From a virus: 36,328 nt of DNA. Positions 1-36,328 of this stretch are shown piece after piece. The position numbers and the translations under genes are program-made. The stretch spans positions 1 through 36,328 of the IMG/VR virus record IMGVR_UViG_3300028581_000115; one strand, given 5' to 3'. Numbering within the stretch: the stretch's first letter is position 1; each line of letters begins with the position of its first letter. Under the pieces are notes generated by a model. The model was not told where the DNA came from. It did no database searches and saw nothing but the letters and a program-made list of their open reading frames with translations.

Positions 1-1093
1 GAGTATTACGGGCCGCTAGGATATACGAACCATTATTTAAGCGGAACTCACCAGACTGGTTAGTAGCCTCTGGAACCCATTGGTAAGGGTTTTCTTGATC
101 AGACCAACGTACCAACATCCTGTCAAACGGGGTATTCGCATCACCTGGGTCATAACTATTTGCCCCCATTGCAATAACAAAGCGCTGAATGGCAGAAGCT
201 ACAATTTGAAAAGTGGTTGTAGGTACAAAAGTGCCATCAAAACCAGCGGCTGTGGATAATGTGCTTAAATTTTGAGCACGTACAGTTGGTCCTAGGGCAT
301 CGAGCCAGTAGTAAATACTACCGCCACGAGGAGCAATTAACAGGTTTTCACCGAAGTTATCGTTTGACCAAAGACGTAATTGGTCACCGACTGTCACGTT
401 AGTGCCCGAGCCCCACGCTCCACGGCCCCAGAAACCTGCACCCCAGCCGTTACCAGCCGTATACACAGTGTTACCTGTTTGGATTTGGTAAGTGGCTATT
501 ACAGCATTTCCACCATTTCCTGTGTCACTAGCGTCGGCTAGGACTTCAGCACCTGGTAGTTCAACAAAAGACACAGCACGAGCATTGATAGTGTATGTAT
601 CAACATTCACGTAAGTAATTTGATATTCTTGATTAAGGATGGCAGCGGTAATGTTGCCACCAAGCCCTGTAGCCCCTGAAAAGGTTACAAAGTCGCCATT
701 ATTAGCGCCATGCCCTTCATCAACCACAGTAATTAAAGATGAACCATCCGTAGCTGTAAACGGATTACCTGTTCCCGGTGGGACAGGTCCAAGCATTGGA
801 TTTACTACCTTGCGGATAGGGGTGATGTCATTGTAGCCACTCCCTTTTTCAATAAAATACTTTAAGTTAGTACCCAGCCCAATGTAGTTAGTACCTTCTA
901 AGTCAACCCAGTTCCAAAGAGAACGACAAACACCTAGGTATTGTGTAGGAGAGATTTGTGTCCAGCCACCAATTTTCTCTGGAAAACCAGCACGAAAACG
1001 CACTTTATCGCAAGAGAACCAACCCCCCTCAGAGCTGTAATTAGTTACCTCTTTGTTAATTCCAGGTTTGAACTGCAGTTTCGTTAATGGCAT
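1..1093 (-). CDS. Virion structural protein, probable tail component (C-terminus off window)
   Basis: An open frame begins at ATG 1093 (MPLTKLQFKPGINKEVTNYS...) and runs 364 codons without a stop to the left edge, so the C-terminus is missing. An AGGG lies 9 bases before the start. The sequence is rich in Gly, Trp and aromatic residues in short beta-like segments (for example GNGWGAGFWGRGAWGSG). The opening MPLTKLQFKPGIN resembles a conserved structural protein of uncultured aquatic podoviruses. It follows the endolysin by 11 bases. A tail hub or nozzle (beta-propeller-like) role is my inference only. Confidence 0.6.
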   Translation of the reverse strand, partial: MPLTKLQFKPGINKEVTNYSSEGGWFSCDKVRFRAGFPEKIGGWTQISPTQYLGVCRSLWNWVDLEGTNYIGLGTNLKYFIEKGSGYNDITPIRKVVNPMLGPVPPGTGNPFTATDGSSLITVVDEGHGANNGDFVTFSGATGLGGNITAAILNQEYQITYVNVDTYTINARAVSFVELPGAEVLADASDTGNGGNAVIATYQIQTGNTVYTAGNGWGAGFWGRGAWGSGTNVTVGDQLRLWSNDNFGENLLIAPRGGSIYYWLDALGPTVRAQNLSTLSTAAGFDGTFVPTTTFQIVASAIQRFVIAMGANSYDPGDANTPFDRMLVRWSDQENPYQWVPEATNQSGEFRLNNGSYILAARNT

Positions 1094-1104
1094 AAGGGTA
1101 TTCC

Positions 1105-1533
1105 CTAGGAGTAGGCTCTTGTTCCGGTACGGTCAATTATAAGTGCCTGTTTCCTGGGTGTCATCTCCTTAGTATTCGGTACGCTAATATGCGTCCAACG
1201 GTCAAATTCACGGATAACTTGGTCAAACTCCAGGTCTGCTGCGATTATCGCCTTGACTACTTCGTCAGGGGTTACTCCAGGGACACGAATGTCCGCTGCG
1301 CAGCCGATGCGGTGCTGGGATGAGTCCTTAGACCCTACTGCATCATTTACTTTCTTTGAACGGAAAGCACTGTTTATGATAACAGGTTTGCCCCCTAAAG
1401 TGGCCTTTACTTTTTCTAAAAAAGCAGCCAAACGGGTTAAATTAGCCAGCTCAGAGGCATTAGGAGTGTTGTCAAACTGACGGTGATCCGTGTGAGTTAG
1501 TTCTTCCAAAGTAAAGTGTGGTGAGAGGTTCAT
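1105..1533 (-). CDS. Endolysin, M15-type zinc peptidase (Peptidase_M15_3-like)
   Basis: A 142-residue protein expected to cut peptidoglycan cross-bridges or stem peptides at the end of infection. The zinc site is visible: H74 and D81 in SSQHRIGCAAD (HxxGxAxD) and H115 in RWTHIS, with acidic E109/D111 just before the last ligand as catalytic candidates. The N-terminal SPHFTLEELTHTD and central NSAFRS are typical of the family. There is no signal peptide or SAR segment, so export depends on the holin. Its ATG overlaps the i-spanin stop by 4 bases, so the two are probably translationally coupled. Length is normal for a single-domain M15 lysin. Confidence 0.9.
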   Translation of the reverse strand: MNLSPHFTLEELTHTDHRQFDNTPNASELANLTRLAAFLEKVKATLGGKPVIINSAFRSKKVNDAVGSKDSSQHRIGCAADIRVPGVTPDEVVKAIIAADLEFDQVIREFDRWTHISVPNTKEMTPRKQALIIDRTGTRAYS

Positions 1534-1943
1534 TTAATACCAATCTGTTCTTTTAGCCAATCTTGAAGGGACACTAGTTGCTGGGTTGTTTCTGCACAGG
1601 AGCCAGCAAGTTGATTGTAGGAGGCGATAACATCAGCTGCGCTGGGGGCTGGGGAAAGTCCTGGCACTTTACTGCTACCGGGGTTGTTCCACACGCTAGT
1701 AGACTTATAGTAGTTGCGCAAAGCAGCAATTTTAGCTTCGTACTCATTGGCTATTCCTTTAGTGACTAATTCCTGTTGTTTCTTAATGGACTCGACTTTT
1801 GCTTCTTGGACCTTGGCCACCGATTCAACTTCCGCCTTAAACGCAACATATCTGTTGTGTTCGTGACGACCGTAGCCAAAGCAAATGATACTTATAAGTA
1901 TCAATCCACCATACAAATAGGTACTTATAGGTAATGGAAACAT
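1530..1943 (-). CDS. Rz: i-spanin (Rz-like inner-membrane subunit)
   Basis: A 137-residue protein with an N-terminal membrane segment (about residues 8-24, STYLYGGLILISIICFGYG). A charged helical or coiled-coil stretch follows (about 28-80, many Lys/Glu/Ala), then a periplasmic C-terminus. This is the N-in/C-out architecture of Rz. It sits between holin and endolysin, its ATG overlapping the holin stop by one base. A second gene with the features of Rz1 lies wholly inside it in another frame (1574..1747), which strongly supports the call. Cys56-type motifs are absent; a Cys near the C-terminus (SCAETTQQ) could form a disulfide. Confidence 0.85.
   Translation of the reverse strand: MFPLPISTYLYGGLILISIICFGYGRHEHNRYVAFKAEVESVAKVQEAKVESIKKQQELVTKGIANEYEAKIAALRNYYKSTSVWNNPGSSKVPGLSPAPSAADVIASYNQLAGSCAETTQQLVSLQDWLKEQIGIK
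1574..1747 (-). CDS. Rz1: Embedded o-spanin lipoprotein (Rz1-like), out of frame within Rz
   Basis: A 57-residue frame lies entirely inside the i-spanin gene in a different reading frame. It starts at ATG 1747 with AAAGGA about 8 bases upstream and stops at TAG 1574-1576. The protein begins MSTKLKLLLCATTISLLACG. This is a lipoprotein signal peptide with lipobox LLAC, so mature Cys19 would be acylated and the protein anchored in the outer membrane. The mature part is short and proline-rich (8 Pro, including PQPP and SPP), as in lambda Rz1. Lipobox, Pro content, start signal and nesting in Rz agree. It would bridge to the i-spanin and fuse the two membranes at lysis. Confidence 0.88.
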   Translation of the reverse strand: MSTKLKLLLCATTISLLACGTTPVAVKCQDFPQPPAQLMLSPPTINLLAPVQKQPSN

Positions 1944-2134
1944 TATTTGTCACTCATAGGTTGAACAGTGAGAAAACGCAATACAGCAACAACAATACCA
2001 ATGATAAAAAAAGCAATGCCATAGAACCTAGGATCAAGGAGGGACTGCAAATAGGGAAAAAGCTCTAATGCAGCCCCCAGAACGGCTAACAAAAAAGCGA
2101 ACCACATGGTCCGGGATTTTGTTAGCTTCATCAA
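1943..2134 (-). CDS. Probable holin, two membrane segments
   Basis: A 63-residue protein with two hydrophobic helices (about residues 9-27, TMWFAFLLAVLGAALELFP, and 38-55, YGIAFFIIGIVVAVLRFL) separated by a short loop. It has a basic N-terminus (MMKLTKSR) and a charged tail. The opening resembles small phage holins of the MKLTKSRTMWF type. Size, topology and position directly before spanin and endolysin make a class II-like holin the best reading. No biochemical motif proves it, and an antiholin or other small membrane protein is possible. Confidence 0.7.
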   Translation of the reverse strand: MMKLTKSRTMWFAFLLAVLGAALELFPYLQSLLDPRFYGIAFFIIGIVVAVLRFLTVQPMSDK

Positions 2135-2326
2135 TTACTTCGCTTTCTTGGTGCGTGCTGTCTTAGCTACTACCGCAGGTTTACGTGTAGCTCTTTTCTT
2201 AGCCACCGGCTTCTCATCCGCATGAGGTTTATACTCACGGGCGGTTGCTGGGAAAGGCCAAGTAGTATCCACTGTTACCTTAGGCATATATCCCAGTTTG
2301 TCAAACAGCCAGCTAACGATTATCAT
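2135..2326 (-). CDS. Hypothetical protein with Lys/Ala-rich basic tail
   Basis: A 63-residue protein not assigned to a family. The N-terminus is hydrophobic (MIIVSWLFDKLGYMPKV). The C-terminal third is a low-complexity Lys/Arg/Ala stretch (KKRATRKPAVVAKTARTKKA) that could bind nucleic acid or be disordered. Its ATG overlaps the stop of the preceding gene by 4 bases and its stop abuts the holin start, so it is translated with the lysis genes. The hydrophobic start is too short to call a membrane segment. Confidence 0.55.
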   Translation of the reverse strand: MIIVSWLFDKLGYMPKVTVDTTWPFPATAREYKPHADEKPVAKKRATRKPAVVAKTARTKKAK

Positions 2327-2550
2327 TCGACTACCTCAACTTCAGCTTTCTCAACGGCTAATGATGTTTTCAGCATATTATAGAACGCTTGTTTTCCCAC
2401 ATTTAATTGGTCTAATTGAAAGGCTGTATTACTGATTTTGCGGTCAAGGTCTAGACAATGATTTGTCAAGATAACCTGCTCCTCTGTAAAGTCGTTTGTA
2501 TCGTACTCAATGCCGTCAATCGTAATGGGTTTCGCTTGTTTTTCGCCCAT
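2323..2550 (-). CDS. Small conserved phage protein, DUF6447-like
   Basis: A 75-residue acidic protein. It opens with a beta-like ITIDGIEYDTNDFTEEQ segment, followed by a long helix with heptad-like spacing (about 28-66). This matches my memory of the DUF6447 pattern (TIDGxEY...L..E......N......I..L...L......R..Y...L), but I could not search. Its function is unknown. It lies between the tail fibre cluster and lysis genes and overlaps the downstream gene by 4 bases. Confidence 0.6.
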   Translation of the reverse strand: MGEKQAKPITIDGIEYDTNDFTEEQVILTNHCLDLDRKISNTAFQLDQLNVGKQAFYNMLKTSLAVEKAEVEVVE

Positions 2551-2584
2551 GATTTTCTCCTAGTTGTACTACGGTTTATAAAAC

Positions 2585-2887
2585 TTATTCTGCAGTTGCC
2601 CAAGGCAATCCAGACTTCTGTACTGGATTCTTCTGCGCCTCTATCTGCGCTGCTAATGCTTCTTCTACCGTTTCTTGACCGAGTGAATCTTTTACCCAGC
2701 CGATAACCGTTTCTTTGGTTAAATCAGCAAAAGGGATGTAAGCCTTATCTTCTTGCGTATAACCTACTGTGCCATAGGTAGAAGCGGTAAACTCACCGTC
2801 TACAGCGCTTACTGTGTAATGTACTGTTACGATAAATTTGTTATCGGTCTTGTACTCTGTGTTTACTACATTCCATTCGACATTCAT
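2585..2887 (-). CDS. Conserved phage protein next to tail fibre, DUF7936-like
   Basis: A 100-residue protein. The N-terminal half (VEWNVVNTEYKTDNKFIVTVHYTVSAVDG...) looks like a small beta sandwich. The rest contains IPFADLTKETVIGWVKDSLG and a helix ending in a Trp-containing tail (SGLPWATAE). It resembles a small protein often found beside phage tail fibres. The start is one base after the stop of the S74 fibre gene, so it is likely co-translated. A fibre-associated or fibre-assembly role is inferred from position only. Confidence 0.6.
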   Translation of the reverse strand: MNVEWNVVNTEYKTDNKFIVTVHYTVSAVDGEFTASTYGTVGYTQEDKAYIPFADLTKETVIGWVKDSLGQETVEEALAAQIEAQKNPVQKSGLPWATAE

Positions 2888-2888
2888 T

Positions 2889-4436
2889 TTAGTTTCCTTT
2901 TAAAAGTGCTACATCAGCCTGTAGCTGGGTAATAAGTGCTTGTTGCTCCTGAATTGCTTTTGTAAGAATTCCAACCAAGAAGCTGGTGTCGATACCTTGA
3001 TAAACTGGCTTACCTTCTGCATCTACAGCATCTTTCTCACCAGTTACGCAATCAGGTACTACTGCTTGAAGTTCGTGGGCGATAAAACCTTGGGCGGCAA
3101 TACCGCAGTCTTTCCATGTATAGGTGACTGGTTTAAGCTTGGCTACCTTATCTAGAGCGCCCGTCATTGGAACAATATTTTCTTTTAAGCGATAGTCTGA
3201 ACTGGTGTTAAAAGAAACCGCATTAGTTGTTCCAACCCTAGTTACAGAACCAATAACCCCATTCGCTGAGTTTCTATAGACAGTATAAAAAGCACTACTT
3301 GAATTACTATCATCCCTAATACCTAGTCCGTTTTGTGCGCTTGTAAAATTTAAGCACATCTTGTCTGCGCTAAAGTTTGCTGTAGTCCCAACCAACAAAT
3401 TACCACTAGCGTCAATACGCATCGACTCAGTACCGCCCTCTGTAAAGGCAATAGTGTCAGCAGCAGGGAAGAAGATGCCTGTATTGGTATCGCCTGTAGT
3501 AGTGATAGATGGAAGTGAAACTGTGCCAGCAGAGAATGTAGCTACACCGCTTGCAGATAATGTAGAGAACGCACCTGTAGATGCTGTAGTAGCACCGATA
3601 GCCATACCATTGATACTGCCACCTGTTAGCGTTGCTCCAGAAGATACAAGTGTATTTAGCGTAGCTGTGCTAGATGCAGATAGAGTAGTAAAAGCACCTG
3701 TATTGGCTGTGCTTGCCCCAATAGGAACATTATTAACAGAACCACCAGTAATCGTAGCACCCGAGCTAACTAAAGTATTTAGCGTAGCGGTAGAAGATGC
3801 ATCTAGGGTAGTAAAGTTACCAGTTGATCTTGTTGTAGAGCCAATAGTAGTGCCATCAATCGTGCCACCGTTAATGTCAGTAGTCGTTAGAACAGAAGAA
3901 GCGAGTGTGACTACACCTGTAGAGTTGGCAATCGAGCCAGCAGCTGTACCGTCTTTAGCTTTAATATTTGTTACTTCGAGGTTTGTAGTGTCGACTGTGG
4001 TGGCATTGACAGTAGCTGCAGAAATGCTGGTAAAGTAAGTGATGGCATTTAAAATATCTGTGCCGTCGTTGTACACAAACATGTTTGTGCCAGCAGGCAC
4101 GCTAACCGTTGCCCCCGTAGCGTTTCCAACAGTCACTGTATCAGCGCAGTTATTAGAGACTAAATAGAGCTTTTCAATTGCCGGTACAGTCAACGTACGG
4201 GCTACACCACCGGTTACGCCAATTAAGTTAAGGCGTAGGTTACGAGCAGGTTGACTGGCATTAGTGTCTGTAAGGGTCAGGGTTACGTTCGCACTAGCAA
4301 AAGTAACGTTTGCGGAGCCTACAATAGCTTCTTCAAGCGCTGTGCCTAAATTGGTATTAGTGATATTACCCCAAATACCAGACTGTTCACCGGTTGCAGG
4401 TAATTCAATCTTTAGTGGCGAATAGGTTGATGGCAT
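2889..4436 (-). CDS. Tail fibre/spike with C-terminal S74 intramolecular chaperone
   Basis: A 515-residue protein. The N-terminus (MPSTYSPLKIELPATGEQSGIWG...) resembles a virion attachment domain. The middle (about 165-320) contains near-repeats of TGAFTTLSASSTATLNTLVSSG with GGSINGMAIGA units, a trimeric beta-helix-like shaft. The C-terminus (about 412-515) is a Peptidase_S74 chaperone: SSDYRLKENI with the S413/K418 pair, the IAHELQAVVPD motif, and a terminal coiled coil (IQEQQALITQLQADVALL). Such domains trimerise the fibre and cut themselves off. It is probably the receptor-binding protein. The internal repeats may allow recombination and host-range variation. Confidence 0.9.
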   Translation of the reverse strand: MPSTYSPLKIELPATGEQSGIWGNITNTNLGTALEEAIVGSANVTFASANVTLTLTDTNASQPARNLRLNLIGVTGGVARTLTVPAIEKLYLVSNNCADTVTVGNATGATVSVPAGTNMFVYNDGTDILNAITYFTSISAATVNATTVDTTNLEVTNIKAKDGTAAGSIANSTGVVTLASSVLTTTDINGGTIDGTTIGSTTRSTGNFTTLDASSTATLNTLVSSGATITGGSVNNVPIGASTANTGAFTTLSASSTATLNTLVSSGATLTGGSINGMAIGATTASTGAFSTLSASGVATFSAGTVSLPSITTTGDTNTGIFFPAADTIAFTEGGTESMRIDASGNLLVGTTANFSADKMCLNFTSAQNGLGIRDDSNSSSAFYTVYRNSANGVIGSVTRVGTTNAVSFNTSSDYRLKENIVPMTGALDKVAKLKPVTYTWKDCGIAAQGFIAHELQAVVPDCVTGEKDAVDAEGKPVYQGIDTSFLVGILTKAIQEQQALITQLQADVALLKGN

Positions 4437-4445
4437 TATTAGTCC

Positions 4446-5240
4446 TTATACAGTCGTTATTTCAGTCCAGTTCGGGCCCTGAGTGGCTACCACGTCAGTC
4501 CATCCTGGTGTTTGGTTATCATTAATCGCTGCCCAATTTGGGGTTTGATTATCATCTATAGGTTCCCAAAACAGCCTAGCAAAGAATACGTCTGTGGCTA
4601 TAGCTGATTCTATTATAGAGGCGTTAAAAATACTAGCAGGGACAGTGGTAATGTCAGTTATTTGCCCTGATTCAGCCACTCTTACTTCAAAAATACTACT
4701 AGCTACTTGAATCGCATCTAAAATTGCCGCTGTTTCGGTAAGGGCGGCAAACATTATGTGGGAAGCGTTATTTGCCTCAGTTCCGGTGGCAGTCTCTTGT
4801 ACTATAACAAAATAAGCAAAAGCACCACTACTAGCATCAGTTCCGGTAACTGATTCAGCGACACTGGTGGAAAATTCTTGCATAGTAGCAAAAACATCGG
4901 TTCCGGTGGCAAATTCCACCAGGTTTGTGGCAAAAGTTTGGGATACGCTGTTTGTTTCCGTTCCAGTAGCCAGTTCCGCTACCAGTGTGGAATTGAATAC
5001 TGCCAGGCTAGACACTGCGTCTGTGCCTGTAGCGGTATCAACAAAAGAGGTTTGGAAAATAAAAGATGCGCTAATAGCGTCTGTACCGGTGGCGGTATCA
5101 ACAAAATCACCATTAAAAACACTTCCCGCTACAAATTGGTTTTCAGTGGCTGTAGCGGTATCACTGGAGGTTCTGTCATAAACAGACATTCCCCAGCCTG
5201 ATTCACCCCAAGTGCCGGAACCCCAGCCGCCTTCGGCCAT
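4446..5240 (-). CDS. Repeat-rich structural protein with ATGTD repeats
   Basis: A 264-residue low-complexity protein. After a Gly/Trp N-terminus (MAEGGWGSGTWGESGWG) there are at least six units of about 21 residues with the core (V)xxATGTDAxSxxxxF. At the C-terminus come three shorter units of the type DNQTPNWxxI / DNQTPGWTDV. No Lys occurs. The Trp-Gly N-terminus and the PNW/PGW tail resemble surface or tail proteins. It lies between the S74 fibre and other virion genes, so a fibre-associated or decoration role is likely, with exact function unknown. Confidence 0.7.
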   Translation of the reverse strand: MAEGGWGSGTWGESGWGMSVYDRTSSDTATATENQFVAGSVFNGDFVDTATGTDAISASFIFQTSFVDTATGTDAVSSLAVFNSTLVAELATGTETNSVSQTFATNLVEFATGTDVFATMQEFSTSVAESVTGTDASSGAFAYFVIVQETATGTEANNASHIMFAALTETAAILDAIQVASSIFEVRVAESGQITDITTVPASIFNASIIESAIATDVFFARLFWEPIDDNQTPNWAAINDNQTPGWTDVVATQGPNWTEITTV

Positions 5241-5242
5241 GA

Positions 5243-5410
5243 TTAAGCTGCGGTTAGCTGATCTTGCTCAAACCAACGAGTAAATGATTCTGCGCCATCT
5301 GTCCATTGAATTAAGTAGGACACATTGCCGTCTTCATCCATGCGCATAGCAGTGATCGGACCAGTTGGAACAGTTACATTGACTTTTACTACATCGCCTT
5401 TTTTAAACAT
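5243..5410 (-). CDS. Small SH3/Tudor-like protein (YodC/DUF2158-like)
   Basis: A 55-residue frame from ATG 5410 to TAA 5243. The sequence MFKKGDVVKVNV...GPITAMRMDEDG...YLIQWTDG...FTRWFEQDQL follows the pattern of DUF2158/YodC-like small barrels (KxGDVV...GP.M.V........CxWFDG.....FxxxxL). It fills the gap between two virion genes, 2 bases from each, so it belongs to the same transcript. The barrel fold is inferred; its role in the particle is unknown. Confidence 0.65.
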   Translation of the reverse strand: MFKKGDVVKVNVTVPTGPITAMRMDEDGNVSYLIQWTDGAESFTRWFEQDQLTAA

Positions 5411-5412
5411 AA

Positions 5413-5991
5413 TTAACCTGCCAGACTAAATGTATAGCTGACATTCAACACGTCTCCGGAAGCGACTACACGGTCTCCAGGTGCAGTGAAGTCAGAAGCT
5501 GAAAACAAGACACCAGTAGTTCCACTCTTAGTGTTGTTGCTAATCAAGAAAGCGCCGCCGACCGTAGCGGTTGCGTTTATGGTAAACGCTGCAGGGCTGG
5601 CCGAATTGGTCTGAACCGAAGGGTTAGCCGTAGTTGCTGTGCCAAAAGTGGCGGCAGGGCGTGTAGCATTGCTGTACGGAACAATTTCAGTAAAACCAGC
5701 GTGCGAAGCGGCTGTATCACCGGCAACTGGGTCGTTAGAAGCGGCTGCACCATAAAGTCCTACGTACCAAGCTGCTGTGTAGCCAATACCTTTGAAGTAC
5801 TGGGCGTTCATGTCCTGTAGACCCTGGTTCACGACCAGGTTTTTTGGCTCTGTGGTCCACTTAAGGTTACCTTCAGCGTCACGGCACTCAATAGTGTATT
5901 TGCCACTTGCACTGGCAGATTCAGCAAAGCCCAAGGCTTTGGTTAAGGTGCTTGAAACCTTGTCTTCAACTTGTAAATTTTCAACTTGCAT
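5413..5991 (-). CDS. Virion structural protein (conserved, tail/neck region)
   Basis: A 192-residue Ala/Thr/Ser-rich protein. The segment GKYTIECRDAEGNLKWTTEPKN followed by LVVNQGLQDMNAQYF and AAWYVGLYGA is characteristic of a conserved virion protein of many podoviruses and siphoviruses. The C-terminal half is beta-rich (GGAFLISNN..., ...VLNVSYTFSLAG), like a jelly-roll or Ig-like domain. Its neighbours are other virion genes. A decoration or tail-surface function is likely but not shown. Confidence 0.65.
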   Translation of the reverse strand: MQVENLQVEDKVSSTLTKALGFAESASASGKYTIECRDAEGNLKWTTEPKNLVVNQGLQDMNAQYFKGIGYTAAWYVGLYGAAASNDPVAGDTAASHAGFTEIVPYSNATRPAATFGTATTANPSVQTNSASPAAFTINATATVGGAFLISNNTKSGTTGVLFSASDFTAPGDRVVASGDVLNVSYTFSLAG

Positions 5992-6001
5992 TTTAAGCTC
6001 C

Positions 6002-6424
6002 TTAGGAAATGCGGATTAAAGCCTCGTTTGCTGTATCAGCAGGCATGGCTATATTAAATACGTTCAAAGCTCCGGCTGTTTGGTCAACCCCAAAGTTATA
6101 TACAGCCACAGACTTATTACCTTTGCTACTATTGTAAATTAAAGCCCCACGAGCAGTAAAGGTTACATTGCTCCAAGTTACATTATTAAACGTAACAAAA
6201 GCGACTCCATTAGCTGAGCTGACAATTACTCCAGTAAGCGTTTGACCACCGGCGGTATATCCTGTACTGGTGACCTCATTACTGGATGTATATACAGTAG
6301 TATCTGGCCCTAGAGTAGCAGCCGAAGTGTATACAGCAATCTTAAACGTGTCCGTAGTAAAGTTATGTACCGCTTGAAGGAGTTGTAACTTAAATGAAGT
6401 GGTTAGTGTTTGTGTAATAGCCAT
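6002..6424 (-). CDS. Virion structural protein (conserved beta-rich)
   Basis: A 140-residue protein with the pattern FKLQLLQAVHNFTTDTFKIA, VYTSAATLG, TGYTAGGQTL, FNNVTWSNVTFTARGALIYN and KGNKSVAVYNFG. This is a widely conserved phage protein annotated variously as structural or tail protein. The start ATG overlaps the stop of the adaptor gene by one base (TAATG). The beta-strand-rich composition suits a shell or tail-tube-associated domain. Confidence 0.65.
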   Translation of the reverse strand: MAITQTLTTSFKLQLLQAVHNFTTDTFKIAVYTSAATLGPDTTVYTSSNEVTSTGYTAGGQTLTGVIVSSANGVAFVTFNNVTWSNVTFTARGALIYNSSKGNKSVAVYNFGVDQTAGALNVFNIAMPADTANEALIRIS

Positions 6425-7080
6425 TAGCCCACCTTAACCTTAGCTTGGCCATCACGAAATGCGTCGCCTCTTTCAAGGCCATCACCAAGGCGTTTAGCTT
6501 GTTGTAGTGCTTCTTGATACTTTTGCTCAACATTGGCAATCATGTCAGGCTCACCCTTCATGAATAAATAGGCTTCACGCAGTGCTCCATAGAGTAGTAC
6601 TGTATCTAGGTTATCACCGAGCCAAGAAGTACCTGCATCCACAATGGAAACAGGGTAAAAGAAATAGTGTAGTTCCGCTACATAAGCTACCCCTGGAGTA
6701 GGTCCGAGGATAAAGCTTAGCTCATTTGGAAAAGTAGTCTGTGGACCAAAAAGCGCATACACCCGTGGAAGCCCCGTGGTGCTTGGTCTTGGATAAAACT
6801 CTCGAATGTAGTTAACGTCTTTATTGATCAGGAAATGATAATCACCAAGGGTATCTATCACTGCCAAAGAGTAGGGGGACAAGAAATCACTAGGGCAGGA
6901 AAGGTAAGGATTGCCCACGGACAGTGTTCCTGTTACGTTTCTACGTAAAGAAGGGAATTGCACTGAATTGAAAATACGCTTTTCTGCTTGTTTAACAAAA
7001 ACAGGGATATTCGCATTGAAAGTAGTTTCAAAGTTTTCGGTGTAATCCTGAACTGCTGTTACGAGTTCTGTGTAGTTCAT
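6424..7080 (-). CDS. Head-tail adaptor protein (SU10 adaptor/gp11-like)
   Basis: A 218-residue protein. The N-terminal helices (MNYTELVTAVQDYTENFETTFNAN; VFVKQAEKRIFNSVQFPSLRR) and the middle (YLSCPSDFLSPYSLAV..., LPRVYALFG...) match the phage adaptor family that docks under the portal. The C-terminus is helical (VEQKYQEALQQAKRLGDGLERGD). It is expected to form a dodecameric ring between portal and tail nozzle. It overlaps the preceding gene by 4 bases (ATGA). Confidence 0.75.
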   Translation of the reverse strand: MNYTELVTAVQDYTENFETTFNANIPVFVKQAEKRIFNSVQFPSLRRNVTGTLSVGNPYLSCPSDFLSPYSLAVIDTLGDYHFLINKDVNYIREFYPRPSTTGLPRVYALFGPQTTFPNELSFILGPTPGVAYVAELHYFFYPVSIVDAGTSWLGDNLDTVLLYGALREAYLFMKGEPDMIANVEQKYQEALQQAKRLGDGLERGDAFRDGQAKVKVG

Positions 7081-7406
7081 GAAGTGCTCACTTGTAGATT
7101 TCCAACGTAAGTTACCGCAATCGTGGGCCTAGAAATAGGCACAGGTATCATACCATTAGAACCAAAAGCACTGCCTCCAACAAGACCTAAAAAAACATTA
7201 AAGGTGTCATCAGGCAGCGGACGTGGCTCATACAAAGCAATCGCATCTGAGACGTTACGGCGTGGTTCTAGTTGGGGATGTTTAGCTTCATAACAAAAAG
7301 TGCAAACCTTGAGGTTTTGCCATTCTTTCTTGAGTTCATTAAGCAAAAATCGCTGGCCACAGCGATCACATGCTCCCCAGGCTAGTTTACCGGCGGCGTA
7401 AGCCAT
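7077..7406 (-). CDS. Zinc-ribbon virion-associated protein
   Basis: A 109-residue protein with two CxxC knuckles in its N-terminal half: CDRCG at about 13-17 and CTFC at about 36-39, then YEAKHPQLEPRR. This pattern is common in phage genes sitting between neck proteins. The C-terminal half is uncharged and ends in beta-like VTYVGNLQVSTS. Coupled by 4-base overlaps to the adaptor downstream and by 1 base to the gene upstream. It may be a small structural or assembly protein holding a zinc; the function is unknown. Confidence 0.65.
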   Translation of the reverse strand: MAYAAGKLAWGACDRCGQRFLLNELKKEWQNLKVCTFCYEAKHPQLEPRRNVSDAIALYEPRPLPDDTFNVFLGLVGGSAFGSNGMIPVPISRPTIAVTYVGNLQVSTS

Positions 7407-8098
7407 TACACATTGCCTCTCACATCAGGGACAGCGTAGTAACTTGCCCTGTCAACGTCTGCGTTAGCGATGCGTGCCCAGTCTTCTTCGTAAAGCTGCT
7501 TAAGCAATACGGTGCGATCTGGTGCTTTCTTTAGGGATAAGAAATAAGATAAGCCGGAAGCCAAGCAAGGTAAAAAGCGAAAGTTTACATCTGCTGTGTT
7601 GGTATATGCCCCTGCATCTTCGATTCTACGAATTCCGTAATAAACAAAAGTGTAGGTAGTGGCGTTATCAGGGGCAGGGAAGAAGAAGGCTTTTGGCTGG
7701 ATAGTACGTTGAAAATAAAACTGCGCTGGACGGCCCTGGGTTCCTGCTTTGTTAGGAGTGTGTAACCACTCCGCCTGGCTAAAACGATTCAGTGTTACAT
7801 CAAAATATTGACTACCCACTACTCCAGTCTGTGGAGAACGAATAACAGCGGAAAGAATATCCACAATGTTTGTTGGAATGTTGTATTCGTAAACTCCAGC
7901 AGTAAGTACCTGCTCGTGCTGTTCAATAGTCCACAAATTAAGACCACGACTTGCCCACTCTGCAAAAAGCAGATTTAAAGACCGACGAGCAGTCAGTAAG
8001 TCATAACCTGTCCGAGTTTCAATGCCGCAACGTTCGTACGCTTCGGTAATGAGTTCCTCAATGTCCAGGTCAAAACTAGTTGTACCTGAGGTGGCCAT
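7406..8098 (-). CDS. Neck/adaptor-like structural protein
   Basis: A 230-residue protein starting MATSGTTSFDLDIEELITEAYERCGIETRTGYDLLTARR, followed by SLNLLFAEWASRGLNLWTIEQ and YEYNIPTNIVDIL. This pattern is well conserved in podovirus neck proteins with an all-helical N-terminus and a beta middle. It probably forms part of the ring under the portal or the upper tail, alongside the 6424..7080 adaptor. The start is supported by position right after a small gene. A gp4-like or tail-tubular-A-like assignment is inference. Confidence 0.65.
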   Translation of the reverse strand: MATSGTTSFDLDIEELITEAYERCGIETRTGYDLLTARRSLNLLFAEWASRGLNLWTIEQHEQVLTAGVYEYNIPTNIVDILSAVIRSPQTGVVGSQYFDVTLNRFSQAEWLHTPNKAGTQGRPAQFYFQRTIQPKAFFFPAPDNATTYTFVYYGIRRIEDAGAYTNTADVNFRFLPCLASGLSYFLSLKKAPDRTVLLKQLYEEDWARIANADVDRASYYAVPDVRGNV

Positions 8099-8101
8099 TA
8101 A

Positions 8102-8278
8102 TTACCAGCTTGTAGGCTGAGGAATACGCTTTTGCATTGGAGTGTCTACAGTACCTTGCACTTTTTGCTTATCGTAATCGACATCGACTGGAACTGGCTT
8201 TTTAGCCTGCTCTGTAGTCTCTGAAAATACTGCACCAAAACCTTTAATTGCTGCACCTACTCCACGTTTTTTGCTCAT
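8102..8278 (-). CDS. Small basic hypothetical protein
   Basis: A 58-residue frame from ATG 8278 to TAA 8102, with AAGGAG about 6 bases before the start. The protein (MSKKRGVGAAIKGFGAVFS...) has a Lys-rich N-terminus, a short Gly/Ala helix and a Pro-containing tail (PMQKRIPQPTSW). No family is recognised. Its place between virion genes and its good ribosome site support translation. Confidence 0.6.
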   Translation of the reverse strand: MSKKRGVGAAIKGFGAVFSETTEQAKKPVPVDVDYDKQKVQGTVDTPMQKRIPQPTSW

Positions 8279-8287
8279 GATAGCTCC

Positions 8288-8653
8288 TTATTTACATCCA
8301 CGTTTCATCATACCACCCACTTTTTTGTGAGCAACTTTTGCTGGTTTACCTGCATGAGCAGCCAACTTCTTGTCTTGCATCTTGTCATAAGAAGTAGCTT
8401 CGCCACCCTTAGCATAAGCGGATTGTGGAGCAATCATTGTCAGATTACCCTTCATTTTGCCTGGGAGAAGCGCTTTACCTTGGCGGTCAGCTTTGGCTTT
8501 ACCAGAAGCGGATGGGGCAGTTTTGCCATCAGAGCCTTTAGTTACACCACCACCAGTAGCTTTTTTAGTGATACAACCACCGTTTTTAGCTTTAATTGCT
8601 TTACCCATTGCCATTAATTTATGGCGATTTGTGTTGCTTGAATTCATTTCCAT
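8288..8653 (-). CDS. Lys/Gly-rich basic hypothetical protein
   Basis: A 121-residue, strongly basic low-complexity protein (many KA, GK and GG pairs: AIKAKNGGCITKKATGGGVTKG; GKAKADRQGKALLPGKMKG). It ends KKVGGMMKRGCK. AAAGGAG lies 7 bases before the first ATG, so M1 is favoured over M3. The composition suggests a disordered, perhaps DNA- or capsid-binding protein packaged in the virion. No family assigned. Confidence 0.6.
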   Translation of the reverse strand: MEMNSSNTNRHKLMAMGKAIKAKNGGCITKKATGGGVTKGSDGKTAPSASGKAKADRQGKALLPGKMKGNLTMIAPQSAYAKGGEATSYDKMQDKKLAAHAGKPAKVAHKKVGGMMKRGCK

Positions 8654-8665
8654 TTTATTGCTCCT

Positions 8666-8914
8666 TTATTTCCAGTGTCTTATAAAAAAATCCACGGCCC
8701 AAGCTCCTGTCCCAGCTAATGCCATCCAAACCAATCCGGCTAAGGACTTGTGAATAATTGCTTTACGCAATTCTGCACGTTCCGCTTCAGCTTGTATAGC
8801 CATTCTAACCCAGTGAACTTCATCTGGTGATAGGGGATGGGACTCGACGGCATCTTTAACCGCTAATTGAATTATTTGAACTAATTCAAGCTTGGTTGAT
8901 TCGTCCAAAGCCAT
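8666..8914 (-). CDS. Small membrane protein with one C-terminal transmembrane helix
   Basis: An 82-residue protein. The N-terminal 55 residues are charged and helical (MALDESTKLELVQIIQLAVKD; DEVHWVRMAIQAEAERAELRK). One hydrophobic segment follows (about 58-76, SLAGLVWMALAGTGAWAVDFF), then a short basic end. Similar small phage proteins occur in virion clusters. A holin-accessory or virion membrane-interacting role is possible, but the canonical holin is in the lysis cassette at 1943..2134. Confidence 0.6.
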   Translation of the reverse strand: MALDESTKLELVQIIQLAVKDAVESHPLSPDEVHWVRMAIQAEAERAELRKAIIHKSLAGLVWMALAGTGAWAVDFFIRHWK

Positions 8915-8917
8915 GAT

Positions 8918-9202
8918 TTAGCCGTAGAAAACAGTAACTGTCATACCAGCCGGGGTTGTAGCATAGATTCCGTTTGTGCAACGGATGCCATCCCCTGGGA
9001 TACTGATATTAAGTGATTGACCGATAGCAGGAGCTACAAAAGTAAAGGCTGTTGTGCCTGCTGCGCCATTTTTAAGGGTTAAAGTGCCGCCGCCTGCAGG
9101 AATACCGACTACCATTCCTTTAATACGGGCTGGACCAGCGAAAACGGCAGCATCTGTTTGGCCTGCTGCAATTCCGGTTGACTTTACGTCATATTGAAAC
9201 AT
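8918..9202 (-). CDS. Small beta-rich virion protein
   Basis: A 94-residue Gly/Ala/Thr-rich protein (MFQYDVKSTGIAAGQTDAAV...GPARIKGMVV...GGGTLTLKNGAAGTTAFTF...IPGDGIRCTNGIYATTPAGM). The alternating hydrophobic pattern suggests a compact beta sandwich, common for small phage decoration or spike-attachment proteins. It sits between a coiled-coil protein and a membrane protein in the virion operon. The name is by resemblance and composition. Confidence 0.6.
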   Translation of the reverse strand: MFQYDVKSTGIAAGQTDAAVFAGPARIKGMVVGIPAGGGTLTLKNGAAGTTAFTFVAPAIGQSLNISIPGDGIRCTNGIYATTPAGMTVTVFYG

Positions 9203-9204
9203 GA

Positions 9205-9363
9205 TTAATCTCCTGGTTGCTCTTCTGGGGCTTCTAGTCTGTTTAATAACATCTTGTAAGCCGAAATAGTCGCTTGAGCTTGAATTAAAAAGGTTTGTGC
9301 CTTATTTGACTCTTGCTCAAGCTCCTGGATTTCAGCCTCAAGAAACTCTCTTGTTATCTGCAT
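9205..9363 (-). CDS. Small coiled-coil phage protein
   Basis: A 52-residue frame from ATG 9363 to TAA 9205. The sequence MQITREFLEAEIQELEQESN...AQATISAYKMLLNRLEAPEE is an almost continuous helix with heptad spacing. It matches a very common small phage protein (M.ITREFxEAxIxxLExQ...). Its ATG overlaps the stop of the preceding gene by one base. A trimeric or dimeric coiled-coil accessory of the head or neck is likely; the function is unknown. Confidence 0.7.
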   Translation of the reverse strand: MQITREFLEAEIQELEQESNKAQTFLIQAQATISAYKMLLNRLEAPEEQPGD

Positions 9364-9962
9364 TAAGCGTAAGTAGCGTAAGCAGGAACGTAGTAAGCTG
9401 TTCCGCCGATCATTACTTTGATAGCTTTAGATACAGTTGTTACAGAAGTAGCTGCTGGAGCAATCGTAGCTGCTGGGCCTGTTTCAATGTTAGCGAAGTT
9501 TTGAACTTCACCAGTTTGTGAACCAGAATCAGTAACACGGATAAATGAAGAAGCAGCACCTAAAGTAACGTTTGTGCTGTAATCAGTATCTAATTGCAAT
9601 ACCGCTAAAGTGCCCCCTGGAGTAGTTGCAGAACCACCTAAAGTAGCACGAATAGCGTTAGCTGCACCGGAAATAGTGCCTGTCGTGTTAATTGAGGTAG
9701 AGATGTGAGCACCGTTAATTGTGCCAGCAGTTGCTGCGTCAGTGCCGGTTACAACAGAAAAAGCACGTAATGTCTCGCCTGAGCCTGTTGAGGTAAATGT
9801 CAGCTTTTCATAAACCAAGCGTGTATCGCCTGTAGTGGCTGAGGTAGTAGCATAGGCAGCATTGATGTTTTGTGCTGTAGTTACAGAAATTGGGGATGTA
9901 GCTGTGCCAGAAATGAATCCGTTTGCGGATTTGACTGGGCCTGTAAACGAAGTTTGGGCCAT
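9363..9962 (-). CDS. Virion structural protein, first gene of the left structural operon
   Basis: A 199-residue Ala/Thr/Gly-rich beta protein (MAQTSFTGPVKSANGFISG...). A longer frame from ATG 9983 exists, but that ATG has no ribosome site. The internal ATG 9962 has GAAGGA about 9 bases upstream and begins with the typical MAQTSFTGPV, so I take 9962. The C-terminus contains KAIKVMIGGTAYYVPAYATYA. The composition resembles head decoration or fibre proteins. It is the first minus-strand gene after the inverted island, so a promoter should lie in 9985..10165. Confidence 0.7.
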   Translation of the reverse strand: MAQTSFTGPVKSANGFISGTATSPISVTTAQNINAAYATTSATTGDTRLVYEKLTFTSTGSGETLRAFSVVTGTDAATAGTINGAHISTSINTTGTISGAANAIRATLGGSATTPGGTLAVLQLDTDYSTNVTLGAASSFIRVTDSGSQTGEVQNFANIETGPAATIAPAATSVTTVSKAIKVMIGGTAYYVPAYATYA

Positions 9963-9983
9963 AATAAATTGTCCTTCATACAA

Positions 9984-10165
9984 AGATAAGCTTATTAGTC
10001 TTGTATGCGTCTGCCGGGGCAGTCTAATAAGCCGGTTTTCCCCGGTTTTCTCAATGTTACTCCTTTTTATTATTTGTGCAAGTTTTTTAGGTAAAATAAG
10101 GTTCGGGGGTAAGGTCTTGGAAAAGGCTTTTTGTTGCGCAACACCCCCACCAATTTGGAGACAAC
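9984..10165. promoter_or_regulatory. Divergent control region between the structural operon and the inverted island
   Basis: This gap separates leftward virion genes from the rightward island, so it should hold two opposed promoters. It contains a 9-bp inverted repeat, GCTTATTAG (9990-9998) and CTAATAAGC (10024-10032), around an inner CTGCCGGGGCAG hairpin. It also has two copies of CCGGTTTT (10032-10048) and a 12-bp palindrome TGTTGCGCAACA (10132-10143). GGAG lies 6 bases before the rightward ATG 10166. I could not assign convincing -35/-10 pairs. Confidence 0.5.
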
Positions 10166-10378
10166 ATGAAGGGTATTAAATGGCTAGGAACCTTCCTGTG
10201 TTTGACTGGCATTTGTTTGACGAGTTTCAACATCTACCCTACCAATATCATCCTAAGTTTGATTGGTAGTGCTCTATGGACTTGGGCAGGATGGGCTCAA
10301 AAAGACATGCCTTTATTTTTAGTTGAAGCAGTAGCTGTGTTATTTTACGTAGCTGGAGTTGTTGCACTTTTTTATTAG
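10166..10378 (+). CDS. Small membrane protein, DUF6552-like
   Basis: A 70-residue protein with two to three hydrophobic helices: WLGTFLCLTGICLTSF (about 5-20), NIILSLIGSALWTWAGW (27-43) and FLVEAVAVLFYVAGVVALFY (51-70). The motif TSFNIYPTNI matches my memory of DUF6552 from phages. GGAG precedes the start by 6 bases. It opens the three-gene plus-strand island and is 8 bases from the Ntn-hydrolase. It could be a superinfection-exclusion or membrane-anchoring partner, but that is conjecture. Confidence 0.65.
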   Translation: MKGIKWLGTFLCLTGICLTSFNIYPTNIILSLIGSALWTWAGWAQKDMPLFLVEAVAVLFYVAGVVALFY

Positions 10379-10386
10379 GAATAAAA

Positions 10387-10818
10387 ATGACAACTATTGT
10401 GGGCGATTGGAACACTAAAGTACTGGTCTCAGATAGTCAGTTTTCAGATGACGATACTGGCATTAAATATTTTGACGAAAAGATTGTCCCAATAGACGGG
10501 GGTTGGCTGGGTGTTGCCGGTAACTGGAGCGACTGCGAAAAAGTTGTTGACTACATAAATAAGAAAAGTAAAACAAAGCCAAAACTTAAGGCCGATAGCT
10601 CTTTTATAAGGTTAACCAAAGATGGCCTTTTTTATTGTGGGGATGACCTAGAGTGGGAAAGAGCAAAGACCTTTATGGCTATTGGCTCAGGGGCCATGGC
10701 TGCAGAAGTGTGTTTAAGAATGGGTTTAACGGCTGAAGAGGCTGTTAAGTGGGCGTGTAATGTAGATTTAAAAAGTCACGAACCTGTTAAAACATATTTA
10801 TTAAAAGATGCCTTATAA
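10387..10818 (+). CDS. HslV/proteasome-like Ntn-hydrolase
   Basis: A 143-residue protein starting MTTIVGDW. After Met removal this would expose Thr1 exactly as in HslV (TTIV). The catalytic set is present: D16 in VSDSQ and K32 in FDEKI (mature D15/K31 against D17/K33 in HslV, a loop two residues shorter). GWLGVAGNWSDCEKV and the late FMAIGSGAMAAEVCLRMGLTAEEAVKWACNVD (read in parts) are family hallmarks. It should be a threonine-type peptidase or a relative. No HslU-type unfoldase is visible in the window. The plus-strand setting between a membrane protein and an HNH nuclease suggests accessory rather than structural use. Confidence 0.8.
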   Translation: MTTIVGDWNTKVLVSDSQFSDDDTGIKYFDEKIVPIDGGWLGVAGNWSDCEKVVDYINKKSKTKPKLKADSSFIRLTKDGLFYCGDDLEWERAKTFMAIGSGAMAAEVCLRMGLTAEEAVKWACNVDLKSHEPVKTYLLKDAL

Positions 10819-11161
10819 AGACCCCAACGATCCAAGGAAAAAAGCCTCTACCCGGCGTAGCTCGGCTAAATACTACAAAGAAAACAAACAAAAAGCATTT
10901 GATGCTAACTCCGCTGTACGGCGCAGGAATCGAGAGCTATGGCAGCAGTTTAAAAGAGGTCTTAAATGTGAGCATTGTGGGTTTAGCCACCCAGCAGCAT
11001 TAGACTTTCATCACATAGACCGTACAAACAAAAAAAGCGTAAACAAATTAGCCAGTAATGGAATGTACAAGCAAGCCATACAAGAGTTACATAAGTGTGT
11101 AGTGCTTTGCGCTAATTGTCATAGAATAACCCACCATGAAGAAAAAAACCCCGCCTTGTGA
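10808..11161 (+). CDS. HNH endonuclease
   Basis: A 117-residue protein overlapping the previous stop by 11 bases. The basic N-terminus (KDPNDPRKKASTRRSSAKYY) is DNA-binding-like. The HNH core has zinc knuckles C54-x2-C57 and C101-x2-C104, the catalytic FHHID (H68, H69, D71) and LCANCH (H105). It cuts DNA. It may be a free-standing homing-type nuclease or a packaging helper, but it is far from the terminase genes. Its stop codon lies in the loop of the downstream terminator hairpin, showing very tight packing. Confidence 0.88.
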   Translation: MPYKDPNDPRKKASTRRSSAKYYKENKQKAFDANSAVRRRNRELWQQFKRGLKCEHCGFSHPAALDFHHIDRTNKKSVNKLASNGMYKQAIQELHKCVVLCANCHRITHHEEKNPAL

Positions 11162-11173
11162 GCGGGGTTTTTT
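11143..11173. terminator. Bidirectional rho-independent terminator
   Basis: The arms AAAAAACCCCGC (11143-11154) and GCGGGGTTTTTT (11162-11173) are a perfect 12-bp inverted repeat with a 7-base loop. It gives a GC stem followed by T6 on the plus strand and T7 on the minus strand. It can therefore end both the rightward HNH transcript and the leftward capsid transcript. The HNH stop codon TGA (11159-11161) is in the loop. Confidence 0.9.
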
Positions 11174-11189
11174 ATTGGTTCTAGGAGAA

Positions 11190-12098
11190 TTAAGCTCCAG
11201 GTGAACCATAGATACCACGAGGATCAGACCAGCCAAATGAGTAACGCTCACGAGCTTTGTAACGTACGTTCCCAGTGTCAAAGTCACCCTCGAAAGCTGT
11301 ACGGATTGGGCTACGTTGGAACATTTTGAGACCATTAGGAGCGTCTGTCAAAAGGAACCATGCGTTTACGTCTGTGAGGTAATGATTTACTGCAAAGCCA
11401 TCAGGAATCAAGCCCATGGACTTAATTGCATTGATGTCATTGTCAGCAGTTGCAGTACGCAATGTTGACTTCATCAAACGCTCTGCTGTGAACTGAAGTT
11501 CTTTTGGAACAATCATTTTCTTAGCAACCAAAGCAATTTTCAAACCACGCTCGTCTGTGAAACTGGCGATGTCAATAATACCTTGCTCAAGTGAAGTCTC
11601 GTTCAAGTCAGAAGGGACTACCGGTGTGTTTCTAAAGTTTGGACCTAAAGCAGTTGGATGGTCAGCATTACATAAAGAAACACCGTCGCCACCCTTGTAG
11701 TTGCTGTCGAACGCATTGTTTAATGTGCCTGCACCAAATACTTGCTTGGTGTGGGCCATTGAACGAGCCAAAGCCTTTGTATAACGGCTTGCCAAACGGT
11801 CATAAAGGTTATCTTCAATCGCTTCTTCAGTGATTGAGAACGCCAATGCGATAGTCTGGTGGGTGTAGCGTGCTGTAAATGATTCTTGTGCAGAATCATA
11901 GTTCACGCCAGCGCCTTCAGCCTTAACTGGGGCTTGACCAAATCCGGTCAACATAACTTCTTCTTCGAACGCACGCTCAGAGTCTTCAATTTCAAAGATT
12001 TCTTCGTGTTCGTTTTCATAACGCTTGTACTCAAGACCAAATAAAGCGTTAAGACCTGGTTCTAGTTCTTTAACTAGTTGTGCACGTGTAATAGCCAT
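11190..12098 (-). CDS. Major capsid protein (Mu gpT-like, HK97 fold)
   Basis: A 302-residue protein. The N-terminal helix (MAITRAQLVKELEPGLNALFGLEYKRYENE) leads into the E-rich EEIFEIEDSERAFEEE. HQTIALAFSITEEAIEDNLYDRLASRYTKALARSM matches the spine helix of Mu gpT-like capsid proteins, and CNADHPTALGPNFRNTP and the C-terminal RERYSFGWSDPRGIYGS fit the same family. It lies next to the decoration protein and downstream of the scaffold, the normal head order. The protein builds the icosahedral shell, perhaps with GroEL/phage-GroES help. The last gene before the terminator. Confidence 0.88.
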   Translation of the reverse strand: MAITRAQLVKELEPGLNALFGLEYKRYENEHEEIFEIEDSERAFEEEVMLTGFGQAPVKAEGAGVNYDSAQESFTARYTHQTIALAFSITEEAIEDNLYDRLASRYTKALARSMAHTKQVFGAGTLNNAFDSNYKGGDGVSLCNADHPTALGPNFRNTPVVPSDLNETSLEQGIIDIASFTDERGLKIALVAKKMIVPKELQFTAERLMKSTLRTATADNDINAIKSMGLIPDGFAVNHYLTDVNAWFLLTDAPNGLKMFQRSPIRTAFEGDFDTGNVRYKARERYSFGWSDPRGIYGSPGA

Positions 12099-12694
12099 TA
12101 TGCAACTCCTGCAGTAGGTGCTTTATACAAATGCTCATTGATCGTTACGATCAAATCAGCGTACGCAGCGGTTAAGTCACTGTTACTTGGATCAGCGGTA
12201 ACACCAATAACTTTTACGTTGAGTGCTGAAGCAGCAGCCAAAGTACCAGTACTGAGTTCCAGTCCAGAAACACCGGATGAAGTATTACCTGCAACAGTTT
12301 GTACTAAGTCAGCATTACGGCCGATAGCTGTTACAGCGGCTACGCCAGAAGCTTGAACCAAGAACTGTGCATAAGGATCGTCAACAATAAAAGCTACGAT
12401 ATCAGATGCTGCAACAGCGCCTGGGTAGTAGTTTTTAAATGTTGGTTTGCTAGTTGTAGGATCAGTGTACTCACAACCAATAAAGACACCTAGTATGTTA
12501 GCTGCACCAGGAGTTGCTTTAATGATAAAACCGGTAGATGCACCAGCACTGACATTAAATGTTACGGTATCGCCTTGAAAGATTGCATCAGTAGTACCTG
12601 AAGCGATGGAATACTGAGTATTACCATCACTGTTATAGTTACTACCGAGTTTTCCTAAAGGACGAAGACCAAAGGCTTTGTTAATATTTGCCAT
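12098..12694 (-). CDS. Head decoration/stabilisation protein
   Basis: A 198-residue Ala/Thr/Gly-rich beta protein starting MANINKAFGLRPLGKLGSNY, a pattern seen in proteins encoded just before phage major capsid genes. Its stop overlaps the capsid start by one base (TAATG), so the two are translated together. The central IIKATPGAANILGVFIGCEY and C-terminal LIVTINEHLYK are beta-like. A decoration (cement) role is inferred from size, composition and position. Confidence 0.7.
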   Translation of the reverse strand: MANINKAFGLRPLGKLGSNYNSDGNTQYSIASGTTDAIFQGDTVTFNVSAGASTGFIIKATPGAANILGVFIGCEYTDPTTSKPTFKNYYPGAVAASDIVAFIVDDPYAQFLVQASGVAAVTAIGRNADLVQTVAGNTSSGVSGLELSTGTLAAASALNVKVIGVTADPSNSDLTAAYADLIVTINEHLYKAPTAGVA

Positions 12695-12725
12695 TGTTAT
12701 TTCTCCAAAATTATTTTATTAGCTC

Positions 12726-13211
12726 TCACTCTTTATCGTTCGAGCCACCAAAGGAAATACGGGTATTACGTTCAGGACTTTGGAAACGCATACTTGAGTG
12801 TGCATTTTCCTTCATCATGTTGTTGTCTACTGCTTCAATCTGGTCTCTTGCACGTTGTTTATAATAAACTTCACGCTCTGCCACTGTTTCCTTAGGAATC
12901 TTGGCTAACAGTAATCCACCTACACCGACAACTCCTTTGTGACGGCCTTCGTCAACAGCAGGCATCGTATCTTTATACTCTTCTCCGAGCTCTTCGAGAT
13001 GAACAAGTTCATATCCTTCACGGAGTTTTGTAAATACGTTCTGCTTATCTTCAAAGCCTTGAATTTCGGCACGAATCCAGCGGTACTGATAGCCCTCAGG
13101 GGCAGGAGGAGCATCCAAACGAGAAGGTGGAGCCCATGGTTTACGTTGCGCAGACTTAGCACGGGTTTCACCCGCACGGGAACTACGTTCAAACTTCACT
13201 TTTTCTACCAT
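12726..13211 (-). CDS. Conserved head-region protein of unknown function
   Basis: A 161-residue highly charged protein with recognisable blocks: QRKPWAPPSRLDAPPAPEGY, RWIRAEIQGFEDKQNVFTKLREGYE, RHKGVVGVGGLLLAKIPKE and YYKQRARDQIEAVDNNMM. This arrangement recurs between scaffold and capsid genes of uncultured podoviruses. A minor head protein, a protease-like assembly factor or a capsid-maturation factor are possible. I see no catalytic motif that would decide. Confidence 0.65.
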   Translation of the reverse strand: MVEKVKFERSSRAGETRAKSAQRKPWAPPSRLDAPPAPEGYQYRWIRAEIQGFEDKQNVFTKLREGYELVHLEELGEEYKDTMPAVDEGRHKGVVGVGGLLLAKIPKETVAEREVYYKQRARDQIEAVDNNMMKENAHSSMRFQSPERNTRISFGGSNDKE

Positions 13212-13215
13212 GATC

Positions 13216-14172
13216 TTAATCCTTTACGTATTTGGCGTATTCCTCAATTGGAACACCAAGTTTTTTAGCAATAGCGACTTGACTGGGACTCAGCCTAACG
13301 CTGCGGCGTGCATTAGTATTTACCCCAGATGACCGGGATGCAGGAGCAACGGGTTGCACGGACCGTTGTTGCCTGTTAGGTTGTGCAGCAAATTTTTGTG
13401 GGAACTGTGCCCGAATTCGCCGATTTAACTCATCATAGTACTCTTCTGATGATCCGTCAAACCCTTCTGCTTCACGCAATTGTTTATCAATTCCCCAAGC
13501 AGCATAGGTCATAGAATAATCTTGGCCAAACCAAGTATTTTCCTCTGCCCAGATTTCAGCCTTTGGATCAACCCGTGGGGCTTGTTGTGCTGTTTGTTGA
13601 TATTGTTGTTGCTGTGGAGGAGGGTTATAAGCTTGTTGAGGGGCTACTTGTTCAGGAGCCTGGCTCAAATAATCATGTAATTGACGCTGCTCATGGGCCA
13701 AAGAAGCTAAACGCTCTTGGGCTTCAGTTTCAGTATCAATATCACCTTCTTCACGAGCACGCTTGATAATTTGACGGATAGTCATAAGCTGTGTATCTAC
13801 ACGGCTCTTGGCTTCAGTCAAACGACCATAATCAGAGTTAACAGCACGCTGTTGAGCATGTTGTACCTGGTTTTGAACACCTTTAGCGTATTCAATAGCA
13901 GCTTGCTCTCGTCTTTCAGCTTCACGAAGCTTAGAAGTCAGCTTGTCAATGCGTTTTTTAACACCTTCGCTGTAATCTTTAAGTTCTCCGCCTTCAGCTT
14001 TCGCTTCATGGGCAGGTGATTCTCTTGGTTCTGCCAGGGCAGGGCCATTATCGGATTCGGCTACTTCAACTACTTCAGCCTGGCCGTTTTCATCGATATC
14101 GACACTAACATCACTGTCTTTATCGTTGCCTACTTCAATATCGTAGGTGGGGTTTGCGGTTACATTAGACAT
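13216..14172 (-). CDS. Scaffolding protein
   Basis: A 318-residue protein with scaffold design. The N-terminus is acidic and disordered (1-65). A long coiled coil (about 68-165, DYSEGVKKRIDKLTSKLREA... through QERLASLAHEQRQLHDYL) is followed by a Gln/Pro-rich linker (about 170-200, QQQQYQQTAQQ) and a helical C-terminus with a basic end (NARRSVRLSPSQVAIAKKLG...YAKYVKD) that would bind the capsid shell. It lies directly upstream of the head genes. It should line the procapsid and leave before DNA entry. Confidence 0.8.
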   Translation of the reverse strand: MSNVTANPTYDIEVGNDKDSDVSVDIDENGQAEVVEVAESDNGPALAEPRESPAHEAKAEGGELKDYSEGVKKRIDKLTSKLREAERREQAAIEYAKGVQNQVQHAQQRAVNSDYGRLTEAKSRVDTQLMTIRQIIKRAREEGDIDTETEAQERLASLAHEQRQLHDYLSQAPEQVAPQQAYNPPPQQQQYQQTAQQAPRVDPKAEIWAEENTWFGQDYSMTYAAWGIDKQLREAEGFDGSSEEYYDELNRRIRAQFPQKFAAQPNRQQRSVQPVAPASRSSGVNTNARRSVRLSPSQVAIAKKLGVPIEEYAKYVKD

Positions 14173-14181
14173 ATCTTTCCT

Positions 14182-14655
14182 TTACATGTGCAGAATATCT
14201 TCTGGGTCATTAACAATGCCGACAATCTCATCATCATTGAGAATTCGAATCTCGCCACCATCAATATCTAAGCGTGCTCCAGCGTAGCGAGCAAAAATTA
14301 CCCAATCGCCTTCCTTGCACCAAGGACCCGTTGGGTATTTATCTTCGTCTCTATAGGCTAAAGGACCAACTTTTAAGACATAGGCACACACAGTGGCCAA
14401 TTGAGTCTTTTTACGGGTCTCTTCTGCCAGGACAATACCGCCTCTAGTTTTTTCTACACCCCTGTATGGGAGTACCGCTATACGCCAGCCAGTAGGAGTG
14501 GGGATACGATCAAGAACTGCCGCATCCAATTTGCTTGGGTCTAGGCCGTCGTTTGTATAAGCGTCTTCTAGCTCAGGGCCTTTTTCCGCTTTCTCGTCCG
14601 CCCATTTCTGCTCTAAAGCAGTTAGGGGTTTGGATTCTAATAAATCGTCCATCAT
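14182..14655 (-). CDS. Phage GroES-like co-chaperonin
   Basis: A 157-residue protein with a Cpn10 domain from about 51 to 153 after a charged 50-residue N-terminal extension. PTPTGWRIAVLPYRGVEKTRGG starts the fold. The mobile loop (about 67-85) carries GGIVL (72-76), the GroEL-contacting hydrophobic tripeptide. The barrel continues in CKEGDWVIFARYAGARLDIDG and ILNDDEIVGIV. Like T4 gp31 it would replace or supplement host GroES, probably for capsid folding, fitting its place beside scaffold and capsid genes. GGAGG lies about 9 bases before ATG 14655; ATG 14652 is also possible. Confidence 0.85.
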   Translation of the reverse strand: MMDDLLESKPLTALEQKWADEKAEKGPELEDAYTNDGLDPSKLDAAVLDRIPTPTGWRIAVLPYRGVEKTRGGIVLAEETRKKTQLATVCAYVLKVGPLAYRDEDKYPTGPWCKEGDWVIFARYAGARLDIDGGEIRILNDDEIVGIVNDPEDILHM

Positions 14656-14673
14656 TTCACGTCTCCTCCGGGG

Positions 14674-14859
14674 TTAATCAAAATCGTTTTTCTGCATCTT
14701 GTCTTGAACAAGCTGCTCGATAAATGTATAGCCCTCAAGCCTGCCCATCATCTGGCGATACTGTTCCATATTCTTCATGGAACCAGATGTGACAAGCTGC
14801 TCTGTGTCATGACGCAAACGTCTTATGTCGTGAAGCAAGTCTTCTACAAACTTGAGCAT
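14674..14859 (-). CDS. Small helical protein upstream of co-chaperonin
   Basis: A 61-residue charged helical protein (MLKFVEDLLHDIRRLRHDTEQ...YRQMMGRLEGYTFIEQL). Similar short proteins sit before GroES-like genes in related uncultured phages as I recall, with no function known. AGAGG lies a few bases before the ATG. It is the first gene after a TATAAT/5' hairpin leader, so it heads the capsid transcript. Confidence 0.65.
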   Translation of the reverse strand: MLKFVEDLLHDIRRLRHDTEQLVTSGSMKNMEQYRQMMGRLEGYTFIEQLVQDKMQKNDFD

Positions 14860-14874
14860 GGTTTCCTCTTACCA

Positions 14875-14935
14875 CGGGCGGGAGAACTTTTAGCTTCTCC
14901 CGATAGCTAGTTACTGTGATTATACACAGCCTGTA
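14875..14935 (-). promoter_or_regulatory. Promoter-like TATAAT with 5' leader hairpin, capsid operon
   Basis: On the minus strand TATAAT (14919-14924) sits in GTGTATAATCAC. It is followed by a leader hairpin with 8-bp arms CGGGAGAA/TTCTCCCG (14879-14902) and then the ribosome site of the 14674..14859 gene. No good -35 box is visible. The box/hairpin/leader order is the same as in the 24-27 kb cassettes. Confidence 0.55.
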
Positions 14936-14945
14936 AATCTATCCA

Positions 14946-15209
14946 CTACTTTTTACATTTCCACCTGACTAGACTAGCCGCTTTACGGGTTGGCTTGCCA
15001 TTTTCATCTTTCATTGGACCAGGGACCCCGGACATACGAGCACAAAACGACTTCTTCCGGGCTCCACCTTCTGGTTGTGGCGCTTTTAAGTTACTACCTG
15101 TAGCTTTGTTGTAAACAGCACGCCCCTTAGCGGTAAGACCAGCTCCTTTGGAGGCAGGCAGTTTTTCACCACGACCAATAGCGAGAGAAGGAGCTTTTTT
15201 GGTTGCCAC
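14946..15209 (-). CDS. Basic protein, DUF6321-like
   Basis: An 87-residue Lys/Arg-rich protein starting at GTG 15209 (AGGA about 11 bases upstream). The blocks LPASKGAGLTAKGRAVYNKATGSNLKAP, RKKSFCARMSGVPGPMKDENG and KAASLVRWKC (given separately) match my memory of DUF6321, a phage-associated family of unknown function. The C-terminal WKCKK and FCARM Cys residues could bind metal. It follows the portal in the head gene cluster and starts 2 bases before the stop of its upstream neighbour. Confidence 0.65.
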   Translation of the reverse strand: MATKKAPSLAIGRGEKLPASKGAGLTAKGRAVYNKATGSNLKAPQPEGGARKKSFCARMSGVPGPMKDENGKPTRKAASLVRWKCKK

Positions 15210-15210
15210 T

Positions 15211-15369
15211 TTAATATAATCCTACTGGCAGGTTTCCGTCACGTTTAAATGTGACTTTACCGCCCCGTTTTTTAATCTTTGCTTCTTGGCTTGAGACAAC
15301 CTTAGAAGGAGCTTGTTCCTTTTTTGCTGCTCTTTCTGCCTGTTTATCTTTGACGAATTTGGTTGCCAT
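15211..15369 (-). CDS. Small basic hypothetical protein overlapping portal
   Basis: A 52-residue frame from ATG 15369 to TAA 15211. It overlaps the 3' end of the portal gene by 26 bases in a different frame. The protein (MATKFVKDKQAERAAKKEQA...KIKKRGGKVTFKRDGNLPVG) is basic, and AAGGAG sits about 6-9 bases before the ATG. It fills the space between portal and the DUF6321-like gene. No family is known. Confidence 0.55.
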   Translation of the reverse strand: MATKFVKDKQAERAAKKEQAPSKVVSSQEAKIKKRGGKVTFKRDGNLPVGLY

Positions 15370-17716
15370 TTTGGGCTCCTTGTTTTTGCATGTTTGCCAT
15401 TAAACGCTCATTTGCAATCTTTTCATTGGATTGAATTTTTTGCAAGTCAATCTGGTCTTGCTTTGCTTTATCAGACTGATCTAGTTGTAAGCGCTGGGTT
15501 TCCACTTGAGTCTTTTGTTGGTCTCTTTGAGCATTTTGTTTAAGCTCTTGCTCTTTAAGCTTGACTAACGGATCGCCTTGATCACCCATCAATTCTTCTT
15601 GAACCTTCTTCACTTCTTTAAGATTCTCTACTACTTTGAGGGCAATCATTGCTTCACGCTGTAAGTCAGATACTAAACGCTCAGGGTCAGTACCATAGCT
15701 CTTAAATATTTCAGCTTCTGTGTCTTCTTCCGCTTTAGTCTTTACATGCTCCAAGATATGCTTTTGCAATTCCACAGCAGCTAGTGGGTTGCTTTGCAAG
15801 ATTGGCGACATACCTTGAATCAAGTGACCCATGATATGTGCATCATGTTGTTGGCCAGCGAACGCTTTAAGTGCCACACCGTCCAACACGTCCGAGTTCT
15901 CAGAAGCTGGGTCCTTTGGCATATCTGGGTTTTGCGGTGTCAAAATAGCGTCAATATGTTTCGTTCCCAATGCTTCATACACTCGACGGTACGCTTCGTA
16001 CATGTTGTGCATTTGTGGAGCGCTCTGAGCGATCTGGAGCTGCGTTTGTGCCAAAGTAATACGTTGGGATGAGGAGAAGATATTGGGATCAGCTACCGGC
16101 TGTACATCAACACTACCATCAAAGTCAGAACGTTTGATCTTGCGAGATGCCCCAGGAACGTCATAGGGGTACTCTTCAGGTAAGCACTCTCCAAATCCTG
16201 CAGCCAGTAATTTAAATTCAAGTTTTTGCGCATAGTGCATCCGTTTATGAATTGCCGACATAATGGTTGCGCCTTTTTCAAGGAGCGCAATAGTTGTGCC
16301 AACTGCAGCGTTTTGGTTGCCATCGCCTACTTGCATATCTGCAATAGAAGCCAGGCGTTTGCCTGCTTCGACACAGAAACCCATTAAGGTAAATAGTGTT
16401 TGGCTTGGCTCTTTGTATGGCAAAGGCAACATGGAAGACTGGAGCTCAGCTCCACCCACATCAATGTCACGCCACTCACCAGGTTGTAGTGGAACGTCAT
16501 CGTTCGCAATACGAGCACCTTTGGCTTTAAAACCAGCAGGTAAGTTAGCCAAAGTACCAGAGTCAATCAATTGACGCATGGCTGAAGTAGCTGTTTTAGT
16601 CAAACCACCAATCAAGTGTACAAAACCAAGGCCATAGGCTCCAGGGCCCTCGATCAACGGGTAATGAACAAACCATTCTTTGCGTTGTTTGACTTCAGAG
16701 TCTTTTTTCCAGTTACGGCGAATACCAACTACTTGGTTGCTGTACTCTTCAATGGTAATAACGTATGGAAGCTTGATTCCCGTCTCTTCGCCGTCTTCGT
16801 CTTTGTCTTCAAAGCCCCTAAGGTCCCATTCAACGTTAAATTCCAACAAAAAGAGCTCTTCGGGATCGCCAGAAGGACTAATTCCCGTTACTTTGTTAAT
16901 AGAATCTTGAATAACATCGGCAGCATTGGAAGAAGAAGGCCGCACATCGATATCTCGATAAAAACCGACTGCCACTAGCTTACGAAACTCATTTACATCC
17001 ATTGGAATACGATGCGTAATGCGTGGGCACTTGCTCATGACGGATGAACCGTTATAAGGGATGAATAAATCGTCAGGAAGGACTAGTTTGCTGACCATTT
17101 TGTCTGTTTGTGGGTCTACATAGACCTTTTTGAACGCAGAACCGCCATATCCAGTAAAAAACAAGAGCTGATCGAACTCGGGGGTGTATTCCACCATCTC
17201 ACAAGTGAGCTCATAGTTCATAAACTCTTTAACACGCTCTGCTTTTGCTAACTTTTCACGGGTTTCCTTGCCTAAAACCTGAGTTTTGACAGGGCCTTCG
17301 GCTGGCATGAGTTCTTTGAACGCTTGTGCCTGGAATTGAATGATGGCTTCAGTCAGCATTGGGTGTGAAGTACCGCAAGCACCCTTAAATGGCCTGGTTC
17401 TCTCTTCATAAGAGAAGCCTAATAGCTCAAGGCCCTTGGAATACTGCTTTTCCCACTCACCACGGGACGCTTTATCAGCATCAAACAATGCTAATAGCTC
17501 AGAAGAGATATATCCCATCTCAGATGGGTCAACTACTTCGGCTAAATTGGCATCAAAAGGTACTTCTTCGTCTTCCTCTTCGCCTAATTCAACAGTAGCA
17601 CCGCCGTCGTCTTCCAAAATGACTTCAATATCCTCACCTTCAGGCCTTTTATTAGCCTCAGGCATCTCGATATCGATTTCTTCTTCGTCTTCGGGGTGGT
17701 ATTTATGAATTGCCAT
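15344..17716 (-). CDS. Portal protein, P22-type
   Basis: A 790-residue protein; P22 gp1 is 725, so the size fits a podovirus portal. The N-terminus is very acidic (1-65). The clip/stem/wing core contains RTRPFKGACGTSHPMLTEAIIQFQAQAFKEL (split here by function as target region), DDLFIPYNG, RITHRIPMDVNEFRKL and GLGFVHLIGGLTKTATSAMRQL. The last about 100 residues form a Gln/Lys coiled coil (QRDQQKTQVETQRLQLDQ), like the P22 barrel. It forms the dodecameric DNA channel, docking TerL and the neck adaptors. It lies 2 bases after the SLT protein gene. Confidence 0.9.
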   Translation of the reverse strand: MAIHKYHPEDEEEIDIEMPEANKRPEGEDIEVILEDDGGATVELGEEEDEEVPFDANLAEVVDPSEMGYISSELLALFDADKASRGEWEKQYSKGLELLGFSYEERTRPFKGACGTSHPMLTEAIIQFQAQAFKELMPAEGPVKTQVLGKETREKLAKAERVKEFMNYELTCEMVEYTPEFDQLLFFTGYGGSAFKKVYVDPQTDKMVSKLVLPDDLFIPYNGSSVMSKCPRITHRIPMDVNEFRKLVAVGFYRDIDVRPSSSNAADVIQDSINKVTGISPSGDPEELFLLEFNVEWDLRGFEDKDEDGEETGIKLPYVITIEEYSNQVVGIRRNWKKDSEVKQRKEWFVHYPLIEGPGAYGLGFVHLIGGLTKTATSAMRQLIDSGTLANLPAGFKAKGARIANDDVPLQPGEWRDIDVGGAELQSSMLPLPYKEPSQTLFTLMGFCVEAGKRLASIADMQVGDGNQNAAVGTTIALLEKGATIMSAIHKRMHYAQKLEFKLLAAGFGECLPEEYPYDVPGASRKIKRSDFDGSVDVQPVADPNIFSSSQRITLAQTQLQIAQSAPQMHNMYEAYRRVYEALGTKHIDAILTPQNPDMPKDPASENSDVLDGVALKAFAGQQHDAHIMGHLIQGMSPILQSNPLAAVELQKHILEHVKTKAEEDTEAEIFKSYGTDPERLVSDLQREAMIALKVVENLKEVKKVQEELMGDQGDPLVKLKEQELKQNAQRDQQKTQVETQRLQLDQSDKAKQDQIDLQKIQSNEKIANERLMANMQKQGAQNGNQIRQR

Positions 17717-17718
17717 GT

Positions 17719-20700
17719 TTATTTATCTCTCCACTGGGGCGGCACAAAGGATGGGCGCTCAGTAATTGTCAAATTCTTGCCAAGTTTAGCGGAATAATCA
17801 TCCAAAAATGCGTTAATTTCTCCAAAATATTTCTCAGGACTGTTGTTCCCAGTGCCTTTTATCTGCGCAATCCGAGTAAATCCTTCTGGGGTTTTATCAA
17901 GCTGAATAGTAACATGAGGCAGACCCTTTTTATCTCGCAGTGAAATAATTTTCATACTGTCTTGGGCTACAGCGTTGCAGTAGTTGGAGCCACCACTACA
18001 GTGACCCATGATATTGCCTTCTAAGGACAAAGCGTCTGGAGTACGGACATCGACCCAAGTGTTTTTCTCCAAAGGTAAGACCTGCTCTGTGCCGTTAAAT
18101 AGCTCTTTACGGCTAAACTTTTCAGGGTTTTTACGAGCCTCGGCCATTTTAACGTGCCATTGCTTAGATTTTACCGCCGCATCAACCACACCCATGTTTT
18201 TAATTTCTGCAGGAGTGCGTGTAAACAAGTAATCCTTTATTTCGCCAATAGGCAACATACGGTTTGTGCCACTAGTAGAACCATAGATAGGCTCACCTTT
18301 AGCTACAGCCTGGCGTACGTGTGGTTGTAAATCCGTTTGATTTAGCAAGCGAAGCAATTTGCCAGACTCGCCCTCAGCGACAATATCCTTAAATCCTTTT
18401 GGACCATACATACCAGGGTAATTTGCCAATTCTTTTGGTTCAAGTCCTACACCTGTGACCATTGTTGTAGACTCATTTGGACTTTGCGCTTTAATGAGTT
18501 TACGAACATCACCTTCCATCTCAAAAGGGTGTTTTCCAAGTTCGTCCAAAATCTTGCGAGAACCTAAAGCTTGAATATTGGTACTTGCATCATAAAGTCT
18601 ACGCATGTCAGTAATTGCTTTTTCGTCTCCTGCACGAGCTCTATCCACTATTCTTGGATCAGCCATGGGCTGCATACGGCCTTCCATAACTGCTTTAAAA
18701 ACAGGATCGTCGGCTGTGCCATATTGATTTTGGTAATAATTGCGCATCTTCTTGTCTAAGAATCCGGCAATTGCTTTACCTTGCTCTGAATTGGTATCAA
18801 TACCTTCGATGCTATTTTTTAACTGTTCGTCAATACGAGTGAGTGGTACGTCGGCAGCGGACGATGCTCCAAGAGATACGCCACCTTTAGGGCGAGAAGC
18901 AAACGCAGGCTCTAGCCCAGTTACTTTTGCTACACCTTGCGCAACTTTAGAGCCACCTTGACCGGTGGCTGCCATACTTAAATCTTCCAGCGCTGCCTTG
19001 GCTGTGCCTTTAACGGCTTTACCTGCAGCGACCATGGCCCGAGGTCCTGCGGTGGGACTAACTACGCCCATGCCCATACGGGTCAGGTTCTCTGTTGTAG
19101 AGCCTGTAGGCTTGTCCATCAACCCTAGTTGACGAGCTTTGTCAATGAGCCACTCGCTACCACCGACGGGCATGTTTTGTGCTAATTTAGTCCCGGTCAT
19201 TGCATCCACACCCTTAAGGCCCATGTTGATTAGATCAACAGGTGAGCCAGCAAGGTCTGCTGGAGCGTATTGAGTAGAACGGCCCACTTCCTTGAGCATT
19301 GCTTTAGCAGAGCCTTTTTCAGGTTCAGGGGCTACTTCGCCACCTTCTGCAAATGGAATAGAGTAACGGGCATTGATTGCATAGTTCTTTTCCCGGCCAG
19401 GCATTGCTTTAATTTCCTTTTGGAAACTAATGTCTAAATTACCCGGTCCTGCTTGAGTATTGTAGCCAACGTCATACATGCCCGGCATTGTCAGAATTTT
19501 TTTGTCAGGGGTTTGCATTGCCATGCCTTGTGCTCCGATGCGCACGTTACCACCGGCTACATCAAAGTTTGTACCAACACGACCGCTTACGGAAGGGGGT
19601 GGTGTTACCCAACCCATGCCTTCTACATACTGAGCGGGTGGTAATTTAAAGTCTAGGTTAACAGGTGGTGTGTATTGTTTTGCTGCTGCTAAGAAGTCGT
19701 CAAATAACTTCTCAGCGTCGCTATCGTGCTCCGACTTTTTCGCTTCTCCGCCTTTTGCCATCAATGCAATAGTAGGAGCGTTAATACCTGCAGAGCCAAA
19801 ACCTGCCAGGTTGTATTGATTGGGATTGTTAGCAGCGTTAATGGCAATGCCTCGCTGCTCAGCGTCTTGCGCTGCAATAGTGTCTGCTTTTTGTTTACGG
19901 GCCATTACAGCGTTAATGGATTCGCTTGGTTGGACTGGGGTTGCTTCTCCAAATCCAGCGGGAGCAGTAGGTGTTGCCATTGTAAAGTCGGCTGGCTTGG
20001 TAGGAACTACTTCTCCAAATTTAACTTCTGTAGGGGCGGTTCGGTCAAATGCCGTGGGAGCCGTAGGCTTAGGAGCGTTGTAAGTTGGCTCTACAGCGGT
20101 AAACGTACCGGGCTTTGCCACGTCTTTAGTAATAATGTCACCAAACCAAGGTACAGCCGGGTTTGTATTTACAAACTCATATCCAGGTAGAAATGCTGTT
20201 GCGTCTCCTGCACTAGTTGCCCTGTAGTAAGTATATCGATTAGGCCCTAACCAACCTGGGCCCCCAGGTGCACCACCATAATAAACTTGTGAGGCCACCG
20301 TACGAACTGGTGCGTTATTGTATGCGTCTACAGTAGCGTTATACGCAGTGCGAGCTTTGTCGTATTCAGCATAGGGGCCTGCTTTAAACGCATCTAACCC
20401 GACGTTATATTGGTCCACTTGCGCTTTGTATGGATCGTATACATCCCTTTGGTATTGATTCAAAGCATTGTTGTAGTCCGTGACATTTTGCTGGTAGCCT
20501 GTATATTCAGGTGACGCATTAAATGCGGCTAACTTGGTGTTGTATGCGTCTACTTGCGCTCTGTAGGGTTCATACTGGTTTTTGTTGTAGTCCGCTAATT
20601 GAGAGTTGTACGCTTCGGCTGCTGTGGCATATTGCTTAACGGGCGCTGAGTTTTGGTAAGCGGCCAGTTTTGTGTTGTAGTCATTGGCTTGTGCGTTGTA

Positions 20701-21492
20701 CTTATTCCAGTTTGCCAGTTGCTCGTCCAGATATTGTCTGTCTTCTTGGCGATAAATGTTTCTTTGGACAGGAACTACAAAGCCACCCTCCGCCATCATT
20801 CTGGGTTTTTGTCCAGCAAACGCATTAGGCGCTTGGACTCCTGCCAACATTGTCTTGGCTTGGCCAAAATCCGCAACGGAATTCTCTTCTTCGGCTTGTG
20901 CTACTGTCTCTTGCGCTTTCTCGAGCTCGTCTTTGTCGCTCATGCCCATGAGAGCCAGGGCAGCGTTGTAACCTGTCCCTAAATTAGGCGCTTCTGATCT
21001 AATAAAGTGTGGAACAGGACTTCTGAACATACTTGGCTTTTCTGAGCCTTGGGCCACGGCCCCTGCTTCCTTAGGCTTGGTCCGGGACATGACTTGCTGC
21101 ATGTACTCCAAAGTATTGGGCGCTTTAGGGTTTTTTGTGTCGCTAATGGCCACGCCTTGCTTGGCTTTTTCCATGGCTTTTGGACCACCATAGTATCCCG
21201 CCGCTACCAGGCCTACGTCTTCGCCTGCTTTTCCAGCCAAGTCCTTGATATATCTTAAGCCTCCGACAGCATTGTCATAGGGGTCTTTAATGTTCCCACC
21301 AGGGTTATATGCTTTAAATGTCCTTGGGACAATTTGCATCTGCCCCACTGCGCCAGCATTGCTGGTCTTGGTGTTTTTGCCTTTGCCAGACTCTTGTTGG
21401 TGAATGGATCGGGCCACGTCTTCTAAACGTGTGCCAGCGATACCTTCGTCTACAAGCGCTTTTTCAAAAGCGGATAACTGATCACGGGCCAT
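17719..21492 (-). CDS. Internal virion protein: SLT transglycosylase fused to PcfJ-like domain
   Basis: A 1257-residue multidomain protein. Residues 20-115 form a lytic transglycosylase domain: catalytic E34 in HQQESGKGKN, GAVGQMQI (47-54), then AAGYYGG. About 245-395 is a repeat region with many YNTKLAAY/YNxxLxxY and PYKAQVDQYN units. About 470-540 has KPTAPTAF/KPADFTMATP repeats. About 610-720 has a beta part. The C-terminus (about 1130-1240) reads LEGNIMGHCSGGSNYCNAV, KIISLRDKKGLPHVTI and IAQIKGTG, the PcfJ-like pattern. It is probably ejected at infection to open the wall, like T7 gp16. Confidence 0.8.
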   Translation of the reverse strand: MARDQLSAFEKALVDEGIAGTRLEDVARSIHQQESGKGKNTKTSNAGAVGQMQIVPRTFKAYNPGGNIKDPYDNAVGGLRYIKDLAGKAGEDVGLVAAGYYGGPKAMEKAKQGVAISDTKNPKAPNTLEYMQQVMSRTKPKEAGAVAQGSEKPSMFRSPVPHFIRSEAPNLGTGYNAALALMGMSDKDELEKAQETVAQAEEENSVADFGQAKTMLAGVQAPNAFAGQKPRMMAEGGFVVPVQRNIYRQEDRQYLDEQLANWNKYNAQANDYNTKLAAYQNSAPVKQYATAAEAYNSQLADYNKNQYEPYRAQVDAYNTKLAAFNASPEYTGYQQNVTDYNNALNQYQRDVYDPYKAQVDQYNVGLDAFKAGPYAEYDKARTAYNATVDAYNNAPVRTVASQVYYGGAPGGPGWLGPNRYTYYRATSAGDATAFLPGYEFVNTNPAVPWFGDIITKDVAKPGTFTAVEPTYNAPKPTAPTAFDRTAPTEVKFGEVVPTKPADFTMATPTAPAGFGEATPVQPSESINAVMARKQKADTIAAQDAEQRGIAINAANNPNQYNLAGFGSAGINAPTIALMAKGGEAKKSEHDSDAEKLFDDFLAAAKQYTPPVNLDFKLPPAQYVEGMGWVTPPPSVSGRVGTNFDVAGGNVRIGAQGMAMQTPDKKILTMPGMYDVGYNTQAGPGNLDISFQKEIKAMPGREKNYAINARYSIPFAEGGEVAPEPEKGSAKAMLKEVGRSTQYAPADLAGSPVDLINMGLKGVDAMTGTKLAQNMPVGGSEWLIDKARQLGLMDKPTGSTTENLTRMGMGVVSPTAGPRAMVAAGKAVKGTAKAALEDLSMAATGQGGSKVAQGVAKVTGLEPAFASRPKGGVSLGASSAADVPLTRIDEQLKNSIEGIDTNSEQGKAIAGFLDKKMRNYYQNQYGTADDPVFKAVMEGRMQPMADPRIVDRARAGDEKAITDMRRLYDASTNIQALGSRKILDELGKHPFEMEGDVRKLIKAQSPNESTTMVTGVGLEPKELANYPGMYGPKGFKDIVAEGESGKLLRLLNQTDLQPHVRQAVAKGEPIYGSTSGTNRMLPIGEIKDYLFTRTPAEIKNMGVVDAAVKSKQWHVKMAEARKNPEKFSRKELFNGTEQVLPLEKNTWVDVRTPDALSLEGNIMGHCSGGSNYCNAVAQDSMKIISLRDKKGLPHVTIQLDKTPEGFTRIAQIKGTGNNSPEKYFGEINAFLDDYSAKLGKNLTITERPSFVPPQWRDK

Positions 21493-21514
21493 TGTCTAAG
21501 GAATCCTGAATAAG

Positions 21515-21555
21515 GGTTTTACCATTATAGGGTCAATAATACTCTGGCACAACAC
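21515..21555 (-). promoter_or_regulatory. Sigma70-like promoter downstream of terL
   Basis: On the minus strand TTGTGC (21547-21552) is followed after 17 bases by TATAAT (21524-21529), an exact -10. It overlaps the last codons and stop of terL and would drive the SLT/portal genes. The leader before ATG 21492 is about 25 bases. Confidence 0.55.
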
Positions 21556-22999
21556 TTCTTCTGTCTTCCTCGTCCTCGAAGTCCGTACCTAGGGAAATGA
21601 AGTTCCCTGCACGGAAACGAGATAAAGCCATGGTCATCGAGTCTACTTGGTCGTCATTTGAGCCATTAGGAAAGGCAGCACACTCCTCGATCATTTCTTG
21701 TGCCCATTCGTCATCCGATGCCCACACCATTCCAGACTCCAATATTGGTGCGATGGCATTGGCTCTCGATACTTTGTCCTGGCCCACTTTTCGCCCACCA
21801 GGGGAATACATGGTTACAGGGATGCCAAGACGACGCAATTCTTGCTGTAGGGGTGTTCCAGTGGCCTTGGCTTCAATGAGCACATTGTCAGGGTTCCAAT
21901 ACTTATACTCTTCAAGAGCGACTCGCTTAAGTTCGGGAAAATCCCAGCGACCTCGGCGTACGCCAAGCAGGATAATATTAGGGCCACTGTCACTATCGGG
22001 CGTAAATACACCCCAAGTACTGATGACAGAGTAGTCGGCTGTTTCTTTTTTAGAGTACGCTGTGTCGTACGATTGGATAATATATTCGCAAGGAGGCGGT
22101 TCGTCATAATCCCACTTTCTCCACCACTCTCTTTTCAGGATTGCTCCGTCATCGTTGGTGGGCTGTTGTTGCCATTGGGCGTTCCATTTTTGAAGGCCAA
22201 TGGACATCTTCACTTTTTCGAGCTCGTCTAACTTCCAGTAGCCAGGCCATAGGGGTTTACCACTAGGCAAGATGGCAGGAAATTCGAGCACTTCCCATTG
22301 ATCAGCTTTAATTTGTGACTGAGCTTTGATCAAGCGCCCAGCAACGTCATCGGTTTTCCACCGGGTGTTAATCAGGATTATTGCGCCACCAGGCTGCAGA
22401 CGTTGGCGTGGTCCAGAGGTATACCAGTCCCACGTATTCTCCATAGCGGTATCGGAGATCGCATCTTGTTCGTCCAAGATGTCATCAAGAATAATAATAT
22501 CACCGCCTCGGCCGGTCATCGCACCGCCCTTACCAATAAAGAACGCCTCACCACCAGCAGAAGTTGACCAACGGCCTGCCGCTTTGGAGTCAGCAGAGAG
22601 CGTTGTTCCTGGGAAAAGGTCCCTGTATCGTTCTTCGTCAACAAGGTTACGAATCATACGACCGAAGCGTTGCGCTAATTCAGCGGTGTGTGAGCCAACA
22701 ATTAGCTTGGATTGTGGCAACTTGCCCATTAAATAGGCAGGGAACAGGTATGACCCCATCTGGGATTTACCATGACGAGGGGGCATTGCAATAATGAGGC
22801 GCTTACATTCGCCAGAGACAACCCTGTCGAACTTCTCAGCGATTAGCTTGTGATGCTCACCGACGAGCATCTCCGGCCAAACGTATTGGCAGAAGTCCAG
22901 GAATCCGGACGTGGCCCGATCGTGGGCCTCGAGTAGCGCTTTACGATATTGGAGCCTTGCTAATTCGGCTTCAACATCTGGCGGAAGAGGTTGACTCAT
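21533..22999 (-). CDS. terL: Terminase large subunit
   Basis: A 488-residue ATPase/nuclease that pumps DNA into the procapsid. Walker A is PPRHGKS (73-79) and Walker B is DIIILDDILDE. The C-terminal RNase H-like nuclease shows its acidic residues in QSYDTAYSKKE, VLIEAKATG and NDDQVDSM. The length is standard. There is no obvious Shine-Dalgarno before ATG 22999; the upstream bases hold palindromes that may be regulatory. TerS is not adjacent but about 5.2 kb upstream. It docks on the portal encoded at 15344..17716. Confidence 0.95.
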   Translation of the reverse strand: MSQPLPPDVEAELARLQYRKALLEAHDRATSGFLDFCQYVWPEMLVGEHHKLIAEKFDRVVSGECKRLIIAMPPRHGKSQMGSYLFPAYLMGKLPQSKLIVGSHTAELAQRFGRMIRNLVDEERYRDLFPGTTLSADSKAAGRWSTSAGGEAFFIGKGGAMTGRGGDIIILDDILDEQDAISDTAMENTWDWYTSGPRQRLQPGGAIILINTRWKTDDVAGRLIKAQSQIKADQWEVLEFPAILPSGKPLWPGYWKLDELEKVKMSIGLQKWNAQWQQQPTNDDGAILKREWWRKWDYDEPPPCEYIIQSYDTAYSKKETADYSVISTWGVFTPDSDSGPNIILLGVRRGRWDFPELKRVALEEYKYWNPDNVLIEAKATGTPLQQELRRLGIPVTMYSPGGRKVGQDKVSRANAIAPILESGMVWASDDEWAQEMIEECAAFPNGSNDDQVDSMTMALSRFRAGNFISLGTDFEDEEDRRSVVPEYY

Positions 23000-23026
23000 G
23001 GGCGCATATTAACACAAGCTTTAATG

Positions 23027-23073
23027 ATACCTATAGGTATTAAAGAGTCCTTTAATTTGATACCTATATGTAT
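23027..23073. promoter_or_regulatory. Paired palindromic operator-like boxes before terL
   Basis: ATACCTATAGGTAT (23027-23040) is a perfect 14-bp palindrome, and ATACCTATATGTAT (23060-23073) is the same box with one change. Their centres are 33 bp apart, about three helical turns. On the minus strand TTGTCA (23077-23082) with TATCAA 17 bases on is a weak promoter candidate overlapping the second box. A dimeric regulator binding both is an inference. Confidence 0.5.
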
Positions 23074-23344
23074 AGTTATTGACAAAATGTATGCATATCC
23101 GCAGGGTTGTTGACATTAAGTTACAAAACAGGCATTTATGCACACAATAGTTGACAAGCTAGAAAACGACAAAATGACTCATAAAATAGTCAGTAAGCGA
23201 CACAATGACTTATTTATGAGTCAATAATAGTTTAAATTTAAACCATTAAATCAACTTACAGTAGATAGGAGTTGCTTTTTAGGCTACTACTGTTGCTTTA
23301 CAATCACCCACTCAAAACTTTACAATCATTTTACTTTTCTTTAC

Positions 23345-23420
23345 AAAAAACCCCGTTCGGGAATATTTTCGGTTTTTTCTACACTTTTTCGTACATTCTT
23401 CCCGTTCGGGAAACTTTTTT
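23345..23420. terminator. Pair of back-to-back hairpin terminators
   Basis: The hairpin CCCCGTTCGGG (23351-23361) is followed on the minus strand by a T6 run (complement of 23345-23350). The hairpin TTCCCGTTCGGGAA (23399-23412) is followed on the plus strand by T6 (23415-23420). Together they could stop transcription entering the region from both sides. The stems are short, so strength is uncertain. Confidence 0.5.
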
Positions 23421-23781
23421 GTTCAATATATTACACAAATTACAGGCTGTAGATTGTTTTTCCCAGTTACAACATTTACTTGGTTATTACTGGGAAATTT
23501 ACTTGGTTATTGCACATTAACATGGTGAGTGTTAGATAGAAAAAAGCGTGTTAAATATTTGATTTAATTGAATTAATTTTGCAAAAATAGGACATTAAAT
23601 GAGCATTGTTTGTCCGATATTTGTATAACTATTTGAGAAAAAATATATACCCCCACCCCAATCCTTTTTAAAAGGTAAGGGGGCCATTTCTGTTTTAGCT
23701 ATAAATGTTTGTCTGAAAATTGGGCTTAGGCTTGAAAAAAGAAAGGGGTGGTTTTTGGTCGGGTGGGGTAAAAGAATATCA

Positions 23782-23897
23782 AAGTGAAATGGAACTAGTT
23801 CCATTTCACTTAGCGTGGCGCAGAAACAACAGTCAAGGGATATCCCTTGACTGTCATACGATTGTATGATACGCAAGAGAGGGGCAAGCCCCTCTCT
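23782..23897. repeat. Four consecutive perfect hairpins at the 3' end of the small-gene region
   Basis: Perfect inverted repeats are: 23782-23811 (15-bp arms AAGTGAAATGGAACT, no spacer); 23829-23854 (13-bp arms ACAGTCAAGGGAT, no spacer); 23854-23869 (TCATAC/GTATGA with GATT loop); and 23876-23897 (AGAGAGGGGC/GCCCCTCTCT with AA). They start 3 bases after the stop of the 23900..24115 gene and follow one another with little spacing. No T-run follows, so they are not ordinary terminators. Confidence 0.85.
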
Positions 23898-23899
23898 GC

Positions 23900-24115
23900 T
23901 TAGGCGGTTGCCTCTTGAGGCTTTGCCAGTTCTGCTATATCTCTACCTGTCATCAGGTAGATAGTGATGATTGGTGGAGTGTCCTCCACCAATACAGCGT
24001 GAGCTCCATTCACATAAGCGTGCTGGAATTCCTGGTACTTCTTAGTACCAGGCTTGAGACTGTTGGAATAGGCATAGCTATTCCAGCCCTCTGCTATTTG
24101 TTGTGTCTTAGTCAT
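23900..24115 (-). CDS. Small hypothetical protein with hairpin-filled coding sequence
   Basis: A 71-residue protein (MTKTQQIAEGWNSYAYSNSL...KKYQEFQHAYVNGAHAVLVED...). It has a helical N-terminal half and a beta-like C-terminal half; no family was recognised. It overlaps the upstream gene by 8 bases. The coding sequence contains four perfect stem-loops: 23943-23960, 23970-23993 (10-bp arms), 24031-24052 (9-bp arms) and 24064-24085. Such density is not required by the protein. Function unknown. Confidence 0.6.
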   Translation of the reverse strand: MTKTQQIAEGWNSYAYSNSLKPGTKKYQEFQHAYVNGAHAVLVEDTPPIITIYLMTGRDIAELAKPQEATA

Positions 24116-24293
24116 ACAAACCTCCGATATCCTCTAAGCTGGTGACGAGTCCGTCAAAGTCTTCTGTCTCACCAAGTAAGTCAGCCAGCATAGAGACCAC
24201 ATCTCTATCTAGTCCCATGTTATCGGCTAAGTCGTCAAGATAATCTTGACGATCAGCGTAACCATTCATCTCATATACATTATCAATAATCAT
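24108..24293 (-). CDS. Small acidic hypothetical protein
   Basis: A 61-residue acidic protein (MIIDNVYEMNGYADRQDYLDDLADNMGLDRDVVSMLADLLGE...) rich in Asp and Leu, probably all helical. The start ATG 24293 lies 9 bases after AAGGAG in the shared leader GGAGAAATGAGAAATG; the earlier ATG 24300 hits a stop within six codons. It has in-gene hairpins at 24190-24208 and 24232-24252 (10-bp arms). First gene of a two-gene cassette behind a TATAAT box and a 13-bp-arm hairpin. Confidence 0.6.
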   Translation of the reverse strand: MIIDNVYEMNGYADRQDYLDDLADNMGLDRDVVSMLADLLGETEDFDGLVTSLEDIGGLYD

Positions 24294-24311
24294 TTCTCAT
24301 TTCTCCTTGAG

Positions 24312-24350
24312 TTACATGGGATCAGGTGATCCCATGTAAGTATTATACAT
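24312..24350 (-). promoter_or_regulatory. Cassette promoter with 5' hairpin (gene 24108..24293)
   Basis: On the minus strand TGTATAATAC (TATAAT at 24342-24347) is followed at once by a hairpin with 13-bp perfect arms TTACATGGGATCA/TGATCCCATGTAA and a 2-base loop (24312-24339). The shared leader and gene follow. The transcript would begin about at the hairpin. No clear -35 is seen. Confidence 0.6.
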
Positions 24351-24401
24351 CAAGATAATCCAAGAGTGTAAAGAAAATAATCATCAGGATTATCCCTAGG
24401 A

Positions 24402-24707
24402 TCATTCCTCCTCCATCTCTTCAATCGGGCATTGAATCTTGGCACCAGGCCAATAAGCAATCATGTCTCCACCCATGTTATCTAGGTGAGGGGCAGGGAC
24501 AATTGAAGTATCTGCCCAGATGTTCTCAGAATAGACTGCCCGTGCCATTTCATAACCTAACTCAAACAAAGCTCCCCGGGGAATTTCAACTCCCAGGCAT
24601 AACTGGCCGTTCATACCCCTTCCGGAGTATGAACGAATCGAATCACAAAAAGAGGTGTTCTCGAGTAACTCGAGAACAAGCCTAGCCTGTTCGTTCATTG
24701 GTTTCAT
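24402..24707 (-). CDS. Hypothetical phage protein
   Basis: A 101-residue protein with a helical N-terminus (MNEQARLVLELLENTSF), a central GRGMNGQLCLGVEIPRGALFELGYEMARAVYSE and an acidic end (PIEEMEEE). No family is assigned. The ATG overlaps the stop of the upstream gene by 4 bases (ATGA), favouring M1 over M4. The coding region contains a 10-bp-arm hairpin (24657-24677) and an 8-bp-arm one (24609-24634). Confidence 0.55.
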   Translation of the reverse strand: MKPMNEQARLVLELLENTSFCDSIRSYSGRGMNGQLCLGVEIPRGALFELGYEMARAVYSENIWADTSIVPAPHLDNMGGDMIAYWPGAKIQCPIEEMEEE

Positions 24708-24943
24708 GATTTCATCGCTTTCTCAACTGTCTCATCTAACCAAACATCATAAGCGGATTTAGAGCCATTGTCCTCTAACCACAAGCGAAGATTCTTTTCA
24801 AAGATTTCGGGGAAAGCTTCGATTAGTTTACGACTATTAGTTCCGTCGGCATGATAGAAAAGCTTAGCAAGCTTTGACTCAAAGCCCCCGCCCATACGTT
24901 CCATATTTTGCGCTGCTTTATGTGCATCTTCGTAAGTCATCAT
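24704..24943 (-). CDS. Hypothetical phage protein
   Basis: A 79-residue helical protein (MMTYEDAHKAAQNMERMGGGFESKLAKLFYHADG...). A longer frame starts at ATG 24949, but that ATG is only 2 bases after AAGGAG. ATG 24943 is 8 bases after it, the same geometry as the neighbouring cassettes, so I use 24943. An in-gene hairpin (AAAGCTT/AAGCTTT, 24859-24875) is present. First gene of a cassette with promoter and 26-bp palindrome upstream. Confidence 0.6.
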   Translation of the reverse strand: MMTYEDAHKAAQNMERMGGGFESKLAKLFYHADGTNSRKLIEAFPEIFEKNLRLWLEDNGSKSAYDVWLDETVEKAMKS

Positions 24944-24961
24944 TCTCATTTCTCCTTAAGT

Positions 24962-25000
24962 AAGTAAGGGAGTTAACTCCCTTACTTGGTATTATACACT
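24962..25000 (-). promoter_or_regulatory. Cassette promoter with 5' palindrome (gene 24704..24943)
   Basis: On the minus strand TATAAT (24991-24996) in GTGTATAATACC is followed by a perfect 26-bp palindrome (24962-24987, half-site AAGTAAGGGAGTT) and then AAGGAG and the gene. The box lies 3 bases from the stop of the preceding gene (25003..25305), so the promoter fits in the shortest possible gap. Confidence 0.6.
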
Positions 25001-25002
25001 AG

Positions 25003-25305
25003 TTACTCTTCTTCGTCTTCAATCTCTTCAGGATTATCAATTGCCCATTGCTCGAGAACACCTCGAGCAAGTTCCGTCCAATTAACAGTTGATAAAAAAC
25101 CCTGAACAATTCCACCTGTGAATCCGTCATAGGTATATTCATGCCCAATACACTCGCCAACATATTCTTGAATAACTTGCCCAGCTTCATAAGCTTCTTC
25201 TACTGAGTAGTGTTCTATGCCCAAATCTTGGGCATCCATGCCGTCAAGAATTTCTAGGTTTGTCTTCCATGTTTCCCAATTGCTCCAGCCGTTGTATGTG
25301 CTCAT
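25003..25305 (-). CDS. Conserved phage protein (NGWxNWETW family, DUF7249-like)
   Basis: A 100-residue acidic protein. The N-terminus MSTYNGWSNWETWKTNLEI is a widespread phage motif; a C-terminal WAIDNPEEIEDEEE is strongly acidic. The middle (EEAYEAGQVIQEYVGECIGHE) is helical. Function unknown, possibly an early host-takeover or inhibitor protein. The start has the AAAGAGAAATGAGAAATG leader. In-gene hairpins are at 25048-25070 (9-bp arms) and 25217-25235 (8-bp arms). Confidence 0.65.
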   Translation of the reverse strand: MSTYNGWSNWETWKTNLEILDGMDAQDLGIEHYSVEEAYEAGQVIQEYVGECIGHEYTYDGFTGGIVQGFLSTVNWTELARGVLEQWAIDNPEEIEDEEE

Positions 25306-25325
25306 TTCTCATTTCTCTTTAGTCC

Positions 25326-25365
25326 TTGGGTCACGGATTGTGACCCAATACAGGTATTATACACC
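25326..25365 (-). promoter_or_regulatory. Cassette promoter with 5' hairpin (gene 25003..25305)
   Basis: On the minus strand GGTGTATAATACC (TATAAT 25356-25361) is followed by a hairpin with 9-bp arms TTGGGTCAC/GTGACCCAA and a 5-base loop (25326-25348), then AAAGAGAAATGAGAAATG and the gene. Same order as the two preceding cassettes. Confidence 0.6.
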
Positions 25366-25528
25366 AAAACAACAGGCATAGGGGAAATATATTTCCCCTT
25401 AATAATCAAGGCCTTGGGCCTTGATTCACGGATAACGGGACAAGGACCATGGGCCAAGGCCCATGGGGAAAGTTTCACGGAAAAAGAGGCAAGGACCAAG
25501 GGTCTAGTTTTCATAAGCTGTATGAACT

Positions 25529-25620
25529 GCCTAAAAAATAGGCAATCGACTCTGTCCCCTTTAATTTACTGACTCTGTCCCCTTTTTGCTCGTGGTTTAC
25601 CGGTTGCCTAAAAAATAGGC
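25529..25620. repeat. Two GCCTAAAAAATAGGC hairpins and two GACTCTGTCCCCTTT repeats
   Basis: GCCTAAAAAATAGGC occurs at 25529-25543 and 25606-25620 on the plus strand; a third copy is inverted at 29659-29673. GACTCTGTCCCCTTT occurs at 25548-25562 and 25571-25585, with a third copy inside a coding gene at 33098-33112. These are dispersed repeats whose origin is not clear. The hairpin pair brackets the direct repeats. Confidence 0.8.
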
Positions 25621-25678
25621 ATTTCTTATGATTATTAGTCATAAGAAATAGGTTACATATGATTTATTGCTATATAGA

Positions 25679-25984
25679 TTAAAGCTCAAAATCAAGGGTA
25701 TATCCACTAAAGGGAATAATTTGACCATCGGCCAAGCGAACAAACCAACAGAAGTTTTTTTGATAAACAGAAAACCGGCCCCCACAAAAAGTATTGGAGA
25801 ATTGATTCATTCTTACTTTAGTGGTGCGGGTTTGCCATCCTCCCGTGTTTAAGTGTATTTTATTGTCATTCTCAATACTTGCAACATCCGTAAGCTGATA
25901 AGTACCAACCACAGTTTTGCCCCAGCTTCCGGCCAAATGTTTCACAGTAGTTGCCACACCTTGAAATTTATGTAATTGCGTCAT
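25679..25984 (-). CDS. Conserved phage protein (TGGW-x-TRTTxxRMNQ type)
   Basis: A 101-residue beta-rich protein. The blocks VASIENDNKIHLNTGGWQTRTT, KVRMNQFSNTF and FSVYQKNFCWFVRL followed by a terminal strand resemble a common phage protein of unknown function. Its ATG follows AGGAGAAATTAGAAATG, a one-base variant of the cassette leader. It is monocistronic: a promoter is just upstream and the 373-base gap is downstream. Confidence 0.65.
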   Translation of the reverse strand: MTQLHKFQGVATTVKHLAGSWGKTVVGTYQLTDVASIENDNKIHLNTGGWQTRTTKVRMNQFSNTFCGGRFSVYQKNFCWFVRLADGQIIPFSGYTLDFEL

Positions 25985-26011
25985 TTCTAATTTCTCCTAA
26001 GTTAAGGGGAG

Positions 26012-26047
26012 CCCGTCCCCATGTTTAGTATTATACATGAGGACGGG
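26012..26047 (-). promoter_or_regulatory. Cassette promoter enclosed in an inverted repeat (gene 25679..25984)
   Basis: CCCGTCCCCATG (26012-26023) and CATGAGGACGGG (26036-26047) are 12-bp arms with one mismatch. Their 12-base loop contains TATAAT on the minus strand (26030-26035) within TGTATAATAC. A second small stem GGGGA/TCCCC lies at 26006-26020. This promoter thus sits in the loop of a potential cruciform, unlike the other cassettes. Confidence 0.55.
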
Positions 26048-26054
26048 AAAGAGA

Positions 26055-26627
26055 TCAAATTGTTTCTTCGGCTTTCAACCAATCAGGGGTTTGCTTAATT
26101 TTGACCTCATTTCGCATTGGCATAACCACCCCAATAAAACGCTCAAGGCCCAAATCCACTAAAGCGGACGATCCGCCATTATGTGCGATTACAGGAAATT
26201 TAGAGCCATTCAATAATTTAGAGCACTTGGCAAAACGATTAATTAGCTCAGGGTTAAATTGTGAAGCCTCCCCCGTTGCTGGTTTCGTTGGTAAAACCCT
26301 CATGTAATCAGGAAATTTGCCATCAATCGGGGTAAAGTTAATCCCATCAATTACCCAGTTACCATGCTCATTGGTGGATAAGAAATTATCTACTTTATCC
26401 AGCTTAGCAATAATCTCCGTAGGAATGATGATGGAAAAAGCTTTATCGTCATGTGCCGTTTCGCTGACCTGAAGCACACCCAATAAGTGGCCATCCGTTG
26501 CGACCAAACGGGTATGCTGGCTATTGGATTCCACTAAAACCCCATTTAGGTAATAACGGATATCTTGCTTTGAGGCCAACAATGCCATTGCCTTAAGACT
26601 GTTTTTTGGTAGTAAGATTGCGTTCAT
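26055..26627 (-). CDS. Shortened beta sliding clamp-like protein (lacks domain I)
   Basis: A 190-residue protein resembling the middle and end of DnaN. QDIRYYLNGVLVE (21-33) and RLVATDGHLLGV (40-51) correspond to E. coli QDVRYYLNGMLFE and RTVATDGHRLAV in domain II. DGKFPDYMRVLP (102-113) matches DGRFPDYRRVLP, and GVVMPMR (166-172) matches the C-terminal VVMPMR. Domain I (about 125 residues) and about 40 residues of domain III are absent. It may be a phage processivity factor or a clamp mimic. The shared cassette leader precedes ATG 26627. Confidence 0.75.
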   Translation of the reverse strand: MNAILLPKNSLKAMALLASKQDIRYYLNGVLVESNSQHTRLVATDGHLLGVLQVSETAHDDKAFSIIIPTEIIAKLDKVDNFLSTNEHGNWVIDGINFTPIDGKFPDYMRVLPTKPATGEASQFNPELINRFAKCSKLLNGSKFPVIAHNGGSSALVDLGLERFIGVVMPMRNEVKIKQTPDWLKAEETI

Positions 26628-26644
26628 TTCTCATTTCTCCTTGT

Positions 26645-26664
26645 AAAACTGTATTATACATACC
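26645..26664 (-). promoter_or_regulatory. Cassette promoter box (clamp-like gene)
   Basis: On the minus strand TATGTATAATACAG (TATAAT 26653-26658) precedes AGGAGAAATGAGAAATG and ATG 26627. There is no hairpin here; the leader is only about 20 bases. Confidence 0.5.
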
Positions 26665-26865
26665 TTAATAAATCATGTCCATTATTTTTTGATCCAACAA
26701 GGTAAAGTCTTCTGACAAAGCCTCTAGCACGTCATCAGGGAGAGGAGTGCCATCTAAATAGCATCCTTCGCTAAAGTATCCATCACAAAAATCAGGATAG
26801 TCTCTCATGTCGATACCATCGACGATTAGCGAACTCATGTCGATTAAATCACGATTTATCACCAT
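26665..26865 (-). CDS. Conserved acidic phage protein (DYPDFCDxYF type)
   Basis: A 66-residue acidic protein with DGIDMRDYPDFCDGYFSEGCYLDG (read in two parts, a common phage motif) and LPDDVLEALSEDF. An in-frame ATG at 26877 exists. ATG 26865 has GGAG 6 bases upstream and lies 1 base after the stop of the micro-ORF 26867..26935 (TGATATG), so I take 26865. Similar proteins are found in many phages; function unknown. Confidence 0.65.
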   Translation of the reverse strand: MVINRDLIDMSSLIVDGIDMRDYPDFCDGYFSEGCYLDGTPLPDDVLEALSEDFTLLDQKIMDMIY

Positions 26866-26866
26866 A

Positions 26867-26935
26867 TCATTCTCCATCCAAGAAATCTAATAAAGCCCAA
26901 AATGCAATAAAGCCAATAAGGACAACAAATATCAT
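26867..26935 (-). CDS. 22-residue membrane micro-ORF
   Basis: ATG 26935 overlaps the TGA of the 26932..27582 gene (ATGA). The frame reads MIFVVLIGFIAFWALLDFLD plus two residues and stops at TGA 26867-26869, one base before the next start. The peptide is a single hydrophobic helix with an acidic end. Coupling on both sides favours translation; no homology can be claimed. No strong Shine-Dalgarno is seen, so it would depend on reinitiation. Confidence 0.45.
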   Translation of the reverse strand: MIFVVLIGFIAFWALLDFLDGE

Positions 26936-27582
26936 AGGGCCCCCACAGTCGCACCAGCATAAGCACTTACATAAATCGCTCTCTCTGCGCCCTCAATTAG
27001 CTCAACTGCACCATCCTGCCAGCAAGTAGATTCGTACATTCCACACGATTCGTCATAAATCTCTTCACCATCTCGATAAGCCTTTACTGATACCCAAACG
27101 TAATACCAGTCGTCATTCATATAGCCTTCGAAGAACTTCATCTCGTGTTGCACCGACTCAAGTGCCAAACGATCAGCAAACGATTTGCCATATTTATTGC
27201 CTGAGAAATCCTTACGTGCCTTGGCCAAAGCATCCGCAAAATTGTAATAATAGTTTTCACGGCCTGAACTGCGTAACTGAACGTTGCCGTTGCCAGCATA
27301 TTCAGAATAACGTTCCATCTGCTTAACTGTTCCCCACCCTTCACACCAATCCCACGGGGTTTCATGCCATTGCTCAGGTTCAACTTTAAGCACAATAGAG
27401 CATCCGTCCGGTAAGCCAGCGTCTAATTCAATCTCTTGGCCCTTCTCATAATTCCAATGGTTATTATCAAGGCCATAGCTCCTAGTCTTGATCAAGCTCT
27501 TGGCAATCAGATAAGACTGCTTAACGTTGGTGCTATGCTCTTTGCGTACTTCTTTATAGGTTTTGCGTAATAGATCATTCAT
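26932..27582 (-). CDS. Conserved phage protein of unknown function
   Basis: A 216-residue protein rich in Trp, Tyr and acidic residues. The N-terminal helix (MNDLLRKTYKEVRKEHSTNVKQSYLIAKSL, in parts) is followed by QWHETPWDWCEGWGTVKQMERY and a C-terminal half with WYYVWVSVKAYRDGEEIYDESCG. The pattern suggests a compact soluble domain seen in other phages, but I do not know its role. The start is set by TGGAGAAATGAGAAATG. It heads a small cassette with the micro-ORF and the DYPDFCD protein. Confidence 0.6.
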   Translation of the reverse strand: MNDLLRKTYKEVRKEHSTNVKQSYLIAKSLIKTRSYGLDNNHWNYEKGQEIELDAGLPDGCSIVLKVEPEQWHETPWDWCEGWGTVKQMERYSEYAGNGNVQLRSSGRENYYYNFADALAKARKDFSGNKYGKSFADRLALESVQHEMKFFEGYMNDDWYYVWVSVKAYRDGEEIYDESCGMYESTCWQDGAVELIEGAERAIYVSAYAGATVGAL

Positions 27583-27617
27583 TTCTCATTTCTCCATTTC
27601 TAGTCAATCAAGTGATT

Positions 27618-27646
27618 AGTATAATACATATTTACAACTACTGCAA
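27618..27646 (-). promoter_or_regulatory. Promoter upstream of the 26932..27582 gene
   Basis: On the minus strand TTGCAG (27641-27646), a 17-base spacer and TATACT (27618-27623) form a fair sigma70 promoter. An overlapping TTGTTG/TATTAT pair, also 17 apart, is three to six bases away. The site lies in the same kind of GTATNATAC box as the other cassettes, in the opposite reading sense. Confidence 0.5.
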
Positions 27647-27652
27647 CAACTT

Positions 27653-27850
27653 TTAAATCTCTTCTATTTGATCCTGCGTATCTTCCCGTTTCACCCAAAA
27701 GATACTGATTACAGGGGTATCCTGCTCTATTGTGTCAAAGGCCAGCTTCAGGTTCTTTTGATCTGCATAGCGCATGGCCTCTTCCTCAGAGTCTGCATCA
27801 ACATCAATGACAACTGCGTAAGTCTTTAGGATTCGATATCGTTTGCCCAA
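27653..27850 (-). CDS. Small hypothetical protein
   Basis: A 65-residue protein starting at TTG 27850 with AAAGGA about 7 bases upstream. The sequence MGKRYRILKTYAVVIDVDADSEEEAMRYAD has a beta-beta-helix pattern (as in small regulators or RNA-binding folds) and an acidic end. It overlaps the PD-(D/E)XK gene by 47 bases in another frame. It ends the TerS operon. Confidence 0.5.
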   Translation of the reverse strand: MGKRYRILKTYAVVIDVDADSEEEAMRYADQKNLKLAFDTIEQDTPVISIFWVKREDTQDQIEEI

Positions 27851-28253
27851 GGATCATCCTTTCTCTGATTTCTGCCCAATCAATAGCGTTATAGGGATAG
27901 CGCAACAAGGGCTCTACCAAGATACCCTTCTCCAGCAATTCCATGGCCTGATTACCCCCATACAAAGACAAGCTCTTATACTTTTCTGTTCTTAGCTGGT
28001 GTTGCACCATGATAAAAGTAGGCGCATACATAAAAGAGTGTTTTACATGAAAGGATACCTGATGGGGGCTCAGATTCACCTTCTTGCTTCCCAAAGGGCA
28101 AACCTTATTCTCCAGCAAGACAAAGATACTACCCAACGCAATCAGCATATCGGGAATACCTAAGCCTGTTCGAGACTCCAGCCGAGTGACACAAGCATCC
28201 GGAAGGTTATCCGCAATCTTCTTGTTAAGGACAGACTCAGGTTTCGCTGTCAT
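27804..28253 (-). CDS. PD-(D/E)XK nuclease, VRR-NUC/Holliday-resolvase-like
   Basis: A 149-residue protein. The nuclease core is RLESRTGLGIPDMLI...FVLLENK: Asp of IPD followed 13 residues later by E-x-K (ENK), with an upstream helix and Glu (PESVLNKKI) as in VRR-NUC proteins. NLSPHQVSFHVKHSFM follows. It should cut branched DNA, such as recombination or replication intermediates ahead of packaging. A TTG at 28262 could also start it; ATG 28253 is the first ATG. It overlaps TerS by 17 bases. Confidence 0.75.
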   Translation of the reverse strand: MTAKPESVLNKKIADNLPDACVTRLESRTGLGIPDMLIALGSIFVLLENKVCPLGSKKVNLSPHQVSFHVKHSFMYAPTFIMVQHQLRTEKYKSLSLYGGNQAMELLEKGILVEPLLRYPYNAIDWAEIRERMILGQTISNPKDLRSCH

Positions 28254-28878
28254 CTTCTTCAATAACCTCTATTCCAGCATCAAATGGGGGCTCGACTTCT
28301 TTAATCACAGACTCCTTAATGGTCTTTGAATCTACCTCGATAATCTCTGAGGGGATACTTGCACCATAAATCTTCTTAATCTCAGCTAGTTTGCGTTCTA
28401 CCTCTTCTTTGCTCATAGAATCAATCGATCCATGCCTAATCTCTTTACGATCCACGTATATCGTCCCTAGGGCCTGTCCACGGCGATATTCTGCCTGAAC
28501 TGCGGCTCCATAGGCTCCCGCTTCCAGCGCCTTGTCACGGATCAACTGAAGGTCTCTCATGTGGCGGTCATAATTTGTGCCATATTTGGAATTAAGCTCT
28601 GCTCGATAGGCTTGAATTGCTGAGACAACATGAGGGCATAGTGCAGGGTTACTTAGTTTCCAAGCCATTGCTGAAGCACTGGTCTCTTTATATCCCGCAC
28701 GGATGGCCGCTTCCTTCATGGTAACGTGCCCATCTCCAGCAACAAGCTCCTGCACGAACTTCCATTCCTTAGCGTTCAAGCTCTTATATTGCTTTAATGG
28801 TTTGACAGGGGTGTTAGTCCTCGCTATTAACTTATTGCCACGAATAGGTGGTACGTTATAAACATCTCTTTTACCCAT
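28237..28878 (-). CDS. terS: Terminase small subunit
   Basis: A 213-residue protein. LNAKEWKFVQELVAGDGHVTMKEAAIRAGYK (in parts) is the N-terminal helix-turn-helix of phage TerS proteins. RDKALEAGAYGAAVQAEYRRGQALG (in parts) and MSKEEVERKLAEIKKIYG form the oligomerisation and C-terminal parts. It binds pac or cos DNA and activates TerL. A GTG frame from 28893 exists, but ATG 28878 has GGAG 9 bases upstream and overlaps the upstream stop (TAATG). TerL is about 5.2 kb away, an unusual split. Confidence 0.85.
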   Translation of the reverse strand: MGKRDVYNVPPIRGNKLIARTNTPVKPLKQYKSLNAKEWKFVQELVAGDGHVTMKEAAIRAGYKETSASAMAWKLSNPALCPHVVSAIQAYRAELNSKYGTNYDRHMRDLQLIRDKALEAGAYGAAVQAEYRRGQALGTIYVDRKEIRHGSIDSMSKEEVERKLAEIKKIYGASIPSEIIEVDSKTIKESVIKEVEPPFDAGIEVIEEDDSET

Positions 28879-29108
28879 TATGCAATTCTCCACACTCTAT
28901 AGCCATCATCTACTTTCTGCATCTCAAAATGTCTTCCAGTGGTCTTAGCTTCAAATGAAGCTATTGCTGTCTTTATCTTCTTTAAGGGAAAATCTCCCTT
29001 TTCAAAAAAAAAGCTCTCCATCACCAACATTTTCTTAAAAGGGTATTCCAAGTAACCACTTCCAGAAGATTTTGGAATAATCTTAAAGTCATGTCGCAAC
29101 TTAATCAT
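28878..29108 (-). CDS. Hypothetical protein
   Basis: A 76-residue basic protein (MIKLRHDFKIIPKSSGSGYLEYPFKKMLVMESFFFEKG..., in parts), with a C-terminus FEMQKVDDGYRVWRIA. The KTAIASFEAKTTGRHFEMQK segment is helix then strand. I recognise no family. It is coupled by 4-base overlap to the upstream gene and by 1 base to terS, so it could assist the terminase. No such role is shown. Confidence 0.5.
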   Translation of the reverse strand: MIKLRHDFKIIPKSSGSGYLEYPFKKMLVMESFFFEKGDFPLKKIKTAIASFEAKTTGRHFEMQKVDDGYRVWRIA

Positions 29109-29353
29109 GCTGTTCTAAAACACCTAAAAAGCTCACCGGACACAATTTCGTGTATTTCAAAATCTAACTCAGGGTGTCTAGCTAGATAAGACTCCATTCG
29201 AGCATATACCAAACGAGCAATATCTTCATCAGGGATATCAAAGCACTCCTTTACTCTCATATAAACAAAAGGCCAGGATTCTCTTTTTTTCCGCTCAGGG
29301 GACCATGGAAAACCATCAGGTTTTTCAACACCTTTTTCTACTTCAAATCTCAT
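29105..29353 (-). CDS. Hypothetical protein, first gene of terS operon
   Basis: An 82-residue charged protein with a Trp/Pro-rich start (GVEKPDGFPWSPERKKRESW) and a helical end (IARLVYARMESYLARHPELDFE). AAGGAG lies about 7 bases before ATG 29353, directly behind the operator-like palindrome. It may be an early regulator because of its position, but no DNA-binding motif is clear. Confidence 0.5.
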   Translation of the reverse strand: MRFEVEKGVEKPDGFPWSPERKKRESWPFVYMRVKECFDIPDEDIARLVYARMESYLARHPELDFEIHEIVSGELFRCFRTA

Positions 29354-29363
29354 CTTATTCTCC

Positions 29364-29407
29364 TTAAGTTTAAACTTAAGTTTAAACTCTATCTAAGGGT
29401 TTGTCAA
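29364..29407 (-). promoter_or_regulatory. Strong promoter overlapped by palindromic operator, terS operon
   Basis: On the minus strand a perfect TTGACA (29402-29407) is followed after exactly 17 bases by TAAACT (29379-29384). The -10 lies inside a perfect 22-bp palindrome (29367-29388, half AGTTTAAACTT). A second overlapping 16-bp palindrome TTAAGTTTAAACTTAA spans 29364-29379. Transcription would start at the downstream edge. Repressor control is an inference. Confidence 0.75.
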
Positions 29408-29701
29408 TGAAGGGCTCCCTATTGTTCTTTTGCTGATAGGAGTGAGTTTTTAAAAACGGAAATTTCAGTCTCACGGACACCCCAGTGTATTACGTCTATA
29501 AAACACTAGTGTAAGACATCTGTAATGCCTTGTAACCCTTATACTACCTACTTCTCCTGTCTGTGATACACCAATTACGTCCATATCGACTCAACCCCTA
29601 AGGACCTCACTACTGTGCCCGTCAAAAAGTCTAATGAAAGCCATTTTTAACGAAATCTGCCTATTTTTTAGGCAACTCCTGTATATATATACAGTAAAAC
29701 G
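29408..29701. other. Gene-free stretch before the right-hand small-gene operon ends
   Basis: About 290 bases with no convincing frame. It holds GTTTTTAAAAAC (29446-29457), several TGTATTACGTC/TGTAAGACATC-like words (29486-29520), the inverted copy of the 15-base hairpin GCCTATTTTTTAGGC (29659-29673), and a perfect 16-bp palindrome CTGTATATATATACAG (29679-29694) just after the stop of 29702..29944. Confidence 0.5.
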
Positions 29702-29944
29702 TTAATTTATAAGGGTTTTCCCTAGGTCAGCGAACTCTTCTCCTCCAGGCCCGAACTCTAAGTAATCTAGTACTTCACCTCTAGTTAAAATGGGACCAAC
29801 ATAAAGGCTCTTGATCCTTGGTTCACGATCCTTGAACGGCGCACCATAATACTCGTAACTAACCCCGTTAACGTCCGTCAGAACGATCAATTGCAAAGGT
29901 TGATACCCTGGCTCCATCTCCACTGTAAAGTCGCTCTCAATCAT
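29702..29944 (-). CDS. Hypothetical protein
   Basis: An 80-residue acidic beta-rich protein (MIESDFTVEMEPGYQPLQLIVLTDVNGVSYEYYG, in parts) with YVGPILTRGEVLDYLEFG near the end. Overlaps the upstream gene by 8 bases. No family recognised. Last gene of the right-hand operon. Confidence 0.55.
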   Translation of the reverse strand: MIESDFTVEMEPGYQPLQLIVLTDVNGVSYEYYGAPFKDREPRIKSLYVGPILTRGEVLDYLEFGPGGEEFADLGKTLIN

Positions 29945-30164
29945 GTTTAACTACCTCCACAGGCGATTGTGTCTCAATCCAAACATGCGCTCCACACGAT
30001 AGAGGTTGATCCGGGCTATAAATCACTTTACTTGGCCCATGGATCATGACTTCATGCGCATACTCATTGCTTTTGTACGTTTTAACAGTCAAAACGGGGT
30101 CATTCACACCCTTTTTGCGATTAGATTTAATAACATGTTGGTTGACGTGAATGATCGTCTTCAT
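29937..30164 (-). CDS. Conserved phage protein (HVNQHxI type)
   Basis: A 75-residue beta protein. The pattern MKTIIHVNQHVIKSNRK...DPVLTVKTYKSNEYAHEV...GPSKVIYSPDQPLSCGAHVWIET is closely conserved across many phages in my experience; its role is unknown. It is coupled to the upstream gene by a 4-base overlap. The C-terminus ends VEVVKHD. Confidence 0.7.
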   Translation of the reverse strand: MKTIIHVNQHVIKSNRKKGVNDPVLTVKTYKSNEYAHEVMIHGPSKVIYSPDQPLSCGAHVWIETQSPVEVVKHD

Positions 30165-30502
30165 TCTTGTGGCTTTTTCTTTTCCAGCTCACCTAATTTC
30201 TTAGCAAGACGCTCTGCAAACAAGTCAAAAAGCTCATCTTGGGCTGATTTCGAACTCTTTTTGCTTAAATTTTGAGCAACTCTAGGGTTTACCCTAGGTT
30301 GTTGATTGACCTTGTCTTTAAGCGCCTTGGCCTGTTGTTGCATTAAATCCAATTGTTGCTCTTTGGTCGTCAGCCTATCCCTCGAGTCTGTCCCCATTAA
30401 AAGGGTATCCCCTTGGCGCTGTGCCGTGGCCAGCAATCCGGCAATCTTTTGATCCGCCCATTTCTGGGTATCTTCCCAATTCATTTCAATCTCCTTGGTC
30501 AT
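30161..30502 (-). CDS. Hypothetical charged coiled-coil protein
   Basis: A 113-residue Lys/Gln-rich protein with a helical N-terminus (MNWEDTQKWADQKIAGLLATA) and helical segments KEQQLDLMQQQAKALKDKV and LFDLFAERLAKKLGELEKK. ATG 30502 overlaps the upstream stop (ATGA). ATG 30484 has AAGGAG 6 bases upstream, so either may be used. No family assigned. Confidence 0.55.
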   Translation of the reverse strand: MTKEIEMNWEDTQKWADQKIAGLLATAQRQGDTLLMGTDSRDRLTTKEQQLDLMQQQAKALKDKVNQQPRVNPRVAQNLSKKSSKSAQDELFDLFAERLAKKLGELEKKKPQE

Positions 30503-30636
30503 GCTTCCAGTTTACCTTCCTGGACGGCTTTCTCAAACACTTCTAATAACCACCCTGGCATCGAGCATATCCACGTTCCGTCCTTTTCCCAAAAACGCAA
30601 ATTAAAGTCATAGACCATAATATCTCTGTGACTCAT
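30499..30636 (-). CDS. Short hypothetical protein (45 residues)
   Basis: ATG 30636 overlaps the TGA of the upstream gene (ATGA), and the frame ends at TGA 30499. The sequence MSHRDIMVYDFNLRFWEKDG...WICSMPGWLLEVFEKAVQEG is a plausible small fold with several Trp residues. It fills a gap in a tight operon; a near-identical start context occurs at 31239. No family known. Confidence 0.5.
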   Translation of the reverse strand: MSHRDIMVYDFNLRFWEKDGTWICSMPGWLLEVFEKAVQEGKLEA

Positions 30637-30851
30637 TTCTCTTGTGCCTTTCTTAATTGCTTTGTTTCTTTGCTGTTTCGTCTAGCCCTAAACTCAATGA
30701 CTAACCCACGCCATTCCTTACGCACTCGAAAATCTAAGTCATGCACTAAATTACAATCACAACAAGCCATTTTGTAACCTTTACGAATGGGTCTAATCCA
30801 TTGGGTGTAATCGCCAACATTTTCAACTTCGTGCTGTTCGTATTTAGTCAT
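30633..30851 (-). CDS. Conserved phage protein with CCDCxLVH motif
   Basis: A 72-residue protein. WIRPIRKGYKMACCDCNLVHDLDFRV (in parts) and VIEFRARRNSKETKQLRKAQEK match a widespread small phage protein. The Cys cluster CCDC plus His suggests a zinc site, perhaps for nucleic-acid binding. Function unknown. Overlaps the upstream gene by 8 bases. Its last 23 bases are repeated at the end of 31239..31643. Confidence 0.65.
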   Translation of the reverse strand: MTKYEQHEVENVGDYTQWIRPIRKGYKMACCDCNLVHDLDFRVRKEWRGLVIEFRARRNSKETKQLRKAQEK

Positions 30852-31242
30852 TTTTTCTAGCCTCCATCATTGCATCAGCGTATTCATAAGCAGCAAATAC
30901 ATTTCCTTCAACAGTAAAACCAACATTATTTCCTGCGTAACATCCAGCTATTAAACCTTGTATAGCTTTAGCTGCAAAGTAATCTCGTAAACTTATTTTT
31001 TCATTAAATAGCTGATTAGCGACATTTTTCACATCATCATAGTTATTAAGCGACATTTTAGCTTTCAACGCCTCTATTTCAGCTTGTTGCTTGAGTACAA
31101 AAGATTCTAATTTATCTATATCATCGTCTGTAAAATAAACTTTATATTTTGTTTTGTCGTCAGGGTCACGAAGAAAACGAAACCCATAATCATTGCCCCA
31201 GATTTTTAACCCGTCTATATCTCTAAATATTCTTGCGTTCAT
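30844..31242 (-). CDS. Conserved phage protein (LRDYFAAKA type)
   Basis: A 132-residue protein. The N-terminal part (IFRDIDGLKIWGNDYGFRFLRD) is beta-like, then a helix with FVLKQQAEIEALKAKM, and SLRDYFAAKAIQGLIAGCYAG with AAYEYADAMMEAR at the C-terminus. The LRDYFAAKAMQ/ADAMMxAR block is frequent in small phage early genes. Possibly a fusion of two modules. Function unknown. The start ATG overlaps the stop of the upstream gene (ATGA). Confidence 0.6.
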   Translation of the reverse strand: MNARIFRDIDGLKIWGNDYGFRFLRDPDDKTKYKVYFTDDDIDKLESFVLKQQAEIEALKAKMSLNNYDDVKNVANQLFNEKISLRDYFAAKAIQGLIAGCYAGNNVGFTVEGNVFAAYEYADAMMEARKND

Positions 31243-31643
31243 TTCTCTTGTGCCTTTCTTAGTATTGCTCTAGCAAATTCAATATGGTCAGATGCCGCAC
31301 GAAATAAATTTGTTATTTCTTCATCTGTTAGTTCTTTTACTGGAGGTTTAAAGCCAGCTAAATCAAAAGAACATTCCAATGTTTGATTGGGTGTGTATTC
31401 TTTTACTGGCGGTCTTTGCCATAACACTTCCACAATCCTATGCTCATCATCGGTATAGGTAACGGCTAGTAGTTCTCCTGTTTGTTTACTCTTTTGAAGT
31501 GATAGGTGCAGTTCTTTTGCTGGATGGGCATAAAGTAATTCACCCTCAACTCTAGTCTGCCAATCACTACCACTTCCTGAGTCCATGTATTGATAGCCGT
31601 ATCCATCAAAGTCATAGCGAATCGCTACTGGTTCATTGTTCAT
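31239..31643 (-). CDS. Hypothetical phage protein ending LRKAQEK
   Basis: A 134-residue protein starting MNNEPVAIRYDFDGYGYQYMDSGSGS. It has ELLYAHPAKELHLSLQ and a C-terminal LTDEEITNLFRAASDHIEFARAILRKAQEK (in parts). The mix of EPVA, YAHP and LTDEEI segments is typical of mosaic phage early proteins that gain small modules. No function known. The stop overlaps the next start. Confidence 0.6.
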   Translation of the reverse strand: MNNEPVAIRYDFDGYGYQYMDSGSGSDWQTRVEGELLYAHPAKELHLSLQKSKQTGELLAVTYTDDEHRIVEVLWQRPPVKEYTPNQTLECSFDLAGFKPPVKELTDEEITNLFRAASDHIEFARAILRKAQEK

Positions 31644-31654
31644 TTCTCTACTTT

Positions 31655-31771
31655 TTAGTGTATTCGGTGGTAAGCGCTCTTGGGGTGGGCCAGCATACTG
31701 CGAATTACATGATCAATATCATTAAAATAGGCAATATGCCAGCCATCCTCGTCCAGCACTTTAAAGGTCAC
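31655..31771 (-). CDS. Short hypothetical protein (38 residues, GTG start)
   Basis: A GTG at 31771 overlaps the TGA of the upstream gene (GTGA), with GGAG 6 bases upstream; it ends at TAA 31655. The product MTFKVLDEDGWHIAYFNDID...RSMLAHPKSAYHRIH has a beta-hairpin followed by a helix. The ribosome site and overlap support it. Family unknown. Confidence 0.5.
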   Translation of the reverse strand: MTFKVLDEDGWHIAYFNDIDHVIRSMLAHPKSAYHRIH

Positions 31772-31938
31772 TGCTTGCTCCAATTATTAGCCTTGGACAA
31801 AAAGTCTAAAGCCTTGTCAAACTGTTGCTGTAAATTTTCAATCTCTTCTTGCTGGCGGACAATAATATTGGCGGCCTTCTTGTATCCTAAAGCCTGAAGC
31901 TCGCCAGCGGTCCGTAAAACATCGTCCTTGTTCATCAT
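31768..31938 (-). CDS. Short coiled-coil hypothetical protein
   Basis: A frame from ATG 31938 (or 31935) to TGA 31768, giving 55-56 residues: MNKDDVLRTAGELQALGYKKAANIIVRQQEEIENLQQQF... It is almost wholly helical with heptad-like spacing. The start overlaps the stop of the upstream gene (ATGA) with GGAG close by. Common type of small phage protein; function unknown. Confidence 0.55.
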   Translation of the reverse strand: MMNKDDVLRTAGELQALGYKKAANIIVRQQEEIENLQQQFDKALDFLSKANNWSKQ

Positions 31939-32207
31939 TCCATCTCCTCAGGTGGGAAAGGCCGTAAAGTAAAGCTACCATCAGGGTGCTTGATCATCTC
32001 CCAGCCAAAATCCTTAGCGTGCCAAAGGTTGGGGAGCGCCATCCGATCTAAATTACCTTGAAGCTTAATAATCTCGGATTGCAAGTCAATCACATTTTTG
32101 GAAAGCGTATTAATAATGCTCTGCTGGGCATGAATCTGTTCCCGTAGATACGTCTCCGGAGAACTACTGTCATCAAACAGGCCATAGAATGGGATAGGCT
32201 CTACCAT
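31935..32207 (-). CDS. Hypothetical coiled-coil protein
   Basis: A 90-residue protein starting at ATG 32207, MVEPIPFYGLFDDSSSPETY. A longer TTG-started frame at 32240 is unlikely because CAGGAG lies about 10 bases before 32207. The middle (REQIHAQQSIINTLSKNVID...) is coiled-coil; the end (GWEMIKHPDGSFTLRPFPPEE) is beta. Overlaps the upstream gene by 7 bases. No family known. Confidence 0.5.
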   Translation of the reverse strand: MVEPIPFYGLFDDSSSPETYLREQIHAQQSIINTLSKNVIDLQSEIIKLQGNLDRMALPNLWHAKDFGWEMIKHPDGSFTLRPFPPEEME

Positions 32208-32542
32208 GGTGGTGTTTCTCCTGAAGGATAGACTACACAAGCTTCGATCAGCTCTTCATCACGAAACACTAGGCGTAAATTGCAATCCCCTGGCTCTGCT
32301 GTGTTGTCTATATCTAAAAAGTCATCATCAAACGGATCAATGGTGACGTTGACGTCATACTCTGCCCAAAACGGCTTAGCAGGCTCTTCGATAGCGCCAG
32401 GACGCACACGATATTCAATATTATCAAACCAACCTGGCTCGGGGACCGTGATCCATGATCCTCGTTCCGGGTTAAATGCTTCAATCTCATAACCATCGGC
32501 CCAGGCTTTAATAAACTCGGCGTGTATTTTAGGAGTACTCAT
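32201..32542 (-). CDS. Conserved phage protein (IKAWADGYEIE type)
   Basis: A 113-residue acidic protein. HAEFIKAWADGYEIEAFNPE followed by ITVPEPGWFDNIEYRVRPG is a common small phage domain. The C-terminal 60 residues are acidic (DPFDDDFLDIDNTAEPGD) and beta-like. Function unknown. The start overlaps the stop of the upstream micro-gene by one base. Confidence 0.65.
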   Translation of the reverse strand: MSTPKIHAEFIKAWADGYEIEAFNPERGSWITVPEPGWFDNIEYRVRPGAIEEPAKPFWAEYDVNVTIDPFDDDFLDIDNTAEPGDCNLRLVFRDEELIEACVVYPSGETPPW

Positions 32543-32679
32543 TATTTGCTACCTTTCTTTGTAGGGACATCGGATTGCGGTACGGGTGGTACGGGTTTAG
32601 ACTTCTTAAATATTTCATCAAAGTGATTACGAAAATGGTCGTTCACGGGTTTTTGTTTCTCATTGGTTTTGTAATTCAT
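32542..32679 (-). CDS. Short basic hypothetical protein (45 residues)
   Basis: The frame from ATG 32679 to TAA 32542 overlaps both neighbours by one base (TAATG). MNYKTNEKQKPVNDHFRNHF...KKSKPVPPVPQSDVPTKKG is Lys/Pro-rich with a PVPPVP tail, perhaps disordered. The double coupling supports translation. No family known. Confidence 0.5.
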   Translation of the reverse strand: MNYKTNEKQKPVNDHFRNHFDEIFKKSKPVPPVPQSDVPTKKGSK

Positions 32680-32990
32680 TAAAAGCGCTCACTTCTGCCA
32701 TGGTAAAAAGATTCATTAAGATAAGGGGTCACTGGCGCAAGTAAAGCGCCCACCCCTGGCATGGGTCCGACTAATACGTCGGGGTTACTGCGGTCATACA
32801 AATCAAACGCATTGCCACGCTCCATCATGGGCAGCTCCGTTGCAAAAACTGGTGCTAGATTCCTGTTCCCTGAAAAGCCAGCAGCGTAAGCATTATTACT
32901 ACCCGGGGTCACAGCGACACGGGGCACTTGCTGGGCAATAGTAATGGCAGGCGTTAATAGTGCGATTAGTAATGCGGTAGCGAGTTTCAT
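32679..32990 (-). CDS. Exported hypothetical protein with signal peptide
   Basis: A 103-residue protein with a Sec signal peptide: MKLATALLIALLTPAITIAQ with an AQQ cleavage region near 18-20. The mature part (PRVAVTPGSNNAYAAGFSG..., RGNAFDLYDRSNPDVLVGPM) has no recognised domain. Lying in the early region, a secreted or periplasmic protein could affect superinfection or the envelope, but nothing proves this. AAAGGA lies 5 bases before ATG. Confidence 0.65.
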   Translation of the reverse strand: MKLATALLIALLTPAITIAQQVPRVAVTPGSNNAYAAGFSGNRNLAPVFATELPMMERGNAFDLYDRSNPDVLVGPMPGVGALLAPVTPYLNESFYHGRSERF

Positions 32991-33004
32991 AATTTCCTTT
33001 CTAA

Positions 33005-33020
33005 GTGCGTATTATACCAT
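33005..33020 (-). promoter_or_regulatory. Promoter box before the exported-protein gene
   Basis: On the minus strand TGGTATAATACGC has TATAAT at 33011-33016 preceded by TGG, an extended -10 (TGn). It is just after the stop of 33022..33279. No -35 is evident. Confidence 0.5.
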
Positions 33021-33021
33021 A

Positions 33022-33279
33022 CTATTTACTGAAGTGGTCGTTCATGTCTCCATCTTCCCACTGCCAACCAAACGTTTCTTCGGTAGCCTTGATCTGCGAC
33101 TCTGTCCCCTTTTTCCGAACATAAATACGAAGGCTCTCTCCAATCACCCAACAGCCTACGTTTTTAGGTTGGTTGAAAATCTCTATGTGACCCGGGTCTA
33201 TACGAAACACGGAACCAGGCTTGATGTCTTCATAAGAAGCGCCTTGGTCCACGATATGTGGAATGTTGTTCTCGCTCAT
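33022..33279 (-). CDS. Hypothetical phage protein
   Basis: An 85-residue protein starting MSENNIPHIVDQGASYEDIKPG. A longer frame from ATG 33300 exists, but ATG 33279 overlaps the stop of the 44-residue gene upstream (ATGA), so I take 33279. The middle (SVFRIDPGHIEIFNQPKNVG...) is beta-like. The coding sequence contains the third copy of the GACTCTGTCCCC repeat (33098-33112), coding for KKGTES. Family not recognised. Confidence 0.55.
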   Translation of the reverse strand: MSENNIPHIVDQGASYEDIKPGSVFRIDPGHIEIFNQPKNVGCWVIGESLRIYVRKKGTESQIKATEETFGWQWEDGDMNDHFSK

Positions 33280-33410
33280 TTGCGTCTCTTCCATGACCAT
33301 ACAATGTATTTAGCACGCAGGTCTTTATAAACTTCACAGGCTAATTGATACACACCATACACACAAGCGGCCGCAAACCAAAAGGCCAAAGCATCAATAA
33401 AGATTTCCAT
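33276..33410 (-). CDS. Small membrane protein (44 residues)
   Basis: The frame runs from ATG 33410 to TGA 33276. Its start overlaps the stop of the previous gene (TAATG) and its stop overlaps the next start (ATGA). The N-terminal half (MEIFIDALAFWFAAACVYGV) is a hydrophobic helix; the end (YIVWSWKRRK) is basic, giving an N-out/C-in-like pattern. AAGGAG lies about 10 bases before. Function unknown. Confidence 0.55.
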   Translation of the reverse strand: MEIFIDALAFWFAAACVYGVYQLACEVYKDLRAKYIVWSWKRRK

Positions 33411-33739
33411 TATCTTTCTACTCCTTGTAATCGGTCGGCTACTAATTTTGCGTAACCTGCAATATCAATCCATGAATCGTGGTAATGGGGATCGCCACTA
33501 AGGATTCTGCCTAATTTATTGGCAATCAAGTCCAGTGATTCTTTCATGTCGTGGTCCATAACCTGATAATTACCCTGAGCACGCATAATCCGTTTTAACT
33601 GCTGGGAAACCCGAGCTACGTTAAGATATTTGCCATAGCGCTCGCCACGCTCAGCTAGTGTTTGATCAATTGAAATATTTTCTAACATTTGTTTTGTATG
33701 CTCACGGTTTTCTTCATTTGTCATTGGTTGTGCGCTCAT
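33410..33739 (-). CDS. DUF6378-like protein
   Basis: A 109-residue helical protein. ERGERYGKYLNVARVSQQLKRIM and KESLDLIANKLGRILSGDPHYHDSWIDIAGYAKL (in parts) match DUF6378, a common phage family. The last part (GDPxYxDSWxDIxGY) resembles all-alpha nucleotide pyrophosphohydrolases (MazG-like), so nucleotide handling is a possible role. ATG 33739 overlaps the upstream stop (TAATG); ATG 33724 is an alternative. Confidence 0.7.
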   Translation of the reverse strand: MSAQPMTNEENREHTKQMLENISIDQTLAERGERYGKYLNVARVSQQLKRIMRAQGNYQVMDHDMKESLDLIANKLGRILSGDPHYHDSWIDIAGYAKLVADRLQGVER

Positions 33740-34293
33740 TATCTGAATCCACTCTTTCTCGGTGAAAAAACAAACGTAGCTTGATGCACGTCCGGCTTGG
33801 GATCGACAGCAGGGTCCGCCAAAGCCATGATATTCCAGCCAAAATTACAATATAGGCAACTACTAGGGCCAAACATGCGCTTAACGTAACGAAACTGAAA
33901 GAGGCCGTTACAAACCACCATGCACCATCCTTCTTTTGCATTGTCATTGTCCTTGATTGTGGGATCGCCCTTGACTACGGTGGTATACGGCGCTTGTATA
34001 TAGCGTAACCCATAGCTATACGCAGCATTTCTCCAAAGCCATTTCATTTTTGCATAGTAGCCTGTGCCATTACGAGCAATTGCTCCAGCATCTCCATCTA
34101 GCGTGTTATCTGGAGTCATGAACCAATTAAGCCAGGTAGGTAATACCGGACCGATTGCACGATAGCTGTGATTATCACACCACCATTCTTTTTGCACAGC
34201 AAACAACGGAAGGATTGGTGTCAATGGGTAAGCCACAAGGTAAGTAAGCACCAAGCTGATCGGAACCATGATGAGGTATTTGAGATATATCAT
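33739..34293 (-). CDS. Membrane-associated phage protein, DUF7338-like
   Basis: A 184-residue protein with an N-terminal hydrophobic helix (about 4-32, LKYLIMVPISLVLTYLVAY). After it come WFMTPDNTLDGDAGAIARNG, a Trp/Tyr-rich region (WLWRNAAYSYGLRYIQAP) and a Cys pair region (CMVVCNG; CLYCNFGWNI). The MTPDNxLDGDAG motif matches the DUF7338 phage family as I recall. Likely an inner-membrane protein of unknown role. Its start overlaps the upstream stop by 4 bases. Confidence 0.7.
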   Translation of the reverse strand: MIYLKYLIMVPISLVLTYLVAYPLTPILPLFAVQKEWWCDNHSYRAIGPVLPTWLNWFMTPDNTLDGDAGAIARNGTGYYAKMKWLWRNAAYSYGLRYIQAPYTTVVKGDPTIKDNDNAKEGWCMVVCNGLFQFRYVKRMFGPSSCLYCNFGWNIMALADPAVDPKPDVHQATFVFSPRKSGFR

Positions 34294-34637
34294 ATTTGAT
34301 ATCCTGTTTTAGATTTTTTGATGATCGTGAAGTTATCTGCCGGGTAGCGCATCTTCTGCGGTGAGCCTTGCACGTCCCAAATCACAATCACGGTCTCGTC
34401 TTCCACAGTAAAACAACCCTCTGAGCCATATCCCTCGGACGTGTAGTTATACGCTCGATTAAGATTTTTGTAGGTCTTACCATCTGAAACGCATACTTCG
34501 TTGGTCAGGACAATCTTGCCACCACCTTTGTTGGGCATGGAGGCAATGGTCTCGGCTTGGCAGTTATTGGCGTAAAAAAATCCCAGCGTATAAAAAATAA
34601 CGGCAACAACTATTGGATTTCTGAGAAATTTAAACAT
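34290..34637 (-). CDS. Exported/membrane-anchored conserved phage protein
   Basis: A 115-residue protein with an N-terminal hydrophobic segment (about 7-24, NPIVVAVIFYTLGFFYAN) that may be a signal or anchor. The rest includes IASMPNKGGGKIVLTNEVC, YNYTSEGYGSEGCFTVEDETV and KMRYPADNFTI. This is a conserved periplasmic-type phage protein with two Cys. The stop overlaps the next start. It may act in the envelope; the role is unknown. Confidence 0.65.
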   Translation of the reverse strand: MFKFLRNPIVVAVIFYTLGFFYANNCQAETIASMPNKGGGKIVLTNEVCVSDGKTYKNLNRAYNYTSEGYGSEGCFTVEDETVIVIWDVQGSPQKMRYPADNFTIIKKSKTGYQI

Positions 34638-34858
34638 TATCTAATCCTCGTAACTTTGTTATCGGGATGGAGAATCCACTTAGGTCCGAGCTCTCGAATA
34701 CGCTGCTTAATAGCACGATCGTTGCGAGCTCTCATCTCTTCAATCTCTTTGTCAGACATACGACCATAGTAGATTGTATCTTTGACAGGATTCCAGACTT
34801 TTGGCTGTCCTATGAACTCCCTTTCAAAAGACTTCATGATTTTTTTGAGCAAATTCAT
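34637..34858 (-). CDS. Small basic hypothetical protein
   Basis: A 73-residue protein starting MNLLKKIMKSFEREFIGQPK. A longer frame from 34927 exists, but ATG 34858 has GAGGTG about 7 bases upstream and overlaps the stop of the upstream gene (ATGA), so it is preferred. The C-terminal part (KEIEEMRARNDRAIKQRIREL) is helical and charged. No family recognised. Confidence 0.55.
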   Translation of the reverse strand: MNLLKKIMKSFEREFIGQPKVWNPVKDTIYYGRMSDKEIEEMRARNDRAIKQRIRELGPKWILHPDNKVTRIR

Positions 34859-35112
34859 AGTGACACCTCGCAAACCTTGTTCTCGATATCTGCTAAAAGG
34901 TCGGGGTAAGAGCAAACCATTTCCCAAACGCTAGTGCTAGTGCCATCCGGAGCAGTAATGCGTACGTCATGAAGATCAACGTCACCGGTGTAGCCGATGT
35001 CATTCTCAGGGCCAACAACCTCACCATACACATCAAGCTCGGTATCACCAACAGTAACTGTAGTGATGTAGTATTTGGCGCTCTCTTTGTTCCAGCTATT
35101 TGCACTTAACAT
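34855..35112 (-). CDS. Hypothetical beta-rich phage protein
   Basis: An 85-residue acidic protein (MLSANSWNKESAKYYITTVTVGDTELDVYGEV, in parts; GDVDLHDVRITAPDG). The alternating pattern suggests a beta sandwich. AAAGGA lies about 6 bases before ATG 35112. It is the first gene after a TATAAT box at 35142-35147, so it begins the transcript that runs left. Function unknown. Confidence 0.55.
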   Translation of the reverse strand: MLSANSWNKESAKYYITTVTVGDTELDVYGEVVGPENDIGYTGDVDLHDVRITAPDGTSTSVWEMVCSYPDLLADIENKVCEVSL

Positions 35113-35135
35113 GATATTTCCTTTCTGATTTCTAA

Positions 35136-35152
35136 GTAAGTATTATACACTA
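35136..35152 (-). promoter_or_regulatory. Promoter box before 34855..35112
   Basis: On the minus strand TAGTGTATAATACTTAC has TATAAT at 35142-35147, starting 2 bases after the stop codon TAG (35150-35152) of the preceding gene. It shares the TGTATAATAC word with the 24-26 kb cassettes. No -35 is obvious. Confidence 0.5.
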
Positions 35153-35383
35153 CTCTTTTGGTGTGTGCAACTCTAATATTTTCTGCCATCTTGCTGGCCC
35201 TAAGATAGCGACAGCATCAAAGCACATCGGGATTACTGTTTGCAGCTTTTTGATCATTTCAGCATCTACAAAGCCCTTACTGATCTGAAAGAGCATGGTC
35301 ATCACTTCAATACGGGACTCATCCACAGTATTAAGCCATGCTTCCATGTCTTCTTTTGTTAGTTTTTGCTTTTCTTCACTCAT
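35150..35383 (-). CDS. Hypothetical helical protein
   Basis: A 77-residue all-helical protein (MSEEKQKLTKEDMEAWLNTVDESRIEVMTML, in parts; VIPMCFDAVAILGPARWQKILEL). No family known. ATG 35383 overlaps the stop of the RHH-like gene by one base. A role with polA is conceivable from position only. Confidence 0.5.
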   Translation of the reverse strand: MSEEKQKLTKEDMEAWLNTVDESRIEVMTMLFQISKGFVDAEMIKKLQTVIPMCFDAVAILGPARWQKILELHTPKE

Positions 35384-35568
35384 TACATCACCTGTTCGTA
35401 TGCAGTATCAATTAACCAAGTCATTTCCCCGCCAATGGTGCGGCTGTCAACTTGGGCCATGTCCAACAACTTTTGATAAGACTCTTTTCGAATAGCAATC
35501 GTCACCCAAGGCTTACTGCGCTTGGACGGCGAGGCTTGTTTCTTCGGCTCTTTCTTACTTTCTTTCAT
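35383..35568 (-). CDS. Ribbon-helix-helix-like DNA-binding protein
   Basis: A 61-residue protein with a basic N-terminal tail (MKESKKEPKKQASPSKRSK). PWVTIAIRKESYQKLLDMAQ follows, then TIGGEMTWLIDTAYEQ. This strand-helix-helix order is the Arc/CopG/MetJ fold, where the strand (VTIAI) would contact DNA as a dimer. It could be the repressor of the palindromic operators in the window. It lies just after polA, behind a TATAAT box at 35592-35597. Confidence 0.65.
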   Translation of the reverse strand: MKESKKEPKKQASPSKRSKPWVTIAIRKESYQKLLDMAQVDSRTIGGEMTWLIDTAYEQVM

Positions 35569-35587
35569 GTTTTCTCCATGTATCGAA

Positions 35588-35602
35588 AATTATTATACAC
35601 TA
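35588..35602 (-). promoter_or_regulatory. Promoter box between polA and RHH gene
   Basis: On the minus strand TAGTGTATAATAATTT has TATAAT at 35592-35597, 2 bases after the polA stop (TAG, 35600-35602). It matches the TGTATAATA word of the other boxes and would drive the RHH-like gene. Confidence 0.5.
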
Positions 35603-36328
35603 TTTTGCCTCACCCCAAGAAGGACCGATCTCAACGTCAACCCTACTAGGCACTTCAAGGCGTACAGCATCGATCATGATCTGCGCCGCTTCTTCTGCTT
35701 CCTTCTTATTCTTAACAGAAAGCGCTACTTCGTCATGCACTTGCAGTAATACCCTGTACCCTGCCTTGTGCAAGGCCACCATCGCCGCCTTGGTTTGATC
35801 CGCCGCAGAGCCTTGTATCAACTTGTTTAAACCCTTGTACGTGTAAGCACGCTTGATCCGTTGGCCATATTTAATGATCGCCTCATCATAGGGTAATGCC
35901 TTATTGACACCCCACTCCATTGGCTCCCAAAGAGGAAAGCGACATTTACGACCTAATAACGTACGTATCGTGCCGTTAGCCGCTTGGTGATCAATGCGCT
36001 TCATCACAGCGCTCACTGTTCCTTTAAGAAAGGGAACATTTAAGTGAAACTTGCGAATCAAAGCATCCGCCTCATCTAGCTCCAAGCCCAGGCTCCCTGC
36101 CATCTTTGCCTTGCCCATACCATACATAAGACCTAGGCCAATCGTCTTAGCCGCCTTCCGGGACACCCCAGCCATGTCTGCCACCATTTGATGGAAGTCA
36201 GTAGTGTCATCCGTCTTGTATCCTTCTGCCGCTTCATCAGCACCAGGAAGATTAAGCAAGGAGGCATAGTGGACCATGATCCGTGGTTCTTGTTGCGAGA
36301 AGTCATTTGCTGCCCACAAGTCTCCCTC
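35600..36328 (-). CDS. polA: DNA polymerase, family A (C-terminal part, continues off window)
   Basis: The frame reads off the right edge (…GDLWAANDFSQQEPR), so the N-terminus is missing; about 242 residues are seen. Motif A is DFSQQEPRI, motif B is RKAAKTIGLGLMYGMG, and motif C is QVHDEVAL. These are the palm and fingers of Pol I. In motif B the residue equivalent to E. coli Phe762/T7 Tyr526 is Leu (codon 36134-36136). It replicates the phage genome. No exonuclease domain is visible here, since the 5' part is outside the window. Confidence 0.95.
   Translation of the reverse strand, partial: EGDLWAANDFSQQEPRIMVHYASLLNLPGADEAAEGYKTDDTTDFHQMVADMAGVSRKAAKTIGLGLMYGMGKAKMAGSLGLELDEADALIRKFHLNVPFLKGTVSAVMKRIDHQAANGTIRTLLGRKCRFPLWEPMEWGVNKALPYDEAIIKYGQRIKRAYTYKGLNKLIQGSAADQTKAAMVALHKAGYRVLLQVHDEVALSVKNKKEAEEAAQIMIDAVRLEVPSRVDVEIGPSWGEAK

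Follow-up and report, generated by a model that had tools for sequence, protein, structure and literature searches.

Our analysis of a 36,328-base virus record, the whole stretch of which is referred to here as the window, identified a dense array of short, perfect inverted repeats before the terminase large subunit gene (terL), the stems of which are maintained across a group of related phages. The explanation that we favor, and hold to be probable, is that these hairpins are made and homogenized by template switching and that selection retains them, at a minimum those in the 5' leaders of short phage mRNAs.

The hairpin array in the window

A scripted search for perfect inverted repeats with arms of at least 9 bases and loops of 0–5 bases found 14 of them between positions 23782 and 25466, exactly the number that a sequence-only reading of this DNA had given as a minimum, and also recovered the repeat which that reading had added at 25621–25649. 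By chance, approximately 0.05 repeats would be expected in 23782–25466, and sequences generated from 23782–25649 under Markov models of order 1, 2, and 3 gave means of 0.055, 0.02, and 0.06 repeats (maximum, 2 in 400), in line with the claimed rarity. The 34.5 kb of the window outside the array contain 2 repeats once overlaps are removed, so that the density is not genome-wide. Every repeat of the array has a different sequence in the window, as had been stated, and a DNA search of the window against a phage collection returned no match.

Five of the window's repeats lie inside genes, and the ORFs that host them (23900–24115, 24108–24293, 24402–24707, and 25003–25305, all on the minus strand) are plausible. 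The in-gene repeats of the earlier reading are all present, although the one given as 24657–24677 is really 24656–24678, with 11-bp arms. Codon-permuted versions of five window genes contained a mean of 0.11 repeats with arms of at least 9 bases (maximum, 2 of 1000), against 5 observed, and 18 other window genes (17.4 kb) contain none; the earlier reading had likewise noted no such repeats in the other genes that it read. The 71 amino acid ORF has orthologues in the related contigs L009, L010, L012, L013, and L015, and the 101 amino acid ORF has a weak match to phrog_14658 (unknown function).

The window's small genes are encoded on the minus strand, and three of them (starts at 24293, 24949, and 25305) are preceded by a cassette with the order TATAAT -10 box, a few bases, palindrome, Shine-Dalgarno site, and ATG (Table 1). 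The gene starting at 25984 has a shorter stem, and the one starting at 26627 has no stem.

Table 1. Features of the hairpin array and its surroundings in the window.
Feature	Position	Strand	Remark
Terminase large subunit gene (terL)	21533..22999	-	Anchor used for finding relatives
Perfect palindrome, arms 15, loop 0	23782..23811	-	Downstream of gene 23900-24115
Perfect palindrome, arms 13, loop 0	23829..23854	-	Intergenic
Inverted repeat, arms 10, loop 2	23876..23897	-	Directly past stop codon of gene 23900-24115
71-aa ORF	23900..24115	-	Hairpins 23942-23961, 23970-23993, 24031-24052, 24064-24085 inside
Inverted repeat, arms 10, loop 4	23970..23993	-	In-gene
Inverted repeat, arms 9, loop 4	24031..24052	-	In-gene
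61-aa ORF	24108..24293	-	MIIDNVYEM...
Inverted repeat, arms 10, loop 1	24232..24252	-	In-gene
Palindrome, arms 13, loop 2	24312..24339	-	5' leader; two bases past -10 box
-10 box TATAAT	24342..24347	-	Cassette before gene 24108-24293; from sequence
101-aa ORF	24402..24707	-	Hairpins 24608-24635 and 24656-24678 inside
Inverted repeat, arms 11, loop 1	24656..24678	-	In-gene; 9-bp form kept in L009
81-aa ORF	24704..24949	-	
Palindrome, arms 13, loop 0	24962..24987	-	5' leader; identical in L009
-10 box TATAAT	24991..24996	-	Cassette before gene 24704-24949; from sequence
100-aa ORF	25003..25305	-	Pfam DUF7249; hairpins 25048-25070 and 25217-25235 inside
Inverted repeat, arms 9, loop 5	25048..25070	-	In-gene
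Inverted repeat, arms 9, loop 5	25326..25348	-	5' leader
-10 box TATAAT	25356..25361	-	Cassette before gene 25003-25305; from sequence
Perfect palindrome, arms 10, loop 0	25380..25399	-	About 19 bases upstream of -10 box
Inverted repeat, arms 10, loop 3	25404..25426	-	Intergenic
Inverted repeat, arms 9, loop 2	25447..25466	-	Intergenic
Inverted repeat, arms 11, loop 7	25621..25649	-	Intergenic
Short leader hairpin, 5 pairs	26006..26020	-	Cassette before gene 25679-25984

Between the array and terL, no convincing genes were found in the roughly 780 bases of positions 23000–23780, which are a candidate for an origin or a packaging site. Within this segment, 23640–23780 is well conserved with L009 (e.g., GGGGTGGGGGTATATA), and 23150–23240 contains imperfect repeats of TGACTCATAAATAAGTCA. 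Direct repeats of AAAGGGGACAGAGTC (two copies) and GCCTATTTTTTAGGC (two copies, one as GCCTAAAAAATAGGC) lie within 90 bases at 25535–25625, and a lone palindrome, AGTTTAAACTTAAGTTTAAACT, is located outside the array at 29363–29388. The 190 amino acid protein encoded at 26055–26627 matches the central domain of the DNA polymerase III beta clamp (Pfam PF02767), and its best PHROG is labelled RusA-like resolvase.

Distribution among relatives and maintenance of the stems

Since the window proteins 24402–24707 and 25003–25305 matched no or one relative, the large terminase (TerL) was used as anchor, which gave 80 contigs with related TerL proteins; these were searched for repeats with arms of at least 9 bases and loops of up to 8. 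In approximately 80 contigs, the 3 kb before terL contain 437 repeats in 188,580 bases, against 27 repeats in 686,884 bases from terL onward in the same contigs, an approximately 59-fold lower density. Four of six long genomes (57.6–60 kb read) have one strong cluster adjoining terL; G007 and G010, the remaining two, belong to hairpin-poor branches and show few repeats in any part. The same hairpins recur in contigs from different data sets (e.g., L061/L062; L010/L012/L013), and a metagenome artefact was rejected on this ground.

In the TerL tree, the window falls inside a well-supported, repeat-rich group of 55 rows, and most members of the neighbouring branches have 0–4 repeats. The nearest named phages by TerL are DSL-LC04 (65% identity), HTVC027P (55%), and relatives; upstream of terL, DSL-LC04 and HTVC027P have almost no repeats and HTVC023P has a few, and the terms inverted repeat, palindrome, and stem-loop are absent from the paper on the HTVC023P-type genome. 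A sister branch shares part of the set of small genes and has few hairpins, and some hairpin-poor relatives (L043 and L041) have related small genes without dense hairpins. The array is lineage-specific and occupies the stretch of variable small genes that separates the replication genes from terL. The phages of the group are mostly aquatic, and one relative with five such repeats sits in a Rhodoferax MAG, which weakly hints at a betaproteobacterial host.

Two further observations concern the region before terL. In L041 and L043, G+C-rich low-complexity stretches (GGCCGTGGCCC and CCCAGCTGGCC), rather than dense perfect palindromes, occupy the interval from 600 to 200 bases before the gene. Seven contigs (L016, L017, L040, L054, L063, L080, and L085) stop no more than about 80 bases before the match to terL, far above chance; either the genome ends there or the assembly broke off in the variable hairpin region.

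In the relatives, too, many small genes are preceded by the promoter cassette. A palindrome lies upstream of 46 of the 105 cluster genes preceded by a gap, against 4 of 56 elsewhere, and, of 137 intergenic hairpins, 22 (16%) have an exact TATAAT nearby, compared with 0.9% of random sites. In L046 and L061, orthologous genes have palindromes at the same place with unrelated sequences. RNA folding of the leaders, with start sites inferred from the -10 boxes, gave a 5'-terminal stem that leaves the Shine-Dalgarno site outside. The cassette of 24312–24339 recurs in L009, about 719 bases before its terL match, with the same 13-bp arms and an inverted loop (CC/GG); it precedes different genes in the window and in L009, suggesting cassette movement or conversion between neighbouring promoters. 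Other palindromes lie inside ORFs, after stop codons, or between -35 and -10. In L010, L018, L044, L066, and L050, palindromes fill the -35/-10 spacer exactly (e.g., ACACAGGGAGCAATCCCTGTGTATAAT). Within 177 non-redundant cluster genes, 52 in-gene repeats were found, against 3.6 after codon permutation; codon shuffling thus reproduces the density neither in the window nor in the relatives.

The 445 repeats comprise 181 non-redundant sequences. Stems were compared between hairpins with orthologous flanks (7.6% diverged; 1,319 core stem pairs), a filter that was needed because the unfiltered compensation count was swamped by non-orthologous pairs at 65–75% identity. Single stem changes numbered 53 against approximately 186 expected, a depletion of about 3.5-fold relative to flanks that are themselves constrained; sense-GU, antisense-GU, and transversion changes contributed 20, 12, and 21, against 49, 49, and 87 expected. 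Compensatory changes numbered 15 against 2.6 expected, an enrichment of about 6-fold. The few single changes and the excess of compensatory ones indicate that pairing is kept while sequence drifts. The stems are maintained across the phage group, and the conservation in relatives that the earlier reading had proposed to look for takes the form of pairing maintained between orthologous hairpins.

Probable template switching, selection, and rival explanations

Sequence comparison strongly suggests that template switching creates and flips the hairpins of the array. Where the arms are conserved and the loop has 2–3 nt, all 7 changes are exact loop inversions (p = 1.5e-4 and 5e-5); among 4-nt loops there is one further exact inversion and another that is one base short of inversion, and in loops of at least 4 nt point changes are commoner than inversions. 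When a hairpin is compared with a hairpin-less orthologue, the differences pile up in one arm (sum of 51 vs. 36.4, p = 0.016, 23 cases), a result that depends on the alignment. For example, 24232–24252 differs from L009, which lacks this hairpin, at one position in one arm and at four in the other, with the same amino acids, and 25048–25070 has one arm intact and four changes in the other relative to L009. In yeast, template switching homogenizes arms over 9 bp and inverts spacers of 2–5 bp (PMC8604942), and in RNA genes it is described as able to create and maintain hairpins (PMC8794818). A hairpin-making mutational process, one of the options of the sequence-only reading, is well supported by the exact loop inversions, the one-arm differences, and the homogenization of arms.

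In the mechanism that we propose, a polymerase would switch template across short inverted repeats, generating new hairpins with identical arms and a flipped loop. Selection would then preserve pairing and not sequence, as seen in the depleted single changes and the excess of compensatory ones, a signal to which template-switch repair also contributes. In the leader copies, a hairpin at or near the mRNA 5' end would most likely slow decay or insulate the ribosome site. The in-gene hairpins may protect the same mRNAs, or a local hot spot of template switching may produce them as tolerated by-products.

Selection for RNA structure had also been put forward. Selection on structure is supported by the depleted single changes, the compensatory changes, and the fixed place between -10 box and Shine-Dalgarno site; that RNA is the selected level is likely. 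GNRA loops occur 5 times on the sense strand and 0 times on the other, and single G-U changes are tolerated somewhat more than A-C changes (20 to 12), a bias that is not significant (p = 0.2). Zero-loop and spacer palindromes point partly to DNA: the former make up 51 of the 181 sequences, about 10 times commoner than a 4-nt RNA loop would need, and the latter lie outside the transcript of that promoter. In cassettes with a 2-nt gap, the outer 4–5 pairs precede the start site expected for the promoter, so that they are left unexplained by a hairpin in its own mRNA. Transcription reading through from promoters farther upstream could reconcile an RNA role with these observations. Sites acting on DNA, either duplex operators (e.g., of a dimeric regulator) or cruciform or ssDNA hairpins for replication or packaging beside terL, would account for the over-represented zero-loop palindromes, the weak strand asymmetry, and the operator-like overlap with -35/-10 spacers and start sites. 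However, the sequences differ among the promoters of one genome and half-site spacing varies, unlike the operators of one protein, many hairpins are inside genes or far from promoters, and the palindrome centres are mostly G+C-rich (GGCC, CGCG, CCGG), which disfavours cruciform extrusion; a cruciform function was rejected on this last ground, and we regard DNA-level sites as quite unlikely.

A purely mutational origin, in which a template-switch hot spot, perhaps owing to strong transcription or to a nearby site of replication or packaging, yields functionless hairpins, is possible but doubtful. The loop inversions and one-arm changes fit it, as does the presence of hairpins in every segment type, including coding sequence and promoter spacers; in yeast, highly transcribed DNA is reported to undergo more quasi-palindrome mutation through template switching (PMC3820800), a link that would favor such a hot spot. 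Against it stand the depletion of single stem changes, the leader palindromes that keep their place before orthologues despite unrelated sequences, and the excess of point changes over inversions in loops of at least 4 nt; from this last, as a rough inference, correction at such a rate would seem insufficient by itself to hold 20-base stems perfect. It is unlikely, though conceivable, that dedicated or locally induced hairpin-making (replication-linked template switching on the 2-kb region by terL) remodels small early genes and leaders and that the hairpin-dense patch is itself selected, for instance as a general shield of the region's transcripts or DNA against host nucleases or defence. Intrinsic terminators or ordinary intergenic stem-loops are a very improbable account, and the terminator reading is mostly refuted: some hairpins of relatives are followed by T runs (e.g., AACCCGGGCC-GT-GGCCCGGGTTTTTT in L061) and positions 22900–27000 contain 8 terminator-like sites against 3.2 in shuffles, but just 2 of the 14 window repeats (23782–23811 and the in-gene 24656–24678) are terminator-like with a T-rich tail, and many hairpins lie before start codons or within genes. 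Mobile palindromic repeats of the REP or Rickettsia RPE type were rejected, as neither the window copies nor the non-redundant set shares a family sequence. No Rfam RNA family scored above the gathering score, the sole match being sub-threshold and due to chance.

Significance and comparison with known systems

The origin and upkeep of long perfect hairpins is an old question, for which rare individual events have been the usual material. In this large phage group, a single small locus presents hairpins in the hundreds, at every stage and with recurrent loop inversion, so that metagenomes could allow direct measurement of how fast hairpins are created, inverted, repaired, and lost. The array also points to a layout of phage early genes in which the leader hairpin is fixed by position while its sequence turns over. 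A limited literature search found no description of such an array.

The small PeSL promoter/stem-loop cassettes of T4-type phages, the subject of Arbiol et al. in 2010, reportedly lie between small non-essential genes in variable regions. They share with the array a sigma-70-like promoter and an adjacent stem-loop between small genes, and the cassette found before different genes in the window and L009 is a further likeness. Unlike in PeSL, the hairpin of the array lies in the leader, past the -10 box, and coding sequence is filled with hairpins as well; the terminator trait of PeSL is absent from the window leader hairpins, which have no T run, and from most others.

Template-switch (quasipalindrome) mutation (PMC8604942; PMC8794818) matches the array in perfect arms, exact inversion of short loops, one-arm changes, and compensatory double changes, but in these phages the repeats crowd a single 2-kb locus throughout the group and occupy both coding and non-coding DNA. 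In hairworm (Nematomorpha) mitochondria, coding palindromes have arms of up to 142 bp and template switching has been proposed (PMC6649704). Those palindromes are likewise perfect repeats in protein genes, with mismatch-free arms, gained and lost by genes, whereas the arms described here are of 9–15 bp, mostly intergenic, tied to promoters, and found in dsDNA phages. Finally, the mRNAs of ompA and papA have 5'-terminal stabilizing stem-loops (cited in PMC3997798). From the -10 boxes and the RNA folds, the leader stems of the array are predicted to stand at or beside the 5' end of the transcript and to leave the Shine-Dalgarno site free, but their sequence differs in nearly every copy and their outer pairs reach upstream of the start site.
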